Source of the DNA: Acidaminobacter hydrogenoformans DSM 2784
GTDB lineage: Bacteria; Bacillota; Clostridia; Peptostreptococcales; Acidaminobacteraceae
DNA length: 64,000 bases
Assembly: GCF_900103005.1 (NCBI RefSeq)
Contig: NZ_FMWL01000015.1
Location: 1-64,000 of the forward strand
Direction of reading: 5' to 3'
How positions within the stretch are numbered: the first letter of the stretch is position 1; every line of letters starts with the position of its first letter. Shown here piece by piece: positions 1 to 64,000 of this stretch. Both the position numbers and the translations under genes were made by a program. Under the pieces are notes generated by a model. That model saw only the letters and a program-made list of their open reading frames with translations, did not search any database and was not told where the DNA came from.

Positions 1-369
1 CCTTCCCAGAAAAAAAATTCTGGTACTATGGCCTCTGCTGACTTCTCACGGCAAGCTTTACTCCGTGTTCGGATGATCCCTACTTCACGTCCGTGAGACC
101 TCCCCGGGTAAGAACGATAACCTTCATCCCATATAGCCGCCGCATTTACCAGCAAGGGTTCGGGTAGCATTGGACTTTGTTTTGTAATGCAAACTCATCC
201 GCCCTGTACCGGCCTCAGTATACGGTTTCTGTTCGTCAGCCCGGGATTTTGCCTCCGGCTTCCTTCAGACTCCATCTCGCGATGGACGCCCTTGCCTTCA
301 ACTAACGCTTCCTGCTACCGAGCGCGTAGTGGACTTGCACCACCAAGTTATCGCCCATGCCGGGCGCAC
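1..369 (-). mobile_element. Group IIC intron, 5' part (domains I to IV start), partial
   Basis: Read on the minus strand, this begins GTGCGCCCGGCATGGGC, a group II intron 5' end. It continues through elements I recognise from the Oceanobacillus/Bacillus halodurans class C introns: AACGCAAGGGCGTCC-like, TGGATGAGTTTGCAT, AAAACAAAGTCC, TTACCCGGGGAGGTCT and GAAGTCAGCAGAGGCCATAGT. The last element normally sits just before the intron-encoded reverse transcriptase in domain IV. That ORF, and domains V and VI, would lie left of position 1, outside the window. The 5' splice boundary is at 369/370. The element sits directly downstream of a rho-independent terminator, the usual target site of class C introns. 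Small ORFs predicted here are antisense artefacts. Confidence 0.88.
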
Positions 370-376
370 ATTGAAG

Positions 377-425
377 AAAAAGGTATCAGGCACGCTCTTC
401 CAAAGTACATGCCTGATACCTTTTT
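377..425 (-). terminator. Rho-independent terminator of the vor operon
   Basis: Perfect inverted repeat AAAAAGGTATCAGGCA / TGCCTGATACCTTTTT with a 17-nt loop. It lies 26 bp past the stop codon of the last oxidoreductase gene. A T-run is present on both strands, so it could work in both directions. The group IIC intron begins 8 nt beyond the T-run on the minus strand. Confidence 0.85.
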
Positions 426-450
426 ATTGTTTTCGACCGGTATTTGACCC

Positions 451-996
451 CTACACAAACCCAAACCCAGCCCTGAGCGCAGCGGAGTTCAGCGCCTCGT
501 ACTTCTCCTTGCCTTTTTTCCTGAACACCTGGTTCATGCCGCTTAAGGCCTCTTCTTCCGTGAAATCACCGGTGGCTTTGACTATGACGCCGGCCATGAT
601 GATGTTGGCGCCCAGCATGTGGCCGAGGTCCTTGGCCATGCTGGTGCACGGGACGGCAATAAGGGTGATGTCCGTGCGGGAGCAGATGCTGGGATCCACC
701 AGGTCGCTGTTGAGGATGATGGTGCCGTTTGGTTTGACCATCGGCGAAAACTTTTTGAAGGAAGGCTCATTCATAGCCAGCAGAACGTCCGCCGCTTCCT
801 GGGAGGGGTTGAAGATGTAGTCAGGGCCAAACTTGACGGTGCAGTTAGCGGTGCCGCCGCGCATGGCGGAGCCGTACTGGGGGATCCAAGTGGAATGGAG
901 GCCTTTGTAGAGGGCCATTTCAGCCATCAGAAGGCCCGCGGTGAGGACGCCCTGGCCGCCTGAGCCTGCAAAAATGATTTCTTTATTCACGCTCAT
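451..996 (-). CDS. vorC: 2-oxoacid:ferredoxin oxidoreductase, gamma subunit
   Basis: This 181-aa protein has the usual length of the separate gamma subunit of archaeal/clostridial 2-oxoacid oxidoreductases. The N-terminal GSGGQGVLTAG motif and the GSAMRGGTANC segment (residues about 12-52) are typical of the KorC/VorC family, which contributes to the CoA-binding part of the complex. It is the last gene of the delta-alpha-beta-gamma set. Its ATG directly follows the TAG of the beta gene, with the ribosome binding site AAGGAGGG inside the end of beta. Substrate cannot be read from this subunit. The linked ptb-buk genes make a branched-chain 2-oxoacid more likely than 2-oxoglutarate. Confidence 0.88.
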   Translation of the reverse strand: MSVNKEIIFAGSGGQGVLTAGLLMAEMALYKGLHSTWIPQYGSAMRGGTANCTVKFGPDYIFNPSQEAADVLLAMNEPSFKKFSPMVKPNGTIILNSDLVDPSICSRTDITLIAVPCTSMAKDLGHMLGANIIMAGVIVKATGDFTEEEALSGMNQVFRKKGKEKYEALNSAALRAGFGFV

Positions 997-1755
997 CTAT
1001 TTTCCCTCCTTATTCTTGAATTCGCCAAGCGGGAACTGCGGTGTGACGACCTGCTCCAGGTGCTTCATGGCGTCCGGCGCGTTCATGCCCCAGTTGGTCG
1101 GGCAGGAGGACAGGATCTCGACGAGGCTGTAGCCTTCGCCGCTGATCTGGGCCTGGAGGGCTTTCTTGATGTAGATCTTGGTTCTGTTGATGTTCGCTGG
1201 GGTGCTGACGCTGCCCCGGGCCACATAGGCCGCGTTTTCGAACTGGGACGCGACAATTTCCGGGAACCTTATTGGCAGGCCTGTAGTGTCGCAGTCCCGG
1301 CCGTACACCGAGGTGGTCGTCTTCTGGCCCGGCATGGTGGTGTTGCTCATCTGGCCGCCGGTCATGCCGTAATTGGTGTTGTTGACCACAAAGGTGGTGA
1401 AGCGCTCGTTGCGGTAGGCGGCGCTGGTGGTCTCGCCTATGCCTATGCTGTAGGCGTCGCCGTCTCCCTGATAGGAAATGACCAGGTTGTCTGGATTTAC
1501 GCGCTTCATGGCGGTGCAGACCGCGCCCGCCCGGCCGTGGGAGCAGTGGAGGCGGTCGGTTTCGAGGCCGCCGCCCAGGAGGCTGGAGCAGCCCACGCCT
1601 ATGCCAAAGATGACGTTTTCATCCTGGCCCAGCTCCTCCAGGCACTCCGCAATCAGCCTTATGATGATCCCGTGTCCGCAGCCCGGGCAGAAGCTCATGG
1701 GCCGGTCTATGATCCTGGGAACTTTTCTTGATTTAGGTGCTTTTGCCGTTGCCAT
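997..1755 (-). CDS. vorA: 2-oxoacid:ferredoxin oxidoreductase, beta (TPP) subunit
   Basis: This 252-aa thiamine-diphosphate subunit has FCPGCGHG near residue 22. The TPP/Mg motif GDGDAYSIGIGE falls around residues 97-108, followed by NNTNYGMTGGQ. It carries out decarboxylation of the 2-oxoacid in the cytoplasm, passing electrons to ferredoxin through the complex. The ATG overlaps the TAA of the alpha gene by one base and has an AAGGAGG site, showing tight translational coupling. KorB of 2-oxoglutarate oxidoreductase is a very close family, so the substrate assignment is by context only: aminotransferase, phosphotransbutyrylase and butyrate kinase in the same operon. Confidence 0.88.
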   Translation of the reverse strand: MATAKAPKSRKVPRIIDRPMSFCPGCGHGIIIRLIAECLEELGQDENVIFGIGVGCSSLLGGGLETDRLHCSHGRAGAVCTAMKRVNPDNLVISYQGDGDAYSIGIGETTSAAYRNERFTTFVVNNTNYGMTGGQMSNTTMPGQKTTTSVYGRDCDTTGLPIRFPEIVASQFENAAYVARGSVSTPANINRTKIYIKKALQAQISGEGYSLVEILSSCPTNWGMNAPDAMKHLEQVVTPQFPLGEFKNKEGK

Positions 1756-2843
1756 TAGTAGACCTCCTTCAAATCGCCGCTGAGCACTTTCGTGTAATCC
1801 TCCATAATTTCCCTTACGGACGGCACGCCGTAGACATGTGGGTTGCAGTAAACCGGCGGCGCGGCCTTGACATGGCCTGCCTGCTTGCCCCGGCGCATGA
1901 CCGTCAGCGCAATGTCATCCACCAGCTGCCCCGTGGCGTTCGCTTCTATGGAAATATAGCCCTTCACCTCCGGGTTTACCTTCTCAAAGGCCTTTTCCGG
2001 GAACGGCCATGCTGTGATTGGCCGGATGAATCCCACTTTATGCCCCTGAGCCCTCAGCTGCGCCACTGCACCAATAGTCGCCCGCCCCGGCATCCCATAA
2101 GCCACAAACACGTAATCCGCGTCTTCTATGTGCTGCGATTCCCAGCGCTGTTCTGTTTCCTTCACCCTGTTGTATTTTTCGTTTAAGGCCACGGCTTCTT
2201 TCATACTGTCACGGTCAAAGATGCCAATTTTCTTGTTTGTATATTTGCCGTCGAAACCCCAGCTGAAGCGCTTTGGCGTCTGCATCTCCGGCAGCACGCA
2301 GGGCTCCATCATTTGGCCGAGGGCCCCCTCCGTCATAAGGACGGAGACCATTCTGTATTTCTCTGCCAGGTAAAAAGCCTCCACGGTGAGATCCGCGGCT
2401 TCCTGGACACTGGACGGGCAGAGGACAATACATCTGTAATCGCCGTTGCCGCCGCCCCGGGTCTCGCGGTGGTAATCGCACTGGGCGGACAGCAGGGTAC
2501 CAATGCCGTTGCCGTAGCGCACCACGTTGACGACGACTGCCGGGAGCTCTTCGTCCGATAAAGTGGTCATGCCTTCCTGCTTAAGGCTGATGCCAGGACC
2601 CGACGAGGCCGTGATAGACCTGACCCCGCAGGACGCCCCGCCAATAATCATATTGATCCCCGCAATCTCAGACTCTGCCTGAACAAAGTCGCCGCCCACT
2701 TCCTGCATCCGCCAGGACATATATTCCATGATTTCCGAGGACGGCGTGATGGGATAGCCAGCGTAGAATCTGGCCCCTGCCCGGATTGCCGCTTCGGCGA
2801 TCGCTTCATTGCCTTTGATCATTTCACCCTTGATGGTTGACAT
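1755..2843 (-). CDS. vorB: 2-oxoacid:ferredoxin oxidoreductase, alpha subunit
   Basis: The alpha subunit is about 362 aa. The N-terminal motif GYPITPSSEIMEYM is the pyruvate/2-oxoacid oxidoreductase domain I signature, and TASSGPGISLKQEGM follows near residue 90. The C-terminal part (from about residue 250) is the transketolase-C-like domain. An in-frame ATG lies 33 bp upstream at 2876, but AAGGAGG is placed 7 nt before the ATG at 2843, so 2843 is the better start. The gene follows the ferredoxin gene by about 33 bp. With delta, beta and gamma it forms the full four-subunit enzyme. Confidence 0.88.
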   Translation of the reverse strand: MSTIKGEMIKGNEAIAEAAIRAGARFYAGYPITPSSEIMEYMSWRMQEVGGDFVQAESEIAGINMIIGGASCGVRSITASSGPGISLKQEGMTTLSDEELPAVVVNVVRYGNGIGTLLSAQCDYHRETRGGGNGDYRCIVLCPSSVQEAADLTVEAFYLAEKYRMVSVLMTEGALGQMMEPCVLPEMQTPKRFSWGFDGKYTNKKIGIFDRDSMKEAVALNEKYNRVKETEQRWESQHIEDADYVFVAYGMPGRATIGAVAQLRAQGHKVGFIRPITAWPFPEKAFEKVNPEVKGYISIEANATGQLVDDIALTVMRRGKQAGHVKAAPPVYCNPHVYGVPSVREIMEDYTKVLSGDLKEVY

Positions 2844-2876
2844 TCTGTTTCCTCCTTCTTCTGGCCGGTTATGCAT

Positions 2877-3083
2877 TCAGTTGGTCCCCGGGATTTCGTA
2901 GACGCCGTCCGGGCAGGTGGTGTAGCAGATGCCGCAGGCAATGCAGGCATCGTCATCTATCTCAGTGTATAAATAACCCGCTGTATTGATGGCCGTGCTG
3001 AAAGTGATTGCCTTTTTGGGGCAGACCGCCACACAGAGGCCACACTGCTTGCAGCGCTCTGGTCTTGTCAGTACCTTGCTCAT
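2877..3083 (-). CDS. vorD: 2-oxoacid:ferredoxin oxidoreductase, delta (2[4Fe-4S] ferredoxin) subunit
   Basis: This 68-aa ferredoxin carries two [4Fe-4S] motifs, CKQCGLCVAVCP (residues about 11-22) and CIACGICYTTCP (about 48-59). As the separate delta subunit it relays electrons from the TPP site to external ferredoxin. A clear AGGAGG precedes the ATG. It is first of the four oxidoreductase genes and is separated from the upstream aminotransferase gene by a 113-bp gap holding a GC-rich inverted repeat. Confidence 0.88.
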   Translation of the reverse strand: MSKVLTRPERCKQCGLCVAVCPKKAITFSTAINTAGYLYTEIDDDACIACGICYTTCPDGVYEIPGTN

Positions 3084-3116
3084 AAAGCTTCCTCCTCTTA
3101 TTAAAGGTCAAAGTTT

Positions 3117-3183
3117 GGTTGGGGACTGGGCCGCGCCGCGGGGGACTGGGCCGCGCCAGCCCTCCAGCGCGGCCCAGTCCCCC
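3117..3183. repeat. GC-rich REP-like repeat inside the operon
   Basis: Two direct copies of GGGGACTGGGCCGCGCC are followed, after a short loop, by the inverted copy GCGCGGCCCAGTCCCC. The second and third copies can form a very stable hairpin. Base composition is far more GC-rich than neighbouring intergenic DNA. It lies between the aminotransferase and ferredoxin genes and could act as an mRNA stability or attenuation element. Confidence 0.75.
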
Positions 3184-3195
3184 ACCAAAACACCC

Positions 3196-4374
3196 CTAAA
3201 GCCGCTCCTTTATCAACGCCCCCAGGCGCTGAACCCCCTCGACAATCTTGTCATCCGCCATGGTCGAAAAGTTCAGCCGGATGGCATTTTTCCTGTCCTC
3301 CAGCGGATAAAACGCCTCCCCTGGAATGTACGCCACCCCCCGCTTAATGGCCTCCGGCAGCATAGCCCTTGTATCCATAGACGCCGGCAGCTCCACCCAG
3401 ATGAACATGCCGCCCTCAGGCTTGTCATAACGCGCTTCCCCGGGAAACGCCTGCTTCATGGTCGCAAGCATCAAGTCCCGCCTGCGCTTATACACCCCTT
3501 TGATTGTCTCCAGATGAGCGTCAAAGTCATTTTCCTCAAGAAACCCGTTCACCTGCATTTGGGCCAGCTCCGCCGGCTGCAGATCACAGCCGTATTTCAC
3601 CAGTTCGTACTTCTTGATGAAATCCTCATGAGCACAGATCCAGCCCACCCTGAGCCCCGGCGACAGCACCTTGGAAAACGATCCCATATGCACCACGTGC
3701 TTGCCAGGATCCAGCGACTTAACAGAAGGAATCCGGGCCCCCTCAAACCGCACCTCGCCATAAGCGTTGTCCTCCAGAATCACCCGGTCATACCGGACCG
3801 CCAGCTCTACCAGTGCCTTACGACGCTCCAGAGACCACGTCCGCCCCGTTGGATTCTGGAAATTTGGAATCACGTAAATCAGCTTCGCCTCCGGATGCGC
3901 CTTGAGCTTCGCCTCAAGATCCTCCGGCTTCATCCCCACCTCGTCACTGTCCACGCCTATGTAATCCGCCTCAAACGTCTTGAACGCCGTCAGCGCCCCA
4001 AGATAACTCGGATTTTCCGTCAGGATCAGCTCCCCGCCGTTCAGAAACAGGAGCGCACTGAGACTGATGGCCTGCTGGGACCCCGTGGTGATGGCTATGT
4101 TGTCAACGCCGGCCGCCACACCCTCCCGGCCCATGAGCGCCGCAATCTTCTCCCGCAGAGGCACATACCCCAGCGTCAACCCATACTGCAGCGCCGCCTC
4201 CGGCCGCTCCCGCAGCACCTTGTCCGTGGCCCGCCGCATGGCCTCCCCCGGAAACAGCGCCGGATCCGGCAGCCCCCCGGCAAAAGAAATTGTCCCAGGA
4301 TTCGCCGCGATCTGCTTCATAACCTCGCGTATATCCGACGGCTTCAGCGCCTTCATTCGATTCGCGTAATTCAT
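3196..4374 (-). CDS. PLP-dependent aminotransferase, class I/II (2-aminoadipate/branched-chain type)
   Basis: A fold-type I aminotransferase of about 392 aa. Features include FAGGLPDPALFP near the N-terminus, NPTGRTW, and GSFSKVLSPGLRVGW with the PLP-binding Lys. It resembles the LysN/MocR-catalytic-domain group without an HTH domain. It would convert an amino acid to the 2-oxoacid oxidised by the downstream ferredoxin oxidoreductase. Two ATGs are 6 bp apart; the second (4374) is better spaced from AGGAGG. The gene follows ptb by about 12 bp. Branched-chain or aromatic amino acids are possible substrates; the ptb-buk linkage favours branched-chain ones. Confidence 0.82.
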   Translation of the reverse strand: MNYANRMKALKPSDIREVMKQIAANPGTISFAGGLPDPALFPGEAMRRATDKVLRERPEAALQYGLTLGYVPLREKIAALMGREGVAAGVDNIAITTGSQQAISLSALLFLNGGELILTENPSYLGALTAFKTFEADYIGVDSDEVGMKPEDLEAKLKAHPEAKLIYVIPNFQNPTGRTWSLERRKALVELAVRYDRVILEDNAYGEVRFEGARIPSVKSLDPGKHVVHMGSFSKVLSPGLRVGWICAHEDFIKKYELVKYGCDLQPAELAQMQVNGFLEENDFDAHLETIKGVYKRRRDLMLATMKQAFPGEARYDKPEGGMFIWVELPASMDTRAMLPEAIKRGVAYIPGEAFYPLEDRKNAIRLNFSTMADDKIVEGVQRLGALIKERL

Positions 4375-4386
4375 GCCCATCCCCTC

Positions 4387-5316
4387 CTACAGCTGTAAAC
4401 TGGCCGCCAAATGCGCCAGCGCAATGGAATTCACCTTGATCTCCGGCGTATCCGACCGGGACCCCAGCACCACCGGATGACTGGCCCCCAGAATGATCCC
4501 CGCCCATTTCGCCTTATTAAAATGCAGCCAGGATTTCCCCAGCACGTTCCCCGTCTCAATGTTTGGAAAAATCAGCAGGTCCACGTCCCCGGCCACCCGG
4601 CTCTCGACGCCTTTGTGCCGCGCCGCCGCCGCATCAAATGCCACATCAAAGGCAATAGGCCCCTCGATCACGCACGCCGGCAGCTCACCCATCCGCACCG
4701 CCTCCACCAGCGCCGCCGCATCCACGGTTGATGCCACCTTGGGATCCACCATTTCATTCGCCGTCAGCACCGCCACCTTAGGAGCTTGTATGCCGATGGT
4801 CCTGAGAACCCCCACCGAATTCGCCAATATATCCTTTTTCTGACTCAGATCCGGACTGACGTTGACCCCACTATCTGACGCAAAGATCAGCTTATGATAT
4901 CCCGGCACCTCATACACCGCCAGCAGCGACAGCAGCCGCCCCGTCCTGAGGCCCCAGTCCCGGTTCAAAATCCCCCGCATGTAGTCGCTGGTATTCACAA
5001 ATCCCTTCATCAAAATCCCGGCATCCCCGGACCGGACCACTTTCACCGCCGTTTCAACCGCTTCCGCAGGGCTTTTCGCATCCACAATCTCATAATGCTT
5101 CAGGCCAGCTTCCCGGGCCAATCTCTCCGTTGCCGCCGCCTCCCCCACGAGCACTGAAGTCACAAAGCCCAGGTCCTCTGCGAGCTTTACCGCCTCCAGC
5201 ACTGCCTGGTCCTCCGCGGCAGCGACACAGATCCTGGAAGGCGCCGCAGACTTCGCCGCTTCAATCAGCGCCTCAAAGCTGCTCATTACAACTGCGCTCA
5301 TATTTTCTGCTTCCAT
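4387..5316 (-). CDS. ptb: Phosphate butyryltransferase (phosphotransbutyrylase)
   Basis: The protein is about 309 aa and belongs to the phosphotransacetylase/phosphotransbutyrylase family. It moves acyl groups from CoA to phosphate. Family landmarks visible are the NTSDYMRGILN region, PNIETGNVLGKS and the C-terminal SRSDTPEIKVNSIALA. The frame stays open to an ATG at 5361 overlapping buk. The ATG at 5316 has AAGGAG with 7-nt spacing, and homologues start near here, so 5316 is preferred; 5343 is a further option. Partner of buk: acyl-CoA to acyl-phosphate to acid plus ATP. Confidence 0.88.
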   Translation of the reverse strand: MEAENMSAVVMSSFEALIEAAKSAAPSRICVAAAEDQAVLEAVKLAEDLGFVTSVLVGEAAATERLAREAGLKHYEIVDAKSPAEAVETAVKVVRSGDAGILMKGFVNTSDYMRGILNRDWGLRTGRLLSLLAVYEVPGYHKLIFASDSGVNVSPDLSQKKDILANSVGVLRTIGIQAPKVAVLTANEMVDPKVASTVDAAALVEAVRMGELPACVIEGPIAFDVAFDAAAARHKGVESRVAGDVDLLIFPNIETGNVLGKSWLHFNKAKWAGIILGASHPVVLGSRSDTPEIKVNSIALAHLAASLQL

Positions 5317-5357
5317 AGCCGTCTCCTTCTTCAACAATTCCATTAACTTCAACCCCC

Positions 5358-6419
5358 TCACCGGTAAACTTTTGGCGCCTCTTCCCCACTGAGCACCCTC
5401 AGGGCCCCAAGGGCAAGGGCTTCCATCTCCATTTCCCCTGGTACAACCTCAACCTCTGCCAAGTATCTGACCCGCTTCTCAACCTCCTGACAGACATATT
5501 CCGAATAAGCAATGCCCCCCGTCAGAATGATCCGGTCCACGTCGCCATTCAGCGACGCCCCGTACATGGCAATTTCCTTCGCCACCTGATAGACAAACGC
5601 GTCCAGCACCCGCTGCGCCTTTTCGTCGCCTCCAAGGGCCCGTTCTTCAATCTCCCGCATGTCCTTGGTCCCAAGGTAGTCATACATGCCGCCGGTGTTA
5701 CTGATTTTGTCCACCATCTCGCTGTAAGAATATTTCCCGCTGTAGCACAGCTTCACCAGCGGATACGTGATGATCCCGCCGCTGCGCTCCGGCGAAAACG
5801 GCCCGTCTGAGCGGCCGCCGCTGCCATCCACCATCCGTCCACGGGCGTGGGGCGCAATGGAAATCCCAGACCCCAGGTGCGCCACAATAAAATTGAATGC
5901 CTCATAGCGCCCCCCCAGCTTCGAAGCGATCTTCCTGCACACCGCTTTGTGATTCAGTGCGTGCAGCCAGCTGGCCTTCTCAATCTCTGAAAGCCCCGTC
6001 AGCCTGGACACTGGCATGAACTCATCCGTTGACACCGGGTCCACCACATAGGCCTCGACCCCCGCCTCATCCGCGATCTGCCGCGCCAGCACCGCTCCCA
6101 GATTAGAAGCGTGCTCCCCCTGAATGGCATTTTTCAGGTCCGCCACCATGGCCTTATTCACCGTATAAACGCCGCCCTCAATGGCCTTCATCAGGCCGCC
6201 CCTGCCCGCAATGGCGCTGAAACCTTCCAGCGGCTCGTTCTGTTCCTCGAGCATGTCTAAAATCAGCTTTTTTCTGTAATCGTACTGGTCAAATAAAGTC
6301 TTAAACCCCTGCAGCGCCTCCTGAGTATGCGTTATGGTTTTCTTGAACACTTCCCTCTCGTTCTCATAGATCGCCACTTTGGTCGAAGTTCCTCCGGGAT
6401 TGATCGTTAAAATTCTCAT
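5358..6419 (-). CDS. buk: Butyrate kinase (branched-chain carboxylate kinase possible)
   Basis: A 353-aa acetokinase-family enzyme. The start ILTINPGGTSTKVAIYEN, the AHLGSGISIAPH motif, DGSGGRSDGPFSPERSGG and the C-terminal ILTGGIAYSEYV are typical of butyrate kinases. It makes ATP from acyl-phosphate in the cytoplasm. The ATG has AGGAGG upstream. It is the first gene of the operon, with an inverted repeat resembling an IclR operator at 6544-6560. As the other genes feed 2-oxoacid oxidation, its natural substrates may be isobutyryl-, isovaleryl- or 2-methylbutyryl-phosphate, for which butyrate kinases are often active. Confidence 0.9.
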   Translation of the reverse strand: MRILTINPGGTSTKVAIYENEREVFKKTITHTQEALQGFKTLFDQYDYRKKLILDMLEEQNEPLEGFSAIAGRGGLMKAIEGGVYTVNKAMVADLKNAIQGEHASNLGAVLARQIADEAGVEAYVVDPVSTDEFMPVSRLTGLSEIEKASWLHALNHKAVCRKIASKLGGRYEAFNFIVAHLGSGISIAPHARGRMVDGSGGRSDGPFSPERSGGIITYPLVKLCYSGKYSYSEMVDKISNTGGMYDYLGTKDMREIEERALGGDEKAQRVLDAFVYQVAKEIAMYGASLNGDVDRIILTGGIAYSEYVCQEVEKRVRYLAEVEVVPGEMEMEALALGALRVLSGEEAPKVYR

Positions 6420-6543
6420 TGACTCAAGACCTCCTGCCAGAATTTTTTTATATGCCGATGGTACCCTTCCCCCAACCGCACCACCACGCCAGTCCTTATC
6501 TTCCTGCCCCCACTATTATTGCGTTTTTTGCACCATTTTATTT

Positions 6544-6560
6544 TCGGATCGCCGTTCCGA
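6544..6560 (-). promoter_or_regulatory. Candidate IclR-type operator upstream of buk
   Basis: Minus strand TCGGAACGGCGATCCGA, an inverted repeat with 5-bp arms TCGGA / TCCGA. The left part TCGGAACG and the following CGAAAA match the sequence just after the iclR promoter (7424-7440). A canonical -35/-10 pair for buk is not clear; TTGTTA about 16 nt before AAAATC is a weak candidate. Confidence 0.5.
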
Positions 6561-6572
6561 TTTTGTGGTCTG

Positions 6573-6598
6573 AAAAAAGATAACAAAGTTATCTTTTT
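6573..6598 (-). terminator. Terminator after the iclR-type gene
   Basis: AAAAAGATAAC / GTTATCTTTTT with a 3-nt loop, perfectly paired and with T-runs on both sides. It lies 34 bp after the regulator stop codon and separates that gene from the buk operon. Confidence 0.75.
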
Positions 6599-6631
6599 CC
6601 TACAAGCACTATATTTATTCCCAAAAGCCGC

Positions 6632-7399
6632 CTATAGCGCCTCCTGGGTGATCCTCCTGCTGATTTCAACGACTTTCTTGATCTTCTCCTCCAGGTCCGG
6701 CCCCTTCATTCTGACCGTAGGCCCAGAAATACTGATGGCGGCAATGGCATTACCCTTCTTGTCCAGGATAGGTGCGCCTATGCAGTACAACCCAATCTCC
6801 TGCTCCTCATTGTCAATGGCATAGCCCTGCTGTCGAATTTTACGCAGCTCCGTCATCATGCCTTCCCAGCTGACAATGGTATTTTCCGTATAGCGCCTGA
6901 GCGGCTGCTCCGCGTAGGCCATCAGGTCAATCTCCTTCGAGAAGGCCAAAAGGCTTTTCCCTATGGAAGAGATATGCAAATCACTGCTCGTCCCCACCCC
7001 GGGATTCACGGACAACACCTTGCTGCTGCTGGCTTCCTTCAGTATGATGACGCTTTTATACCCCTCGTGGGGGTCACGATCCAGAACCGAAACATTCACA
7101 ACTTCCCCAAAGGCGTCAAACAAAGCTTTGGCATATGGCCGAACCACGTCCGCCAGTGAGAACTTCTCGCCTACCAAAAGGCCCATGGCGTAGATTTTCA
7201 TCCCCAGCCAATACTTGCCGTTTTCCGGATTTTTCTGGACAAAGCCCTTGAACTCCAGGGATGCCAGCGATCTGTGAATGGTGCTCTTGTGCAGGTCCAG
7301 CTCCCTGGCCAGCTCAGAGACGCCCATTTCGCCGTTATTGTGATAGAGTGCCAGCAGAACATCCAGCGCACGGTCGACTGAGACTATTCGTTCGGTCAT
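6632..7399 (-). CDS. IclR-family transcriptional regulator
   Basis: The protein is about 255 aa. The N-terminal winged helix includes VSELARELDLHKSTIHRSLASLE. The C-terminal IclR effector domain includes SSIGKSLLAF and DNEEQEIGLYCIGAPI, ending AAISISGPTVRM. An upstream TTG at 7432 keeps the frame open, but GGGAGG precedes the ATG at 7399 by a normal distance. Its own promoter carries a 17-bp imperfect inverted repeat directly after the -10 box. A related sequence precedes buk, so autoregulation plus control of the buk-ptb-vor operon is a reasonable inference. The inducer is unknown, plausibly an amino acid or 2-oxoacid. Confidence 0.85.
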   Translation of the reverse strand: MTERIVSVDRALDVLLALYHNNGEMGVSELARELDLHKSTIHRSLASLEFKGFVQKNPENGKYWLGMKIYAMGLLVGEKFSLADVVRPYAKALFDAFGEVVNVSVLDRDPHEGYKSVIILKEASSSKVLSVNPGVGTSSDLHISSIGKSLLAFSKEIDLMAYAEQPLRRYTENTIVSWEGMMTELRKIRQQGYAIDNEEQEIGLYCIGAPILDKKGNAIAAISISGPTVRMKGPDLEEKIKKVVEISRRITQEAL

Positions 7400-7423
7400 G
7401 GGTACCTCCCCCGTTCCGTTTTT

Positions 7424-7473
7424 TCGAGACAACGTTCCGACTTTATTTTACTGCAAGAAGATGGGGATGTCAA
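7424..7473 (-). promoter_or_regulatory. iclR promoter with overlapping operator
   Basis: On the minus strand TTGACA (7468-7473) and TAAAAT (7445-7450) are separated by 17 nt, a near-consensus sigma-A promoter. Immediately downstream, 7424-7440 reads TCGGAACGTTGTCTCGA, sharing TCGGAACG and its spacing to CGA with the site before buk. The position after the -10 box suits repression. Confidence 0.7.
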
Positions 7474-7614
7474 ACCATCGGCAAAAATCACCGGGAACCG
7501 TCCCTTTTGATTCCTTTTGATTTCCCTTTGATTTCGAATCACCAGGAACCGTCCCCCATTGTTTTAATCACAAGGAACCGTCCCTTTTGATTACGAATCA
7601 CCAGGAACCGTCCC
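7474..7614. repeat. Family B repeat cluster joined to half of a family A repeat
   Basis: Four direct copies of GGAACCGTCCC at 7494, 7545, 7574 and 7604, each followed by a T-rich TTTTGATT or CCTTTGT stretch. AACCATCGGCAAAAATCACC (7474-7493), a single arm of the family A palindrome, abuts the first copy. The last copy runs into the 3' end of the transporter gene and supplies its final codons. Confidence 0.8.
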
Positions 7615-8814
7615 CTTTGTCCCTACCTTCATCCGGCTAAAGAGAAAGGACAGTCCCAGCGCCACCAGCAGCAGTCCCGCGGAGACAAAGTAAGCCGTGG
7701 TGAACTGGCCGGTGAGATCGTAGATCCAGGCCCCCGTCATCGGGCCAATAATGCCGCCCACGCCCCAGCCCGTGAACATGAGGCCAAAGTTGACGCCAAA
7801 GTGCTTTAGGCCATAAAGGTCGGAAATAGTCGCCGGAAAGACTGAGAAAATCGCGCCATAGCACATGCCCGCCACCGCGACGCCCACCGCCAGGGTCGGC
7901 ACAGACCTAAGATACGTGAACGCCAGCATGTTGAACATCTGCAGGACGAAAATGCCACGGATCAAGTTGAGGCGTCCCAGCTTGTCCGAGAGGCTGCCGC
8001 CCCCAAATCTGCCAAAGGTATTGAACAGCGCCAGCAGCATCACCAGTAAAAAGCCCCCTGCCCAGCCCGCCTGGACTTTGGCGATCGAGACCACATGGCC
8101 TATGACCATGAGGCCCGCGGAGGACGACAGCGCCAGCATCAGCCAGATTACCCAGAACTTTGGCGACCTCAGCATCTCCTGCCAGTTGTGGTCATTGAGG
8201 GACTGGGCCCGCTCAAGAACAGTCTGCTTGGAAGCCGGGGTTTCAGGCGGGTTTTTCAGGACTTGGGCGAGGATCATGCCAATGACCAGGCTGATGCCCC
8301 CCACAACCAGGAACACTGCAGCCACTCCGTAGCTCTGATTAAGCCAGTTCGCCAGAGGCGAGTACATCATTGAGGAAACGCTGACCCCACCTACGACCAC
8401 GCCTGTGACCATGCCCTTTTTTTCTTTGGGAAACCATTTCATGGCCGGTGGCGTGGTGGAAACGTTCAGGATCCCAATACCGCTGCCCGCTATGAGGCCA
8501 AAAGCAATGGCCACGAAGACCGGCTCCGTTTTCAGGCCTGACAAAATGGCGCCACCACCCATGAGGATAACCCCAATAGTCGCCGTCCACCTTGGCCCCT
8601 TCTGATCCTGAATCCGCCCAAAGATGACCATGGCAATGACAAAGGAAACCGTTGCCAGCGTATAGGGCAGCGACGCCTGCTTGCTGCTCCAGCCCAGCTG
8701 GTCAATCAGCGTCCGGCTGATGATCCCCCATATGTAGAGCATGCCGGACACCAGGTTGATTCCGGCCGCCGCGCCAAGTACGGCGTATGCTTTTTTTCGG
8801 TGTATACCTTCCAT
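7591..8814 (-). CDS. MFS transporter, OFA (oxalate/formate antiporter) family
   Basis: A 407-aa protein with 12 predicted hydrophobic segments. GINLVSGMLYIWGIISRTL at the N-terminus, GRIQDQKGPRW between segments 2 and 3, and GSGIGILNVSTTPPAMKWFP are OFA-family marks. The family exchanges monocarboxylates or related organic anions, so export of branched-chain or other fermentation acids is possible given the nearby buk operon. The last ten residues (GTKGTVPGDS) are encoded by a family B repeat, suggesting that an insertion replaced the original C-terminus. It has its own promoter. Confidence 0.82.
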   Translation of the reverse strand: MEGIHRKKAYAVLGAAAGINLVSGMLYIWGIISRTLIDQLGWSSKQASLPYTLATVSFVIAMVIFGRIQDQKGPRWTATIGVILMGGGAILSGLKTEPVFVAIAFGLIAGSGIGILNVSTTPPAMKWFPKEKKGMVTGVVVGGVSVSSMMYSPLANWLNQSYGVAAVFLVVGGISLVIGMILAQVLKNPPETPASKQTVLERAQSLNDHNWQEMLRSPKFWVIWLMLALSSSAGLMVIGHVVSIAKVQAGWAGGFLLVMLLALFNTFGRFGGGSLSDKLGRLNLIRGIFVLQMFNMLAFTYLRSVPTLAVGVAVAGMCYGAIFSVFPATISDLYGLKHFGVNFGLMFTGWGVGGIIGPMTGAWIYDLTGQFTTAYFVSAGLLLVALGLSFLFSRMKVGTKGTVPGDS

Positions 8815-8855
8815 AGATTATGCCTCCAATTTCGAATACTTTCTTTAAAAAGTAA

Positions 8856-8921
8856 TTATTGAACGTCCAATAAGAAATCACTTCAGAAATTCACTATAGC
8901 ATTTCGAGAAAAATTGTTCAA
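8856..8921 (-). promoter_or_regulatory. Promoter and inverted repeat upstream of the OFA transporter
   Basis: Minus strand TTGAAC (8916-8921), 17-nt spacer, TATAGT (8893-8898). Between the -10 box and the gene, TTATTGAACGTCCAATAA (8856-8873) is palindromic apart from one mismatched pair and is a candidate operator. The rest of 8922-9025 shows nothing further. Confidence 0.6.
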
Positions 8922-9025
8922 CTCAACTCGCTCTATGTTGCAAGCACTTTGCCTCAATCATACCGTTTTCCCAGCCATCACGTATCCCATGTGTGTACGT
9001 TATGTTCCAGCTTATGTTCATGAAA

Positions 9026-9093
9026 AATGACCATCGGAAATCTCCTTTCAAAGCTTTTTAAAAGCTTTTTAAGAAATTCTGCCGATGGTCATT
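9026..9093. repeat. Family A palindrome, copy 1
   Basis: Left arm AATGACCATCGG and right arm GCCGATGGTCATT, with an AAGCTTTTTAAAAGCTTTTT centre. Flanks (TGAAAAATGACC before, CATTCAATTTC after) are shared with the copy at 13861-13927, so those two are the closest relatives in the window. Nothing coding is seen from 8922 to 9326. Confidence 0.85.
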
Positions 9094-9214
9094 CAATTTC
9101 CAGGAGGACAATATCTGCCACCGTCACCCCACCCGATTTCTACGCCGACATCCCCACAACCATCCCCGAGGCGAACGGAGCCAACCAAATGAGTCATACC
9201 ACCGTTCCACCAAG

Positions 9215-9295
9215 AACCATTAGGGACGGTTCTCTTTGATTTTCCAATTTGTCAAGAAATCACTATGAAATCAATAGGAACCGTCCCCTTTGTCT
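9215..9295. repeat. Family B repeat
   Basis: ACCATTAGGGACGGTTC (to 9232) and GGAACCGTCCCCTTTGT (from 9277) are inverted ends around a spacer containing TTTTCCAATTTGTCAAGAAA. The same unit recurs at 13706 and 14629. It lies just past the 3' end of the amidohydrolase gene. Confidence 0.85.
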
Positions 9296-9326
9296 CAAGC
9301 TGTGGCACCACGGGGTCTTTTTACTG

Positions 9327-10769
9327 TCACTTTTTCATTGGTTTTGGCTGAATCTCCGCCGGAATTGGACACTTATAAGCGTGCCCATTAATCCTGTCTT
9401 CAAATTCCTTCTTGGCTCTGCTGATCGTCTCTTCATCATGAAGCAGCCTGATTGAGGACGTCGCAAGGATCTCCGCCGCCTTTAAAAGCCCCTTATGGGC
9501 AACCTTTGATTTACCTTGTGACACCATCTGCCAGGAGTGCGCCGGGGTCCCAAGGGCATAACAACTTACTGCGAACTGCGCCGTGGGCACATTCCAGCTC
9601 ACATCCCCTACATCTGAGGATCCGGGCACAACTTTTTCCGCAGGCGCATGGGGCAGTATCACATCACACAACGGCTTATTCTCAATAGATTTTATGGTTT
9701 CTTTGACCTTTGGATTCTGCTCGAGCATCTGAAGGAAAACCTCATTGCTCAGCTCCTGGGTATCCAGCGTTTTACAGAATTTCTCTGCATAGTCAAAGTC
9801 ATCCTCATTATACTGCGGTGGACCACAGTCTGTCATGGCACCATAAAGCACCTCTTCCAGGACACGGTTGGGCACAATATTACTGCAAGCCTTGTCAAAT
9901 TGGATTTCAACTTCAGTCTCTGTCATAAGCGCCGCGCCACGCGCAATCTTGTCAATTCTGTCGTTGATTTCCCTGACATCCTTGATGTGCGGCGCGCGAA
10001 TCAAATAAAGCGACTCGGCGTTTGGCTGCACGACATTAGGCGAAGAGCCGCCAGTATCCGTCACGGCGTAGTGAACTCTGGCTTCTGGAATAATATGCTC
10101 TCTAAGGTAGTTGACACCCACATTCATCAGCTCAACGGCGTCCAGCGCACTCCTTCCAAGATGTGGCGACGCTGCAGCGTGAGAGCTCTTCCCCTTAAAC
10201 CTGTAGTAAATTTGATGATTGGCGAGCATGCTCGCAGAAACCACAAGGTTGACAGAAGCAGGATGCCACGCCAGTGCCACATCCAGCCCGTCGAAGGCGC
10301 CGCCTCTTGCCATGTAAGCCTTTCCAGAGCCCCCTTCTTCACCCGGGCAGCCAAACAAGACTACGGTGCCTGACCCGCCCGTTGCTTCAAGGTATCTTTT
10401 AACGAGAACCGCACCTCCGACAGAAGCCGCACCAAACAAGTGATGCCCGCAGCCATGACCATTGCCGTGTGAAAGAATCACCTTTTGCTCCAGTGCATCC
10501 GCTTCCTGGCTGAGGTTATACAGCGCGTCGTATTCAGCGAGAATCCCAATAACCGGCGCTCCAGAGCCATATGTTGCACTGAAAGCTGTCGGAAGGTTTG
10601 TCAGATTTTTTTCCACATCAAAGCCTTCCTGTGCCAAATAATCCATAATCAAAGCAGCAGACTTGTATTCATCAAACCTGATTTCAGCAAGATCCCAAAT
10701 CTGGTCACTTAATTTGGTCAGCTCATTTTCTATGGTGTTTAATTCATGCTGCACATTAAAGCTTTCCAT
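9327..10769 (-). CDS. M20-family amidohydrolase (AbgB-like)
   Basis: The protein is about 480 aa, of the M20 metallopeptidase family closest to p-aminobenzoyl-glutamate hydrolase subunit B. Metal-site segments visible are GNGHGCGHHLFG (residues about 103-114), CPGEEGGSGKAYM and the later DVGDVSWNVPT. The dimerisation domain sits between them. Cytoplasmic hydrolysis of an N-acyl or N-aroyl amino acid is likely. AAGGAG precedes the ATG at 10769; an ATG at 10802 has no site. It follows the GltS-type symporter gene by about 48 bp, so the pair may import and cleave a glutamate conjugate, though the substrate cannot be read from sequence. Confidence 0.82.
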   Translation of the reverse strand: MESFNVQHELNTIENELTKLSDQIWDLAEIRFDEYKSAALIMDYLAQEGFDVEKNLTNLPTAFSATYGSGAPVIGILAEYDALYNLSQEADALEQKVILSHGNGHGCGHHLFGAASVGGAVLVKRYLEATGGSGTVVLFGCPGEEGGSGKAYMARGGAFDGLDVALAWHPASVNLVVSASMLANHQIYYRFKGKSSHAAASPHLGRSALDAVELMNVGVNYLREHIIPEARVHYAVTDTGGSSPNVVQPNAESLYLIRAPHIKDVREINDRIDKIARGAALMTETEVEIQFDKACSNIVPNRVLEEVLYGAMTDCGPPQYNEDDFDYAEKFCKTLDTQELSNEVFLQMLEQNPKVKETIKSIENKPLCDVILPHAPAEKVVPGSSDVGDVSWNVPTAQFAVSCYALGTPAHSWQMVSQGKSKVAHKGLLKAAEILATSSIRLLHDEETISRAKKEFEDRINGHAYKCPIPAEIQPKPMKK

Positions 10770-10817
10770 ATTGATCTCCTTAAAAACATAATTTTGGGGC
10801 AAAGCGGCAACACCCTA

Positions 10818-12224
10818 TTAATTGGCCTCCGCCACTTCTCCTTTAACACTTCTCTTAATCTTGTTGTAGATCACCAGTCCAACAAGACAGATCAACACTT
10901 GGATGCCAGACGCAATAATCACATTCATAGCGCCCTTCGTGAGCATAATACCAACGTAGAACTGCATGAGCGCAAAGCCCAAAACTGAGTTGAAAGTGTA
11001 CGCAATCGAGTAGTTCCCAAGGACCGGGCTCTCAAACTCAGGGTCACAGATTCTGAGGAGCAGGAGTCCCGTCAAGAAAACGCCCGTACTCGTTCCTATG
11101 GCCGCAATGGCATGCTCAAACCTGTACTCGCTCAAATATTTCTTTGAAAGGTAGATCGCAGATACAAAGGTTACGATTAATCCTAAAATTGACATTGCAA
11201 TAATTGGAGTTATGTAGGCAAGGATCGCCTTCAAGGGTAAGCTCGCGATGGCTGCAACAACTGCAATTTCAGTTAAAGAGCCGGAAATTTTGGACTTGAC
11301 CTTTGAATCGACAAGGTAGTCAATTTTAAGTTTCACCATTGCATTCCAGACACCAAACATAACAATAATCGAATAACCCCATACTGAAATATTGGAGAGA
11401 ACTGGAACCTTATACAGCTTTAAATAATGTAGGATCAGGTAAGCGAGACCGCAGGCAGCAAGGATAATCGCGCTGTGGAACGCAAAGGTGTCAATGGAAG
11501 AGGAGTTTGTCGTCTCTCTGCCAATTGAGGCTTGCTTGTTCACATCCGTCTGATACCCAACCTGAATGTGCTGAGGAATGGAGCCCGGCTTGTCGAGAAT
11601 GTTCGTTCTGCCAGTCCGCGCCGCCCAGTTGATCAGCGCTATGCCGCCAAGTATACCACCGAGTATGCCGATGGTCGCGGTCGTCACCCCAACGCCTTGT
11701 GCTGTCTCCCAGTAAGGAATGTTCATCCCTTTTAGCATATTGCCAAGCAGTCCTGCTGTTCCATGCCCGCCAGAGAATCCCATGGTGAGCTCCCAGCCAA
11801 AAGTTTCATACAGATCCATACCGCCACCCTTGAAGATGACATGGATAATGAAGCCTGCCATATACTGAATTCCAACTATAAAGGTCAATATGAGAAACAT
11901 TGGTACAATGTCTTTTGAATCCGCGCCGCCAGAACCCTTTCCACCTTTGCTGCCCAAAGAGAGACCGAGGGGGACGGAGGCGACAATCGGCACAATCAAA
12001 ATTCCTGGCAGTAAAGAAAATATGGCCATCCACGATTCTGGCACCGGAATCAGCTTTAATCCTATAGGACCTAATATAAGTGCAATAAAACCGCCAATAA
12101 CCGATGCTGGCATAAAGGTCTTCTGGAACCATTTAACCTTAGCCCTCAGAAATGTTCCCAAAAGCAGAAATACGCTCAGGAACGCAAGCGAAAATAAAAG
12201 CTCTTGAAATAATGCGTTTGTCAT
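10818..12224 (-). CDS. gltS: Sodium/glutamate symporter, GltS family
   Basis: A 468-aa, strongly hydrophobic protein with about 11-12 segments. MPASVIGGFIALILGP near residues 38-53 and GFSGGHGTAGLLGNML near 150-165 are the two pseudo-symmetric GltS motifs; a second reentrant-like stretch, AIGTSTGVFLTGLLLLRI, lies in the C-terminal half. It would import glutamate or a related acidic compound with Na+. A good promoter lies upstream, divergent from the regulator gene at 12379. A hydrophilic loop of about 40 residues around 225-260 is longer than in E. coli GltS. Confidence 0.85.
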   Translation of the reverse strand: MTNALFQELLFSLAFLSVFLLLGTFLRAKVKWFQKTFMPASVIGGFIALILGPIGLKLIPVPESWMAIFSLLPGILIVPIVASVPLGLSLGSKGGKGSGGADSKDIVPMFLILTFIVGIQYMAGFIIHVIFKGGGMDLYETFGWELTMGFSGGHGTAGLLGNMLKGMNIPYWETAQGVGVTTATIGILGGILGGIALINWAARTGRTNILDKPGSIPQHIQVGYQTDVNKQASIGRETTNSSSIDTFAFHSAIILAACGLAYLILHYLKLYKVPVLSNISVWGYSIIVMFGVWNAMVKLKIDYLVDSKVKSKISGSLTEIAVVAAIASLPLKAILAYITPIIAMSILGLIVTFVSAIYLSKKYLSEYRFEHAIAAIGTSTGVFLTGLLLLRICDPEFESPVLGNYSIAYTFNSVLGFALMQFYVGIMLTKGAMNVIIASGIQVLICLVGLVIYNKIKRSVKGEVAEAN

Positions 12225-12274
12225 TTCATCCCTCCTGTTTTGGACTTAATTATTTTAAGTCTTTTAATGAGTCG

Positions 12275-12302
12275 ATTTTATCACATTGTTTGAAAATTGC
12301 AA
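12275..12302 (-). promoter_or_regulatory. Promoter of the gltS-amidohydrolase operon
   Basis: Minus strand TTGCAA (12297-12302), 16 nt, TAAAAT (12275-12280). The 14-mer TTATCACATTGTTT (plus strand, 12278-12291) overlapping the -10 box is repeated exactly at 23687-23700 in the promoter of the beta-keto acid operon. Confidence 0.6.
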
Positions 12303-12378
12303 TACTTATATTTTTTAAATACAAAACATAGAAATTGAGATAAACTAATAATGAGTCCTTTTGAATCGGAGTGATCCC

Positions 12379-13704
12379 ATGCTAAAAATAGCTGTTATAG
12401 GCCCTGAGCAGTCCTTGTTGTCCATTCAGGATGCCGTGGAAGACCAGACCTTTGATTGCCAGTTTCAATATTATCCCTATGAAACCTTGGAAGAAATCTT
12501 AGAATTATTTAAAAAGCATTCTTCAAATTGGGATGGCATTATATTCAGCGGTGCTTTAAGCTATGAATTTTTTACTGAGCACATACAAATCACTAATCTC
12601 CCGCTAAACTATCTTGAAATTGATCCACATTATTTCTTTGGGCAACTACTCAAATTTTTAACTGAGCATCCAGACTCAAACCTATCAAGAATCTATATCG
12701 ACTTCATAGGCGCATTTAATGAATTTCTGGGCTTGAATGATTTTATTACACCGGAGCAATTTCCAATCTCACCAAAATCTTTTATTTATAATGACACCTT
12801 ATATGAAATCACCCTGGAGGATATCAAAAGGCACTGGTTGGACCGAAAAATAGATATTGTATTTACCCGGATCACAAATAATATCAGTAAATTTATTGAG
12901 CTGGGCATTCCTTATGTCCATATTTATCCGTCTCCAAAATCAATCCGGGAAACGTTCCAGCGAGCCATAGATGAGATGACGCTTTTTTATCTTGAACATA
13001 ACCAATTGGCCGTTGCCCACATTGATCTCATGTTCAATGAATCCACAAAATCTGACTTCAGGCTGGCAGAGTATTTTGAAGTGACTATGCACAAACATTT
13101 GGTGGATTTTAGAATTCAGCATACCATGAACTTTAATATTCAGAAGCTTACTTATGGCTACGAAATTTCGTTTTCCAAAAGCGAAATTGGCTCACCCCAG
13201 GACCATTTTAGTTTCCCACTTCTCAAGCATCTCGAAGCCCATTATCCAGAAGCCTTCAATATGGGCATAGGCATAGGCAGCAGCATTGAGGAAGGCCGTC
13301 TGCATGCGATTGAAGCCCTGACTGATGCTAAACATTTTGGGGTGCGTTGCGGTTTTCTTGTGGATCAAAACAACCGGGCCTGGGGCCCAATAGGGCAAAA
13401 AAATTGTATTGAATACCGCCCACTTCCTGACCAGATTGAGACACTTTCCAAGACGCTCAGCATCTCAACCAAAAATCTCGAACGCCTGATAGCTTACTCC
13501 AAAAAGGTGCCAGTCATGACCTCAGACCAAGTCGCTGAGTCACTGAATATTACCATTCGAAGCGCAAACAGGATTTTAAGCCGGTTGGCGGCAGGAAATA
13601 TCCTTCTCATCGAGGAAGGTGCAGCAGAGACGGCAGGTGCTGGCAGACCGACAAAGAGATATACTTTTGATAAAGAAAAGATTAAAACTTTAATGAACCA
13701 TTAG
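12379..13704 (+). CDS. Transcriptional regulator with nucleotide-cyclase-like and winged-helix domains
   Basis: The protein is about 441 aa. Residues 1-170 resemble a sensory domain of the PrpR-N/receiver-like kind (MLKIAVIGPEQSLLSIQDAV). The middle, AVAHIDLMFNES followed by FNMGIGIGSSIEEGRLHAIEAL and AWGPIG, resembles a degenerate GGDEF/GTP-cyclohydrolase-III-like fold. The C-terminus has a winged helix (SDQVAESLNITIRSANRILSRL) and GAGRPTKRYTF. GGAGTG precedes the ATG at 12379; a TTG at 12361 is less likely. It is divergent from gltS and therefore a candidate controller of that operon. The ligand is unknown. Confidence 0.7.
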   Translation: MLKIAVIGPEQSLLSIQDAVEDQTFDCQFQYYPYETLEEILELFKKHSSNWDGIIFSGALSYEFFTEHIQITNLPLNYLEIDPHYFFGQLLKFLTEHPDSNLSRIYIDFIGAFNEFLGLNDFITPEQFPISPKSFIYNDTLYEITLEDIKRHWLDRKIDIVFTRITNNISKFIELGIPYVHIYPSPKSIRETFQRAIDEMTLFYLEHNQLAVAHIDLMFNESTKSDFRLAEYFEVTMHKHLVDFRIQHTMNFNIQKLTYGYEISFSKSEIGSPQDHFSFPLLKHLEAHYPEAFNMGIGIGSSIEEGRLHAIEALTDAKHFGVRCGFLVDQNNRAWGPIGQKNCIEYRPLPDQIETLSKTLSISTKNLERLIAYSKKVPVMTSDQVAESLNITIRSANRILSRLAAGNILLIEEGAAETAGAGRPTKRYTFDKEKIKTLMNH

Positions 13705-13705
13705 G

Positions 13706-13836
13706 GAACCATTAGGGACGGTTCTTTCTGATTTTCCAATTTGTCAAGAAATCAATAGAAAACCACCAGGAACCACCAGGGACGGTTCTTTCCGATTTTC
13801 CGAAATCAATAGGAACCGTCCCCTTTGTGCTCCCTT
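13706..13836. repeat. Family B repeat, duplicated
   Basis: Two GGGACGGTTCTTTC units (near 13716 and 13780) are followed by one terminal GGAACCGTCCCCTTTGTG (from about 13812), with TTTTCCAATTTGTCAAGAAA between. It begins at the stop codon of the regulator gene and has the same orientation as the copy at 9215. Confidence 0.85.
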
Positions 13837-13860
13837 TGTGCCCTTTCCCTGCAGATGAAA

Positions 13861-13927
13861 AATGACCATCGGCAGAATTTCTTTAAAAGCTTTTTAAAAG
13901 CTTTTAAAGAAATTCTGCCGATGGTCA
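13861..13927. repeat. Family A palindrome, copy 2
   Basis: Long palindrome with arms AATGACCATCGGCAGAATTT and AAATTCTGCCGATGGTCATT; the pairing extends through AAAGCTTTTT at the centre. Near-identical flanks to copy 1 at 9026. Confidence 0.88.
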
Positions 13928-13976
13928 TTCAATTTCAACGCGCTCTGCTTTCTCATGTAATGACTTTCGAGTAAGA

Positions 13977-14306
13977 TCATTCTATCCTTATTTCAGCATA
14001 CACGACTTCTATAACCTGCTTCAATAAATCCAACGGTAAAGCTTCAATGATTTTGTAAGGACGCGCCCTTAAATCTATTGTCTTTGGCTGTTCACACAAT
14101 ATTGACCCTGTTGTTTTCGTTCTGCCATCTAACGGCAGGTGCAGCGGAAACGCTCTATCGTTGGTCGTTATTGGACATGCAATCACTAAATTTGTGTATT
14201 TGTGAAACGAATCATTGCTGATAACAACTGCCGGTCGAAAGCCAGATTGCTCATGTCCAAGCTGTGGGTCAAAATTGATCTTGATAATGTCGCCTTGCTT
14301 CACCAC
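13977..14306 (-). CDS. mazF: MazF/PemK-family endoribonuclease toxin
   Basis: A 109-aa protein of normal MazF length. The N-terminal VKQGDIIKINFDPQLGHEQSGFRPAVV pattern (quoted here as the family GDI...G.EQ.G.RP motif) carries the Arg-Pro of the active site, and ITTNDRAFPLHLPL and GSILCEQPKTID follow. It is an mRNA-cleaving toxin neutralised by the upstream antitoxin. The ATG overlaps the antitoxin gene by 7 bp, the usual coupling. Confidence 0.9.
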   Translation of the reverse strand: MVKQGDIIKINFDPQLGHEQSGFRPAVVISNDSFHKYTNLVIACPITTNDRAFPLHLPLDGRTKTTGSILCEQPKTIDLRARPYKIIEALPLDLLKQVIEVVYAEIRIE

Positions 14307-14545
14307 TGCTCATCACCCTGAGGCTTTCCCCACTCTACCAGCGACGGTTTGTAGGCGTCGTGATAGTCCTTAAATAAGTCGTCTAAATATAATTCTTTAT
14401 TAACTTCAAGCTTTGAAATAATAATTTTGTTATCCTCGATCTCAATCTCAACTGCATCATTAACGTTGATTCCCAATAATTCCAGTATGGTTTTTGGGAT
14501 TCTGATGCCTTGCCCATTTCCCCACTTGTTAATTGTAGCAATCAT
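14300..14545 (-). CDS. mazE: MazE-like antitoxin (AbrB/SpoVT DNA-binding fold)
   Basis: An 81-aa protein. Residues 1-45 are an AbrB/MazE swapped-hairpin domain (KWGNGQGIRIPKTILELLGI). The acidic C-terminus would wrap the toxin. It is the first gene of the pair, with a promoter 35-60 bp upstream that contains an AT-rich palindrome, suggesting that the antitoxin or the complex represses its own operon. Confidence 0.88.
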   Translation of the reverse strand: MIATINKWGNGQGIRIPKTILELLGINVNDAVEIEIEDNKIIISKLEVNKELYLDDLFKDYHDAYKPSLVEWGKPQGDEQW

Positions 14546-14568
14546 ACCATCACTTCCTCAGAAAATAG

Positions 14569-14606
14569 TATATACATAGTATACACCAACAGGCTTTGTC
14601 TGGCAA
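14569..14606 (-). promoter_or_regulatory. mazEF promoter and palindromic operator
   Basis: Minus strand TTGCCA (14601-14606), 17 nt, TATACT (14578-14583). Overlapping the -10 box is GTATACTATGTATATAC, an imperfect palindrome of the alternating kind bound by MazE proteins. Confidence 0.65.
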
Positions 14607-14628
14607 TAGACGAATCATCAGGCAATCA

Positions 14629-14699
14629 TGAATCATCAGGGACGGTTCTTTCCGATTTTCCAATTTGTCAAGAAATCAATAGGAACCGTCCCCTTTGTG
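14629..14699. repeat. Family B repeat
   Basis: Cleanest single copy: ATCAGGGACGGTTCTTTCC, then TTTTCCAATTTGTCAAGAAA, then ATAGGAACCGTCCCCTTTGT. It lies between the mazEF promoter and the promoter of the T-box leader. Confidence 0.88.
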
Positions 14700-14721
14700 T
14701 CTTAATAACTCAAGCGGCAGG

Positions 14722-14750
14722 TTGACATCCCATTAATCCCCATGTATAAT
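14722..14750 (+). promoter_or_regulatory. Promoter of the T-box/tyrosine phenol-lyase transcript
   Basis: TTGACA (14722-14727), 17-nt spacer, TATAAT (14745-14750): both boxes are exact consensus. Transcription would begin about 14757. Confidence 0.85.
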
Positions 14751-14769
14751 TTTATAAAATATATTATAT

Positions 14770-15079
14770 GCAATGAACGAGACCAGTAAGACCTCCCAAG
14801 CCATAGAGAGAGCAACCGGTTGGTGAAAGGTGCAGGACAGGCGGTACGAATACACTCGTGAGCAGATTCCCGAACATGGTCTGGAGCATTCCAGTACATT
14901 AGTAGGCGAATCCGGACAAGGTCCCCGTTATCAGGCCATGTATATTGTCCTTGCTTTGCATGAACATGGGGCATTATGCGCAGGAGGCCAGACTCCAAGG
15001 ATTCTGGCGAACAAAGGTGGTACCGCGGCATATAGCCGTCCTTTGAAACTTTTATAAGGTTTCAAGGGGCGGCTTTTTT
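14770..15079 (+). promoter_or_regulatory. T-box riboswitch, probable tyrosine specifier (UAC)
   Basis: Stem I landmarks run in order: AGTAAG, AGAGAGC, GGTTGGTG, then the specifier loop GAA-TAC-ACTCGTGAG with TAC at 14851-14853. The T-box bulge sequence AGGTGGTACCGCG follows at 15015-15027. The terminator is the hairpin GCCGTCCTTTGAAAC / GGTTTCAAGGGGCGGC plus TTTTTTA (15035-15079). Uncharged tRNA pairing at the specifier and at the TGGTACC bulge would stabilise the antiterminator. The specifier is assigned by position after GAA and before a purine. Stem I closes with AGACC / GGTCT. Confidence 0.9.
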
Positions 15080-15184
15080 ATTTCCCTGATCAAGTGTCAT
15101 TCCACCTGCAACAAACCATTAACGCCACACGAGCAGTACCAAACAAAGCAATCAAAAAACTAAAAGCATAGGAGTGTTAAGCAA

Positions 15185-16633
15185 ATGGCAAATGTCAAAT
15201 TTTTCAGCGGCGAACAAATTCCACTTGAAATGCACAAGGTCAGAATCATTCAGAAACTATTTCTTCCCGAAATCGATCAACGACTCCAAGCCATAACTGA
15301 GGCCGGCAACAACACCTTTCTCCTAAAAAACAGAGACGTCTTTTTGGACATGCTCACGGACAGTGGTGTCAACGCCATGAGCGACCGCCAGCAGGCTGCC
15401 ATGCTCCTGGCAGATGACAGCTACGCTGGCAGTGAAACCTACTTCCGTCTCGAAAACAAAGTCAAAGAAATCTTTGGGATGAATTATTTTCTCCCAACCC
15501 ACCAGGGACGCGCCTGCGAAAACATTATCTCTCAAGTGCTCGTCAAGCCGGGTACTATTGTTCCTATGAACTATCACTTCACAACGACCAAAGCGCATAT
15601 AGTTCTAAATGGTGGCGTTGTAGAAGAAATTTTCATGGATGAAGGCATAGAGGTCGACAGCACACATCCATTCAAAGGCAATATGGATCTTGATAAACTC
15701 AATAAGCTGATTGATGATAATGGCCCAGAAAAAATTGCCTTTGTCCGAATGGAAGCAGGTACAAACCTTATTGGCGGTCAGCCTTTTTCACTTGAAAACC
15801 TGACCGAGGTCAGCCAGATCTGCCGCAGCAGCAATATTCCGATGGTTCTGGACGCCAGCCTCTTGTCTGACAACCTCTATTTCATGAAAATCAGAGATGA
15901 GCAGTGCAAAGACATGAGCATCCATGAGATTACGCTCAAAATGGCTGAGCTCTGCGACATTGTTTATTTTTCAGCCAGAAAGCTCAGCTTCGCCCGTGGT
16001 GGCGGCATTGCCATCCATGACGAGAGCATGTACAAAAAATTTCAGGAGCTCATTCCACTTTACGAAGGCTTCCTGACCTATGGTGGTATGTCTGTGCGCG
16101 AAATGGAAGCCATGACCGTAGGACTCGATGAGACCATGGACATGGATATGATCAACCAGGGACCGCAGTTTATTGCCTATATGGTAGATGAGCTGGTCAA
16201 GAAAGGCATTCCGGTCGTCACACCTGCCGGTGGCCTGGGTTGTCATCTGGATGCCATGCGTTTCGTGTCACACATCCCTCAGAATGAATATCCAGCCGGG
16301 GCCCTCGCATCAGCCCTTTACCTCATCAGCGGCATCAGGGGGATGGAGCGCGGCACTATGTCAGAGCAGCGCAACCCGGATGGCAGCGAACCTTTGTCAG
16401 CCATGGAGCTCTTGAGACTCGCTATGCCAAGACGCGTTTATACCCTGTCCCAGGTCAAATATGCTCTGGACAGGATTCAGTGGTTGTATGAGAACCGCGC
16501 GCTGATTGGCGGCCTCAGATTTTACGAAGAGCCTAAGGTCCTGCGCTTCTTCTTTGGCAAGCTTGAGCCCGTCTCAGATTGGCAGGAGCGCCTCGTTGAG
16601 AAATTTAAGGCAGACTTTGGAGATAGCCTATAG
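15185..16633 (+). CDS. Tyrosine phenol-lyase-like beta-eliminating lyase (tryptophanase family)
   Basis: A 482-aa PLP enzyme of the TPL/TnaA family. Matches are GYNTFLL-like AGNNTFLL, DLLTDSG-like DMLTDSGVNAMSD, DDSYAGSE (Tyr71 of TPL), PTHQGRACEN, HFTTTKAH, the PLP Lys in SARKLSF, GIRGMERGTMS (the TPL-type MERG, not the TnaA-type VEIG) and LRLAMPRRVYT (Arg404 of TPL). It would split tyrosine to phenol, pyruvate and ammonia, or run in reverse. An oddity is that the usual DATR after the PLP-contacting Asp is DASL, losing Arg217. The preceding T-box implies control by tRNA charging. Another aromatic or beta-substituted amino acid remains possible. Confidence 0.75.
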   Translation: MANVKFFSGEQIPLEMHKVRIIQKLFLPEIDQRLQAITEAGNNTFLLKNRDVFLDMLTDSGVNAMSDRQQAAMLLADDSYAGSETYFRLENKVKEIFGMNYFLPTHQGRACENIISQVLVKPGTIVPMNYHFTTTKAHIVLNGGVVEEIFMDEGIEVDSTHPFKGNMDLDKLNKLIDDNGPEKIAFVRMEAGTNLIGGQPFSLENLTEVSQICRSSNIPMVLDASLLSDNLYFMKIRDEQCKDMSIHEITLKMAELCDIVYFSARKLSFARGGGIAIHDESMYKKFQELIPLYEGFLTYGGMSVREMEAMTVGLDETMDMDMINQGPQFIAYMVDELVKKGIPVVTPAGGLGCHLDAMRFVSHIPQNEYPAGALASALYLISGIRGMERGTMSEQRNPDGSEPLSAMELLRLAMPRRVYTLSQVKYALDRIQWLYENRALIGGLRFYEEPKVLRFFFGKLEPVSDWQERLVEKFKADFGDSL

Positions 16634-16722
16634 GGGAAAAACCGGAGCGTTAGGCGTTAGGCGTCAGTCGAAGGGGCATTTCCTGGTTGATCCACTTCCT
16701 CCACCAAGGTGTTGATTGAACG

Positions 16723-16784
16723 AAAAAAGACCATCGGCAAGCTTTTCAGGCCTTAAAAGCCTTAAGAGTTGCCGATGGTCTTTT
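16723..16784. repeat. Family A palindrome, copy 3 (terminator-like)
   Basis: AAAAAAGACCATCGGCAAG / TTGCCGATGGTCTTTT between two convergent genes, placed to end both transcripts. The upstream flank GTTGATTGAACG is nearly the same as at the copy at 23824. Confidence 0.85.
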
Positions 16785-16831
16785 CTCTTCAACCGTCTTC
16801 AGTGTATACGAAAGCGTTTTAATTTCATCAA

Positions 16832-18016
16832 TTATTCAATGTAATTCTCAACCACCAGTGCCGTTCCCATGCCGCCACCAATACAAAGTGTCGCCAGGCC
16901 ATACTTTGATTTTCGTCTTTTCATTTCGTATAACAAGCTGACTAAAATCCTGTTGCCTGATGCACCCACAGGATGGCCAAGCGCAATGGCGCCGCCGTTG
17001 ACATTGACTTTCTCCATGTCTGTCCATCCCATGTCGCGGCCAACTGCGATGGACTGCGCAGCAAAGGCTTCGTTAGCTTCAATCAAATCGAGATCTGAAA
17101 CTGTCAGGCCACTTTTCTCCAAAGCCTTTTGGGAGGCTGGCACAGGTCCAATCCCCATGATCATAGGTTCAACACCTGAAGAAGCATAGCTGACAATTCT
17201 GGCTAAAGGTTTAAGGTTTAGTGCTTCAGCTTTTTCCTTGGACATAATTAACACCGCAGAAGCCCCATCGTTTATGCCCGAAGCGTTTCCAGCTGTTACA
17301 GACCCCTCTCTCTTGAACACAGGCTTCATCTTTTGCAAGCTTTCAATACTTGTCTCACGAGGAAATTCATCTGTGTCAAAGACGGTTTCACCTTTTTTAC
17401 TTTTTAAAACCACGGGAACAATTTCGTCTTTAAATTTCCCTTCTTTGATCGCCGCAGCAGCTCTCACTTGGCTTCTTAAAGCAAATTCATCCTGTTCGGC
17501 TCTTGTAATTTTCCAACGCGTATTAATCTCTTCAGCGGTAACACCCATATGGCAATCATTGAAAGCTTCCTGCAGACCATCTTTAATCATGGTATCCACA
17601 AGAACACCGTTACCCATACGGTAGCCATTTCTCGCCTTTTCTAAAGCAAAGGGTGCCATGCTCATATTTTCCATGCCGCCTGCCAGGATACAATCCGCAT
17701 CGCCAGCTTTGATAATTTGGGCTGCAAGACTGACAGCCCTTAACCCTGAACCACACACTTTGTTTATGGTCATGGCGGGGATGTCTACAGGAAATCCGGC
17801 TTTAATCATAGACTGTCGAGCGACATTTTGGCCTTGAGCCGCTTGCAGGACGCAGCCAAAAATTACTTCTTCCACAGTCTCAGGGCTAATTCCAGCTCTC
17901 TTGACTGCCTCTTCCATGACAATCTTGCCAAGTTCAACAGCTGGCGTATCTTTAAGCGACCCATTAAAGGCACCTATGGGTGTTCGACACGCGCTAACTA
18001 AAACAACCTCTCTCAT
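16832..18016 (-). CDS. Acetyl-CoA C-acetyltransferase (thiolase)
   Basis: A 394-aa biosynthetic-type thiolase. The nucleophilic Cys is in [11 protein letters not shown] (about residue 88). GHPVGASG (His about 348) and CIGGGMGTA (Cys about 378) complete the active site. It cleaves acetoacetyl-CoA to two acetyl-CoA, or the reverse. It is last in the operon after the CoA-transferase genes, so it would finish the degradation of acetoacetate released by the cleavage enzyme. It follows the CoA-transferase B gene by about 52 bp. Confidence 0.92.
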
Positions 18017-18068
18017 TTATATACCTTCTTTCAGTGCAGTCAATTTCCGATTCCAAGGTTTCTATGTG

Positions 18069-18722
18069 TCAAATTTCAATAAGCTTAACTGGCTCTTGAA
18101 TAATCAAATCCGCATCAGTCGCCGCTCTCAATTCATCCACAGTAACATTTGGTGCAATTTCAAGCACTTTCAGGCCCTCAGGAACGACTTCCATAACTGC
18201 CATTTCAGTGACAATTAAATTCACCTGTGCTTTGGCTGTCAATGGCAATGTACATTGCTTCATAATTTTGGGCGTGCCTTTGGCCGTATGCTGCATAGCG
18301 ACAATAACGCGTTTAGCACCCGTGACGAGGTCCATGGCACCACCCATACCAGGCACCATTTTGCCAGGTACCATCCAGTTGGCGAGATTGCCCTGCTGAT
18401 CCACCTCCAGTGCTCCAAGCACCGTAGCATTGACGTGGCCACCTCTTATCAGGCCAAAGGAGAATGCACTGTCAAAGAAACACCCACCTGTCAGAACGCT
18501 GACAGGCTGTCCACCGGCATTCGTGATCTCCCAATCATAACACATGGCTTCCGGTACCGGTCCTAATCCAATCATGCCATTTTCTGATTGAAAATTCACC
18601 TCAATATCAGAAGGGACATAATTGCCGACCATAGTAGGCAAACCAATACCCAAGTTGATCAGATCACCATCTTTAAACTCTTTAGCCACACGTCGCGCAA
18701 TAAACTCCTTAGAATCCATCAT
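18069..18722 (-). CDS. 3-oxoacid CoA-transferase, subunit B
   Basis: A 217-aa beta subunit of a family I CoA-transferase. The catalytic Glu is in [12 protein letters not shown] (about residue 49). [11 protein letters not shown] and the C-terminal VTEMAVMEV complete the family pattern. With subunit A it activates acetoacetate (or butyrate-type acids) with CoA from acetyl- or acyl-CoA. The start ATG overlaps the TGA of subunit A (ATGA); AGGAGGGG lies 8 nt upstream. Confidence 0.9.
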
Positions 18723-19375
18723 TCTTGATCCCCTCCTACAACGGCACTTACCAAGACGCCTGGAGTCATGACATCATTGGGATGGATCTCTCCAACCTCG
18801 ACAATTTCCATGGCTTCGACTATGACGTAATCCGCAGCCAAGGCAATGATTGAGTTAAAATTACGCGTCGTCCCATTGTAGTAAACATTACCTTTTTTAT
18901 CCACTTTGGAACCATAAAGCAGTGCCACATCTGCTCTGAGTGGAAGCTCCAAAATATATTCCTTTCCCTCAATGGTAAGCTTTTGTTTGCCTTCTTCCAC
19001 GACTGTCCCCAGACCTGTGGGCGTCAGGACCCCACCCAGTCCTACACCGCCCGAACGGATCTGTTCAATCAAAGTCCCTTGAGGGACGAGTACCACTTCG
19101 GTTTCTCCCTCTGTCATCTGACGTCCAGTTTCCTTGTTCGTTCCTATATGTGATACAACAGCCTTTTTGACTTGTTTGGACACAATCAGCTTCCCAATGC
19201 CTTTATCAGGAAAGGACGTGTCATTTGCTATAACAGTCAAATCTTTGACGCCTTTTTCAATCAGCTTGTCAATCATGCGCTCAGGTGTTCCACACCCGAG
19301 AAAACCGCCAATCATAACAGTCATGCCATCTTTGATCTTGAGCGTCGCTTCATCGATCGACATAAACTTCTTCAC
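18719..19375 (-). CDS. 3-oxoacid CoA-transferase, subunit A
   Basis: The alpha subunit is about 218 aa. [14 protein letters not shown] near the N-terminus and the [15 protein letters not shown] stretch are family I CoA-transferase marks. The frame extends to a TTG at 19390, but GAGGAGG is inside that extension and points to the GTG at 19375 as the start. It forms the heteromer with subunit B. The likely acceptor is acetoacetate made by the cleavage enzyme directly upstream. Confidence 0.9.
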
Positions 19376-19413
19376 GAAATCCCTCCTCAATCCTTAAGCA
19401 TTCATCGAATAAA

Positions 19414-20226
19414 TTACAGGCTTAGGATTCTAACAACATCCTCAGGTGTCGCTATTTTTCTTCCAACAGCATTCGCAATTTTTACAATCCGCTCAACAAG
19501 CATTGGATTCGAAGCCGGTACACCTTTTTCGAATTCGACCACATCTTCAAGCCCAGTTCTGACATGACCGCCCATAGCAATCGCCATGGTTAAAAGCGGG
19601 ACATGACTTTTGCCTACAGCCGTGACCGACCAAGTCGAACCCTCAGGCAAACTGTCCACCATGTACATCAGATTTTTCGGTGTCCCAGTTATGGAACCAG
19701 GGACGTTCATAACCAGATTAAAATGCAAGGGCCCTTTTAAAATGCCACGTTTCATAAGGAAATTCGCGTTAGAGATCATGGCAAGATCAAACGCTTCAAT
19801 TTCAGGCTTAATCCCATTTTGAAGCATCTTAGAAGCCAAAGCTTCGACAAGCTCTGGAGAGTTGGCATTGACACTGCTTGGAAAGTTGGATGAGCCTGTA
19901 GAAAGACTCGCCATTTGCACATTTAGGTCCAGCATTTGGCCTCGCCATTCAACTGTATTTTCGCCCCCTCTGGCGCCTGTTGAAAGCTGACGAATCACAT
20001 TGACTTTCTCGATTTCGAGCAAGTTAATGACCTGTTCGAACAAGCCGCGGTCACTTGTCGGTTTTTGCTGATCGTCTCTGACATGTATGTGCGCTACAGA
20101 AGCACCAAGTTCAGCACATGCTTTGATGTTATCAACGATTTCCCTGGTCGTAACAGGCGTGTTTGGATTCATTTCTTTTGTTGGCACGTTACCTGTATGT
20201 GCTAAAGTGATAATTAATTTTTCCAT
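19414..20226 (-). CDS. Beta-keto acid cleavage enzyme (BKACE/Kce family, DUF849)
   Basis: A 270-aa TIM-barrel Zn enzyme. Metal and catalytic segments visible are HIHVRD (residues 46-51, the two His), QLSTGARGG, EIEAFD (about 143) and GGHVRTGLED (Arg and Glu of the metal site). The family condenses a beta-keto acid with acetyl-CoA to give acetoacetate and a new acyl-CoA. The lysine-fermentation Kce has Glu at position 14, which I recall as contacting the substrate amino group. Here position 14 is Val, so 3-keto-5-aminohexanoate is an unlikely substrate. The neighbours fit: an aminotransferase to make the keto acid, then CoA-transferase and thiolase for acetoacetate. Confidence 0.88.
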   Translation of the reverse strand: MEKLIITLAHTGNVPTKEMNPNTPVTTREIVDNIKACAELGASVAHIHVRDDQQKPTSDRGLFEQVINLLEIEKVNVIRQLSTGARGGENTVEWRGQMLDLNVQMASLSTGSSNFPSSVNANSPELVEALASKMLQNGIKPEIEAFDLAMISNANFLMKRGILKGPLHFNLVMNVPGSITGTPKNLMYMVDSLPEGSTWSVTAVGKSHVPLLTMAIAMGGHVRTGLEDVVEFEKGVPASNPMLVERIVKIANAVGRKIATPEDVVRILSL

Positions 20227-20263
20227 TGGTTTACTCCTCTCTGACTCCTATTGGTAAACGGTT

Positions 20264-21625
20264 TTATAACACGTCATCACATGTCTTTTTGATAGCTGTT
20301 TCGAGACCATTAAAGAGCTCATCCACTTCTTCTTTGGTAATATTTATTGGCGGGGTGATTTGGAGATGATCCCCTCTCAGGCCATCTGCAGATCCGCCAC
20401 CTGGATATGGCACAATCCCTTCGTTGAGACAATGCTTCGTTGCAATAGCGTTTACTTTTGCGCTTGTTTCAAAAGGCATTTTGGTTTTTTGGTCTTTTAC
20501 AAATTCTACACCGAGCATTAACCCCTTGCCACGAACGTCGCCAATAATAGGATACTTATAAAGAGTTTCAAGTTTGCTTAGCAGATATTCACCTTGCTTC
20601 GCGCAGTTTTCAACAAACTTTTCTCGTTCAATGATCTCAATGACTTTTAAAGCTATGCCAGTAGAGAGTGGATTTGAAGCATAGGTATGTCCATGGTGGA
20701 AGCTTCCAGAGCCGTTGACCATTATAGTATTGAATATTTCGTCACTCGCTATAGCGGCTCCAATAGGCGTGTATCCACAGCTCATCCCTTTTGCTGTACA
20801 CATGATATCCGGCACGGCATCACCAAAATGCTCGATCGCCATCTTCTTGCCTGTTCTGCCGAATCCCGCCATAACTTCGTCATCAATCCAAAGCACATCA
20901 TATCTGGTGCAAATCTCTCTGATCATCTTGAAATAAATTGGATGAGGGTGAACACCCGGTGCAGAGGAACCAATAACTGGCTCGCTGATAAAAGCTACAA
21001 TATTCTCTGGCCCTTGTCTTAAAATTTCAGCTTCAAGCGCTTCGGCGCATTTGATACTTGTCTCTTCTAACGTCTCGCATCCCCATGGATTTCTGTAATG
21101 ATAGAATTGAGGAATTTTAGGAAACTGCGCAAGCATTGGATCAAACATTTTTTTCCTGCCGGTGATCCCAGTCATTGCCAATGCCCCTAAAGTATTCCCA
21201 TGAAAAGATGTCCATTTAGAGATGACTTTCCACTTAGAAGTTTTTCCGCCATCACGTTCCACAAAATACTGTCGCGCTAATTTAATTGCCGTTTCTGTTG
21301 ATTCTGATCCACCGGAAACGAAATAAACATGATTTAAATCTCCAGGTGTCCATTCACTGACTTTTTTGGCGCAGTCTTCAATAGTATCCACAGTGAATCT
21401 CGAAAGGTGGGTGAAAGCTATTCTTTCAATTAACTCTTTAGCATATTCCGCGACCTCTTTATTGCCATGCCCAATATTGGCAACTGCAGACCCTGAGCAG
21501 GCGTCCAAATAACGTTTTCCGTTCTCACCGAATAGATAGACACCTTCTCCTCTTTCTATCTTTGGATAATGCCAATTTTGATTTCTGTAAAATACATTGT
21601 TTTGAGGCGCTTTATTTAAGCTCAT
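20264..21625 (-). CDS. Class III (omega/beta-type) aminotransferase
   Basis: A 453-aa PLP aminotransferase of subgroup III (fold type I). DACSGSAVANIGHGN, FVSGGSESTETAIKLARQY, WIDDEVMAGFGRTG and the catalytic Lys in CTAKGMSCGYTPIG are clear. Such enzymes act on amino groups away from the alpha carbon (beta-alanine, beta-amino acids, diamines). Here it would turn the imported compound into the beta-keto acid used by the cleavage enzyme 37 bp downstream. GGAG lies before the ATG. Substrate is inferred only from context. Confidence 0.85.
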   Translation of the reverse strand: MSLNKAPQNNVFYRNQNWHYPKIERGEGVYLFGENGKRYLDACSGSAVANIGHGNKEVAEYAKELIERIAFTHLSRFTVDTIEDCAKKVSEWTPGDLNHVYFVSGGSESTETAIKLARQYFVERDGGKTSKWKVISKWTSFHGNTLGALAMTGITGRKKMFDPMLAQFPKIPQFYHYRNPWGCETLEETSIKCAEALEAEILRQGPENIVAFISEPVIGSSAPGVHPHPIYFKMIREICTRYDVLWIDDEVMAGFGRTGKKMAIEHFGDAVPDIMCTAKGMSCGYTPIGAAIASDEIFNTIMVNGSGSFHHGHTYASNPLSTGIALKVIEIIEREKFVENCAKQGEYLLSKLETLYKYPIIGDVRGKGLMLGVEFVKDQKTKMPFETSAKVNAIATKHCLNEGIVPYPGGGSADGLRGDHLQITPPINITKEEVDELFNGLETAIKKTCDDVL

Positions 21626-21718
21626 TCAACTCACTCCATTTTTTTGTTTTTATTGATAGGTATGATGTCATTTCAAACGTAATGATTATCTTACAGTTCA
21701 TTAATGTTTCAAGCTATT

Positions 21719-23026
21719 CTAATTGGCATCAGCCAAATCTTCTGATACGGACTGCTCTAATTCTGGAATTTCACTTAAGTCATTAAATCGATCTCTGTCA
21801 AGCAAACCTTCCATTGAAGAAATACAAACAGATGCGACAAGGTCACCACTTGAATTGGTTGATGTATGTGCCTGGTCAATAATTCTGTAGATCCCTGCAA
21901 CCAATGCAGTGGCTTCTAAAGGAAGACCCATGGAGGTCAACAGCGTTATACTGATGATTAATCCAATTTGAGGAGTCGCTGCACATCCAACACTCAGCAG
22001 CGTTGCAGTGATCGCCAGCATGATTTGCTGAGAAAGTGCCAGCGACACGCCATAAAGCTGCGCCGCGAAGAGGACTATGATGCCAAAGTAAATACAGGTT
22101 CCATTCATGTTGGCAGTAGCACCAAGCGGTAATACAAAGCTGGAAATTTCTTTTGGAACACCTAGTCTTGGTGCAATTCTCATAGAAACAGGAAGTGCTG
22201 CTGAAGAAGTACAGGTACTGAATGCAACAAGCCAGCTTTCAAAAGCTTTTTTCCAAAATTTTATTGGACTTACCTTGCCTATGAAAATCAAGAAGATTGA
22301 ATAGACGCCTGCAATCATAATGAAATTCGCCAAATAGTCGACAAAGATAAATTTAGCAACCGGGCCAAAGATTGCGAGCCCAAATTTTGTAATTGCGACA
22401 GCCATTAGTCCGAATACGCCATATGGAATAATGACTAAAACAATATTGATGATCTTAAACATGGTCTCTGATAAGTTGGAGATCAATCCGACCAACGGCT
22501 TCGCTTTGTTTCCAACCATGATCACTGCTATACCAAATAGAATCGCGAATACAATGACCTGCATCATGTTGCCTTCAACCATTGACAGGAATGGATTTGA
22601 CGGAATGAGGTCCAGTATGGTTTGATAAGCCCCTGGCAACTCTTTGACTTGAATTTCAGTTGCAACTTCCCCCATCTGAAAACCTGCGCCTGGTTTAATA
22701 ATATTGCCTAATATTAATCCAATCGTAACCGCGATCATGGCGCTCCCTAAAAAGAAAAGAATAGTTTTTAGTCCAATGTTTCTTAGTTTTTTTACATCAC
22801 CCAAAGATAAAACGCCATCCATGATGCTGAACAAAACTAATGGAACAACAAGCATTCTAATGGACTTCAAGAAAAAGTCGCCAAGAAACTGAAGGAAAGG
22901 AAGGATGCGGTCGTTGACAAGAGGGTTATCTACCCCTCCCATGCCGTTGAGTATGTAACCAAATACAACGCCTAAGATAAGTCCCATAAAAATCTTGTGG
23001 TGCAACTTGAATTTCCTTTTTGACAT
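21719..23026 (-). CDS. Dicarboxylate/amino acid:cation symporter (DAACS/GltP fold), unusual binding site
   Basis: The protein is about 435 aa, with 8 TM segments and two reentrant hairpins. HP1 is CTSSAALPVSMR. The TM7 motif is NMNGTCIYFG instead of the usual NMDGT. The TM8 motif is DQAHTSTNSSGD, where the Arg that holds the side-chain carboxylate in glutamate/aspartate carriers (Arg397 of GltPh) is His. The fold is secure but the substrate is probably not aspartate or glutamate. AAGGAG supports the start at 23026. It sits upstream of the aminotransferase and is the likely importer for the pathway. Confidence 0.85.
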   Translation of the reverse strand: MSKRKFKLHHKIFMGLILGVVFGYILNGMGGVDNPLVNDRILPFLQFLGDFFLKSIRMLVVPLVLFSIMDGVLSLGDVKKLRNIGLKTILFFLGSAMIAVTIGLILGNIIKPGAGFQMGEVATEIQVKELPGAYQTILDLIPSNPFLSMVEGNMMQVIVFAILFGIAVIMVGNKAKPLVGLISNLSETMFKIINIVLVIIPYGVFGLMAVAITKFGLAIFGPVAKFIFVDYLANFIMIAGVYSIFLIFIGKVSPIKFWKKAFESWLVAFSTCTSSAALPVSMRIAPRLGVPKEISSFVLPLGATANMNGTCIYFGIIVLFAAQLYGVSLALSQQIMLAITATLLSVGCAATPQIGLIISITLLTSMGLPLEATALVAGIYRIIDQAHTSTNSSGDLVASVCISSMEGLLDRDRFNDLSEIPELEQSVSEDLADAN

Positions 23027-23078
23027 CTTTTCTTCTCCTTTCAAATTTTCAGTTTGGGATAAGGGGAATAAATAAAAC

Positions 23079-23138
23079 AAAAAAATCCAGCAAATAACAG
23101 AAAGCCATTTGACTTTCTCTCATTTACTGGATTTTTTA
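23079..23138 (-). terminator. Terminator or attenuator between DUF3870 and symporter genes
   Basis: AAAAAAATCCAG / CTGGATTTTTT with inner AAAT/ATTT and AGAAAG/CTTTCT pairing, ending in a T-run on the minus strand. It lies 5' of the symporter gene within the presumed operon. No strong second promoter was seen between it and the symporter ATG, so partial termination is plausible. Confidence 0.7.
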
Positions 23139-23209
23139 TGCTTACAAAAGTGATAAGGTGGTCACTCTCCGCAAAAAAAGCAGTGTATTCAGTTATTATG
23201 GCCAATATC

Positions 23210-23554
23210 TCAGTCTTTTGCAAACTGAGCTTCCATCCAAGCCAAATATTTCTCGTAAGTTGCTTTCAACACGACACATACGGCCTTTTGCGAGGCCCCT
23301 AAAAACCGAAATTTTATTTCTTCAATCAGTGGTTCAATGCCCAGCTCTTTAATGGGATATCCCACAATAATGCTCTTCAAAAAATCTTTAGTGTCACTTG
23401 TGATCAGCGTACATGACATACCAACAACTATTCCCGTTTCGTAATTGATAATAAGCCCAATATCCAAATTCTGATTTAAATGCGCTGATGGCATTTCACA
23501 AGGTAATTTTGCGTATGCACTAAAGTATACGGTGTTTCGATCATAAACGGTCAT
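23210..23554 (-). CDS. DUF3870-like protein
   Basis: A 114-aa soluble protein beginning MTVYDRNTVYFSAYAKLP, with GLIINYETGIVVGMSCTL and GYPIKELGIEPLIEEIK. I recognise this as the DUF3870 pattern, a small clostridial family of unknown role. The ATG at 23554 has GAAGGTG upstream; the frame is open to 23578. It is the first gene before the symporter-aminotransferase-BKACE genes, separated from them by a terminator-like hairpin. Its position suggests a sensory or accessory role in the pathway, but no function can be shown. Confidence 0.7.
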   Translation of the reverse strand: MTVYDRNTVYFSAYAKLPCEMPSAHLNQNLDIGLIINYETGIVVGMSCTLITSDTKDFLKSIIVGYPIKELGIEPLIEEIKFRFLGASQKAVCVVLKATYEKYLAWMEAQFAKD

Positions 23555-23683
23555 AATAACACCTTCAACCCTGACCACTCCAAAGTCATCTTTGATTATT
23601 GACTGATCAGTATTTTCGTTAGTGAAATGAAAATAGAATAAAATAGTATAAACAAAATATATTTTGACAGATTACCTGATGTA

Positions 23684-23712
23684 AACTTATCACATTGTTT
23701 TATAAATATCAA
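23684..23712 (-). promoter_or_regulatory. Promoter of the DUF3870/beta-keto acid operon
   Basis: Minus strand TTGATA (23707-23712), 17 nt, TAAGTT (23684-23689). It contains TTATCACATTGTTT (plus strand, 23687-23700), identical to the gltS promoter region. The remaining bases from 23555 to 23823 are AT-rich and show no gene. Confidence 0.5.
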
Positions 23713-23823
23713 CCTTTTCGAGTGAATTTTCTGATTCTTTCAGATAAGGACAAAATTCAAGGATTCCTCGAAGCCCACTGTTGGTGCTCACCCCCAGCTT
23801 ATTCAACCAGGCGTTGAATGAAC

Positions 23824-23893
23824 GAAAAAAGACCATCGGCAAGTATTTTCAGGCTCTTTTAAAGTGCCTCAAAACAGCTTTGCCGATGGTCTT
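23824..23893. repeat. Family A palindrome, copy 4
   Basis: AAAAAAGACCATCGGCAAG / TTTGCCGATGGTCTTT. The upstream flank CGTTGAATGAACG matches copy 3. It lies past the 3' end of the universal stress gene. Confidence 0.85.
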
Positions 23894-23944
23894 TGCCATT
23901 CCACAGTTTCACTTAAACGCATCCAGATTTCGTCTGCCTCTCTC

Positions 23945-24382
23945 TCAACGGATCGTCATCACAGGAATCTCAGCGTGGTGAACCACCTTGTTGGTGACAG
24001 ACCCTATCAGGACGCGCTTCGCAATTCCCATCCCATGGGTATTCATGACGATCAGGTCATACTGCCCGGATCCAGCCGCCTTCAAGATTTCCTCCGCAGG
24101 ATCCCCCACAGCGAAAGCCTTCTCAACTTTTTCAATGCCAATGTCCCGCAGCTCTGCCTCTGCTTCATCAAGAACCTCATTGGACGTGGCTTCGAATCGT
24201 TCCTTATTCTTGTCGCGGATAATGTAGAGGTCAAAGTGCATGAGGTTATGCTCGACAGGTGCTACCGGGATGACATAGAAAAGTGTGACCTCATATTGCA
24301 GGGCACTCGCAAAATCCTTGAGATGGTTTTTCAGGTTTTCGGATAATGTGCCGGAATCAATAGGTACCAACAGCTTCCTCAT
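23945..24382 (-). CDS. Universal stress protein (UspA family)
   Basis: A 145-aa protein. It starts MRKLLVPIDSGTLS and ends with the ATP-binding pattern VMNTHGMGIAKRVLIGSVTNKVVHH (G-2x-G-9x-G-S type), then ITVMTIR-like PVMTIR. The frame is open far upstream to 24715, but GAGGAGG directly before the ATG at 24382 and family length settle the start. It probably binds nucleotide and acts as a dimeric cytoplasmic stress factor. It is separated from the LUD gene by 127 bp. Confidence 0.9.
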   Translation of the reverse strand: MRKLLVPIDSGTLSENLKNHLKDFASALQYEVTLFYVIPVAPVEHNLMHFDLYIIRDKNKERFEATSNEVLDEAEAELRDIGIEKVEKAFAVGDPAEEILKAAGSGQYDLIVMNTHGMGIAKRVLIGSVTNKVVHHAEIPVMTIR

Positions 24383-24509
24383 CTGATTCACCTCCTCTTG
24401 GATATTTATACCCTGAGGCGAATAGAATAAGCGCCCACTGGCGTGTGTGCCTGTATATATTTCCCATCCTGCGCCGCTATAAGCGTGACAACCTATGAGG
24501 CTGCCAAAT

Positions 24510-25172
24510 CTACAACCCCAGCACTTCATCAATAAGAATAACCTTGATCCGCCCTTTGGGATAGGATTTCTCTGTAATCGTCCAGGTATTGCAGATGCGA
24601 TCCGGGCTGCTGCAGTCCATGCACACCCCGGTGGCCTGACACGGCATGTGCATGTCCGGATGGCGTTTGGCGTTGAGCGGTGCCGCGTGGTTGCGAATGC
24701 GTTCAAAGGCCTCATCGAGGTTTTCGACGAGCTTGTTGACCCCCGCGAAAATCACGACATTCCTTGGGCCAAAGGCAATCCCGGCGACGCGGTTCCCCAC
24801 CATGTCCAGGTTGACCAGCTGTCCCTTTGCTGTAATCGCGTTGGTCCCAGTCAAAAAAAGGTCCGCGTTCAGGGCCCTTTTGCAGTTATATATATGTTCC
24901 CGCCATGTCAGACCCTCTTCGAAGGCTTCAATCACCTGAATACCCTCCGTGGCTCTGACAGCGGGCAGCACCTCAAGGCCCAGCATAGTCAAGGAATCGC
25001 CCCAGCCTACGACTTTGGGTGCCAAGGGCTTAAAAATCTGTTTAAAGAAAATCTCCGCGGCTTCCTTTTGATCTTTGGCGAACCAGACTTCAAAATTGCT
25101 TTTCCTCAGGTTGCCGATAGTTTTCTCTATCAGCATTTCCTCCATTTCAGGCTTTAAATTCTCTTTGGTCAT
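24510..25172 (-). CDS. LUD-domain (lactate-utilisation type) protein
   Basis: A 220-aa protein. It contains the LUD core: VGWGDSLTMLGLEVLP, the ADLFLTGTNAITAKGQLVNLD segment and VAGIAFGPRNVVIFAGVNKLV. A Cys-rich tail, MPCQATGVCMDCSSPDRIC (residues about 175-193), could bind a metal or cluster. This short, stand-alone type is common in Clostridia and its reaction is not established. The start has a weak site (AGGACGGTGGG). It stands 15 bp downstream of the ATPase gene, so the two may be cotranscribed. Confidence 0.82.
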   Translation of the reverse strand: MTKENLKPEMEEMLIEKTIGNLRKSNFEVWFAKDQKEAAEIFFKQIFKPLAPKVVGWGDSLTMLGLEVLPAVRATEGIQVIEAFEEGLTWREHIYNCKRALNADLFLTGTNAITAKGQLVNLDMVGNRVAGIAFGPRNVVIFAGVNKLVENLDEAFERIRNHAAPLNAKRHPDMHMPCQATGVCMDCSSPDRICNTWTITEKSYPKGRIKVILIDEVLGL

Positions 25173-25186
25173 ACATTCCCACCGTC

Positions 25187-25954
25187 CTATTCAAACAAAT
25201 ATCTCAGCAGCTTCTCAGGGGCGTTCATAAATTCCTTGGTGATCCTAAAATGATCCGTCTCCTGGTACGGGACGGCGCTGATGCCCTCTTCCGACAGCAC
25301 AAACACCTCCGCTTCAGGAAAAGCCATCAGAATAGGTGAATGGGTAGAAATGATAAATTGGGAATTCCTCTTGACGAGCTCATCCATGCGGTACATCAGC
25401 CGCATCAGCCGTGCGGGTGACAGCGCCGCTTCCGGCTCATCGAGAATATAAAGCCCATTTCCCCCAAATCGGTTTTCCACCAGCGACATAAAGCTTTCCC
25501 CATGGGACTGCTTATGCAGCGATACCCCGCCATAGCTGTCAATCAGCGGCACTGGATCCATCCCCTCTGCATCCATGGCATCTATGTTGGTCACCACGTT
25601 ATAGAAGCTCTCCGCCCGCAGAAAAAATCCGTCCTTATGGCGTTTCATCCCCTTGCACACTGTCAGGTGTCTATACAACTCCGAATGTGACTCCTCCGTG
25701 GAAAAATTGAAATTAATTGTGCCGCCCTCAGGATTGAAGCCCATGGCAACCGCAATCGCTTCCACCAGCGTGGACTTTCCAACACCGTTCTCTCCCACAA
25801 AAAATGTCACGCGCCTGGTAATGGGCAGCGCTTCCATCTGCTTCAGGTGCTTGATGGCAGGCAATTCGTTCAGATAACTGCGCTCTGGCAGGCCGCCCTC
25901 CAGCTTGATGCCCGTTATGTAGAGATCACTTATCACAGTGACGGTCACCTCCAT
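25187..25954 (-). CDS. AAA family ATPase (ABC/SMC-like)
   Basis: A 255-aa soluble ATPase. Walker A is FVGENGVGKSTL (about residues 52-63), the signature-like SHGESF is about 150, Walker B is GLYILDEPEAALSP, and the H-loop is IISTHSPILM. It resembles small stand-alone ATPases of the predicted AbiE/OLD-like group with no partner subunit. The ATG sits directly before GGAGGTG, so translation may start at an internal GTG (25936). The substrate or process is not recognisable from the neighbours. Confidence 0.82.
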   Translation of the reverse strand: MEVTVTVISDLYITGIKLEGGLPERSYLNELPAIKHLKQMEALPITRRVTFFVGENGVGKSTLVEAIAVAMGFNPEGGTINFNFSTEESHSELYRHLTVCKGMKRHKDGFFLRAESFYNVVTNIDAMDAEGMDPVPLIDSYGGVSLHKQSHGESFMSLVENRFGGNGLYILDEPEAALSPARLMRLMYRMDELVKRNSQFIISTHSPILMAFPEAEVFVLSEEGISAVPYQETDHFRITKEFMNAPEKLLRYLFE

Positions 25955-25979
25955 TTGTCTTAACGTCCCTGATGATTCC

Positions 25980-26867
25980 CTATCCCACGCCCCGCCGCAT
26001 CGGAGTCAGCCGGCGCATGCCCGCCAGCTGTGAGTACACGACTCCGGCAAAAATCAGTGCTGCACCCACGTAACCCCGGCCGGACAGGATCTCACGAAGG
26101 AAGATATACGACAGCAGTGCCGAAAACACCGGCTCCAGGGAAAAAATCAGCCCAATCTTCTCCGAGGACGTGTACCTCTGGGCCAGGGGCTGAGCCACGA
26201 AGCCAAAGGCGCTGCACACAATGCCCAGCCCAAGCATGGCGCCCCACTGGAGTCCAGTCCCGGGCAGCTTTGGCGTCTCAAAGGCAAGCATAAAGCCCGC
26301 GCCCAGCAGCGCCGCCACGCCCAGCTGAAGGATGCTGATCAGAAAGCTGTCGCCCTGCTTGGCGATCCGGTCAAAAACAATGATGTACACGGCGTAGACA
26401 AACGCGGCCAGAAGGCAGTACGCTGCGCCGCGATCCAGGGCCAACCCTTCTTTCACCGTCAGGAGGTAAAGCCCAACTACCGCCAGCAATATGCTGAACG
26501 CAATGTTTCTTCCCGGCAACTTCCGCCTGATCAAGGCTTCCAGGATGGGCACAATGACCACGGTTGTACTGGCCAGAAATCCCGCTGTCGATGCAGTTGT
26601 CAGGCTGACGCCAACGACCAGGGCCGCGAAAATCAAAAAGAGCAAGGTCCCCATCAAAAGACCCTTTCCAAGGTCATCCGCTTTAACCCCTCGAAACCTG
26701 GGGAAGAAAATCAGCATCATAGTAATAAAAGCGATGCCAAAGCGCAGTGCTATCAAGTTAAATGGACTGATCCCCTCAAGCCCAACCTTCATCAGGAGAT
26801 AAGAGGATCCCCAGGCCAGTGTCACTACGGCCATGAGGAGCTCGGCCCGTCTGCTGTTCATTTTCAT
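25980..26867 (-). CDS. EamA/DMT-family transporter
   Basis: A 295-aa protein with 10 TM segments in two EamA repeats. The first repeat starts ELLMAVVTLAWGSSYLLMKVGL; the second has GLGIVCSAFGFVAQPLAQRYTS and LEPVFSALLSYIFLRE, the family marks. It is probably an exporter of amino acids or metabolites. Two ATGs are 6 bp apart and the ribosome site (AAGGTCGG) is weak. It is monocistronic as far as can be seen. Confidence 0.85.
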   Translation of the reverse strand: MKMNSRRAELLMAVVTLAWGSSYLLMKVGLEGISPFNLIALRFGIAFITMMLIFFPRFRGVKADDLGKGLLMGTLLFLIFAALVVGVSLTTASTAGFLASTTVVIVPILEALIRRKLPGRNIAFSILLAVVGLYLLTVKEGLALDRGAAYCLLAAFVYAVYIIVFDRIAKQGDSFLISILQLGVAALLGAGFMLAFETPKLPGTGLQWGAMLGLGIVCSAFGFVAQPLAQRYTSSEKIGLIFSLEPVFSALLSYIFLREILSGRGYVGAALIFAGVVYSQLAGMRRLTPMRRGVG

Positions 26868-26912
26868 GTCTACCGACCTTTCGCTTGCATATACTCAGAG
26901 AATGAGGTCTTA

Positions 26913-27548
26913 TTACAGATTCTTGATCATAATCCGTTCCAAGTTATTTGTCACTGTCTTGCAGTTGCTGGTGCAGCATTCAAACCGTTTTAACAGCTCG
27001 GTATATATAAGAATTTCCACTGGCTTCCTGTCTGTAACATAATAGGTCTTCAAGGCTTCAATATAATGGTTTTTCCCTTTGGACTTCAACCGATTTACAG
27101 ATTCCAACTGGGCCCTTAAGTGCTCAGTCTTCCTGTAGTCCTCAAAGGTTTCCACCGCCAGATTCATCTGTTGACAGCTTTGGACAATCAGATTCGCAAA
27201 GCTCAGGATCTCCTCGTGAATTTCATGAATCCCCTGAAGGTCGATAAAAATCAGAACCTCTTCTATACTGTCAATCACGTCATCAATATCATGCGACAGA
27301 AGGAAAAGATCATCTTTGTCAATTGGCGGCAGAAATTCCTTTGTCAGCTTTTTAAGCATTTCATGCTTGTCAACATCAGCCTGATGCTCAATCTCATGCA
27401 TTTTTACCAGGTACTCTCCGAGCATGGCAGCCTCAAAGGTTTTCAGGACTTCTTCCAGATATTCAGCAGCGGTAAGCGCATGCCGACTTAAAAGAGAAAG
27501 TTCCTTGAAGTAATTGACGGACTCTTTATTTCGAAAGTTGAATTTCAT
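26913..27548 (-). CDS. DUF47 (PhoU-like) protein, Pit partner
   Basis: A 211-aa all-helical protein of the DUF47/PhoU-like family. EHQADVDKHEMLKKLTKEFLPPIDKDDLFLLSHDIDDVIDSIE carries the metal-binding E/D-rich pattern (written here as HEIEHQAD, then DIDDVIDSIEE). It typically accompanies low-affinity phosphate carriers and modulates their activity. The gene is 80 bp downstream of the Pit gene on the same strand, so an operon is likely. Confidence 0.88.
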   Translation of the reverse strand: MKFNFRNKESVNYFKELSLLSRHALTAAEYLEEVLKTFEAAMLGEYLVKMHEIEHQADVDKHEMLKKLTKEFLPPIDKDDLFLLSHDIDDVIDSIEEVLIFIDLQGIHEIHEEILSFANLIVQSCQQMNLAVETFEDYRKTEHLRAQLESVNRLKSKGKNHYIEALKTYYVTDRKPVEILIYTELLKRFECCTSNCKTVTNNLERIMIKNL

Positions 27549-27628
27549 GACGATATCCCCCCTTAGAAGCTTACTGGAGCTATTCCAAGACGCGTTGTTA
27601 AATCATTGAATCCTTGAAATCATTGAAA

Positions 27629-28678
27629 TCATTGAAAGACGTTAAGGAAAAGATAAGTCATCAAATAGCCCAGCATCCCGCAGCCTGGAAAAGTTAAAAT
27701 CCAGTTGAGCGCCATCTCACCCGCTACGTGCCAATTAACTTTGGAGGTTCGGCGAGCAACACTAACACCCAGCATGGCGGTCATCTTAGTATGGGTAGTA
27801 CTCACTGGAAAGCCCAGTACAGAGGAGAGAAAAAGACTGAACGAAGCTGCAGCATCAGCGGAAAAACCCTGATATGGCTCCAGCTTGACCATTTTCAGCC
27901 CCACTTTTTTTATGATTCTCCTGCCACCAACCGCTGTCCCGGTAGCGATCGTCAATGAACAGAGCAGGATCATCCAGAATGGAATATCAAATTCCGCTGT
28001 AGAGCTCTCGCCCCCCACCAACAAAATTCCCAGAATTAATACCCCCATGAATTTCTGGCCGTCCTGGGCGCCATGCATAAAAGCCATCCCTGCGGATGCC
28101 ATTACTTGGGCAGTCTTAAAAAATGGTGTAGCTTTGCGGCGATCTACATGACGAAAGAACAAAACAGCGAGCTTCGCGAAAAAAAAACCTCCTAAAGTCC
28201 CAATAGTGATTGAAAATACAATACCATACAAAACTTTAATCCATTCGCTGCCATTGATGCCTGCCAAGCCGCCCTGGAGCGCAATAGCAGATCCGGAAAT
28301 CCCGGCAATTAACGCATGGCCTTCGCTGGTGGGCAGACCCAAGGACCAGGCCGTCAAGGACCAAAGGACGATGGCTACCATTGCAGCACAAAGCGCTACC
28401 AAAGAAGCCTTGAGATCCCCCCTGAAATCCACCATTTTATAAATCGTTTGGGCTACCCGTGAATTGATAAGTGTCATAACCAACACACCAAAAAAATTAA
28501 AAATAGCGGCCATTAAAATAGAGTTGTCCATGGATAAAGATCTGGTCGAAACGCAAGTCGCAATAGCGTTAGGCGCGTCAGTCATCCCATTGACGACAAT
28601 GACACCCAGCGTCAGCAAAACGGCAACGGACAGTGCAGGATTCGAGATCATTTGACTCAGGAAATCAATAAATCCCAC
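27629..28678 (-). CDS. pit: Inorganic phosphate transporter, Pit family
   Basis: A 349-aa protein of about 9-10 TM segments. GMTDAPNAIATCVSTRSL near the N-terminus and GFPVSTTHTKMTAMLG near the C-terminus are the two Pit signature repeats, and SLGLPTSEGHALIAG is also typical. It takes up phosphate (metal-phosphate) with H+ or Na+. The 3' end and trailer hold short direct repeats of CAATGATTT. The DUF47 gene follows. A weak promoter (TTGTTA, 16 nt, TATCTT) lies just upstream near 28723-28750. Confidence 0.9.
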   Translation of the reverse strand: MGFIDFLSQMISNPALSVAVLLTLGVIVVNGMTDAPNAIATCVSTRSLSMDNSILMAAIFNFFGVLVMTLINSRVAQTIYKMVDFRGDLKASLVALCAAMVAIVLWSLTAWSLGLPTSEGHALIAGISGSAIALQGGLAGINGSEWIKVLYGIVFSITIGTLGGFFFAKLAVLFFRHVDRRKATPFFKTAQVMASAGMAFMHGAQDGQKFMGVLILGILLVGGESSTAEFDIPFWMILLCSLTIATGTAVGGRRIIKKVGLKMVKLEPYQGFSADAAASFSLFLSSVLGFPVSTTHTKMTAMLGVSVARRTSKVNWHVAGEMALNWILTFPGCGMLGYLMTYLFLNVFQ

Positions 28679-28679
28679 G

Positions 28680-29032
28680 GCTCCACCCCCTATACCTCTG
28701 AATTTCTGAATTTCTGAATGTGAAAGATATGATAAAAACTTGATCTAACAAACTTGTAAACTCATATACCCGGTCGTAAAGAAGTTACCCAAAAAAGGGA
28801 ACTCGGGGTGGCGAAAGTACTGTGGATAGGGCCTATCACGCCCGTTTCACCGCCCGTTTCACCGCACGTTTTTCCCACACCTATCCCCTCTGACGTCTCG
28901 CCCACAGAAATTTTTACGTCAAAAATAAATCCCTTTATCCATACCATAATTTTGCCACAATTTTCTCGTATAAATAGATAGAACTAAAAATTATAATCAA
29001 AAAATAATGATCGAATCCCGAGGAGGACTCCA
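28680..29032. other. Divergent intergenic region with short tandem repeats
   Basis: No gene seen. It holds CTGAATTT repeated three times (about 28694-28715) and GATAGGGCCTATC, a 13-bp palindrome (about 28825-28838). Next come three tandem 12-bp units of the type CACCGCCCGTTT (about 28837-28873), then CACACCTATCCCC, which can pair back to GGATAGGG. A riboswitch was considered but no class was recognised. A plus-strand promoter of the type TTGCCA-17-TAGATA may serve the peptide gene. Confidence 0.5.
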
Positions 29033-29218
29033 ATGAAAAAAGTGTTGTCACTGTCAATTCTGAGCCTGATTATTATGGCCTCAGCCAGCTCCGGCTTTGC
29101 CGCAAATAATGTTTCCAGCATGGCGACAACCAAGGGCGGCCAAGCAGTAGCACAGTGTGCCCAAACCATGGCGCTTGGCATTTCACAATGTCTGCAGATG
29201 CCAGAATGTACTCACTAA
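29033..29218 (+). CDS. Small secreted Cys/Met-rich peptide
   Basis: A 61-aa protein starting at an ATG with GAGGAGG 6-7 nt upstream. Residues 1-23 form a Sec signal peptide (KK, a hydrophobic core, and ASSGFA-A as likely cleavage). The mature 38 residues contain CAQTM, GISQC, LQMPEC and a terminal TH: three Cys, several Met and one His. I know of no named family. The composition suggests metal binding or disulfide formation. A broken heavy-metal-associated domain gene lies next, fitting a metal theme. It is followed by its own hairpin. Confidence 0.7.
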   Translation: MKKVLSLSILSLIIMASASSGFAANNVSSMATTKGGQAVAQCAQTMALGISQCLQMPECTH

Positions 29219-29234
29219 TCCCAATATCTTGATA

Positions 29235-29271
29235 AGGAAAGGTTCCCCATACAGCGCATGAGGAACCTTTC
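29235..29271 (+). terminator. Hairpin after the small secreted peptide gene
   Basis: GGAAAGGTTCC / GGAACCTTTC with inner CAT/ATG pairing, beginning 16 bp after the stop codon. The following T-run is weak (TCTCAATTTTC), so termination strength is uncertain. Confidence 0.65.
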
Positions 29272-29408
29272 TCAATTTTCAAATCATGATCCGTTTTACA
29301 TAGGCTTGATTTCACGCATCGTACCAACCCTCCTGAACTTATCTGTTCCCGCTGGTCATTCACCCCTCACGCCAAAATTCAAACCTAACCCGGAGGATGG
29401 AACTCACT

Positions 29409-29651
29409 ATGAAAAACGAACAAAAGCTACGTCACTTAAAAGTCTCTGGCATGACTTGCCGCGCCTGCGAAGAAAAAATTGAGCGCAGTTTGAGGCAAAT
29501 TGAAGGCATTGTCAAAGTCCGCGCGGACAGACATAAGACTTTAGGGACATATAGCTGGGGACAGGGACACGTGGTGCGGGACAGGGACACATGGTGCGGG
29601 ACAGGGACTTCCCAGAGATTTCCGCAAAAAAACCATCGGCAAAAATTTTGA
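29409..29651 (+). pseudogene. Broken HMA (heavy-metal-associated) domain protein
   Basis: From the ATG at 29409, residues 1-38 are a good HMA domain start: LKVSGMTCRACEEKIERSL followed by RQIEGIVKVRAD, with the MTCxxC copper-type metal motif. After that the frame runs into GGGACAGGGACAC repeats and a family A palindrome, and the remaining residues resemble nothing. GGAGG lies about 12 nt before this ATG. A normal HMA domain is about 65-70 residues, so the second half has been lost. It was probably once a CopZ-like chaperone or the start of a metal ATPase. Confidence 0.65.
29543..29609. repeat. GGGACAGGGACAC repeats (family D)
   Basis: Three spaced copies of GGGACAGGGAC (near 29557, 29578, 29598), two of them followed by ACRTGGTGCG. 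They interrupt the HMA coding frame and directly precede a family A palindrome. Confidence 0.75.
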
Positions 29652-29695
29652 TCTTTAAGCTTTTAAAAGCCTCAAGACCCCTTCTGCCGATGGTC
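29626..29695. repeat. Family A palindrome, copy 5
   Basis: AAACCATCGGCAAAAA / TTCTGCCGATGGTCTCCC around an AAGCTTTTAAAAGC centre. The downstream flank TCTCCCATCCCAACA is shared with the copy at 32762. It lies between the HMA remnant and the convergent kinase gene; nothing coding is seen from 29696 to 29892. Confidence 0.8.
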
Positions 29696-29892
29696 TCCCA
29701 TCCCAACACTCAACAAAACCAACAACCGTGAGAAATCGCGCCTTCTTCACGCAAACTCCACTGGCTATTTCTCAGTCGCCTCTTTCAACTCACAGCAATT
29801 CAAGCCGCCTTCGCCGTAAGTTGATTTGTTTTGCGCCGCTAAATTTCGCAAGAACTTTTCCCATATTTTCAATATTTTCTTTAACAAAAGGC

Positions 29893-31341
29893 TCACTCCT
29901 CATCCATTTCCAGGGGGATTTCAATGATTAAAGTCGTTCCAGCACCTACCTTCGATTGAACATCTATGGATCCTTTCAACCGATCTACATTCTCCTTGAC
30001 AATATAAAGCCCGAGGCCTTCTCCTTTAATCTCCGAAGTCGCGGCGCTGCGATAATAAGCATCGAAAATTTTATGAAGCTCTGCATCCGGAATGCCCATA
30101 CCTGTATCCTGGATCTTCAGGATTACGCGCTCATTCAGCTTCCAATAACTGATTTTGACAACACCGTTCTCCTGTGTGTATTTATAAGCATTCATCAAAA
30201 TATTGTAGATGGACTGACTCAGCTTATGCTTATCCGTCTTTAGCATGATTTTCTCGTCTGATGCCAGCGTTAATTCAATTTTTTTCTTTCTAAACTGCGC
30301 CATAAGCCCCTGATGGATCTGGCTCATCAGTGCATGCAGCTCAAAACGTTCTATCTTTAGTGCATCCATTTCCGTCCCGGCATCAATCATTGAGCTCATG
30401 TTCGCAATGATTGACTTAATATCATTTATTTGATTTTGGCAGACCATCAGTTCATCATCAGTGACTTCAATAATGCCATCCTGTATCGCTTCAAGGTGGG
30501 ACTGCAAAATGGTCAGCGGCGTCCTCGTCTGATGGACAAGCTGATCTACCAAAGTCTTTCTGGTTTTCTGCTTAAGCCGCAGTCTTGCATTCAGTTCCAG
30601 TAAGCTTTCCCTGATTGCATTGATCTCCTTGATGTCACTTGAGACATAGCCCACATCTTTACCCATCTGAATATCCGTCGCCAGCTGTTCGGTCTCTTTC
30701 AGAGAAGTGCTCATTTTTTTGCTCACATAAATGCCAATAAGCACTGCGATCAAAATAGTGATCCCAAAAGAAGCCACGCTGTTCACCAGCAGTGCGGATT
30801 TAAATTTTTGTGCGACAAACGAATTCTCAGCAATGTTATGGATCGTAATATTGACGGTCCCAATGACCTGTCCACCTGATTCGATTTCAAATTGACGCGT
30901 CTCCTGAGTGGAAAGGTCTGTGACTCGTCCCATTGGCATTCTGCTGAAACGGCTCCCCATCATGGGCATGTCCAGAAAATTTTCCCTTCCCACATCAGCC
31001 AACAAGTTGCCATCCTTATCATACAATTTTATTTCAACAATGGGATCATTCAGATGAGACTCGAGCTCTATGGCCATCTGCCTCAGAGAAATCTCTTCCG
31101 ATGATAGCGCAGCCGTCGCATAGTCTATGATCTCACTGACATGCAGCTCATAGCTCACTTTCAAATAATCCGCAAAATAGCGATCCGTCAGAAAGGTCAG
31201 AATCAACGTATTAACCGTTATGACAAGGACTGTCACAAGGATCAGAATCTGGAGCCATAGTTTCCTCAGTGTCAAGGGCTTGGTTCCGGGCTTGGTTCCG
31301 GACCTGGCTCTGGTCATGGACTTGGTCTTGGACTTTATCAT
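29893..31341 (-). CDS. Sensor histidine kinase
   Basis: A 482-aa membrane kinase. TM1 is about residues 30-52, an extracytoplasmic sensor about 53-185, TM2 about 186-208, then a HAMP-like linker. The H-box is QLVHQTRTPLTILQSHLEAI, the N-box LMNAYKYT, the G boxes DTGMGIPD and GEGLGLYI. The sensor region contains a Met-rich stretch (DMPMMGSRFSRMPMG), which could contact metal. The N-terminus, KSKTKSMTRARSGTKPGTKP, is basic and repetitive at DNA level. Start overlaps the response regulator stop (ATGA), so the two are translationally coupled. Confidence 0.88.
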   Translation of the reverse strand: MIKSKTKSMTRARSGTKPGTKPLTLRKLWLQILILVTVLVITVNTLILTFLTDRYFADYLKVSYELHVSEIIDYATAALSSEEISLRQMAIELESHLNDPIVEIKLYDKDGNLLADVGRENFLDMPMMGSRFSRMPMGRVTDLSTQETRQFEIESGGQVIGTVNITIHNIAENSFVAQKFKSALLVNSVASFGITILIAVLIGIYVSKKMSTSLKETEQLATDIQMGKDVGYVSSDIKEINAIRESLLELNARLRLKQKTRKTLVDQLVHQTRTPLTILQSHLEAIQDGIIEVTDDELMVCQNQINDIKSIIANMSSMIDAGTEMDALKIERFELHALMSQIHQGLMAQFRKKKIELTLASDEKIMLKTDKHKLSQSIYNILMNAYKYTQENGVVKISYWKLNERVILKIQDTGMGIPDAELHKIFDAYYRSAATSEIKGEGLGLYIVKENVDRLKGSIDVQSKVGAGTTLIIEIPLEMDEE

Positions 31342-32024
31342 CTGTGATCATCTCCATCAAAAACATAGCCCTGCCCATACTTTGTCTTCAGATATTCCGG
31401 TTTCTTTGGATCTATTTCAATCTTTTGACGAATCCTTTTGATATAGCTGTCAATGTTTCTATCGAAGCCATCATACCCAACACCAAAAACCATCTCAATC
31501 AATTGCTCTCTCGTAAGAATTTGATTCATGTTTTTCATCAGCGCGTGTAAAATCTTGAACTCCGTTGAGGTCAAGTCTATTGCTTCACCGTTTCGTACCA
31601 GCTTCATTGAGGACGTGTAAAGCTGAAGACTTCCTGAAGAAATAACGACTTCATCTCCAACATTATAGATTCGTTTAAGAAAAACTTTGACGCGTTCGAC
31701 CAGCTCTCTTGGACTGAAAGGTTTTATGACATAATCATCCGCGCCAATTTGAAACCCCTTAAGCCGGTCTACTTCATCCTGTTTTGCGGTAAGCATAATA
31801 ACCGGAACTTGTGAGACCTCCCGAATCCTCTGCAGAACCTCATAGCCATCAATCCCAGGCATCATAATGTCTAAGATGACAAGGTGGAAATGCTGTTCAG
31901 AAAACATTTGCAGCGCTTCAAGCCCATTCTCAGCCACATGGCACTCAAAACCATTCTTCTGCAGATATTTTACAACTATGGAGCTGATTTGAGACTCATC
32001 CTCTACAACCAGTATTCTAATCAC
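31338..32024 (-). CDS. OmpR-family response regulator
   Basis: A 228-aa protein. The receiver domain has VVEDE, phospho-acceptor Asp in VILDIMMPG (about residue 52), and Lys in VIKPFSP. The C-terminal winged helix ends RQKIEIDPKKPEYLKTKYGQGYVF, typical of OmpR/PhoB. A GTG start follows AGGTGG. It is coupled to the kinase gene downstream. The SHOCT protein genes just upstream on the same strand are likely targets or partners. Confidence 0.9.
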   Translation of the reverse strand: MIRILVVEDESQISSIVVKYLQKNGFECHVAENGLEALQMFSEQHFHLVILDIMMPGIDGYEVLQRIREVSQVPVIMLTAKQDEVDRLKGFQIGADDYVIKPFSPRELVERVKVFLKRIYNVGDEVVISSGSLQLYTSSMKLVRNGEAIDLTSTEFKILHALMKNMNQILTREQLIEMVFGVGYDGFDRNIDSYIKRIRQKIEIDPKKPEYLKTKYGQGYVFDGDDHR

Positions 32025-32194
32025 ATTTCCACCTGCCTTTAATGTTGACTCAGTTTCGTTCTTCTCTGCAAAGGCGTTGCCGGACTTTTAGCAATACCGC
32101 CTTTTCATCATAATACCATATAGAGCAGCAATGGCGGGAATCCTCATTGCAGATTTGACAAATCAAATCCCCGCACCGTTAATCCTCTGAACGC

Positions 32195-32449
32195 TTAACG
32201 CCGCTCAATCACACTCTTGCGCTTAAGATAATCTTCTTCTGAGATTTCACCGCTGACATAAAGTCTCTTAAGTGTGTCGAGGACATCATCCTGCGACGCG
32301 CGCTTTTTCCTTTTTAGAACAACCAATACAACCGCCACGACCAACAGTACAACTACGGCGAGCATTGCAAAATGCCATATTCCAAAATAGCCGCCCCATA
32401 GGCCAAACCTGCAGCCTCCGTTTCCAAACCAGTTATAGCCATACATCAT
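32195..32449 (-). CDS. Small SHOCT-domain membrane protein
   Basis: An 84-aa protein. The N-terminus is rich in Gly, Trp and Tyr (MMYGYNWFGNGGCRFG), then one TM segment about residues 26-46, a basic stretch LKRKKR, and a C-terminal SHOCT motif LDTLKRLYVSGEISEEDYLKRKSVI. Such proteins are often encoded near metal or stress two-component systems. Its function is not known. It follows a second, shorter SHOCT-like gene by 16 bp. Confidence 0.8.
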   Translation of the reverse strand: MMYGYNWFGNGGCRFGLWGGYFGIWHFAMLAVVVLLVVAVVLVVLKRKKRASQDDVLDTLKRLYVSGEISEEDYLKRKSVIERR

Positions 32450-32465
32450 TGTGATTCACCTTCTC

Positions 32466-32645
32466 CTATTTTATGGTTTCTTTCATTTGGAGATACGTCT
32501 TCTCATCAATTTCGCCTTTAACATAACGCTCTTTTAGAAGCGCTTCAGCAGATTGATTTTTTTGAAACGTGACTTTATTTGACCCGTTGTCATAAAAGAA
32601 AAAGTACACCAGTGCCCCTATTGCAATAATTGGCAGCAGCATCAT
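32466..32645 (-). CDS. Short SHOCT-like membrane protein, 59 aa
   Basis: The translation begins MMLLPIIAIGALVYFFFYDN (one TM segment) and ends in the SHOCT-like ALLKERYVKGEIDEKTYLQM. GAGGAGGG lies 7 nt before the ATG at 32645. The stop TAG at 32466 is 16 bp before the next SHOCT gene. The pattern of helix plus short tail helix matches its neighbour, so the two may form one complex. Small size makes it easy to miss. Confidence 0.72.
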   Translation of the reverse strand: MMLLPIIAIGALVYFFFYDNGSNKVTFQKNQSAEALLKERYVKGEIDEKTYLQMKETIK

Positions 32646-32761
32646 AAGTCTTCCCTCCTCCTATATTTCTATATCTCTATTATGTGCCAGAAATATGTCA
32701 CGAATATGACTTCTATGGATTTTCGGGCAAAGTCTCTATGCTCCGCCTTTTTGGGGCAAAA

Positions 32762-32829
32762 GAAGACCATCGGCTAAAAGTCTTGTTCTTAAGGCTTAAA
32801 AACCCCCAAGACCTTTTTGCCGATGGTCT
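32762..32829. repeat. Family A palindrome, copy 6
   Basis: AGACCATCGGCTAAAAGTCT / GACCTTTTTGCCGATGGTCT between the 3' end of the SDR gene and the SHOCT operon. The 3' flank CTCCCATCCCAACA is the same as at copy 5. Confidence 0.82.
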
Positions 32830-32863
32830 CCCATCCCAACATCCTCTCACAGTTTCCTTCACG

Positions 32864-33589
32864 TCACCCCTGAACCGTCGACCGTCCACCGTCCACGCCC
32901 AAAATCTGCCCGGTAATCCAGCCTGCTTTGTCTGAGATTAAAAACGCGGTGAGCTCAGCTATGTCCCCCGGCTTCCCAAGCCTCTTCAGCGCATGAGTCT
33001 TTGCAATGGATTCCACCGTCTCTGGGCTTTTAATGATCGCGGATGACAAAGTGCTGTCCTGCAGCAGCGACGGTGCAATGGCATTCACGCGGATCTGAGG
33101 CGCCAGCTCCGCAGCTAAGGCTCTCGCCAAACCTTCTACAGCACCTTTAGCCATACTGAGTGAAGCATGCATAGTCATTCCCTGCTGGACCGCGACGCTG
33201 GAGTAGAGCACGACTGAAGCCACTCCTGGATGCTTCTTCAATGCAGGCAGCGCAGATTGCACCGCTAAAGCCGCCCCCAGGGCATTCAGCCTGAAGTCCG
33301 CCAAAAAATCCTCCTCTTCTAAGCGACGGAAGGACTTGAGGTTGATGGAACCGACAGCGTAAACCATCCCAGCCAGCGCTTTGCCAGCATCCTCCGCCAC
33401 CTGCTTGAAAGCCTGCGGGTCCCGGATATCCGCGACAGTATAACTTGCGTCAAGTCTCTCCGCAACTGATTTAAGCTTCTCTTCTGTCGAGCCCACCAAA
33501 TGGAGGTCGTACCCTAACCCCTTGAGGATCTCAGCACTCGCTGAGCCCACCGCCCCACTGCCACCATAGATCAATATTTTTCCAGTCAT
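32864..33589 (-). CDS. SDR-family protein lacking the catalytic Tyr
   Basis: A 241-aa short-chain dehydrogenase/reductase fold. The cofactor motif is YGGSGAVGSASAE, then VADIRDP, and AVGSINLKS in place of NNAG. The catalytic region reads VVLYSSVA...ASLSMAKGAVEG: the Ser and Lys are there, but the Tyr four residues before Lys is Leu. NAIAPSLL follows, with PS instead of PG. It could be a non-catalytic or altered SDR. It has no evident operon partner; the divergent methyltransferase lies upstream. Confidence 0.82.
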   Translation of the reverse strand: MTGKILIYGGSGAVGSASAEILKGLGYDLHLVGSTEEKLKSVAERLDASYTVADIRDPQAFKQVAEDAGKALAGMVYAVGSINLKSFRRLEEEDFLADFRLNALGAALAVQSALPALKKHPGVASVVLYSSVAVQQGMTMHASLSMAKGAVEGLARALAAELAPQIRVNAIAPSLLQDSTLSSAIIKSPETVESIAKTHALKRLGKPGDIAELTAFLISDKAGWITGQILGVDGGRSTVQG

Positions 33590-33724
33590 AATTCTAACCT
33601 CCCGGCACTTATAACGTTGGTTAATATTTGTTTTTTGGAGTGCTTTCTGTGTATACCCTGAAAATACGTACTATATTCTCGCGCTTAGATTTGCGAAATG
33701 TACTGCTTGTGATATTATTAAAAC

Positions 33725-33747
33725 GGCACTTCCCTCATCTCAGTGCC
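33725..33747 (+). promoter_or_regulatory. Inverted repeat before the DNA methyltransferase
   Basis: GGCACT-N11-AGTGCC, perfect 6-bp arms, about 31 bp before the ATG. Upstream, TTGCGA and TATTAT spaced 16 nt (about 33695-33722) may be the promoter. It could be an operator or 5'-UTR hairpin. Confidence 0.45.
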
Positions 33748-33778
33748 ATTAAACGTCGCCATTAAAAAGGGGTACACA

Positions 33779-34807
33779 ATGACACAGCACAAAATCATAG
33801 TTGGGAACAGCAACACTTTATCCGCCATACCTGACGGGTCTGTCCATCTCGTAATAACGTCGCCACCCTATCCTATGATCGAAATGTGGGATGATATGTT
33901 TTCTCGTCAAAATCCTGAAATCGCTGATGATCTGGCTGACGGCAGAGCCATGGATGCATTCAATAAAATGCATCAGCTTCTCAATGCAGTTTGGGCGGAA
34001 TGTGACAGGGTACTTGCAGACAGCGGCTTCGTCTGCATCAATATTGGTGACGCGACGCGAACCATAGATCAAAATTTTCAGCTCTTTTCCAATCATACCG
34101 CCATCATCAATTTCTTTTCCCAGCTGGGCTACAGCGTTTTGCCAGACATCCTCTGGCGCAAGCAATCCAACGCGCCAAACAAGTTCATGGGATCAGGCAT
34201 GTATCCCGCCGGCGCGTATGTCACCTATGAACACGAGTACATCCTGGTCTTCAGGAAAGGCGGCAAGCGGATCTTTAAAGGCGAAGAAAAGCGCCTTAGA
34301 CAAAAAAGCGCTTACTTCTGGGAAGAGCGAAATATCTGGTTTTCTGATTTGTGGGACATTAAAGGCGCCTCCCAGTCCATAAAAGGACTCAATAAAACCA
34401 GAAGCAGAAACGCCTCATTTCCTTTTGAAATCCCATACAGAATTGTCAATATGTATTCGGCTGAAGGGGATACCGTGCTTGACCCATTTGCCGGGCTCGG
34501 TACGACCACTTTGGCATGTATGGCTTCTAACCGAAACAGTCTTGCCGTTGAAATCGATCAGGAAATTGCAAATTTGGCATTAGAAAATCTCCGTATTTCA
34601 CCTGAAGCCATCAATAAATTAATTGACGAAAGATTGCAAAGACACACAGACTTTATCCAAGCCTTGCCGGATGAAAAACTTGAAAAATGCTATCGAAATG
34701 AACCCCATGGGTTTTTGGTGAAAACGAGACAGGAAACGGCAATACACCTCAATAAAGTGGATCATATTGAGTTTGGAGAAGATTTGATTCAATGTTATTA
34801 CAAATAG
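33779..34807 (+). CDS. Site-specific DNA methyltransferase (type II, N4-C or N6-A)
   Basis: The enzyme is about 342 aa. Motif IV is VITSPPYPMIEMWDD near residue 35; motif I, DPFAGLGTTTLACMA, is near residue 240, giving the beta-class order. SPPY is usual for N4-cytosine and some N6-adenine enzymes. AAGGGG and spacing favour the ATG at 33779; 33743 is also open. A convergent MjaI-like endonuclease gene lies 73 bp beyond a terminator, so this is most likely the protecting enzyme of that pair, predicted to act on CTAG. Confidence 0.87.
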   Translation: MTQHKIIVGNSNTLSAIPDGSVHLVITSPPYPMIEMWDDMFSRQNPEIADDLADGRAMDAFNKMHQLLNAVWAECDRVLADSGFVCINIGDATRTIDQNFQLFSNHTAIINFFSQLGYSVLPDILWRKQSNAPNKFMGSGMYPAGAYVTYEHEYILVFRKGGKRIFKGEEKRLRQKSAYFWEERNIWFSDLWDIKGASQSIKGLNKTRSRNASFPFEIPYRIVNMYSAEGDTVLDPFAGLGTTTLACMASNRNSLAVEIDQEIANLALENLRISPEAINKLIDERLQRHTDFIQALPDEKLEKCYRNEPHGFLVKTRQETAIHLNKVDHIEFGEDLIQCYYK

Positions 34808-34822
34808 TTGAACCCACCAGAC

Positions 34823-34871
34823 AAAAAGCTGGCGTGTGGACCTTTATCGTAGGTCCCTCACGCCAGCTTTT
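34823..34871. terminator. Bidirectional terminator between methyltransferase and endonuclease
   Basis: AAAAGCTGGCGTG / CACGCCAGCTTTT, with an inner GGACC/GGTCC pairing around TTTATCGT. It lies between convergent stop codons 73 bp apart and has T-runs on both strands. Confidence 0.85.
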
Positions 34872-34880
34872 GAATTTCTG

Positions 34881-35471
34881 CTATTCTTCAACTTCAATAC
34901 TCAATCCCGTTTTGGTTTTGGTGTAGTAAATCATCTTTTCACAAATCTCTTCGGGAAGCCGTTCCATATTTTTATAGGTGTGCGGCTTAATGGAATAAGG
35001 CGTAGCGCCAACATACCCGTCTATACCAGTGGATTCTTCCGCAGGCGTCGCAAGACGGTATGACGCCCTGCGCTGTTCAGCGAGTGAGGCTAATATCGCA
35101 CGCTGAACGTATAAGCCATTAAAGGTTTTGGTTATGACGAGATCCTCTACCCAGGCTTCTATCATTTCACGATCAATCAGCTCAATTGCACTACGAAGAT
35201 TCTCTATCTGAGCTTCAATTTTGTCTGCTGCTGTATCAATCGCCATGGGATGCCTTTCAATATACCATTTTCTCCAGTTTTCAATAGTCATGTCTTCTCC
35301 TGACTCCTGAAATTCCGGAAAGAGATCAGAAAGCTGCCCAACGATCCGCGGCCGTGTCCCTTGAGCATTTTGATTAGCCCAATTTATCAGTTGAGAAGTG
35401 TACTTTGGAAACCTGGTGCCTTCACTATCATTGAAGCTCATAATGCTTTCATTTTTCAGCGTATATTTCAA
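34881..35471 (-). CDS. MjaI-like type II restriction endonuclease
   Basis: A 196-aa protein. INWANQNAQGTRPRIVGQLS near residue 30 is the conserved stretch I associate with MjaI-family endonucleases, which cut at CTAG. A TTG start at 35471 has AAGGAGG 7 nt upstream and no competing ATG has a site until residue 11. The convergent methyltransferase makes a complete type II system. Catalytic residues cannot be assigned with confidence by eye. Confidence 0.72.
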   Translation of the reverse strand: MKYTLKNESIMSFNDSEGTRFPKYTSQLINWANQNAQGTRPRIVGQLSDLFPEFQESGEDMTIENWRKWYIERHPMAIDTAADKIEAQIENLRSAIELIDREMIEAWVEDLVITKTFNGLYVQRAILASLAEQRRASYRLATPAEESTGIDGYVGATPYSIKPHTYKNMERLPEEICEKMIYYTKTKTGLSIEVEE

Positions 35472-35614
35472 GTTTCTGCCTCCTTGTTATAGAAAAATGT
35501 ATGAAATTATGTCGTCCTCTTTCCTATCATACTACTTTGGTTTTTAATTGGGAATCCGTCTATGGAACTCTATACATGCACCTTGACCTTGACCTGCACC
35601 TCTCCCCTACATTT

Positions 35615-36694
35615 TTACACGCCCGCTGCCTTTTTTGACTTCGTGTTCAAAAAATATGTCGTATACGCCAACGTCTGTGTCGGACAGGTATCCACGCAGT
35701 GGCCACAGCCCACACAGTTAAGCGACGTCACCGGTTCTCCTGCCGACGCCTTACTCATGATGTCAATAGTCATTGGACACGTGGCGTTACACTGCCCGCA
35801 GCGGATGCAATTTGAACGATTTGTCACAATCTTCTGCCCGGACAGCTTCCCGAGCAGCCCCAGCACCGTGCCCAAAGGACAATAATAGCAATAGCCTCTT
35901 CCCGTAAAAACAATCCAGAAAAACATCATCATAAGCAGCTCCGCAGTGAGATACTTATAGATTTCCAGTTTGCCCATCAGTATGTAATCATCAAAAATAG
36001 AAATACCAAATAAAAACAGCACCCAGTAAAACGTAAAAAATAGCGCCATTATTAGAAATAAGACTTTCAGGACCCAAAAAATTCTCAAGGTATGGGCACG
36101 AGGCTTTTTCCTGCGCCCAATCAAAGGAAACGCAGGCTCAAACACCTCAGAGGCAAATCCGTTGAACAGGCAAATGGTCGAGCACTGCCAGCGCCTGCCA
36201 AACAGCAGCGTCCCCAAAATCACAATGCTGCTTGCAGCGACATAGAAGACCACGGCGGAAGCAACCCCCGCCGCGCCCCAAAGCGGGAATCTGCTCGCAT
36301 AGAAAGAGGATCCTTCATGTAAAAGCTGCAGCGGCGTCGTGGTCCAAGGCAGCGGCATAGCAAAAAAATATAATTCATTGTTATTCAAAAGAAATGGGGT
36401 AAAGATATGTACAACCAATGCCGCAAGGATAAACCCCTTCAAATTTCTTTTTCTCATGGTTGTACGCTTGCTTTTGTTTATAATTCTAAGGGTCAGCACA
36501 CTCCCAATTATTATAAATAACGTCTTAATCCAGTTTTCATAGAAATGCCAGGCGCTCGTAATAAAATTTGCGACAGACTCCGGCGCAGTTTTGACATAGC
36601 CATAATTTAATCCGGCAATAACAATGCACAGTATAATGTAAACCCAGAGAATGGTTTTTAAGAGGACTAATTCCTTGTTTTTTTTCTTCAGCAT
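35615..36694 (-). CDS. Membrane-bound 4Fe-4S protein (NapH/NosR-like)
   Basis: A protein of about 359 aa with roughly 6 TM segments. Two Cys clusters lie near membranes: FGRRWQCSTICLFNG and GRGYCYYCPLG. A C-terminal ferredoxin domain follows, with CIRCGQCNATCP and CVGCGHCVDTCP. This is the polyferredoxin layout of NapH/NosR/CcoG relatives that pass electrons at the membrane. The start at 36694 has GGGAG; a TTG two codons earlier is also possible. No linked reductase, so the partner is unknown. It is divergent from the SLC13 permease. Confidence 0.82.
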   Translation of the reverse strand: MLKKKNKELVLLKTILWVYIILCIVIAGLNYGYVKTAPESVANFITSAWHFYENWIKTLFIIIGSVLTLRIINKSKRTTMRKRNLKGFILAALVVHIFTPFLLNNNELYFFAMPLPWTTTPLQLLHEGSSFYASRFPLWGAAGVASAVVFYVAASSIVILGTLLFGRRWQCSTICLFNGFASEVFEPAFPLIGRRKKPRAHTLRIFWVLKVLFLIMALFFTFYWVLFLFGISIFDDYILMGKLEIYKYLTAELLMMMFFWIVFTGRGYCYYCPLGTVLGLLGKLSGQKIVTNRSNCIRCGQCNATCPMTIDIMSKASAGEPVTSLNCVGCGHCVDTCPTQTLAYTTYFLNTKSKKAAGV

Positions 36695-36855
36695 ACTCAA
36701 GCTCCCCAGCCAGGAATATCATTTGGAACAGTGTGATCAGAACAGGTCTTGATTCTGATATTGGTCCTCATCCTGGTCACCTTAATTTAAGCAAATTAAT
36801 TCTTCTCTTGTCAAATGATAATGCTTCTGAATACCCTGCGAGGAGTTGATACGCC

Positions 36856-38631
36856 GTGCAAACCGAACATTACATGATTTTTTCACTGATCACCCTAATG
36901 CTGGTCTTTTTTATATGGGGAAAATGGCGCTATGACGTCGTCGCTATGGCGACACTTCTCATAGCAAGCTTTGTTGGTCTGGTACCTATTGATAATGCTT
37001 TTGAAGGCTTCAGCAATCCAGCTGTGATCACCGTCGCAGCCGTCCTGGTCGTCAGCAAAGGCCTGACTAATGCCGGTGTGGTGGATTTCATCGCGAAACA
37101 CCTCTTAAAAACTGGTGACAACACCATGGTTCAAATGACGCTGTTAGTTCTGACGGTCACCATAGGCTCCGCGTTCATGAATAACATTGGTGCACTTGCC
37201 TTAATGATGCCCGTCGCCTTAAAGCTATCCAGAAAAAACAACAAATCACCCTCAATATTTCTAATGCCTCTGGCATTTGGATCACTCCTTGGCGGTATGA
37301 TGACTTTGATTGGAACCCCGCCCAATATCATAATTTCAATGTACCGTGCAGAGTCAACTGGAAGCAGTGCCTTCGGTATGTTTGATTTTCTTCCAGTAGG
37401 CGGAGGTGTTGCTTTAGCTGGGGTTTTATTTATCTTGCTGTTAGGTTGGCGGCTGATCCCCAAAAGGACGGGCGGAAAATCTGCGGAAGACCTATTTGAG
37501 ATTAAAGATTACATCACTGAAGTCTTAGTTCCAGAGGATTCTCAATACATTGAAAAAACTGTGTCCGAACTCGAAAGCACCATAGAGGGCGATCTAAAAG
37601 TCGTCGCTGTCTATAGAAATGACAAAACTTTCGCGGCACCTTCGCTCAGCTTGAAATTCAAATCAAACGACTCTGTTGTCATTGAATCCGCAGCCCAGGA
37701 ATTTCAGGAGCTTCTCGCCGCGACCGACCTTGTTTTGGCGGAAACAAGCAAATTGTCTCAGGCGGATATCAGCTCAGACGAAATTGAAATCATTGAAACC
37801 GTTGTCATGACAAATTCATTTCTGATTGGCAGATCCGCCAGATCCATGAAATTCAGGTCCAGATATGGCATCAATATCCTTGGGGTTGCGAGAGAGGGCG
37901 TCAGGATCAAGAACACGCCTGATACCATTAGCTTTCGCATTGGTGACATACTCTTACTGCAAGGAAATCCGGATACCATAAACGACCTGATCTCCCAGTG
38001 GGGCTGCCTGCCTTTAGCCGGCAGGGGCCTGACCCTTGGCAAAACAAAAAAACTACTGCCAGGGATTGGCATGTTCGCAGCCGCTATTGCTTTGACAGCC
38101 TTTGGCATCATACCCGTTCAAATTGCCTTCATCTCTGTCGCGGTCTTAATGGTTGTAGGAAAATTTTTATCCCTTAGAGAAGTCTATGAAAGCATTGACT
38201 GGTCCATCATTATCCTTTTGGGCGCAATTATTCCTGTAAGTAAAGCCCTTGAAACTACAGGGGGCGCTCAATTAATCGCGCAAAATATTCTCGGTATTGC
38301 TGATAAAATTCCTCTCTGGGCTTCAATAGCGGTAGTTCTCACCGTTTCCATGACGCTGTCTGACATAGTCAACAACGCGGCCGCCGTTTTAATCATGGCA
38401 CCAATAGCCGTCGAAATTGCATCTGGACTCAGCGTCTCCCCGGATTCATTTTTGATGAGCGTTGCCATTGGGGCGTCCTGCTCATTTCTCACGCCTATTG
38501 GCCATCAGTCAAATACGCTGATCATGGGGCCGGGTGGCTATAAGTTTGGGGACTATTGGAAAATGGGGCTGCCTCTTGAAATCATAGTGGTTTGTGTGGC
38601 GACCCCGCTCATCATGTTGACTTGGCTATAA
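36856..38631 (+). CDS. SLC13-family (DASS) permease with two RCK_C domains
   Basis: A 591-aa protein with a GTG start and GAGGAG about 9-10 nt upstream. TM blocks lie at about residues 5-205 and 405-591. AFMNNIGALALMMPVAL and GGMMTLIGTPPNIIIS are the first half motifs; DIVNNAAAVLIMAP and GASCSFLTPIGHQSNTLI the second. Between them are two TrkA-C/RCK_C domains (about 218-300 and 310-390). It carries a dicarboxylate, sulfate or related anion; the soluble domains suggest ligand regulation. A hairpin follows before the AhpD-like gene. Confidence 0.88.
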   Translation: MQTEHYMIFSLITLMLVFFIWGKWRYDVVAMATLLIASFVGLVPIDNAFEGFSNPAVITVAAVLVVSKGLTNAGVVDFIAKHLLKTGDNTMVQMTLLVLTVTIGSAFMNNIGALALMMPVALKLSRKNNKSPSIFLMPLAFGSLLGGMMTLIGTPPNIIISMYRAESTGSSAFGMFDFLPVGGGVALAGVLFILLLGWRLIPKRTGGKSAEDLFEIKDYITEVLVPEDSQYIEKTVSELESTIEGDLKVVAVYRNDKTFAAPSLSLKFKSNDSVVIESAAQEFQELLAATDLVLAETSKLSQADISSDEIEIIETVVMTNSFLIGRSARSMKFRSRYGINILGVAREGVRIKNTPDTISFRIGDILLLQGNPDTINDLISQWGCLPLAGRGLTLGKTKKLLPGIGMFAAAIALTAFGIIPVQIAFISVAVLMVVGKFLSLREVYESIDWSIIILLGAIIPVSKALETTGGAQLIAQNILGIADKIPLWASIAVVLTVSMTLSDIVNNAAAVLIMAPIAVEIASGLSVSPDSFLMSVAIGASCSFLTPIGHQSNTLIMGPGGYKFGDYWKMGLPLEIIVVCVATPLIMLTWL

Positions 38632-38633
38632 GC

Positions 38634-38658
38634 GGAAAAGGAGCCAGCTTCCTTTTCC
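38634..38658 (+). terminator. Hairpin between permease and AhpD-like genes
   Basis: GGAAAAGGA / TCCTTTTCC with a 7-nt loop, directly after the permease stop. The T-run is weak, so it may only attenuate. Confidence 0.45.
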
Positions 38659-38688
38659 TCCTGTTTAATCAAGGAGGTCTACATCCAA

Positions 38689-39255
38689 ATGGCTGCATTT
38701 ATTGATCCCCCTAAGAAAGTTCCCCTTTTTCTAAGACCCGGAATTTGGCTCGCAAAGAAATTTACCGGCAAGGACCTTGAGGTGCCCAGGCTCCTGTCCT
38801 GGTATCCCAAAGCGGCCATGGGCTCGGCGGCACTTGAGTCCCTGGTCGCGCACAAGGACAAGACCATCTCAGAGCGGATGCTGAAGCTCGTTCGAATGCA
38901 GGCCTCTTTTACGGCTTACTGTCCGTTTTGCATCGATATGAATTCCTCCGAGTACGCAAAATCAGGCATCACACCTGAGGAGCTATCCGCGCTCCAAGAC
39001 CATACGCTCATTTCAACCACCCATTCCTTCTCAACTCGCGAAAAATTGGCACTGGAATACGCAAGATTGATCTCCGACACGCCGCTGTCTTTCCCGGATG
39101 CGTTTATCAACGCCTTAAAGCAACACTTCACGGAGCGCGAAATTGTCATTCTCGCCAGTACGGCGGCTCAAGTCAATTACTGGGCCAGATTAATCCACGG
39201 GCTGGGGATTCCACCGGCAGGATTTTCTGGTGCCTGTAAGCTCCCGGAGGAATAG
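38689..39255 (+). CDS. AhpD-like carboxymuconolactone decarboxylase family protein
   Basis: A 188-aa, mostly helical protein. The redox motif YCPFCIDMNSSEYAKSGI (CxxC and following residues, about 83-100) marks the AhpD/CMD family, with a helper stretch SFSTREKLALEYARLI. It is probably an alkylhydroperoxidase-type peroxidase or thiol reductant in the cytoplasm. AAGGAGG precedes the ATG. It is downstream of the SLC13 permease by 57 bp and may be partly cotranscribed. Confidence 0.82.
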   Translation: MAAFIDPPKKVPLFLRPGIWLAKKFTGKDLEVPRLLSWYPKAAMGSAALESLVAHKDKTISERMLKLVRMQASFTAYCPFCIDMNSSEYAKSGITPEELSALQDHTLISTTHSFSTREKLALEYARLISDTPLSFPDAFINALKQHFTEREIVILASTAAQVNYWARLIHGLGIPPAGFSGACKLPEE

Positions 39256-39274
39256 CGCAGCTGACTACAAAGAG

Positions 39275-39340
39275 AAAAACCATTGGCAACGTCCCTGAAG
39301 CTTTTTGAAAGCTTTCAAGGTGTTTAGCCAATGGTTTTTT
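39275..39340. repeat. Family A palindrome, copy 7, compensatory variant
   Basis: AAAAACCATTGGCAACG / GTTTAGCCAATGGTTTTT. Both arms carry the change (CATTGGC with GCCAATG), so base pairing is kept. It lies between two convergent genes and ends in T-runs on each side, fitting a bidirectional terminator. Confidence 0.85.
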
Positions 39341-39358
39341 GCGCCTCAGTCCGATTCA

Positions 39359-40000
39359 CTAAGTTTGCTTTGCTGAGACTGCGCTGTGTGCCTCTGCTCT
39401 GAATTTCCTGTAGATACCAATAGCGAGGCCCACCCCAACACCGTGGGCCAGCGTGATTGCCAAGCTGTTCAGGTCAATCCTTCCAAGTGGCATGAAAAGC
39501 ATTTGCAGATCATATCTGATGACGGCACCCGTATTAAACGCCACCACCATGCGTCCAAAAGGAATGGCAGCAATGGCACAGACAAGAATAAAAAGAACTA
39601 TCGCTTTTTTCCCAAAGAGTGAAGTGCCTACAGCCGCGCCAAAAATGGCAGCCATAAACATTACAGCCATAGTGTCCGGGATGCCTGCATTTTCTATACT
39701 CTGACTAAAGGCATGAGGCAGCAGCGCGCCTATACCCTCGAACACCCCAAAGGTAATCAGAAGTCCAAGGGGCATAGCGATAAGACCAGCAAGAACTACC
39801 CGCATCGTCTTTTTACCCATTTGAAGGAAAAGCCCAAGAAGCAGCGCGCCTATCCCCCCGGAAATAAGCATGCCCATCAGGTAATTATCCGTCCTCAAAA
39901 TAAACATATCCGCCAGCAGTCCACTGATCATAAAAGCGGCAAAGCCAAGCAGCGTTGTCCAGAGTATGTAGCCATAACCATAGGTTTTATCCTCTGACAT
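39359..40000 (-). CDS. Polytopic membrane protein of unknown function
   Basis: A 213-aa protein with about six or seven hydrophobic segments (GYILWTTLLGFAAFMISGLL, MGMLISGGIGALLLGLFL, VLAGLIAMPLGLLITFGVF and others). I recognise no family. The ATG at 40000 has GGGAGG 8 nt upstream; the longer frame from 40090 lacks one. No enzyme motif is visible. It stands alone between two family A palindromes. Confidence 0.72.
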   Translation of the reverse strand: MSEDKTYGYGYILWTTLLGFAAFMISGLLADMFILRTDNYLMGMLISGGIGALLLGLFLQMGKKTMRVVLAGLIAMPLGLLITFGVFEGIGALLPHAFSQSIENAGIPDTMAVMFMAAIFGAAVGTSLFGKKAIVLFILVCAIAAIPFGRMVVAFNTGAVIRYDLQMLFMPLGRIDLNSLAITLAHGVGVGLAIGIYRKFRAEAHSAVSAKQT

Positions 40001-40171
40001 TACGATGACCTCCCTTTGTGACAAACTAAAATGTCGTTTTGTTGCTATATTGTACAAGAATGAAATTGTTCTTTTGGTGTAATTATACACTATTTGAGCA
40101 TATTTGTCAATATGGCTGAAACCCCACTGATTGCATGCTCCGGCTTTTGATTTCTCAGAAGCGTGTTCGCG

Positions 40172-40233
40172 AAAAGACCATCGGCAACGTCCCTGAAGCT
40201 ACAAAAAGCTTTCAAGGCGTTTTGCCGATGGTC
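40172..40233. repeat. Family A palindrome, copy 8
   Basis: AAAAGACCATCGGCAACG / TTTTGCCGATGGTCT. The interior CCTGAAGCT...AAAGCTTTCAAGG is shared with copy 7, 900 bp away, so they are recent relatives. The rest of 40001-40277 shows only AT-rich promoter-like DNA. Confidence 0.85.
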
Positions 40234-40277
40234 TCACAATCCACGCCGCACCATAACACAACCTTCTAGATGAGCCA

Positions 40278-40475
40278 TCACCTCGTAAACAGCCAAATCC
40301 CCAAAACCAGAAAAATCACAGCCCAGACATAGAAAAATACTTCTGTGCCTTTTTCGCCCATTATTTTTATAAAGAATTTAATTTTTTTCATGCTCCATAT
40401 TTTTTCTGGCTTTGTAATGGCAATCACAACAACGACCGCAGCATAGATTACTGCTAAAGCACCCCATAATTTCAT
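40278..40475 (-). CDS. Small two-segment membrane protein
   Basis: A 65-aa protein. TM1 is about residues 2-22 (LWGALAVIYAAVVVVIAIT), a basic middle KKIKFFIKIMGEKG, TM2 about 47-63 (FYVWAVIFLVLGIWLF). GAGGAGG precedes the ATG well. No family recognised. It lies directly downstream of the ABC permease genes on the same strand, so it may belong to that operon. Confidence 0.65.
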   Translation of the reverse strand: MKLWGALAVIYAAVVVVIAITKPEKIWSMKKIKFFIKIMGEKGTEVFFYVWAVIFLVLGIWLFTR

Positions 40476-40541
40476 GATTAACCCTCCTCGTATAGAATTT
40501 CATAAAAAATCCAAGGCACGACATCATAAAATAGCAACCGA

Positions 40542-41546
40542 CTACTCCAATCCTTTTCTTATTCTCGGTGCCAGCACCAAAAACACCACCACACCAATGC
40601 CAAAGACGATCCCTGAGTACATCATGATCTCAAGCCAGGAACCGCTGTTTGAAAGCACAAGATCATTCCCTTTGTAGGTCCAGTAAAACGGAATCCAGTA
40701 AAATAGAAACTGCCATTTATCCGCCAACAGCTCTTCTCCAGCAATAGATCCAAACAGAGGCAGAAACAGCATCTTCATATTGCCCGCGGCATTCATGACA
40801 TCATCATTGTTGACGCCTTCAATGAACCCCACGAGGATGCTGATAATGCACGAAGTCACTACCATCAGAATCGCGTGGAAATAGTTTATGCTTCTGAAAC
40901 CGGTGATGATCAGAATAAGCAAAGTGCCCACCACCGGGACGGCGACGCCAATCATACTCTTCCCAGCTATAAAGGCCATCCTGGAAACGGGTGACAAATG
41001 GATTGCACTTATGGTATTGTCCGTTTTTTCTTCAACTATGTTCAGCGCAATGATCATGCCACCAAGCACAGAGGTGAAAATAATTGAGGTGTTGACCATG
41101 ATTTTCTTAAGTGGCGGGATCTCTCTGCCATAGTCCACAATCTCAGCCATGGAGTCCTCCATGCTGATGTCATAATGGTCAAAAGCCGTTAGATTTCGAA
41201 CATAGTCAATAATAAAATCCGGTTCATTCCCCTGAGTCAGGATAAAATAATCCTCCCCCTCACCCGGAAGCAGCCCTACAATATTGTCCCTTTTTCTAAC
41301 CCGGTTCTCAACCGCTTCAACAGTGTCTAAAAGCTCTACCTTCGCAAACTGCCCAAAGTATTCCGCCTGGCTTGGGTTCTCCCCTTCCAGCAGCACAATT
41401 TCAACGGTCGTGTCATTGATGCCAGGTGAAAACACGTTAATGATTACAGCAAAAATAATTGGCACAACAAGAATGTACAAAGTGATAAAATTTCTCACAC
41501 TGGTTCTCAGATCCCTTTGAAATATTAAGAGGATCTTCTTGATCAT
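40542..41546 (-). CDS. ABC-2 type transporter permease
   Basis: The protein is about 334 aa. The N-terminal TM is IFQRDLRTSVRNFITLYILVV-like, followed by a large extracytoplasmic domain (about residues 45-170), then five TM segments. NIVEEKTDNTISAIHLSPVS is the conserved coupling region of ABC-2/YhgE-type permeases. AAGGAGG supports the ATG at 41546. It pairs with the second permease 13 bp upstream, the ATPase and the adaptor protein: an exporter of unknown substrate. Confidence 0.85.
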   Translation of the reverse strand: MIKKILLIFQRDLRTSVRNFITLYILVVPIIFAVIINVFSPGINDTTVEIVLLEGENPSQAEYFGQFAKVELLDTVEAVENRVRKRDNIVGLLPGEGEDYFILTQGNEPDFIIDYVRNLTAFDHYDISMEDSMAEIVDYGREIPPLKKIMVNTSIIFTSVLGGMIIALNIVEEKTDNTISAIHLSPVSRMAFIAGKSMIGVAVPVVGTLLILIITGFRSINYFHAILMVVTSCIISILVGFIEGVNNDDVMNAAGNMKMLFLPLFGSIAGEELLADKWQFLFYWIPFYWTYKGNDLVLSNSGSWLEIMMYSGIVFGIGVVVFLVLAPRIRKGLE

Positions 41547-41559
41547 GTTCAACCCTCCT

Positions 41560-42675
41560 TCACAGGGACAGGGTTTTCTTAAATCTGTAGTTTGCCAGAA
41601 TAAAGATATCCACCCCAAGCACCGCAAAACCAAGTGACGCCACCAGCACATAGGCCATGTTGCCGTTGACCGATATAATTTCCTTGAAGCTCTGAAGCAT
41701 AACATAGCTTGGGATGATCTTAACCCAATCCGGGTCCCAGCTTGGCGTAAAATACGATATATTAGGCATGATCATTATGACTATGATGATGTACATGGCG
41801 CCAAAGGCTTCGACAATATCCTTGTAATAGCTTGTGAGAAACAGTCCAAGAGAGGCTGCAAAAAATCCAGAGGTTATAATGAACAGGATCATGGCTGGAT
41901 AGTTCGGCTGAGCGCCCATGACGGGCACGGTGATGATCAGGGTGGTCACTATGCTCGTGAGAATGATCACGCCAATTTTGCTGAAAAGATAATGCCAGAC
42001 AGAGCAGGCGGTGATGGCATAGGCTTTGATGATGCCTTCATTTTTGTCCAGAAAGATATAGGCAGCAATGATAAACAGGCTCATAAGACTGCCATTGAAC
42101 GTCAAAAATACCGGGATCAAATTCTCTTTGTCACTTAACGGCGCTGTATCCTGATAAAGGCTCCGGACCTGGAGCTTATCCGAATAGTCCTTAATAACGT
42201 CATGCCCTGCAAATCTGTTGTGATAGACCAGAAGCAAATTTTTTAGTTTTTGGGTTTCAAAGCCCTGCAAATAATAGGTATGAAGGATACGCCCATCCTC
42301 ATTGACACGCACATGCACGGTTGGAACTCTTTCCGTGCTTGAAAAGGTATTAAGGGCCTCCAGGCTGTCGAGCAAATAGATTTTTGACTCAGAGGTTTCA
42401 TAAAGCGCAGCGCTGAAAACGTTTTTACCCGCTTTGACCTCAACCTGCTCCACCGTTTCATCAAGATCCTCTTCACGCAGAGACTTCATATATCTTTCCT
42501 TGACGACCTGAGGCAAATCGAGATAGAGATACTCTTTACCCTTACTGTCGAAATCCTCTGGGATGACAAAAACCAGAATCAGCAGGAGGACTACCGCCAT
42601 CCCAATTTCAATGTAAAAATACCAGCTCTTTGAAGACAGGATCAGCTCTTTTGAAAAACTGTACCATAGTTTCAT
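41560..42675 (-). CDS. ABC-2 type transporter permease
   Basis: A 371-aa protein with the same layout as its neighbour: one N-terminal TM (IGMAVVLLLILVFVIP), an extracytoplasmic region to about residue 190, then five or six TM segments. LDKNEGIIKAYAITACSVWHY corresponds to the coupling helix segment. It directly follows the ATPase gene. Together with the other permease it would form a heterodimeric membrane part. Confidence 0.82.
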   Translation of the reverse strand: MKLWYSFSKELILSSKSWYFYIEIGMAVVLLLILVFVIPEDFDSKGKEYLYLDLPQVVKERYMKSLREEDLDETVEQVEVKAGKNVFSAALYETSESKIYLLDSLEALNTFSSTERVPTVHVRVNEDGRILHTYYLQGFETQKLKNLLLVYHNRFAGHDVIKDYSDKLQVRSLYQDTAPLSDKENLIPVFLTFNGSLMSLFIIAAYIFLDKNEGIIKAYAITACSVWHYLFSKIGVIILTSIVTTLIITVPVMGAQPNYPAMILFIITSGFFAASLGLFLTSYYKDIVEAFGAMYIIIVIMIMPNISYFTPSWDPDWVKIIPSYVMLQSFKEIISVNGNMAYVLVASLGFAVLGVDIFILANYRFKKTLSL

Positions 42676-43530
42676 TCAAACCAATTCCCTTCCGGTAACC
42701 TTGATAAAGATTTCCTCAAGTGTGGCTTCCTTGGTATGCATTGTTTGAATGTCGCAGTTATGGATGACGTCAGTTAATCGATCCTTTTCCTCCTCAAGCA
42801 CAGTGGAAAATTTATCCTTGATCAATATGTTATCTTTGAAATATTCGACCTCCACCAGCTTTTCGCCATATTTCAGCTTAAGCTCCTTGGGTGAATCTAT
42901 CAGTCTGATTTTTCCATCGACAATAAACGCGACTCTGTCACACAGCTCATCCGCAATGTACATGTTGTGCGTAGTCAGGAAGATGGTGACACCTTTTTCG
43001 TTTTCCTGCTTGATGATGTCCTTGATGTTGGAGGCAATGGCTGGATCCAGGCCGGTCGTTGGCTCATCCAAAAACCAGATCTCCGGATTATTGATCATGG
43101 ATCTCGCGAAGGTAAGCCTGTGCTTCATCCCTTTGGAGTACTTACCTGCCTTTATGTTTTCCTTTCCATCCAGCCCTACAAGCTTGATCAGCTCCATGGG
43201 ATCTTTAGTTTTCACGTCAAACAGCTTTCTGTAGAATTCAAGATTTTCAAGACCGGACATTTTGTTATAAACATTGGACTGTTCAAAGGACATGCCTATC
43301 TTATTGAACATTTCATTCTTAATGTGTTTAATGTCATAGCCCGCGACCTCGACTTCCCCTTTCTGAAGCTGCAAGAGGCCGACCAGGATGTTCTGCGTCG
43401 TGGATTTACCGGCACCTGAAGGCCCTAAAAATCCAAAGATTTCTCCTTTTCCAATTTCAAAGCTTACATCATAGACGGCATAATTTTCGTCATTGCTATA
43501 TGAATGGTAAAGGTTTTTAACTTTGATCAT
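42676..43530 (-). CDS. ABC transporter ATP-binding protein
   Basis: The protein is about 284 aa. Walker A is GPSGAGKSTTQN, the Q-loop is MSFEQSN, the signature is YSKGMKHRLTFARSM (SKGM in place of SGGQ, common in this drug-exporter class), Walker B is IWFLDEPTTGLDP, and the H-loop is LTTHNMYIA. The second ATG (43530) is better spaced from GAAGGG than the first. It powers the two adjoining permeases. Confidence 0.9.
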   Translation of the reverse strand: MIKVKNLYHSYSNDENYAVYDVSFEIGKGEIFGFLGPSGAGKSTTQNILVGLLQLQKGEVEVAGYDIKHIKNEMFNKIGMSFEQSNVYNKMSGLENLEFYRKLFDVKTKDPMELIKLVGLDGKENIKAGKYSKGMKHRLTFARSMINNPEIWFLDEPTTGLDPAIASNIKDIIKQENEKGVTIFLTTHNMYIADELCDRVAFIVDGKIRLIDSPKELKLKYGEKLVEVEYFKDNILIKDKFSTVLEEEKDRLTDVIHNCDIQTMHTKEATLEEIFIKVTGRELV

Positions 43531-43590
43531 AGAAATCATCCCTTCTTAAACCACCCAATTCTCCAGTTTCCAAGGCGATCAAAACTCCCC

Positions 43591-44793
43591 CTAATCCTCC
43601 TCGTAATTCAGGATGACCAGATCCCCTTCTGACAACCCCTCTTTGACCTCAAGTTTATTTTGGACTTCTGCACCTGTCGTGATTTCTCTCTCAACAGGCT
43701 TTTTATCCTCCAAAACGGTCACATAGTTCTTTGAGTCCTTTTGATACACAGCGCTTAATGGGACAAGCAGCGCGTCTCTTGGGGTCTCAACCCTCACCCT
43801 TGTGTTCACCTCAAGTCCATAGGCGAGGTCTTCAGAAGAAGCAGGCAGGCTGATTTCCACAGTTTGTCGGTTCTCCTCCACACCCAGCTCTGACAATGTG
43901 ATAAAGGCCTTTGGATGCACTTTGCTCACCTTCAGATTTTCAATCACAATCCCTAACGCTGGGTCATTAATTTCCACGTCCATATCAGGTCTTATTTGCC
44001 TGGCCTCTTCCACCATAAAATCCACTAAGACGACTTTTTCTGACGGATCCTGAAGCTCAATAATCACGGTTCCCGGAGATGGGATATCCCCCGCAAAGGT
44101 ATTGACTTCAGTCACAATGCCATCACGCTCCGCATAAATCAGTAAGTCCTCCCTGTTTTTTTTATACATCTCCAAAGTGAGCAGCATAACGTCTATTTCC
44201 GCCTCATATCGCTTTCTGGTATTCGCTGAAACCCCTTTGACAAGCTGATTGTAGGTATTCTGTGCTTGCTCAAGACGCCTCTGAAGTGCCTCTATGGCTC
44301 GCGTCTCCTGCTCCAGTTCAATTAAAGGTATGGCGCCAGCATTGTAGAGTTCCTCTGTTTGCGCCTTATTTTTTACCGCCCATTCCAAATCGCTCCTGAG
44401 ACTCGAAATTTCTATCCTGGCGTTGTTGACGCTCCCCACGTCCGTACTTGACAGGACCTCGCGATAGGTCGCTCTCAAAGCTTCGATCTGCTTTTCGACT
44501 TTTTTAATCTCAAGCTCTGAATTATCTTCATATTTAATCAAAAGCTGTCCTTTGGTCACATAGTCCCCCAGCTTCAAAGTCATCTCCTCGACCTTACCTG
44601 CGCCATTGCCATAGTACCTTATGATCGAACTTGAGCTGATCCTGCCAACCTCCTCAACATATTTTTCCACGGTTCCCTTTGTCACCTCAACTGTGTTGTA
44701 CTTTTCTCCAATATTTCCTTTTGTCAAAATATAAAATATGCCCGCGCCCAAGGATGAAAAGATAATAAATGCAATGATCAATTTCTTTTTCAT
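43591..44793 (-). CDS. HlyD/MacA-like adaptor subunit of the ABC exporter
   Basis: The protein is about 400 aa. An N-terminal membrane anchor (LIIAFIIFSSLGAGIFYIL) leads into a lipoyl/barrel-sandwich half (GNGAGKVEEMTLKLGDYVTKGQLLI), a coiled-coil hairpin (about 90-195), the second lipoyl half (LLIYAERDGIVTEVN) and beta-barrel domains. GGAGG before the second ATG (44793) supports that start. It is the first gene of the four- or five-gene exporter operon. In Gram-positive cells it would sit outside the membrane. Confidence 0.85.
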   Translation of the reverse strand: MKKKLIIAFIIFSSLGAGIFYILTKGNIGEKYNTVEVTKGTVEKYVEEVGRISSSSIIRYYGNGAGKVEEMTLKLGDYVTKGQLLIKYEDNSELEIKKVEKQIEALRATYREVLSSTDVGSVNNARIEISSLRSDLEWAVKNKAQTEELYNAGAIPLIELEQETRAIEALQRRLEQAQNTYNQLVKGVSANTRKRYEAEIDVMLLTLEMYKKNREDLLIYAERDGIVTEVNTFAGDIPSPGTVIIELQDPSEKVVLVDFMVEEARQIRPDMDVEINDPALGIVIENLKVSKVHPKAFITLSELGVEENRQTVEISLPASSEDLAYGLEVNTRVRVETPRDALLVPLSAVYQKDSKNYVTVLEDKKPVEREITTGAEVQNKLEVKEGLSEGDLVILNYEED

Positions 44794-44849
44794 GGCGGCC
44801 TCCATTTCTTTCCGACATAGTCTTTAGTTCAGTTAAAACCTTAAGTGCC

Positions 44850-45095
44850 TGCTTGCCGATGGTGATCCGTCCCACAAGTGCGCACTTGCCATATTACGAC
44901 TCCAGTCCGCTGCCCTGGTTAGACTTAAGATGAAATTTTTTGATTATTATGCACTATACCCCGAATTGAAGGTTTTAGTCCTTGCTGAGCAGATCTGATC
45001 TGGCAGCTGGTGCTTGGGAAGGGTGAAAAGAAAATAACCATCGGCAAAGCTCTGTCCTTAAACTTAAAAGCCCAAGGCGCTGTGCCGATGGTCAT
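44850..45095. repeat. Family A: half copy and full copy
   Basis: At 44850-44864 a single arm CTTGCCGATGGTGAT is preceded by TTAAAACCTTAAG, the usual centre, so the left half is missing. At 45031-45095 a complete copy has arms AACCATCGGCAAAGC and GTGCCGATGGTC. This is one of few copies in a divergent gene gap (44794-45381). Nothing coding is seen in the gap. Confidence 0.75.
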
Positions 45096-45247
45096 AGGAT
45101 TCCACATAGCGCCAAGCGCTACTAATGCTCTTTTCGAAGGTCGGGTCACAGGCTTAATTTGTTCCAGCACTTCCATGTCAGTAGTGTTAAAGCATTTTGA
45201 AATATATATTGAATAATTCAAATCTATGATACTATTATTTTAAAATG

Positions 45248-45264
45248 ATAATAATGATTATTAT
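45248..45264 (+). promoter_or_regulatory. Perfect 17-bp palindrome upstream of degV (Fur/PerR-like)
   Basis: ATAATAATGATTATTAT, arms of 8 bp around one G, set in TGATAATAATGATTATTATGATAA. The layout resembles a Fur-family box, but AT-rich palindromes can arise by chance. Confidence 0.45.
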
Positions 45265-45381
45265 GATAAGTTGCGTTGCTGAAGTAACTCGAGCTGATTG
45301 TATTTCAGCAAAGACGCATGGTCAGATATAACAGTCCAACAGGTTTATTGGAAAAAAGGCCTAAAATATTGGAGGTTAACC

Positions 45382-46332
45382 ATGGTAAAAATTATTGCAG
45401 ACTCAACGTGTGATTTGTCTGATGAAATCTTAGCCCGCTATCATATCAGCGTAGCGCCTCTTATTATTCACATCAACGACAAAGACTACAGGGATCGTAT
45501 TGACATTCAGCCTGATGAGTTTTACAGCATGATGATGGACCTCGATAAAAATCCAACGACCGCCATGCCAAGCCCCACAGAATTTGTTCGATGTATGGAA
45601 GAAGGAGTCGCGGAAGGCTGCAAGGAAATATTATGTATCTGTATGTCAAGCGGAACGAGCGGTTCCTACCAATCTGCCATGCTCGCGAAAGAGCTGTTTT
45701 ACGAGCAGTATGATCCAGACGAATTTAAGGTGCATGTTGTTGACTCCTTGTGCATGAGCCACGGCAGCGGTTACTTGATTTTAAAGTCGGCAGAGCTCCG
45801 GGAAATTGGATACAGCTTTGAAGAATTGGTTTCATTCAATGAAACGTTTAAAAAACACGTCAAGCATTACCTGTCCGTAGATGATCTGGACAATCTGATC
45901 AGAAGCGGCAGACTGTCCAATACAAGCGCATTTATTGGCAAGATTTTAAAGCTCAAGCCCATCATGACCATGAAGGATGGGAAAGGCGCCATTGTCGCTA
46001 AGGAACGGGGCCGCCGGAAGGTTCTCGAGCATTATGTCAGGGAATTTATGAGCCGTGTTGACGAGGCGCTGACGACCTTTGTAATTATTGGCTATACCTC
46101 TGACCAAGCCTATGCTGAGAATTTGAAGTTGAAATTGCTGCAGGAAAGTAACTTCCGCGGGGATGTATACATCATGCAAATGGGCGTTTCCGTAGGCACT
46201 CATGTTGGGCTGGGCGGAGTCTCCATGTTTTTTATTGAAAAAGACAGACATCATGATGGATTGCTGGCAAATGAATTGAACAATTTCGTCGCAAAACGAG
46301 ATGAATTTCTTGAGAAGTTTAAGAAACGTTAG
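45382..46332 (+). CDS. DegV-family fatty acid-binding protein
   Basis: The protein is about 316 aa. It starts MVKIIADSTCDLSDEIL and contains CMSSGTSGSYQSAMLA, the DSLCMSHGSGYL region, LDNLIRSGRLSN and KPIMTMKDGKG, all DegV hallmarks. Family members bind a fatty acid and serve FakA kinase (FakB type). GGAGG supports the ATG at 45382; the open frame goes to 45298. It has a strong terminator downstream and no fakA in sight. Confidence 0.9.
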   Translation: MVKIIADSTCDLSDEILARYHISVAPLIIHINDKDYRDRIDIQPDEFYSMMMDLDKNPTTAMPSPTEFVRCMEEGVAEGCKEILCICMSSGTSGSYQSAMLAKELFYEQYDPDEFKVHVVDSLCMSHGSGYLILKSAELREIGYSFEELVSFNETFKKHVKHYLSVDDLDNLIRSGRLSNTSAFIGKILKLKPIMTMKDGKGAIVAKERGRRKVLEHYVREFMSRVDEALTTFVIIGYTSDQAYAENLKLKLLQESNFRGDVYIMQMGVSVGTHVGLGGVSMFFIEKDRHHDGLLANELNNFVAKRDEFLEKFKKR

Positions 46333-46359
46333 GTGTCGGAACTAAATTTAAACACACTC

Positions 46360-46396
46360 AAAAAGCGCTGCTGGGTTCATAGCAACGCTTTTTTTT
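46360..46396 (+). terminator. Terminator after degV
   Basis: AAAAAGCGCTGCT / AGCAACGCTTTTTTTT, paired with one bulge, 28 bp past the stop, followed by a long T-run. Confidence 0.8.
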
Positions 46397-46476
46397 CTTG
46401 AAAGGAAATCCGTTCATGAAAGTAGGGGTATTGCGTTGGTTCAAGCGCTCTCTTCTTATTGTATGAGAAGGTTTAC

Positions 46477-48753
46477 TTAGTCCAGATCCTGCTCAGACTG
46501 CTGCAGCTTCTTCAGATATTGTCCGGTATAACTTCTCTGACAGTCCATCAAGTCCTCTGGTGTCCCTTCAAAAAGTATCTCGCCGCCTTTAGCCCCGCCT
46601 TCAGGACCCAGATCAATGATCCAGTCAGCGTGTCCAATAACCTCCAGATTGTGCTCTATGACAATGACCGTGTTGCCATGCGCCACCAGATGCTTAATGA
46701 TGTCAAGCAGCCTTTCAATATCCGCCATGTGCAGGCCGGTGGTCGGCTCATCCATGACATAGATATTTCCCTTTTTCTGCAGCTCTGAAGCCAGCTTGAT
46801 CCTCTGGGCTTCCCCGCCGGACAAGGTGCTGAGCGGCTGCCCAAGCTCAAGATACCCAAGGCCTACCTCACACAGCACTTCCAGCTTACGGTTGATTTCC
46901 GGATGGTCAAAGAATCCGCGCAGCTCTTGAAGGGTCGTTATCAGGACTTCGTGTATATTCTTGTCCTTATATTTGAGTGAGAGGACTTCCTCTGTATACC
47001 GCTTGCCCTGACACTCTTCGCAGGTCACCTTGACGGCGTCCATAAAATGCATTTCGTAGCTGATGACCCCCAGCCCATTACATTTCGGACAGGCGCCGCT
47101 TGAATTGAAGCTGAATAAAGACGGGCTCGAATTTGAGCCCTGGGCAAATTCCTTTCGGATCAGGTCAAAGATTCCGGTATAAGTCGCCGGATTGGATCGT
47201 GAGTTTTTCCCAATGGCGGACTGGTCAATGACAACCGCGTCCTTGTATTGCTTCAGAAAGGTCTCTAAAATCAGACTGCTCTTCCCGGAGCCTGCGACAC
47301 CTGTAATACAGGTCAGAACCCCTTTAGGAATTTTAGTCGAAACATTTTTTAGATTATGCAGCGAGGCATTTTTTATTTCTATGTAGCCATGATGCGGTTT
47401 TCTTTCGCCGGAACAGACTTTCTGATGCCTTAAATATTCCCCTGTCAGACCTGCCGAGTCAAGCAGACCTTTCACCGGCCCGGCATAGACAACTTCACCA
47501 CCGTGAGACCCCGCTTTTGGACCAATATCTATGGCATATTCAGCTCTCAGGATCATGTCTGGGTCATGCTCCACGAAAAACACACTGTTTCCCTTGTCCC
47601 TCAGCTTCACCAGCATGCCCACCAGCTTGTCGGTATCTCTGGGGTGCAGGCCTATGGACGGCTCATCCAGGATATACATTAAGTCCACAAGATCGCAGTC
47701 CAACTGCTTAGCCATCTTCACCCGCTGGCTTTCTCCCCCTGAAAGTGTCGCCACAGACCTGTTCAGCGACAGGTATCCAACCCCAATCTCTATGAGATGG
47801 CATAAAATCTGCTTCATCTTTTTGAGAATAGGCTGCGCGAGACTATGGTCAATGGTGTCGAGAAACTCCAGGAGTGCTGTAAACTCCAGATGGATCAGAT
47901 CCGGTATTGTCTTGCCGTTCACCTTAACACTTCGGGCTTGATCATTGATGCGCGAGCCGTGGCAAGCGTCACAGTCCATGTAACTGAAATACCTTTGATA
48001 GGCGTCCTTCTTGACGGCAGGTAGCTCCTCAGGGGCTTTGTTCAGATAATCCCGTTCAAGTCGCTCTGCTATGCCATTAAAAGTCTTGGCATAGGTTCCG
48101 GCGCCGTGAGCCCTGCTGATGGGGATGTCCTTGGCATACAAGAGCTTATTGATCTCCTCTTCTGAGAAATCCCTCAGCTTCTTATCCACGTCAAACAGGT
48201 CAATGGCCACCATTTCCCGCCAGTTCCAGCCCCCAACCTTGTGATCCGGATGGGTGATCCCGCCTTCCCGGATGGTTTTATCCAGGTCCAGCAGCTGAGC
48301 CACATCCACTTTGATTCTTTTTCCGAGACCATGACACTCTGGGCACATACCGGCAGGGTGGTTGAAGCCAAAGACAAAAGATGGCCCAATAAAGGGTTCC
48401 CCACAGCGGGAAAACAGCAGTCTGAGATAGGTATAGAGCTCTGTTGCCGTCCCCACGGTACTTCTCATAGTTGTGCCCATGCGCTTTTGATCTATGACAA
48501 TAGCCGTGGACAGGTTTTGAATGTCGTCGACGTCCGGCCGGGAGAGCTTAGGCATCCTCTCCCGGGCGAAGGAGGAAAAGGTTTCAATCAGCTGGCGCTG
48601 GGCTTCTGTGTAGATCGTGTCAAACACCAGCGAAGATTTGCCTGATCCGGACACACCGGTAAACACGACCAGTTTGTTTTTTGGGATCGTCAGAGAAATG
48701 CTTTTCAGGTTATGCGTTCTCGCGTTGTGAATCAGAATCTGATCAGGCTTCAT
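46477..48753 (-). CDS. UvrA-like ABC ATPase (class II, short form)
   Basis: A 758-aa protein with two ABC modules. Walker A motifs are GVSGSGKSSL and GVAGSGKSSL; signatures are LSGGESQRVKMA and LSGGEAQRIKLA; zinc-finger cysteines occur as CPECHGLG...CDACHG and CPKCNGLG...CEECQG. At 758 residues it is about 180 shorter than housekeeping UvrA, mainly in the UvrB-binding and insertion regions. Such UvrA2-type proteins are tied to tolerance of DNA-binding drugs or are of unclear use. AAGGGGG precedes the ATG. It is a single gene. Confidence 0.88.
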   Translation of the reverse strand: MKPDQILIHNARTHNLKSISLTIPKNKLVVFTGVSGSGKSSLVFDTIYTEAQRQLIETFSSFARERMPKLSRPDVDDIQNLSTAIVIDQKRMGTTMRSTVGTATELYTYLRLLFSRCGEPFIGPSFVFGFNHPAGMCPECHGLGKRIKVDVAQLLDLDKTIREGGITHPDHKVGGWNWREMVAIDLFDVDKKLRDFSEEEINKLLYAKDIPISRAHGAGTYAKTFNGIAERLERDYLNKAPEELPAVKKDAYQRYFSYMDCDACHGSRINDQARSVKVNGKTIPDLIHLEFTALLEFLDTIDHSLAQPILKKMKQILCHLIEIGVGYLSLNRSVATLSGGESQRVKMAKQLDCDLVDLMYILDEPSIGLHPRDTDKLVGMLVKLRDKGNSVFFVEHDPDMILRAEYAIDIGPKAGSHGGEVVYAGPVKGLLDSAGLTGEYLRHQKVCSGERKPHHGYIEIKNASLHNLKNVSTKIPKGVLTCITGVAGSGKSSLILETFLKQYKDAVVIDQSAIGKNSRSNPATYTGIFDLIRKEFAQGSNSSPSLFSFNSSGACPKCNGLGVISYEMHFMDAVKVTCEECQGKRYTEEVLSLKYKDKNIHEVLITTLQELRGFFDHPEINRKLEVLCEVGLGYLELGQPLSTLSGGEAQRIKLASELQKKGNIYVMDEPTTGLHMADIERLLDIIKHLVAHGNTVIVIEHNLEVIGHADWIIDLGPEGGAKGGEILFEGTPEDLMDCQRSYTGQYLKKLQQSEQDLD

Positions 48754-48872
48754 GTGACTTTAGCCCCCTTCGTTAACAGCCAAGTGTCAATTTTACTGTC
48801 TCGGCGGTTGAGACGGATCACTTTCAACTAAGCTATGTATACCCCTTTGACATTAGGGCTCACGGAGAAGAT

Positions 48873-48932
48873 AAAAAGACCATCGGCAGCACACTCAAGC
48901 TTTAAAGCCCAGTGAGTGCTGCCGATGGTCTC
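48873..48932. repeat. Family A palindrome, copy 11
   Basis: AAAAGACCATCGGCAGCACT-like left arm and AGTGCTGCCGATGGTCT right arm; here the pairing reaches into GCAGCACTCA/TGAGTGCTGC, giving a very long stem. It lies just past the CoA-disulfide reductase gene. Confidence 0.85.
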
Positions 48933-48952
48933 ATATTATCCTTCCGCTACCA

Positions 48953-50995
48953 TTAGCTTGTTCTGGAGCGCGACATCATTCTCGTGACGCCGCCGCCATT
49001 TTCAACATCCGTATAGCCATAGTAGTTGAGAATCTGCGTCGCATAGGCACTTCGCGCACCCGTCGCACAGTAAAGGATTATTTTTCTGTTCTTATTTCCG
49101 AGCTCATGGATTCTATTCTGTATTTCGTCCAAAGGGATATTGATTGCGCCGGGAACCGCGCCGTAAGAAAATTCTTCATCCGAACGCACGTCTACAATTA
49201 AAGGCTCATTGGATGCTTCCTTTTTGGCATCCACTTTTGGAAGTTCACTTACTTTCGCTGTATTTGCAGCTTCAGTGACTTCTGCTTCGGAATTTTCGCC
49301 AATTTGCTTCGGATCCGGCGCCGGGAGGTCCAATTGGAAGGTTGACGGGGCGACTGCCCTGACATAGCCTGAAAGGCTTGAAAAACCTCCGCTGACATTG
49401 AATACGTTGGTAAAGCCTGCGCCTGTGAGGGTACGGAGCGCCTGATGGCCTTTCTTACCCGTTTGGTCGTAAACATAGATCCGCTTATTCTTTGGAAGCG
49501 CATTCAGCTTTGATGGAAGAAGCTCAAGCGGAATATTGACCGCGCCTGCAACATGAGATTTATTAAAGGCGAAAACATCCCTAACATCCAGCCAGAAGGC
49601 CTTTTCACTTTCTGGCGCGGCGTCCAGTTCAGAGATTGTAAGCGCAGGCGAGTAGCCGGAAATCCTGTTTTCTGCGACATAGGCCGCCATATTCATGGCG
49701 TCATTGGCAGTGCCAAGCGGTGGTGCATAGGCGAAATCCATGTCTGCAAGGTCAGAGACGGTCAGCTTTGCTGCCGCAGCAGCTGCCAAGACATCCAGCC
49801 TTCTGTCAGCGCCTGCGTAGCCCGCTGTCTGTCCGCCCAGTACGACGCCGGTCTCTCTGTCGTAAACGACCAGAACTGACACTTGCTCAGCGCCCGGATA
49901 ATAAGAGGTATGGTGCTCTTTATGAATCACAACCGCGTCCGCATTCAGCCCTGCAGCTCTGGCAGCTTTTAAGGAAAGACCTGTGGTTCCTGCTACCGCT
50001 TCAAAGACTCTGACAATGGAGGTGCCTATGGAGCCTTTGTATTCATGGCGTTTGCCTAAGGCATTTTCCGCCGCAATTCTGCCTTGGCGGTTGGCAGGTC
50101 CGGCAAGCGGGATGCGCACTTTCTTGCCATGCACCCGGTGCTCGAGCTCCACCATGTCCCCTGCCGCATAAATGTTGTCATCACTGGTTTTCAGCGTTTG
50201 ATCCACCAGCAGTCCGCCGGCATCACCTATAGCAAGGCCTGCATCTGCAGCAAGCTTTAATGTGGGACGTACACCAATGGAAAGCAGGACCAGATCCGCG
50301 TCCACACTGGCGCCATCCTTCAGGGTCACGTTGTTTCTTCCAATGGCGTCCACTGCTTTATTGGTCAGGACGTCCACACCGTAAGCGGTCATTTCTTCCT
50401 GTATAAATCCTGCGATTTCGGCTTCCATAATGGCCATGACATGCGGCATCATTTCGACCACAGAGACCTTCAGCCCTCTCTTGACAAGCGCTTCTGCCAT
50501 TTCGAGGCCAATAAACCCACCACCTACGACGACTGCGGTCTTGGGATTCTTATTTTCAATAAAGGTATGGATCTTGTCCATGTCCTCAAGGGTCCAGAGC
50601 TGGAAAACATGATCCTGGTCGGCACCTGGGATTGGTGGGGCAATAGGCTTTCCGCCCTGCGCCAGAATCAGCTTAGTATAATCAAAAGTCTTCTTCTCAC
50701 CGGTACGTGAATCGACTGTATGAACGACTTTGTTTTCTCTGTCAATCTCCGTGGCGGCTGTATGGATGTGAACCGCTGTCTGATATTGCTCATTAAAGCT
50801 TTCCGGGCTTTGAAGGATCAGCTTGGATCTGCTTTTAATGTCTCCGCCTATATAATAAGGAAGTCCGCAGTTCGCGAATGAAATATCCGGGCCGGACTCA
50901 AGAATTGTAATCTCAGCGTCTGATGAAATGCGTCTCGCTTTTGCAGCCGCGGTAGCGCCCGCTGCGACACCGCCAATAATAACTATTTTCTCCAT
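48953..50995 (-). CDS. CoA-disulfide reductase fused to two rhodanese domains
   Basis: The protein is about 680 aa. An FAD/NAD pyridine nucleotide-disulfide oxidoreductase (residues about 1-445) has IIGGVAAGATAAAKARR, the single redox Cys in SFANCGLPYYIGG, VVVGGGFIGLEMAE, and IYAAGDMVELEH. A first rhodanese domain (about 460-550) has YVYDQTGKKGHQ, lacking the catalytic Cys. After a linker rich in Glu/Ala a second rhodanese (about 590-680) has YCATGARSAYAT with the active Cys. It is likely to reduce CoA polysulfide/persulfide or disulfides. GGAGGAG supports the start. Its promoter carries a CsoR/CstR-like site. Confidence 0.88.
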   Translation of the reverse strand: MEKIVIIGGVAAGATAAAKARRISSDAEITILESGPDISFANCGLPYYIGGDIKSRSKLILQSPESFNEQYQTAVHIHTAATEIDRENKVVHTVDSRTGEKKTFDYTKLILAQGGKPIAPPIPGADQDHVFQLWTLEDMDKIHTFIENKNPKTAVVVGGGFIGLEMAEALVKRGLKVSVVEMMPHVMAIMEAEIAGFIQEEMTAYGVDVLTNKAVDAIGRNNVTLKDGASVDADLVLLSIGVRPTLKLAADAGLAIGDAGGLLVDQTLKTSDDNIYAAGDMVELEHRVHGKKVRIPLAGPANRQGRIAAENALGKRHEYKGSIGTSIVRVFEAVAGTTGLSLKAARAAGLNADAVVIHKEHHTSYYPGAEQVSVLVVYDRETGVVLGGQTAGYAGADRRLDVLAAAAAAKLTVSDLADMDFAYAPPLGTANDAMNMAAYVAENRISGYSPALTISELDAAPESEKAFWLDVRDVFAFNKSHVAGAVNIPLELLPSKLNALPKNKRIYVYDQTGKKGHQALRTLTGAGFTNVFNVSGGFSSLSGYVRAVAPSTFQLDLPAPDPKQIGENSEAEVTEAANTAKVSELPKVDAKKEASNEPLIVDVRSDEEFSYGAVPGAINIPLDEIQNRIHELGNKNRKIILYCATGARSAYATQILNYYGYTDVENGGGVTRMMSRSRTS

Positions 50996-51060
50996 GTTGA
51001 TCTCCTCCATAATTAAAAAATCATATTGATAGCAGCTGGTGGCATCTCTCACAGCGCTAT

Positions 51061-51110
51061 ATACCTATACCCCGTATAGGTATAATAAGACTTTTTTTTG
51101 TATCTGTCAA
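51061..51110 (-). promoter_or_regulatory. Promoter with CsoR/CstR-like operator
   Basis: Minus strand TTGACA (51105-51110), 17 nt, TATTAT (51082-51087). Directly after and touching the -10 box is a perfect inverted repeat ATACCTATAC-N3-GTATAGGTAT (51061-51083). Its centre, GTATACCCC-like, resembles the operators of CsoR/CstR copper or persulfide repressors. It is 66 bp before the ATG. Confidence 0.75.
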
Positions 51111-51145
51111 CCCCCCCTTGACTAAGTAATTGGAATTTTAGATCC

Positions 51146-51209
51146 CACTGACAGTCAGTGCCAGCATTTATGGCTGAACACTGAACGCCGCTCAGGCTGT
51201 GGCGTTCAG
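51146..51209. other. Two short hairpins in the gap before the secreted protein gene
   Basis: CACTGA-CAG-TCAGTG (51146-51160) and CTGAACGCC-N11-GGCGTTCAG (51181-51209), both perfectly paired and without T-runs. They lie behind the reductase promoter and past the 3' end of the secreted protein gene. The gap 50996-51390 has no gene. Confidence 0.5.
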
Positions 51210-51229
51210 CGTGCGTGACATGATCATAC

Positions 51230-51291
51230 AAAAAAACATCGGCAGAATCTCTTGGCTTTTAAAAGCTTCAAAGATCCTGACGATGTTTTTT
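51230..51291. repeat. Family A palindrome, copy 12, divergent with compensatory arms
   Basis: AAAAAACATCGGCAG / CTGACGATGTTTTTTT. The outer GACC/GGTC pair is replaced by AAAC/GTTT on both arms, so pairing is kept, and the T-run becomes a good terminator for the minus-strand gene that ends at 51391. Confidence 0.78.
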
Positions 51292-51390
51292 TACGCCAAT
51301 TACACACGAGTTCAAAATTTTAAATTTCATACTCCCGACAAGATTGCACTTTATCATCCATATTCAGTCGAATACGCCGCTGCTGTGGTC

Positions 51391-53832
51391 TTAAGAGGAA
51401 TGCGACCTGAACCTGCTAATCAGAAAAATCCCGCCCACAATCACAGCAAGGATCACCGCTACTTTGACAAACAGAATGGTTTCTGCGCCTTTCTCATTTT
51501 CCCCTGTATCATTAAAATCGAATTCAAAGGCTTTTCCATTTTCATCAAATGCATGATCCAAAAAATAACCGTTCTGCAATATGGCGGCGTAGTTTCGCCT
51601 AAAATCTATGGAGGAAAAAACTAAAGGCGCTTCATCCTGACCTTCCGGCCAAACAGTGAGCTCACAGTCATAACCTGCAGGTGGCACCTCAACATAAACC
51701 ATGCCTTGCAAATTGACTGTCTTCGTTGAATAATCCAGTGCGGGATGATCATAAAATTTTACCTGCACATTATAGTAAGGCAGATCATTGGCCACGCGGA
51801 TATAATGACCGGAGAAAGGCTGCGAGCTTCTTCTTTTCGGATCAGAAGCATAGGCTGCCGAACCAATGGGATCCCCTTCCTTATACTGCATAGTCGGATT
51901 TCCATCTAAATCTCTTGTGGAATAATCGACAAACCGTTCCCCATTGGTGTAGATATTATCTTTATTGGAATCCATAAAGGCTTCGCCTATCGTGTAGACG
52001 CCGTCACCTGCCGCGCTGGAAAAGAAAAACCCATGATTTTTGAAAACCTGATCGATTTGGATCTTCTGACTGGGATACTTCACCATTAGCGCTTCATAAA
52101 CCGCAGTAAAATCACTGCGGTATTCTTGCAAGACAGACCATAATTCCTCAAACGCTATGGCCACCGCATCATCATCCTCAGATGGATTGTCGATCAGATC
52201 CCAAAGCGTTCCCGCTACCGCAAATTCCTCAGCCTTGCCGCTTTCATCCCATGCTTTATAATTGACCTCAATATTCATTCTACCCGGAATAATCATTACC
52301 ACATCATCGTTAACATAAGCCTGCATTGCTAATCCCATTAACACGGCGAAACCCTCCATATAGGAATCAGCGGTAGAAGTATTGGCGTATCCACCGTGGT
52401 TTATGTCGCCTTCCATTATTGGCAGTCTATGCCCATACATGCATTGCATGGCAAAATGACTGAATTCATGAAATACAGCATAGGGAAACAGCGGACTTTG
52501 ATAGGAAGCGTGCAAATATGCTAAATAAATGTCGCCATTGGCTGGTTGGTAAAAAGAATCGAAGGCCTCGTTGATCTTTGTGATACTTCCACCCCTAAAA
52601 GCATGTACGTCAACAGGCAGCTGATAATCTAATGTCACACCCAGCGCCTCATTGTATATTTCAAAGGCATTTATCAAGGCTTCATAAAGCCTGATGTTCT
52701 CATTAACGCGTTCTTTATACTCCTTTTTCTCCTCAGCGGTGAGCTGTTCTTTCCACCCCTCACTGATGCTCACCGAATAGCCTTCCAACGGACAAAAATC
52801 AAACAAGATTTCTTCTTGAGAAGAAGCAGTTATAAATCCATCCGTTACGACAAGATAACATAAACGTTTATTGTCACGCTCATCAAATTGATTTAAAAAA
52901 TTTACGCCTTCAGGATTATAAGAAAATTCAATTCCCAGCCTCAACTGATGGTCATCATTCAGCGGCTGATTAAGGGATAATACATATCTGCCTTGGGAAT
53001 CTGAAACTGACCGCACATTCCCCATAATTTCACCATTTTTATTATAGAAGATTGCATGAACAATGGTATGGGGAATGGGTTTCGTGTGTTTTTGATCAAA
53101 ATAGATCACGCCTTTTATTGACTTTGCAGCAATCTGCTCTGAATCTGCCGTATCTGGTAAAGAAGTGGCAACATCATCCGTTTTCCATTCATAAATGTAT
53201 TTTGCGCCAAGCACCTTATCACAACGCACAACGACAAAGAGCGCTTTTTTCATTCCGGCTCTGCCTTGGCCAAAAGTCCCAGTAACCTCTTTTGTCTGGG
53301 ATGCTACTTTGACCACACCGTCGGCAATAATAGCTTCACAAAGCCCAAGTCCGCTTTGATCGACAAAATCCCCGCTCCCTGCATCCAGTCGGCCAAAGGG
53401 TGCGGTAAGCTCCGCAAAGTAGGCTTTCATAGTAATCCCGCTATAATTTATGGAAAGTCGATCAAATTGATCGATGCGAGCGTTAAGATTAAGTGTTACT
53501 TTCTCATCGGGCGCTACTTTCTTGGGCGGAAGCGACCAGCTACCGGTTCTCGTCAGAACCTCATTCGAATAAGTATTATGTATGCCGTCATAAGTTGTTC
53601 GGTTGTACAAGACCGTAACACTGCCTTCTGTGTAATTGAACTTTGTTTCCCTCGTATCTGACTTATCTCCGATTATTTGGTCAGAGGGGATAACCGTTTC
53701 CGTTTCAACCAGTTGCCAATAGCCATTGCTTTCCGGCGAGGCAGCGAATACTGGATCGTTTAAACCCAGGAATGTTGAGCTAAGATGTGTAAAAAACACC
53801 GCAACTAAAATAATTAAAACGTATTTTCGCAC
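51391..53832 (-). CDS. Secreted, membrane-anchored HExxH protein
   Basis: An 813-aa protein. The signal peptide is residues 1-30 (KYVLIILVAVFFTHLSS; cleavage near VFA-AS). A beta-rich N-terminal region follows, then a carboxypeptidase-regulatory-like repeat (about 235-300, KGVIYFDQKHTKPIP). A putative zinc peptidase site, HEFSHFAMQ (about 460-468), comes with a downstream acidic region. DSNKDNIYTNGE (about 620) looks like a dockerin/EF-hand-type Ca loop. A C-terminal TM (AVILAVIVGGIFLI) and basic tail anchor it. No named family recognised; a surface metalloprotease is inferred. Confidence 0.72.
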   Translation of the reverse strand: MRKYVLIILVAVFFTHLSSTFLGLNDPVFAASPESNGYWQLVETETVIPSDQIIGDKSDTRETKFNYTEGSVTVLYNRTTYDGIHNTYSNEVLTRTGSWSLPPKKVAPDEKVTLNLNARIDQFDRLSINYSGITMKAYFAELTAPFGRLDAGSGDFVDQSGLGLCEAIIADGVVKVASQTKEVTGTFGQGRAGMKKALFVVVRCDKVLGAKYIYEWKTDDVATSLPDTADSEQIAAKSIKGVIYFDQKHTKPIPHTIVHAIFYNKNGEIMGNVRSVSDSQGRYVLSLNQPLNDDHQLRLGIEFSYNPEGVNFLNQFDERDNKRLCYLVVTDGFITASSQEEILFDFCPLEGYSVSISEGWKEQLTAEEKKEYKERVNENIRLYEALINAFEIYNEALGVTLDYQLPVDVHAFRGGSITKINEAFDSFYQPANGDIYLAYLHASYQSPLFPYAVFHEFSHFAMQCMYGHRLPIMEGDINHGGYANTSTADSYMEGFAVLMGLAMQAYVNDDVVMIIPGRMNIEVNYKAWDESGKAEEFAVAGTLWDLIDNPSEDDDAVAIAFEELWSVLQEYRSDFTAVYEALMVKYPSQKIQIDQVFKNHGFFFSSAAGDGVYTIGEAFMDSNKDNIYTNGERFVDYSTRDLDGNPTMQYKEGDPIGSAAYASDPKRRSSQPFSGHYIRVANDLPYYNVQVKFYDHPALDYSTKTVNLQGMVYVEVPPAGYDCELTVWPEGQDEAPLVFSSIDFRRNYAAILQNGYFLDHAFDENGKAFEFDFNDTGENEKGAETILFVKVAVILAVIVGGIFLISRFRSHSS

Positions 53833-53883
53833 GATTTCCCCTCCCTGCTCAATTCTTATGACACTTAAATATTGGCAATTTCA

Positions 53884-54345
53884 CTACAGCGCATCTATGA
53901 GTTCGAGCAGTTCAGCCGTCTCAGGAATATCACTCATGGCGTGCCCATAGTGGACGTATCTGAGAATCCCTTTTTGATCCACCAGCATCTGGGCAGGCAT
54001 TCTCCCGAGCTTGAACAAGTTGACCTTCTGCCCATATAATTTCAGGACGGAGAGCGTGTCATCAGGTATGCCGTAAAACTTCAGCGCGTTCTCTTCGAAG
54101 TATTTCCTGAAGGCCTTCGGGTTTTCGGGGCCAATGACGACAATTTTGGTATTCTTTTCTTCAAATTTCTCATAGTTTTGACGCAACTGCGCCATGTGCT
54201 TTTGGCAGAACGGTCAAACAAAGCCTCGGTTCAGCACAATCAAGACATTGCTCTTTCCTTGAAAATCAGACAGCTTGAATAAATCGCCTTTGTAATCATC
54301 CATTTGAAAATCTGGTGCCTCTTTGTTTAACGCAACACTGGACAT
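53884..54345 (-). CDS. Redoxin (peroxiredoxin-like) selenoprotein with in-frame UGA
   Basis: A 153-aa AhpC/TSA-type redoxin read through a TGA at 54214-54216, residue 44. Upstream the frame gives APDFQMDDYKGDLFKLSDF and VLIVLNRGFV; after TGA the same frame continues PFCQKHMAQLRQ and on to the family C-terminus. The active site is therefore Sec-Pro-Phe-Cys in place of the CPxC of relatives. No frameshift or other lesion is present. A stem CTGC...GCAG with a loop starting AAAAG follows the TGA by about 6 nt and could be the bacterial SECIS. AAGGAG supports the ATG at 54345. It would reduce peroxides. Confidence 0.85.
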
Positions 54346-54488
54346 GGCTTCAGCTCCTTCTGTAAGATATAGATTTAAAATCAATTTCTTGCCATTTGGC
54401 CACGGTTTCCTATTATAAGATACCGCTCTCCTTATATAAATTCCGCTTTGCAAAATAATTCAAACAACTATTTTGGTAAATTGAAAAC

Positions 54489-54551
54489 GAAAGACCATTG
54501 GCAACTCTTTAAGCTTTCAAATGCCCAGGGAGAGGATTGCCGATGGTCTCA
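54489..54551. repeat. Family A palindrome, copy 13
   Basis: GAAAGACCATTGGCAACTC / GATTGCCGATGGTCTC. One arm has the T variant and the other the original G, so the pair becomes G-T: an intermediate between the two arm types. Confidence 0.8.
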
Positions 54552-54607
54552 GTATTTCATCCAGATTACATTACAAAAATTGTCCTTTCAAACACCTGGC
54601 GGAGCCG

Positions 54608-55273
54608 CTACGCCTTCTTCGCCTGAGCCTTGACTTTGGCAACGGCTAAAATCAACCCGAGTGCCAGGGAAAGGGACGCGGCAAACAGGACTTTATATTC
54701 CGGCGGCAGCATGAACGTGATCGTATGAGCCGGAATCCAGAAGAACGGCAGCGTTTTGAAAATAACGAAGGAGAAAAAGCTTTCCCAGTCAATCGTCTTC
54801 ACGATCTTGCCAATCGTTATTTTTTCTTTGGAATTTTGATATTTCAGATCAATATAAGTATCCGTCATTTTATGGGTGCCCATCAGGACAGGCGCAAAAG
54901 TTGTGTTCAGCAGAACGCTGACCTGAAGCGCGAAGACAATACCGCCGCCATCAAGCAGCAGGCCTTTGGACTGCGCCGCTTTCACGCCGCTGCCATAAAT
55001 TTCGAAAACCAGCACAATCAATACGCCCAGGAGACCCCAAATGAGCGCTCTGTAAACGATGCCCTTGGGAAGGCGATCCCAGCCCTTGGTCGTGATCCTA
55101 ACAGCCAGCAGCTCGCCCATGGTCGCCAGGATTGCGAACTTGATGAATCCAGAAATGTACGGATGTGCCGATGTGAAATTCATAAACACATCATGGGTAG
55201 CCGGGACAGAGATAAACGCCACGATTGCCGCTAATACGAGTCCCCAGATCAAATCACCTTTTTTCAACTTCAT
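54608..55273 (-). CDS. Polytopic membrane protein of unknown function
   Basis: A 221-aa protein with about five TM segments: GLVLAAIVAFISVPATHDVF, FIKFAILATMGELLAVRI, ALIWGLLGVLIVLVFEIY, ALQVSVLLNTTFAPVLMG and the C-terminal VLFAASLSLALGLILAVAKV. A conserved-looking polar set, GELLAVRITTKGWDRLPKG and MGTHKMTDTYID, lies between them. I do not recognise a named family with certainty. The ATG has GGAGGTAATG upstream. It is monocistronic. Confidence 0.75.
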   Translation of the reverse strand: MKLKKGDLIWGLVLAAIVAFISVPATHDVFMNFTSAHPYISGFIKFAILATMGELLAVRITTKGWDRLPKGIVYRALIWGLLGVLIVLVFEIYGSGVKAAQSKGLLLDGGGIVFALQVSVLLNTTFAPVLMGTHKMTDTYIDLKYQNSKEKITIGKIVKTIDWESFFSFVIFKTLPFFWIPAHTITFMLPPEYKVLFAASLSLALGLILAVAKVKAQAKKA

Positions 55274-55414
55274 TACCTCCTATGAATAATTCCTCATTTC
55301 TATAATGTAGCATAAACTGGTCATTAGATCACGAAAAAGAACATGCCCCCACTGTTTATCTTTTGTGATTGATGGTCTCAATTTTTACGAGAAAATGGTG
55401 CGGGGAAAGCGAAT

Positions 55415-55446
55415 AAAAAAAGAGCCCACAAAAGGCTCGTTTTTTT
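55415..55446 (-). terminator. Terminator after the YggT-like gene
   Basis: AAAAAAAGAGCC / GGCTCGTTTTTT with a 7-nt loop, 18 bp past the stop codon, T-runs on both strands. Confidence 0.85.
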
Positions 55447-55463
55447 GATGACTCAATCCAAGG

Positions 55464-55841
55464 TTAGTTGCTCCGGCGATCTACATTCGTGTATTCGGTT
55501 TTTTCGACATGACTGCTTTTTTTAAGCGTGATCAGCTTAAACGTGATCCATGCAATCAAAGCAACGACAATCATTGCAATAACTGTTGCGGGTTCTAAAA
55601 CTGAGGCGGTTTCAAGGCCTTCTGTAACCGCGCTTGAGAAAATGCCTTCAAAAATACTTACAATAGGTTTCGTGATACCGTAAATGGCGCTGACAAATCC
55701 ATTTTCGGCATTTGCACCCAACAGCTTGAAGATAAGACGAAATGCTAAAAGAGATTCTACGATTCCAAAAAAGACTGAAAAGAGGTGGGTTGGCAGCTGA
55801 TTGTTGTCAAAAGTATTGCGTGTGGTCGTTTGTCTTGTCAT
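55464..55841 (-). CDS. YggT-like membrane protein
   Basis: A 125-aa protein. Two TM segments flank a YggT-type core: LLAFRLIFKLLGANAENGF, then IYGITKPIVSIFEGIF, and a second TM VLEPATVIAMIVVALIAWITF. The C-terminus is polar. GTGGAG supports the ATG at 55841, with the frame open to 55892. Its role is unknown; family members are small membrane proteins sometimes tied to osmotic or division functions. It is downstream of the glucan synthase gene by 65 bp. Confidence 0.7.
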   Translation of the reverse strand: MTRQTTTRNTFDNNQLPTHLFSVFFGIVESLLAFRLIFKLLGANAENGFVSAIYGITKPIVSIFEGIFSSAVTEGLETASVLEPATVIAMIVVALIAWITFKLITLKKSSHVEKTEYTNVDRRSN

Positions 55842-55906
55842 TATGGCATCTCCACTTCTGTTTGAATAATCCGAGGTAAGGGACTGGACCATTATACTTT
55901 GAAACT

Positions 55907-58900
55907 TTACACAAAGCGCCGCTCAGCAGGATTGGTCTCACCCATCAAGACTTCCACTTGATGCGTTCTTTTGTCATTCATCAGAGAAATTGAAAGCGCC
56001 GCCTGGAGCTCACCATCAACGATCACTCTCAGGACGCCCTTGCTTATGCCCTCTGGATTCTTTACTTCTATCTCATAGACCGTTTCCATATAACTGTAAC
56101 GGATGGCAAAAGAGGTCCACTTTTCAGGTATAGTTGGATCAAGGATCAATTTGTCCCCTTGCTTATTAAAGCCAAGAATATTTTCCAGTCCAGCTTTGTA
56201 CATCCAGCCAGCGGCGCCTGTATACCAAGTCCAGCCGCCCCTTCCAACGTGGGGTGGCTCTCCGTAGACATCGGCAGCCATCACATAAGGCTCGACTTTG
56301 TAAATCCAAGACTCCCTGTGGGTTCGCGCATGGTTGATTGGGTTGAGCATCCGGAAGCAATCCCAGGCCTTGTTGCCGTCACCCAGTTTTGAGAATGCCA
56401 CCACAGCCCAGGCTGCTGCGTGTGTATACTGCCCGCCATTTTCACGAACCCCTGGAAGGTAGCCTTTTATATAGCCCGGATCCAAAGTGCCCTCCGTAAA
56501 AGGTGGGGTTAGAAGTTTTATGATGCCCTCTTCACCCATCATCAGATAATTTTCCAGGGCTTGCATTGCTTTTGCCGCTCTTTTGGGATCAGCCGCTCCT
56601 GAAATCGCAGACCAGGTTTGTGCCAAGGAATCAATTTTGCATTCATTGTTGTAAGAAGATCCCAACGGTGTTCCGTCATCAAAATAAGCCCTTCTGTACC
56701 AGTCTCCATCCCAACCATGGGTTTCAACCGCGTCTGCGACTTTTACAGCCAGCAGCGCTAACTCATCCGCACGAACTTCATCCCCCATTTCACGGCAAAT
56801 CGGTATGAACTTCTGTAATGTCGCGTATAAAAACCAGCTCAGCCAAATACTCTCGCCTTTCCCCTCTGTGCCTATATGGTTCATTCCGTCGTTCCAGTCA
56901 CCGCCACGAATCAGGGCAAGACCGTGTTCCCCAAACCGGAGCGCGTTGTCCAAAGAGCGCATGCAATGGTCATAGAGGTCGTAAGTTTCCAATGAAACTT
57001 TGGGCTGGCAGTAGCGATCCTCTTCATTTTCTTTTAAGGGTTCCTCCTGCATATAAGGTGCCTGGCTGTTCAAAATGTCAACATCACCCGTGACTCTAAT
57101 ATATTCTGCAGTCACATAAGGCAGCCACAAGTAATCGTCTGATATTCGCGTCCGGGTTCCCTTACCGGTAGGCTCGTGCCACCAGTGCAGGGCGTCACCC
57201 TCTTCAAATTGATGGCCAGCGTGTTTTATGATCTGTGCCCTGGTTAAGGCTGGCCACGTGGCAGCCAAAGATAAACTATCCTGTAGCTGGTCCCGGAAGC
57301 CGTATGCCCCGCCCGCCTGATAAAAGCCTGAGCGGGCCCACATCCTGCAGGAAATGACCTGATACTGAAGCCATCCGTTGAGCAGGATATTCATGGACGG
57401 GTCCGGCGTTTCCACTTTGACGACCTGCAGTTTATTTTTCCAAAAAAGTTCAACCTCTGCTAATGCATCCTTTGCCTGCTGAATCGTCTTAAAGCGACTT
57501 GCCAGTTCAAGGGCCTCCACCTGACTGTCAGCCATACCCATTATAAATAATATCTCTTTGGTCTCCATAGCTCCAAGGCTGACTTTTACCTGCATTGCCC
57601 CGCAGGGATCATAGCCAGAACCTGTGGTTCCTGACAATGCACTGTGCTTCAATGCTTCTGGGGAATCCATTCCACCGCGGCCAAAGAATTCTTTTCTATC
57701 ACCCGTCACGGTCCGCGCCTTTATAGAGGCATCCATAAAACAAACCTTGTCCGCAAATTCCCTGTTATAAGGGTTCTCTATCATCAGAGTGCCGTCTTCC
57801 GTTTGAGAACTGACCACATGCATCCCGGTTTCGCTCATGCTGACGCCTAAAATTGGGGTCATATAATACGTCAGCGTCAGATTTTTGTTTTCCTGGCTAA
57901 TGTTTCGCAAACTGATTTTGCTGATTTTTACCGTGCCCTTAACCGGGACAAACTGAACAAGCTCTTGTTCAATCCCATGGCTTTGATGGTGGAAGCTTGT
58001 ATAGCCAAAACCATGCTCTATGGTATAGGGTTCTTCTTCCCTTACAGGCAGTGGTGTCATGGACCAAAGCGTTCCGTCATCATCACTGATATAAAATATT
58101 TCTCCAGGCTCGTCTCCAACAGAATCGTTTGACCACTTGGACAATTTGTTTTCTCTGCTGTTCTCACACCAGGTATACCCGCCTCCAGACTCTGATACTA
58201 TAAATCCAAAATTGGGATTCGCAATGACGTTTACCCACGGCGCCGGTGTTGCCATGCTTTTTTCAAGGGTGATGACATAGCTTTTTCCATTTTTGCCAAA
58301 GCCGCCAAATCCATTGAAAAACTGAAGCGCCTTTTGTTCCTCTTCCGAATGTTTTAATAAAGGTCCACGCTCGCGGATTACATTTTGGAAAGCTTCTGAA
58401 ATTTCGCTTTGAGCGACGATTTGAGTCATAGACTCAGTCTCAGCATCAGTCTCAGCACGAATCTCAGCGCGAGCCACAAACTGATCTGTCTGCACTGCAG
58501 CGTCAGCGCTGGCTTCAGGTACACTCGCACTGTACTGCGCTTCCATAGTGCCGCAGCCGCCCTCGAAAATCATCTTCGCACAGGCAAAGAACAGATTGAC
58601 TTCCGGTGACGTCATGGTGCTGGTTTTCAAAATGAAGACATCCTGGTGACGATTCATGGCATCCTGAGTCTGCATATTGTAGACAATTTCCGTGATTAAT
58701 GAAAACAGCGGATTGTTGTAACTGTTTTCCTCCTGGCTTAAAATCACCAGATCTACCTTGAGATTTTTCAAACGCCAGTACTCATGGGCTTTAAGGAGCT
58801 CAAATAGAAGCTCCATCTCATCGACCTTATCCAGGGATAGGAGAACAATTGGCCGGTCACCTGAAATGCCGTACTGCCAGAAGGTTTGCTGGCCTTTTCG

Positions 58901-61900
58901 ATTATCTTTGATCTGCTGCGCATACTTTCTCCTCTGAGGACTGATAAACAGGATGTCAGAGATCAAATCCTGATAGAATTCCAAATCACTCGCTTTGATG
59001 TTCAGATACTTGGTTTCCACCTGGCTTCTGGTGACGGCCAGCCAAAAAGCCGTGTCGCACGCTTCAACATTATTGTATTTTTCCACCAGTTCCATGACGG
59101 AGGCTTTGCTTTCAGCCGCTGCTGTGACAAAGAACAAGCGCGCTGTATTCCCGGGTTCCACCCGCACCTTCATTCTCATGCTGAAGATGGGATCCAGGAC
59201 CGACCCAACGGTATTTGACAAAGGTTTTCCCCGTTCAATGCTCTCGGGATTTGCGGACGTACGGCCTCTGCCAATAAACTGCGCACGGTCCGTTTCATAC
59301 TCAATGGCGCCGGCTGCCGCGCCCTCAATGACCGGTACCCCAGCCACCCAGCGTTTCTTGTCAAATTGGTGCCTTGTTCGACGATTCGCAAGCAATGCGT
59401 TGTTTTTGGGGTCAAATGAAGTGCTTACAAAAAGATTGCTGAACGTAGGATGTGCCAAATCGCTGCTTTGGGTTGCCGCAACGACTTCAAAATAACTGGT
59501 GACCTGGAGCGTACAGGCTGATACACCATTATTGACCAGTTTAATACGCCTGATCTCAGCCTGATCACCGGATGCAACAACGACTTCCATCATAGTTTCA
59601 ATGTCGCCGTCGGTTCGTTTATAGGCAGCTTTATCTGCAGTAAACACAACTTCATAGTTTTCAGGCATAATATTAAGCGGTGCATAAGCAGCAGACCATT
59701 TATGGTTATCATCCAGATTTTCAATATAGAAGAAGGTTCCGTAGCTGTCTGCGATGGGATCTTCCCGCCATCTTGATATGGCGACTTCTCTGGTTCTGCT
59801 GTAACCCGTGCCTTTATCCGTCAAGCTGACAAAGTACTTGCCATTGGATAAGACATGAACTTTAGGACGCTCAAAATCTATGGCGGTAAACCGCCTGTAA
59901 GAGCCTTTGTCGCTGTAGGCAGCCCCTGTGGATGTAGGGATTTTTTCCTTGCTGTCTTTTGTGAAAACTATATTCAGAGGTACCTTTTCCTGCAGCAGCA
60001 GTCTTGCCGCTCTCACATGGGGATCTATCGCGAATCTGTGTTGCAGGATGTTGTCGTTCAGATAATTGTTGATCGCCATCAGGCTCATTCCTTGATGGTG
60101 CGCCATATAGCTTTTGATGACTATATTTTTGGCTTGCGGTTCCAGTCGTTCCGGCGTATAGTCTGCCGCTTCATAAAAACCATAATCACTCTCAAGGCCT
60201 TCTATTTTCAGCCTTTTGATGTTGCTGTACGCTGCTCCAGGGTCTACCATCAGCGCAAGGAAGGTCGCGTAAGGCGCAACAACAGCATCCTCCGCCAAAC
60301 CTCGTTTCAATCCAAGCCACGGCACACCTATAGCTTTATACTGATAGTTCAAGTTTATATCCAGTGCGTGATAAGCAGACTCAGATGTCCCCCAAGGCAT
60401 TTCTCTTTGTTTGCCATATTTGATCTGGCTTTTCACAACAAAGGAATAGGTTTCGTCCAAAAGTGTATTTTTATAGCTTCTCATCAGTAAAAGCGGCATG
60501 AGATATTCAAACATGGTCCCACTCCAGGAAACCAGCCCTTTGAAACGATCCACCACGGTCAGTGACCTGCCCAGCATAAACCAGTGCTTTGGCGGAATTT
60601 CCCCCCGGGCAATCGCAAGATAGCTGGTTTGTCTGGCCTCTGATGCGAGAAGGTCATAATAGGAGTTCGTTGGCTCTTTTTCTTCCAAATCGTAGCCAAT
60701 GTAAAAAAGATGTCTTCTTTCGTTATAGAGCGACGCAAATTTTGTGTTCATAGAAAGCTCTGTAATTATTTGAATCAAGCGATCATATTGTTCAATAAAC
60801 TTCGTTGAAAATTGAACGGCGTTTTCTGCGGCTTCTTTTAACTGATTCAACCAAGCCATTTCTGCTTCAAGAGCTCCGTTGGCTGTTTCTTGCAGTTCCA
60901 GAGTCAAAGCATCACATTGATTTGAAAGGCTCTTACTTAGCACCGGAAGTTTTTCCAGATCAACATTTGTTTTCATAAGCCCAAATAGGGCATTGAATTT
61001 TTCCTTCTGTGCATCGTTAACAGTCACACCAGGTTCGATTAATGCCATTTCGACCCAAGGCATGAAGCTCTTAACTTCCTGCTTCAATTTTTTTATAATG
61101 CGCTCGTATTTGGCGTTCCATTCTTTTTTCATGAAGGTTGAAAGGGCTGAAAGATTTGAATCTTCAGCCAAGCCGTTCAGCGCCTTGCTCCAGGCCATGG
61201 GATCGAGCACTTCCGGCGTTTCTGAAAGGGTGTGGGGTATCGCAGCCATCGGCATAAGCGCTCCCGCTTTGAGGCCGGCACGGATTGTATCGTTGATCCC
61301 ATTGACGTATGCCGTATCCACAAGCGGTTTCCCATAATACCCCTTTAGGCCCTGCACCAGAGTGGTCAGGTAGCAAATCAGATTTCCGCTGTCTACGGTG
61401 GACACATAAATTGGGTGGAGCGGCTCCAGGTTGCTGGTGTCATACCAGTTATACAAGTGTCCGTTCCATTTTTCCATATTTCCGATGGTCGTGATGGTCC
61501 TCGAAATATGCGCTTCCAGTTCAATCAGCCCAATATACCCCATGTCTTTTGCGGTCAACGAAGCCATGAGCCCAAGCCCAATGTTTGTCGGAGACGTCTT
61601 TTGCGCAATGCCGCTGTAGGGCTCTTCCTGATAATTGTCCGGTGCAAGGTAATTATTTTTTTGATTCGCGAATTCTTCGAAATACCGCCAAGTTTTTCTC
61701 GCTATGGTCCGAAGCTCCAGCAAAGCTTCCGCCTCCAGCATTTCTGTTTTCCCGGGATCGTCTCTGCTGATCAGATAAGCGATGACAGGCGAAAGCAGCC
61801 AGGCAATGAGCAACACAGCGCTGATTTTTATGCTCTCAGGCTTTAAAAGGAATGAAAGCGCTGCAATGGCCACGCCTGCAATAACACTTAGACCCATAGT

Positions 61901-64000
61901 CCCAACATAACTTTTAAGAGAATTTGGCTGGGTATTATCTGAATCTGAAGACGTCACCCATTCGAGCATATTTTTCTTTGTGATGAAGACGCGCTTCAGC
62001 GTAACGACAATTGCATCCAATGCCATGAAAGCTTGATAAGGCAGAAAGACTATCCCAAGAAGGAATTGGAAAATCGAAGCCTTTATGCCAAAAAAACCGG
62101 GAAGATGTCGTTTAATGCTGTCTCTTTTGAGCCCATTGCTGAAAATCTGGGTTAATAATGTGATCGCCAGTGGGAGTCCCATGGAGGTAATGCCCAGACC
62201 AGCCCAGAAAACGCCTGAACCCGGCAATATACTGAAGCCTAAGGCTATCAGCAGCATAACAACCGGTGTCAATAGACTTCTTCTAAGGTTATCAATCATT
62301 TTCCATTTGGCAACATGGGATAATGGATTCCGAATCATTTTATCATTCTTTGTTCGAATGCCGCCGAACAGCCAAGGTACAAGCTGCCAGTCCCCGCGAA
62401 TCCATCTATGAAGCCTCGCCACAAAAGAGTTGAACTTTGACGGATATGCGTCCACCAGTTCCAGATCCGAAACTAACGCTGCCCTCACAAATGAACCTTC
62501 AAGCAGGTCATGACTCAGGATTGCGTTCTCAGGCAATTTCCCTTTTAAAACTTTTTGAAAAACCTTTAGATCGTAGATGCCTTTTCCAGTAAAAATGCCT
62601 TCGCCAAAAAGATCCTGATAGACGTCAGAAATAGCGCTGGCATAGGGATCCAGGCCTTCTTGCCCCGTATAGATCCTTGAAAATATGGACCTGTTTGAGC
62701 TGTCGCTGTCAAAGGAGACTCTTGGCTGAATCAAACCATAGCCCTGCGTGACAATCCCCTTCACCATGTCAATGACTGGCTTATTGAGTGGGTGTGCCAT
62801 GGTTCCAATCATTTTTTTAACCATGCCAAGAGGCAAAACGGTATCAGCATCCAGTGTTATAACATATTGAATATTTTCATCCGGTAAGAATTCGTTGGAA
62901 AAAAAAGAAAAACTGGTAGTCTCTGAACCAAGCAGCAACTCGTTAAACTCCATCAAAGCGCCTCTTTTTCGTTCCCAACCAGTCCAATTATTATCCAGTT
63001 CATTGAATGTCCTCTGCCTGTTATAGAAATAAAATATGTCTTTTTTCCCTTCAGCATACTTGTGATTCAGCGCCACAATCCTGTCTGAGGCTTCTTGAAT
63101 AACGCGCTTATCCTCTTTGTTGTTCTCGAAATCCGAATCTTTAAATGCGCCAATCAAGGCAAAATGCAAATTCGTCTCTTTGTTCCCCAAGTAATGGTTC
63201 TCCATGTTCTCCATCAGTTCATTGACGCGTTTTGTGTCAGAAAGCAGCGCCGGGATCACGACCATGGCACTCATGCTGTCCGGTATTCCGTCTTTAAGCG
63301 CCAGGCGCGGGAATACCGCAGGTTTTTTTATTCTGCATACAAACCAGTTGGTCACTGAAATGACTATTTCGGAAACGGGAATGATCACGACTATTCCCAC
63401 TAATAAAGCGAGAGAAATTTTCTGCGAAGGCACGAGACTCATGGCATAGACGACCGTCAGCAGACTGAGAATCACTGTCAATGAGACAATTGATATCATG
63501 TAGATCATGCCTTGATGCAGCTTTATCGCTTTCTTGATTTTCACAGACAGACTTCTATTTTCCTGTTGCCTGTTCTCCAGAGCTTTTCGACCGTCATCCA
63601 CTATATAATAGCCAATGTGATGTCTGCGGTTCCGCAGATTTTCATCCTCAGCATCTATAGGCGCAGACGACATTGCTTCCTGCGCAAGAAATAAAGCTTC
63701 CTTTGCAATGTAAAGCTCTGACGCGCCATAGGCCTTGGCGATCTCTTCCACCTTGTTTTTGTAATAGAATCTGGATTGAATGTCCATAAGGCTGTAAGTG
63801 TCTAACGGGTCTTGCCTGAGAATTTTCTCCAAACTGCTGGCTTCGTCGTATAAGTCCGTCCAGTTCATACTTGAGAGATGTTTGAGACTGACTATACAGT
63901 TTCCCATGGAAGCCGTACTAACAGCTTGGGCATTGTGCTCTTTTTGAGCAATGATTTCTGTTGTCGTATCAAATTTGTCGAGGCTTTCATCAATGTATCT
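55907..64000 (-). CDS. Cyclic beta-1,2-glucan synthase (NdvB/Cgs type), 5' end outside window
   Basis: The frame is open to the window edge: 2697 codons are visible with no stop, so the gene starts beyond 64000. The N-terminal helical region (VSLKHLSSMNWTDLYDEAS...) is followed by TM segments and the GT84 glycosyltransferase core with ITLDADTVLPLG and RLHRWIRGDWQLVPW. More TM segments then follow. The large C-terminal half holds two GH94-like phosphorylase/carbohydrate-binding modules with GDWNDGMNHIG and YLPGVRENGGQYTHAAAW. It makes cyclic beta-1,2-glucan from UDP-glucose at the membrane. An insertion rich in Ala/Glu/Thr (AEIRAETDAETES) interrupts the C-terminal part. Confidence 0.92.
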   Translation of the reverse strand, partial: RYIDESLDKFDTTTEIIAQKEHNAQAVSTASMGNCIVSLKHLSSMNWTDLYDEASSLEKILRQDPLDTYSLMDIQSRFYYKNKVEEIAKAYGASELYIAKEALFLAQEAMSSAPIDAEDENLRNRRHHIGYYIVDDGRKALENRQQENRSLSVKIKKAIKLHQGMIYMISIVSLTVILSLLTVVYAMSLVPSQKISLALLVGIVVIIPVSEIVISVTNWFVCRIKKPAVFPRLALKDGIPDSMSAMVVIPALLSDTKRVNELMENMENHYLGNKETNLHFALIGAFKDSDFENNKEDKRVIQEASDRIVALNHKYAEGKKDIFYFYNRQRTFNELDNNWTGWERKRGALMEFNELLLGSETTSFSFFSNEFLPDENIQYVITLDADTVLPLGMVKKMIGTMAHPLNKPVIDMVKGIVTQGYGLIQPRVSFDSDSSNRSIFSRIYTGQEGLDPYASAISDVYQDLFGEGIFTGKGIYDLKVFQKVLKGKLPENAILSHDLLEGSFVRAALVSDLELVDAYPSKFNSFVARLHRWIRGDWQLVPWLFGGIRTKNDKMIRNPLSHVAKWKMIDNLRRSLLTPVVMLLIALGFSILPGSGVFWAGLGITSMGLPLAITLLTQIFSNGLKRDSIKRHLPGFFGIKASIFQFLLGIVFLPYQAFMALDAIVVTLKRVFITKKNMLEWVTSSDSDNTQPNSLKSYVGTMGLSVIAGVAIAALSFLLKPESIKISAVLLIAWLLSPVIAYLISRDDPGKTEMLEAEALLELRTIARKTWRYFEEFANQKNNYLAPDNYQEEPYSGIAQKTSPTNIGLGLMASLTAKDMGYIGLIELEAHISRTITTIGNMEKWNGHLYNWYDTSNLEPLHPIYVSTVDSGNLICYLTTLVQGLKGYYGKPLVDTAYVNGINDTIRAGLKAGALMPMAAIPHTLSETPEVLDPMAWSKALNGLAEDSNLSALSTFMKKEWNAKYERIIKKLKQEVKSFMPWVEMALIEPGVTVNDAQKEKFNALFGLMKTNVDLEKLPVLSKSLSNQCDALTLELQETANGALEAEMAWLNQLKEAAENAVQFSTKFIEQYDRLIQIITELSMNTKFASLYNERRHLFYIGYDLEEKEPTNSYYDLLASEARQTSYLAIARGEIPPKHWFMLGRSLTVVDRFKGLVSWSGTMFEYLMPLLLMRSYKNTLLDETYSFVVKSQIKYGKQREMPWGTSESAYHALDINLNYQYKAIGVPWLGLKRGLAEDAVVAPYATFLALMVDPGAAYSNIKRLKIEGLESDYGFYEAADYTPERLEPQAKNIVIKSYMAHHQGMSLMAINNYLNDNILQHRFAIDPHVRAARLLLQEKVPLNIVFTKDSKEKIPTSTGAAYSDKGSYRRFTAIDFERPKVHVLSNGKYFVSLTDKGTGYSRTREVAISRWREDPIADSYGTFFYIENLDDNHKWSAAYAPLNIMPENYEVVFTADKAAYKRTDGDIETMMEVVVASGDQAEIRRIKLVNNGVSACTLQVTSYFEVVAATQSSDLAHPTFSNLFVSTSFDPKNNALLANRRTRHQFDKKRWVAGVPVIEGAAAGAIEYETDRAQFIGRGRTSANPESIERGKPLSNTVGSVLDPIFSMRMKVRVEPGNTARLFFVTAAAESKASVMELVEKYNNVEACDTAFWLAVTRSQVETKYLNIKASDLEFYQDLISDILFISPQRRKYAQQIKDNRKGQQTFWQYGISGDRPIVLLSLDKVDEMELLFELLKAHEYWRLKNLKVDLVILSQEENSYNNPLFSLITEIVYNMQTQDAMNRHQDVFILKTSTMTSPEVNLFFACAKMIFEGGCGTMEAQYSASVPEASADAAVQTDQFVARAEIRAETDAETESMTQIVAQSEISEAFQNVIRERGPLLKHSEEEQKALQFFNGFGGFGKNGKSYVITLEKSMATPAPWVNVIANPNFGFIVSESGGGYTWCENSRENKLSKWSNDSVGDEPGEIFYISDDDGTLWSMTPLPVREEEPYTIEHGFGYTSFHHQSHGIEQELVQFVPVKGTVKISKISLRNISQENKNLTLTYYMTPILGVSMSETGMHVVSSQTEDGTLMIENPYNREFADKVCFMDASIKARTVTGDRKEFFGRGGMDSPEALKHSALSGTTGSGYDPCGAMQVKVSLGAMETKEILFIMGMADSQVEALELASRFKTIQQAKDALAEVELFWKNKLQVVKVETPDPSMNILLNGWLQYQVISCRMWARSGFYQAGGAYGFRDQLQDSLSLAATWPALTRAQIIKHAGHQFEEGDALHWWHEPTGKGTRTRISDDYLWLPYVTAEYIRVTGDVDILNSQAPYMQEEPLKENEEDRYCQPKVSLETYDLYDHCMRSLDNALRFGEHGLALIRGGDWNDGMNHIGTEGKGESIWLSWFLYATLQKFIPICREMGDEVRADELALLAVKVADAVETHGWDGDWYRRAYFDDGTPLGSSYNNECKIDSLAQTWSAISGAADPKRAAKAMQALENYLMMGEEGIIKLLTPPFTEGTLDPGYIKGYLPGVRENGGQYTHAAAWAVVAFSKLGDGNKAWDCFRMLNPINHARTHRESWIYKVEPYVMAADVYGEPPHVGRGGWTWYTGAAGWMYKAGLENILGFNKQGDKLILDPTIPEKWTSFAIRYSYMETVYEIEVKNPEGISKGVLRVIVDGELQAALSISLMNDKRTHQVEVLMGETNPAERRFV

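Follow-up and report, generated by a model that had tools for sequence, protein, structure and literature searches.

The window, by which we mean the whole 64,000-nucleotide stretch of Acidaminobacter hydrogenoformans DSM 2784 DNA that was analysed, contains on its minus strand a redoxin gene whose frame runs from an ATG at 54345 to a TAG stop at 53886-53884 and is interrupted by a sole in-frame TGA (54216-54214). The locus comprises the following features:

54354-54359, minus strand: ribosome-binding site AAGGAG, 8 nt 5' of the ATG
53884-54345, minus strand: peroxiredoxin (Prx)-like redoxin gene, a putative selenoprotein gene of 153 codons with ATG start, TAG stop and UPFC motif
54214-54216, minus strand: TGA codon 44, probable selenocysteine (Sec) codon, conserved in homologues
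54205-54207, minus strand: TGC codon for Cys47, the U-x-x-C partner of Sec44, present in 22/22 alignment rows
54179-54194, minus strand: SECIS-type hairpin with a 6-bp stem, whose loop (AGUU) opens 25 nt 3' of the UGA, from comparative RNA analysis

With the TGA read through, the product has 153 residues and the motif N-R-G-F-V-U-P-F-C (U44-P-F-C47), and a Pfam match to AhpC-TSA (PF00578; residues 7-131, 76.4 bits against a cut-off of 26) extends across the TGA, the domain starting almost where the frame does. A first-pass annotation, which gave no strand, had described this TGA as lying within an otherwise intact redoxin frame with family-typical sequence beyond it, had placed the good ribosome site solely before the first half, and had predicted that standard gene callers would split the gene; each of these observations holds. 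The domain match crosses the TGA and the codon is shared by homologues (see below), inspection of the sequence upstream of the second half's inner ATG at 54195 found no AAGGAG-type ribosome site, and table 11 ORF calling yields two ORFs, 54214-54453 and 53884-54195.

A scan of named genomes returned 23 loci, with matches that run from residue 1 to residue 151-153, ranging in identity from 82% (an Acidaminobacter MAG) to 50% (a Desulfobacteraceae MAG), with Clostridium, Mesobacillus, Anaerolineaceae, KSB1 and Desulfobacteraceae among their titles. All 23 carry TGA at the motif, and its recurrence at the same place argues that it is not there by chance; two of these genes have other defects, a frameshift before the TGA in L032 and an extra stop at codon 112 in L022. 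Four profile searches of whole genomes with the 22-row homologue alignment (61, 398, 395 and 400 genomes) brought the family to at least 96 distinct genes, of which 91 have TGA and five have TGC (Cys) at the motif, four of the latter in genome G564 and one in G1105. These counts depend on a family line of E <= 2e-36 that was set after the lists were seen, with weaker rows dropped (those examined include PrxQ with TPGC, ResA with CPYC, CPLC proteins and other UxxC proteins), and they are lower bounds, at most nine candidates per genome having been scored in the 398-, 395- and 400-genome searches. The window gene is counted once, the split gene L091/L095 counts as one TGA gene, and five genes with a second stop besides the TGA (L044, L056, L065, L068 and L138) are retained. 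Because stops were read through, Cys forms were at no disadvantage in these searches, and the family appears to be nearly Sec-locked, with Sec seldom replaced by Cys (91 of at least 96 genes have the Sec codon). The first-pass annotation had suggested that homologues with Cys might expose this gene as decayed; such homologues turn out to be rare.

The part of the gene after the TGA is also under purifying selection, as indicated there by low dN relative to dS between the window gene and L011 (dN 0.089, dS 1.03), between L026 and L028 (0.073 and 0.55) and between L014 and L016 (0.0075 and 0.17); in three further pairs the stretch beyond the TGA has a saturated dS.

The genome (3.6 Mb, 41 contigs) encodes the decoding machinery that the first-pass annotation had named as the thing to look for. 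A 16-kb stretch (L010) carries a tRNA-Sec gene with anticodon TCA as well as consecutive selD, selA and selB, whose products exceed their NCBIfam cut-offs (SelA 631.5 against 267.9 bits, SelB 381.1 against 242.25, SelD 378.2 against 125), and a search of the window's own genome gave SelA at 543 bits. Once read upstream of its called start, selD (L010:11438-12541, minus strand) shows a TGA within SGUAAK and is thus a selenoprotein gene, this TGA presumably marking the site of the catalytic Cys/Sec of SelD; in the table 11 ORF list selD begins after its own TGA. The genome has further Sec genes in that two grdA genes hold one TGA each. Among the homologue genomes SelA is present in 22 of 23, the one miss being that of L026, a 1.6-Mb MAG.

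It had also been proposed that the 40 nt after the TGA be folded in search of a bacterial SECIS element. Folding the single sequence beyond or around the UGA gave nothing that stood out (z = -0.36 for 41 nt, -0.13 for 51, +1.10 for 71 and +1.19 for 91), and the hairpin emerged from homologue comparison, longer single sequences folding no better than shuffles. Where ten sequences were set against codon-preserving shuffles, an equally stable hairpin arose in 11 of 500 shuffles of the window gene, and four sequences of the MMQLH type gave 65-94 such shuffles out of 500. In the comparative analysis (23 sequences, 22 distinct) the stem pairs in 95.5% of cells, as against 17-67% when it is slid by 1-3 columns, and its covariation score exceeds that of all 500 shuffles; two of the five hairpin measures are not above shuffles, each being reached by 185 of 500. 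The stem co-varies with the protein, MMQLH being written with ATG and CAT and MAQLR, in most rows, with GCG and CGT or CGC. Codon choice within it is fixed for Gln53 (CAG, 22/22), Leu54 (TTG, 22/22) and His55 (CAT, 16/16), while elsewhere each of the remaining conserved Leu columns is written with four to six codons, both Gln codons occur in the two remaining invariant Gln columns, and His codons vary. Among 91 distinct 60-nt TGA-region sequences, pooled from named and unnamed loci with three far relatives left out, all six pairs are found in 63 and fewer than five in 13. The bacterial SECIS rule, as worded in the relevant passage of PMC13188914, calls for a small apical loop with a G within its first two positions, 16-37 nt from the UGA, with which the window hairpin agrees in both loop (AGUU) and distance (25 nt). 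We therefore regard the hairpin, on comparative grounds, as conserved at the RNA level and as fitting the published bacterial rule. A second small hairpin suggested by RNAalifold (columns 13-15 with 21-23) was dropped, its pairs never or hardly varying. Seven of eight distant relatives that lack Cys47 (L084-L090 and L093, all but L086) have fewer than five hairpin pairs at the standard place.

The sel machinery, the conserved TGA and the SECIS-type hairpin together give strong support to the claim that the UGA is read as Sec, and we consider it nearly certain that codon 44 specifies Sec in an enzyme of the Prx-like UxxC class described below.

The position of this residue in the active site differs from that first proposed, which was the peroxidatic Cys. 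In the alignment Sec44 falls on the Ser/Thr of the TxxC of Bcp/PrxQ, and Cys47 on the peroxidatic Cys. The canonical peroxiredoxin active site is PxxxT/SxxC with the peroxidatic Cys, a pattern that is absent from the window protein, whose N-R-G-F-V-U-P-F-C stretch has no PxxxT. The Sec form of that motif is given as PxxxTxxU in the selenoprotein literature. The residue opposite Sec44 in ResA is the first Cys of CxxC, and in a glutathione peroxidase encoded at L032:4413-4955 it is the catalytic Cys. The predicted structure (pLDDT 87.8, pTM 0.86) places residue 44 directly before helix 45-56; its best solved structures are Bcp4, AhpE and Bcp1 (Z 20.1-20.5, 140-144 residues), with ResA also listed (Foldseek), and the closest solved-structure match by sequence is ResA 4nmu. 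The 22-row homologue alignment shows an invariant Cys47 and a conserved MPAQ stretch, which we take to occupy the place of the thioredoxin cis-Pro. In the distant subgroup comprising L084-L090 and L093, Sec44 is kept and Cys47 is changed to Ala, Thr or Ser; because it is retained where Cys47 is lost, Sec44 looks like the indispensable residue of the pair.

Proteins of this description have been catalogued. The Sargasso Sea paper (PMC1088965) describes a family of Prx-like selenoproteins in which a thioredoxin-like UXXC replaces TXXU, 'Prx-like thiol:disulfide oxidoreductase, PF00578, UxxC/UxxU' is an entry among the predicted selenoproteins of PMC13188914 and PMC9312934, with WP_010940744.1 as the listed representative, and counts for the class are also given in PMC1794560 and PMC2398784. 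As characterised in those entries, the class shares with the window protein PF00578, Sec in UxxC, a SECIS element directly after the UGA and an occurrence in Sec-decoding anaerobes, a likeness judged by label and motif. By these marks the window protein fits the known Prx-like UxxC label and very probably belongs to an already catalogued class. Its best NCBIfam match is NF040769 (SelL-related redox protein), which all 22 alignment members match at E <= 0.001 and whose cut-off the window protein does not reach (81.7 against 120 bits, model positions 1-99 of 173). PrxU, the Sec-peroxiredoxin with TxxU, is likewise a selenoprotein of AhpC-TSA fold, but there Sec takes the place of the peroxidatic Cys of TxxC, whereas the Sec of the window protein lies three residues earlier, and the PrxU model NF040737 is far from its cut-off (20.9 against 270 bits). 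Glutathione peroxidases have the same register as the window protein, with Sec or Cys in N-x4-U/C, yet the window protein scores below the PF00255 cut-off (14.7 against 27 bits) and has UxxC where the motif comparison in PMC1088965 gives them UxxT.

Evidence on function comes from the genes around the homologues. We surveyed ORFs of 80 aa or longer lying up to 3.5 kb from each Sec gene, a scheme that smaller intervening genes escape, and found that an OhrR-type (MarR-type) gene adjoins the Sec gene, or is one gene away, in 10 of the 23 named loci; the other 13 have no OhrR neighbour, and four of the 23 have fewer than 600 bases upstream. The OhrR-type gene is directly upstream in L012, L013, L014, L016, L025 and L028, is convergent with the Sec gene in L021, and is separated from it by one gene in L026, L029 and L032, the intervening gene being what we take to be nitroreductase-like in the first two and the above glutathione peroxidase in the third. 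The assignment of these neighbours by structure and NCBIfam model rests on one member, that of L032, for which the best structure is 1z91 (organic hydroperoxide resistance regulator, E 1.1e-39) followed by OhrR 2pfb, and the best NCBIfam model is OhrR, at 174 bits below its cut-off of 200. This protein contains LENQLCF, the Cys of which presumably stands at the sensing-Cys position of OhrR. A search of the 23 genomes for OhrR-like genes (E <= 1e-25), with a query taken from one of the ten neighbours, returned 16 genes spread over 15 genomes, and the ten closest, each at least 61% identical to that query, coincide with the ten neighbours, one per genome. No OhrR gene adjoins the window gene, and the closest OhrR-like match that its genome offers shows 30% identity. 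The genes that flank it each turn up in fewer than three of the 23 surveyed loci, and of four flanking proteins that were scanned, two matched nothing in Pfam. Two genes downstream from the redoxin, the minus strand encodes (48953-51052) a pyridine nucleotide-disulfide oxidoreductase that includes two rhodanese stretches; we entertained it as a partner and rejected it, since it is not a conserved neighbour.

OhrR and Ohr form a known organic hydroperoxide resistance pair in which Ohr is the usual target of OhrR. The present loci resemble that pair in having an OhrR-type gene beside the Sec gene (10/23), and differ in that the gene under OhrR control would encode a Sec redoxin and not the OsmC-fold Ohr. 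None of the ten OhrR-paired genomes has an Ohr (TIGR03561) above cut-off, that of L012 having a sub-cut-off match, and across all 24 genomes one does, namely that of L015, whose Sec gene has no OhrR neighbour and whose Ohr match contains an in-frame TAA. Ohr is thus missing from 23 of 24 genomes, the ten paired ones plus 13 of the 14 others, and since this absence is general in the set it cannot alone link OhrR with the Sec gene; we dropped it as support for the pairing, with which it is compatible. A literature search at the level of listings and abstract openings did not find a pairing of OhrR with a selenoprotein redoxin in print, and OhrR linkage is absent from those portions of PMC1088965, PMC1794560, PMC9312934 and PMC13188914 that describe the Prx-like UxxC class.

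From the OhrR-type neighbours in 10 of 23 loci we infer a Sec-dependent organic hydroperoxide reductase, and we regard a hydroperoxide role for the Sec redoxin as probable. The same active site could nevertheless belong to a general thiol:disulfide oxidoreductase of ResA/TlpA-like type that is not a peroxidase, as is suggested by the literature name 'Prx-like thiol:disulfide oxidoreductase' and by the thioredoxin-like UXXC of the family as introduced in PMC1088965. The UxxC in place of TxxC, the alignment of Sec44 with the first Cys of the ResA motif, the sequence match to 4nmu, and the MPAQ stretch, given its presumed cis-Pro place, are all in keeping with such an enzyme. They have to be weighed against the OhrR-type neighbours and the glutathione peroxidase gene lying between the two genes in L032, against the alignment of Sec44 with the glutathione peroxidase catalytic residue, and against the subgroup that keeps Sec44 and loses Cys47. 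ResA, moreover, is membrane-anchored, unlike the window protein, whose frame opens directly with the domain. On this balance we hold a general oxidoreductase to be credible though somewhat improbable.

Two further alternatives concern the codon itself and are both exceedingly improbable. A nonsense mutation in a decayed gene, or two separate genes, would give the two ORFs that a standard caller sees, but sits poorly with a TGA kept by all 23 named homologues, whose titles range from Clostridium and Mesobacillus to Anaerolineaceae, KSB1 and Desulfobacteraceae, with the low dN after it, with a second half that has no ribosome site and with the presence of the sel machinery. Reading of the UGA as another amino acid, e.g. 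Trp through a changed code or a suppressor tRNA, found nothing in its favour beyond the open frame, and is opposed by Cys (TGC) in the five family genes without TGA, by alignment of the position with a catalytic Cys, by the tRNA-Sec (TCA anticodon) and SelB, and by the TGA codons of GrdA and SelD.

Our preferred reading, to which we assign a probability of roughly 0.6, is that the window gene encodes a Sec-decoded Prx-like UxxC enzyme most likely acting on (organic) hydroperoxides. A thioredoxin-fold protein of 153 residues would be made by decoding the UGA at codon 44 as Sec with SelB and tRNA-Sec, probably guided by the in-frame hairpin 25 nt downstream. Sec44, as a selenolate at the N-terminal end of helix 45-56, would attack the substrate, for which the OhrR neighbours in related species make an (organic) hydroperoxide the most likely class; oxidised Sec44 would then be joined to Cys47 as a selenenylsulfide, which a reductant of thioredoxin type may reduce again. 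More tentatively, and at slightly less than even odds, we suggest that in some Sec-decoding Bacillota OhrR has swapped Ohr for a Sec redoxin, moving organic hydroperoxide defence to a selenoenzyme of peroxiredoxin-like fold whose peroxidatic Sec takes the glutathione-peroxidase register, with the window gene as a family member that has no OhrR neighbour. The locus supplies an almost certain selenoprotein whose gene would be broken into two pieces by standard gene calling, and the pairing in ten related loci offers a testable physiological role for selenoproteins that the lists give as predicted.

Elsewhere in the window, a mechanical scan for more single-TGA frames returned nothing trustworthy, under rules that also miss the Sec redoxin gene. 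The minus strand at the window start (1-286) carries pieces of a group II intron (Rfam RF02001, 151.7 bits, with RF01998 at the edge), and a T-box leader (RF00230, 101.7 bits; 14764-15046, plus strand) precedes the ORF at 15185-16633. A minus-strand ORF of 2666 residues at 55907-63907 has glucoamylase and GH94 domains and resembles cyclic beta-glucan synthases.
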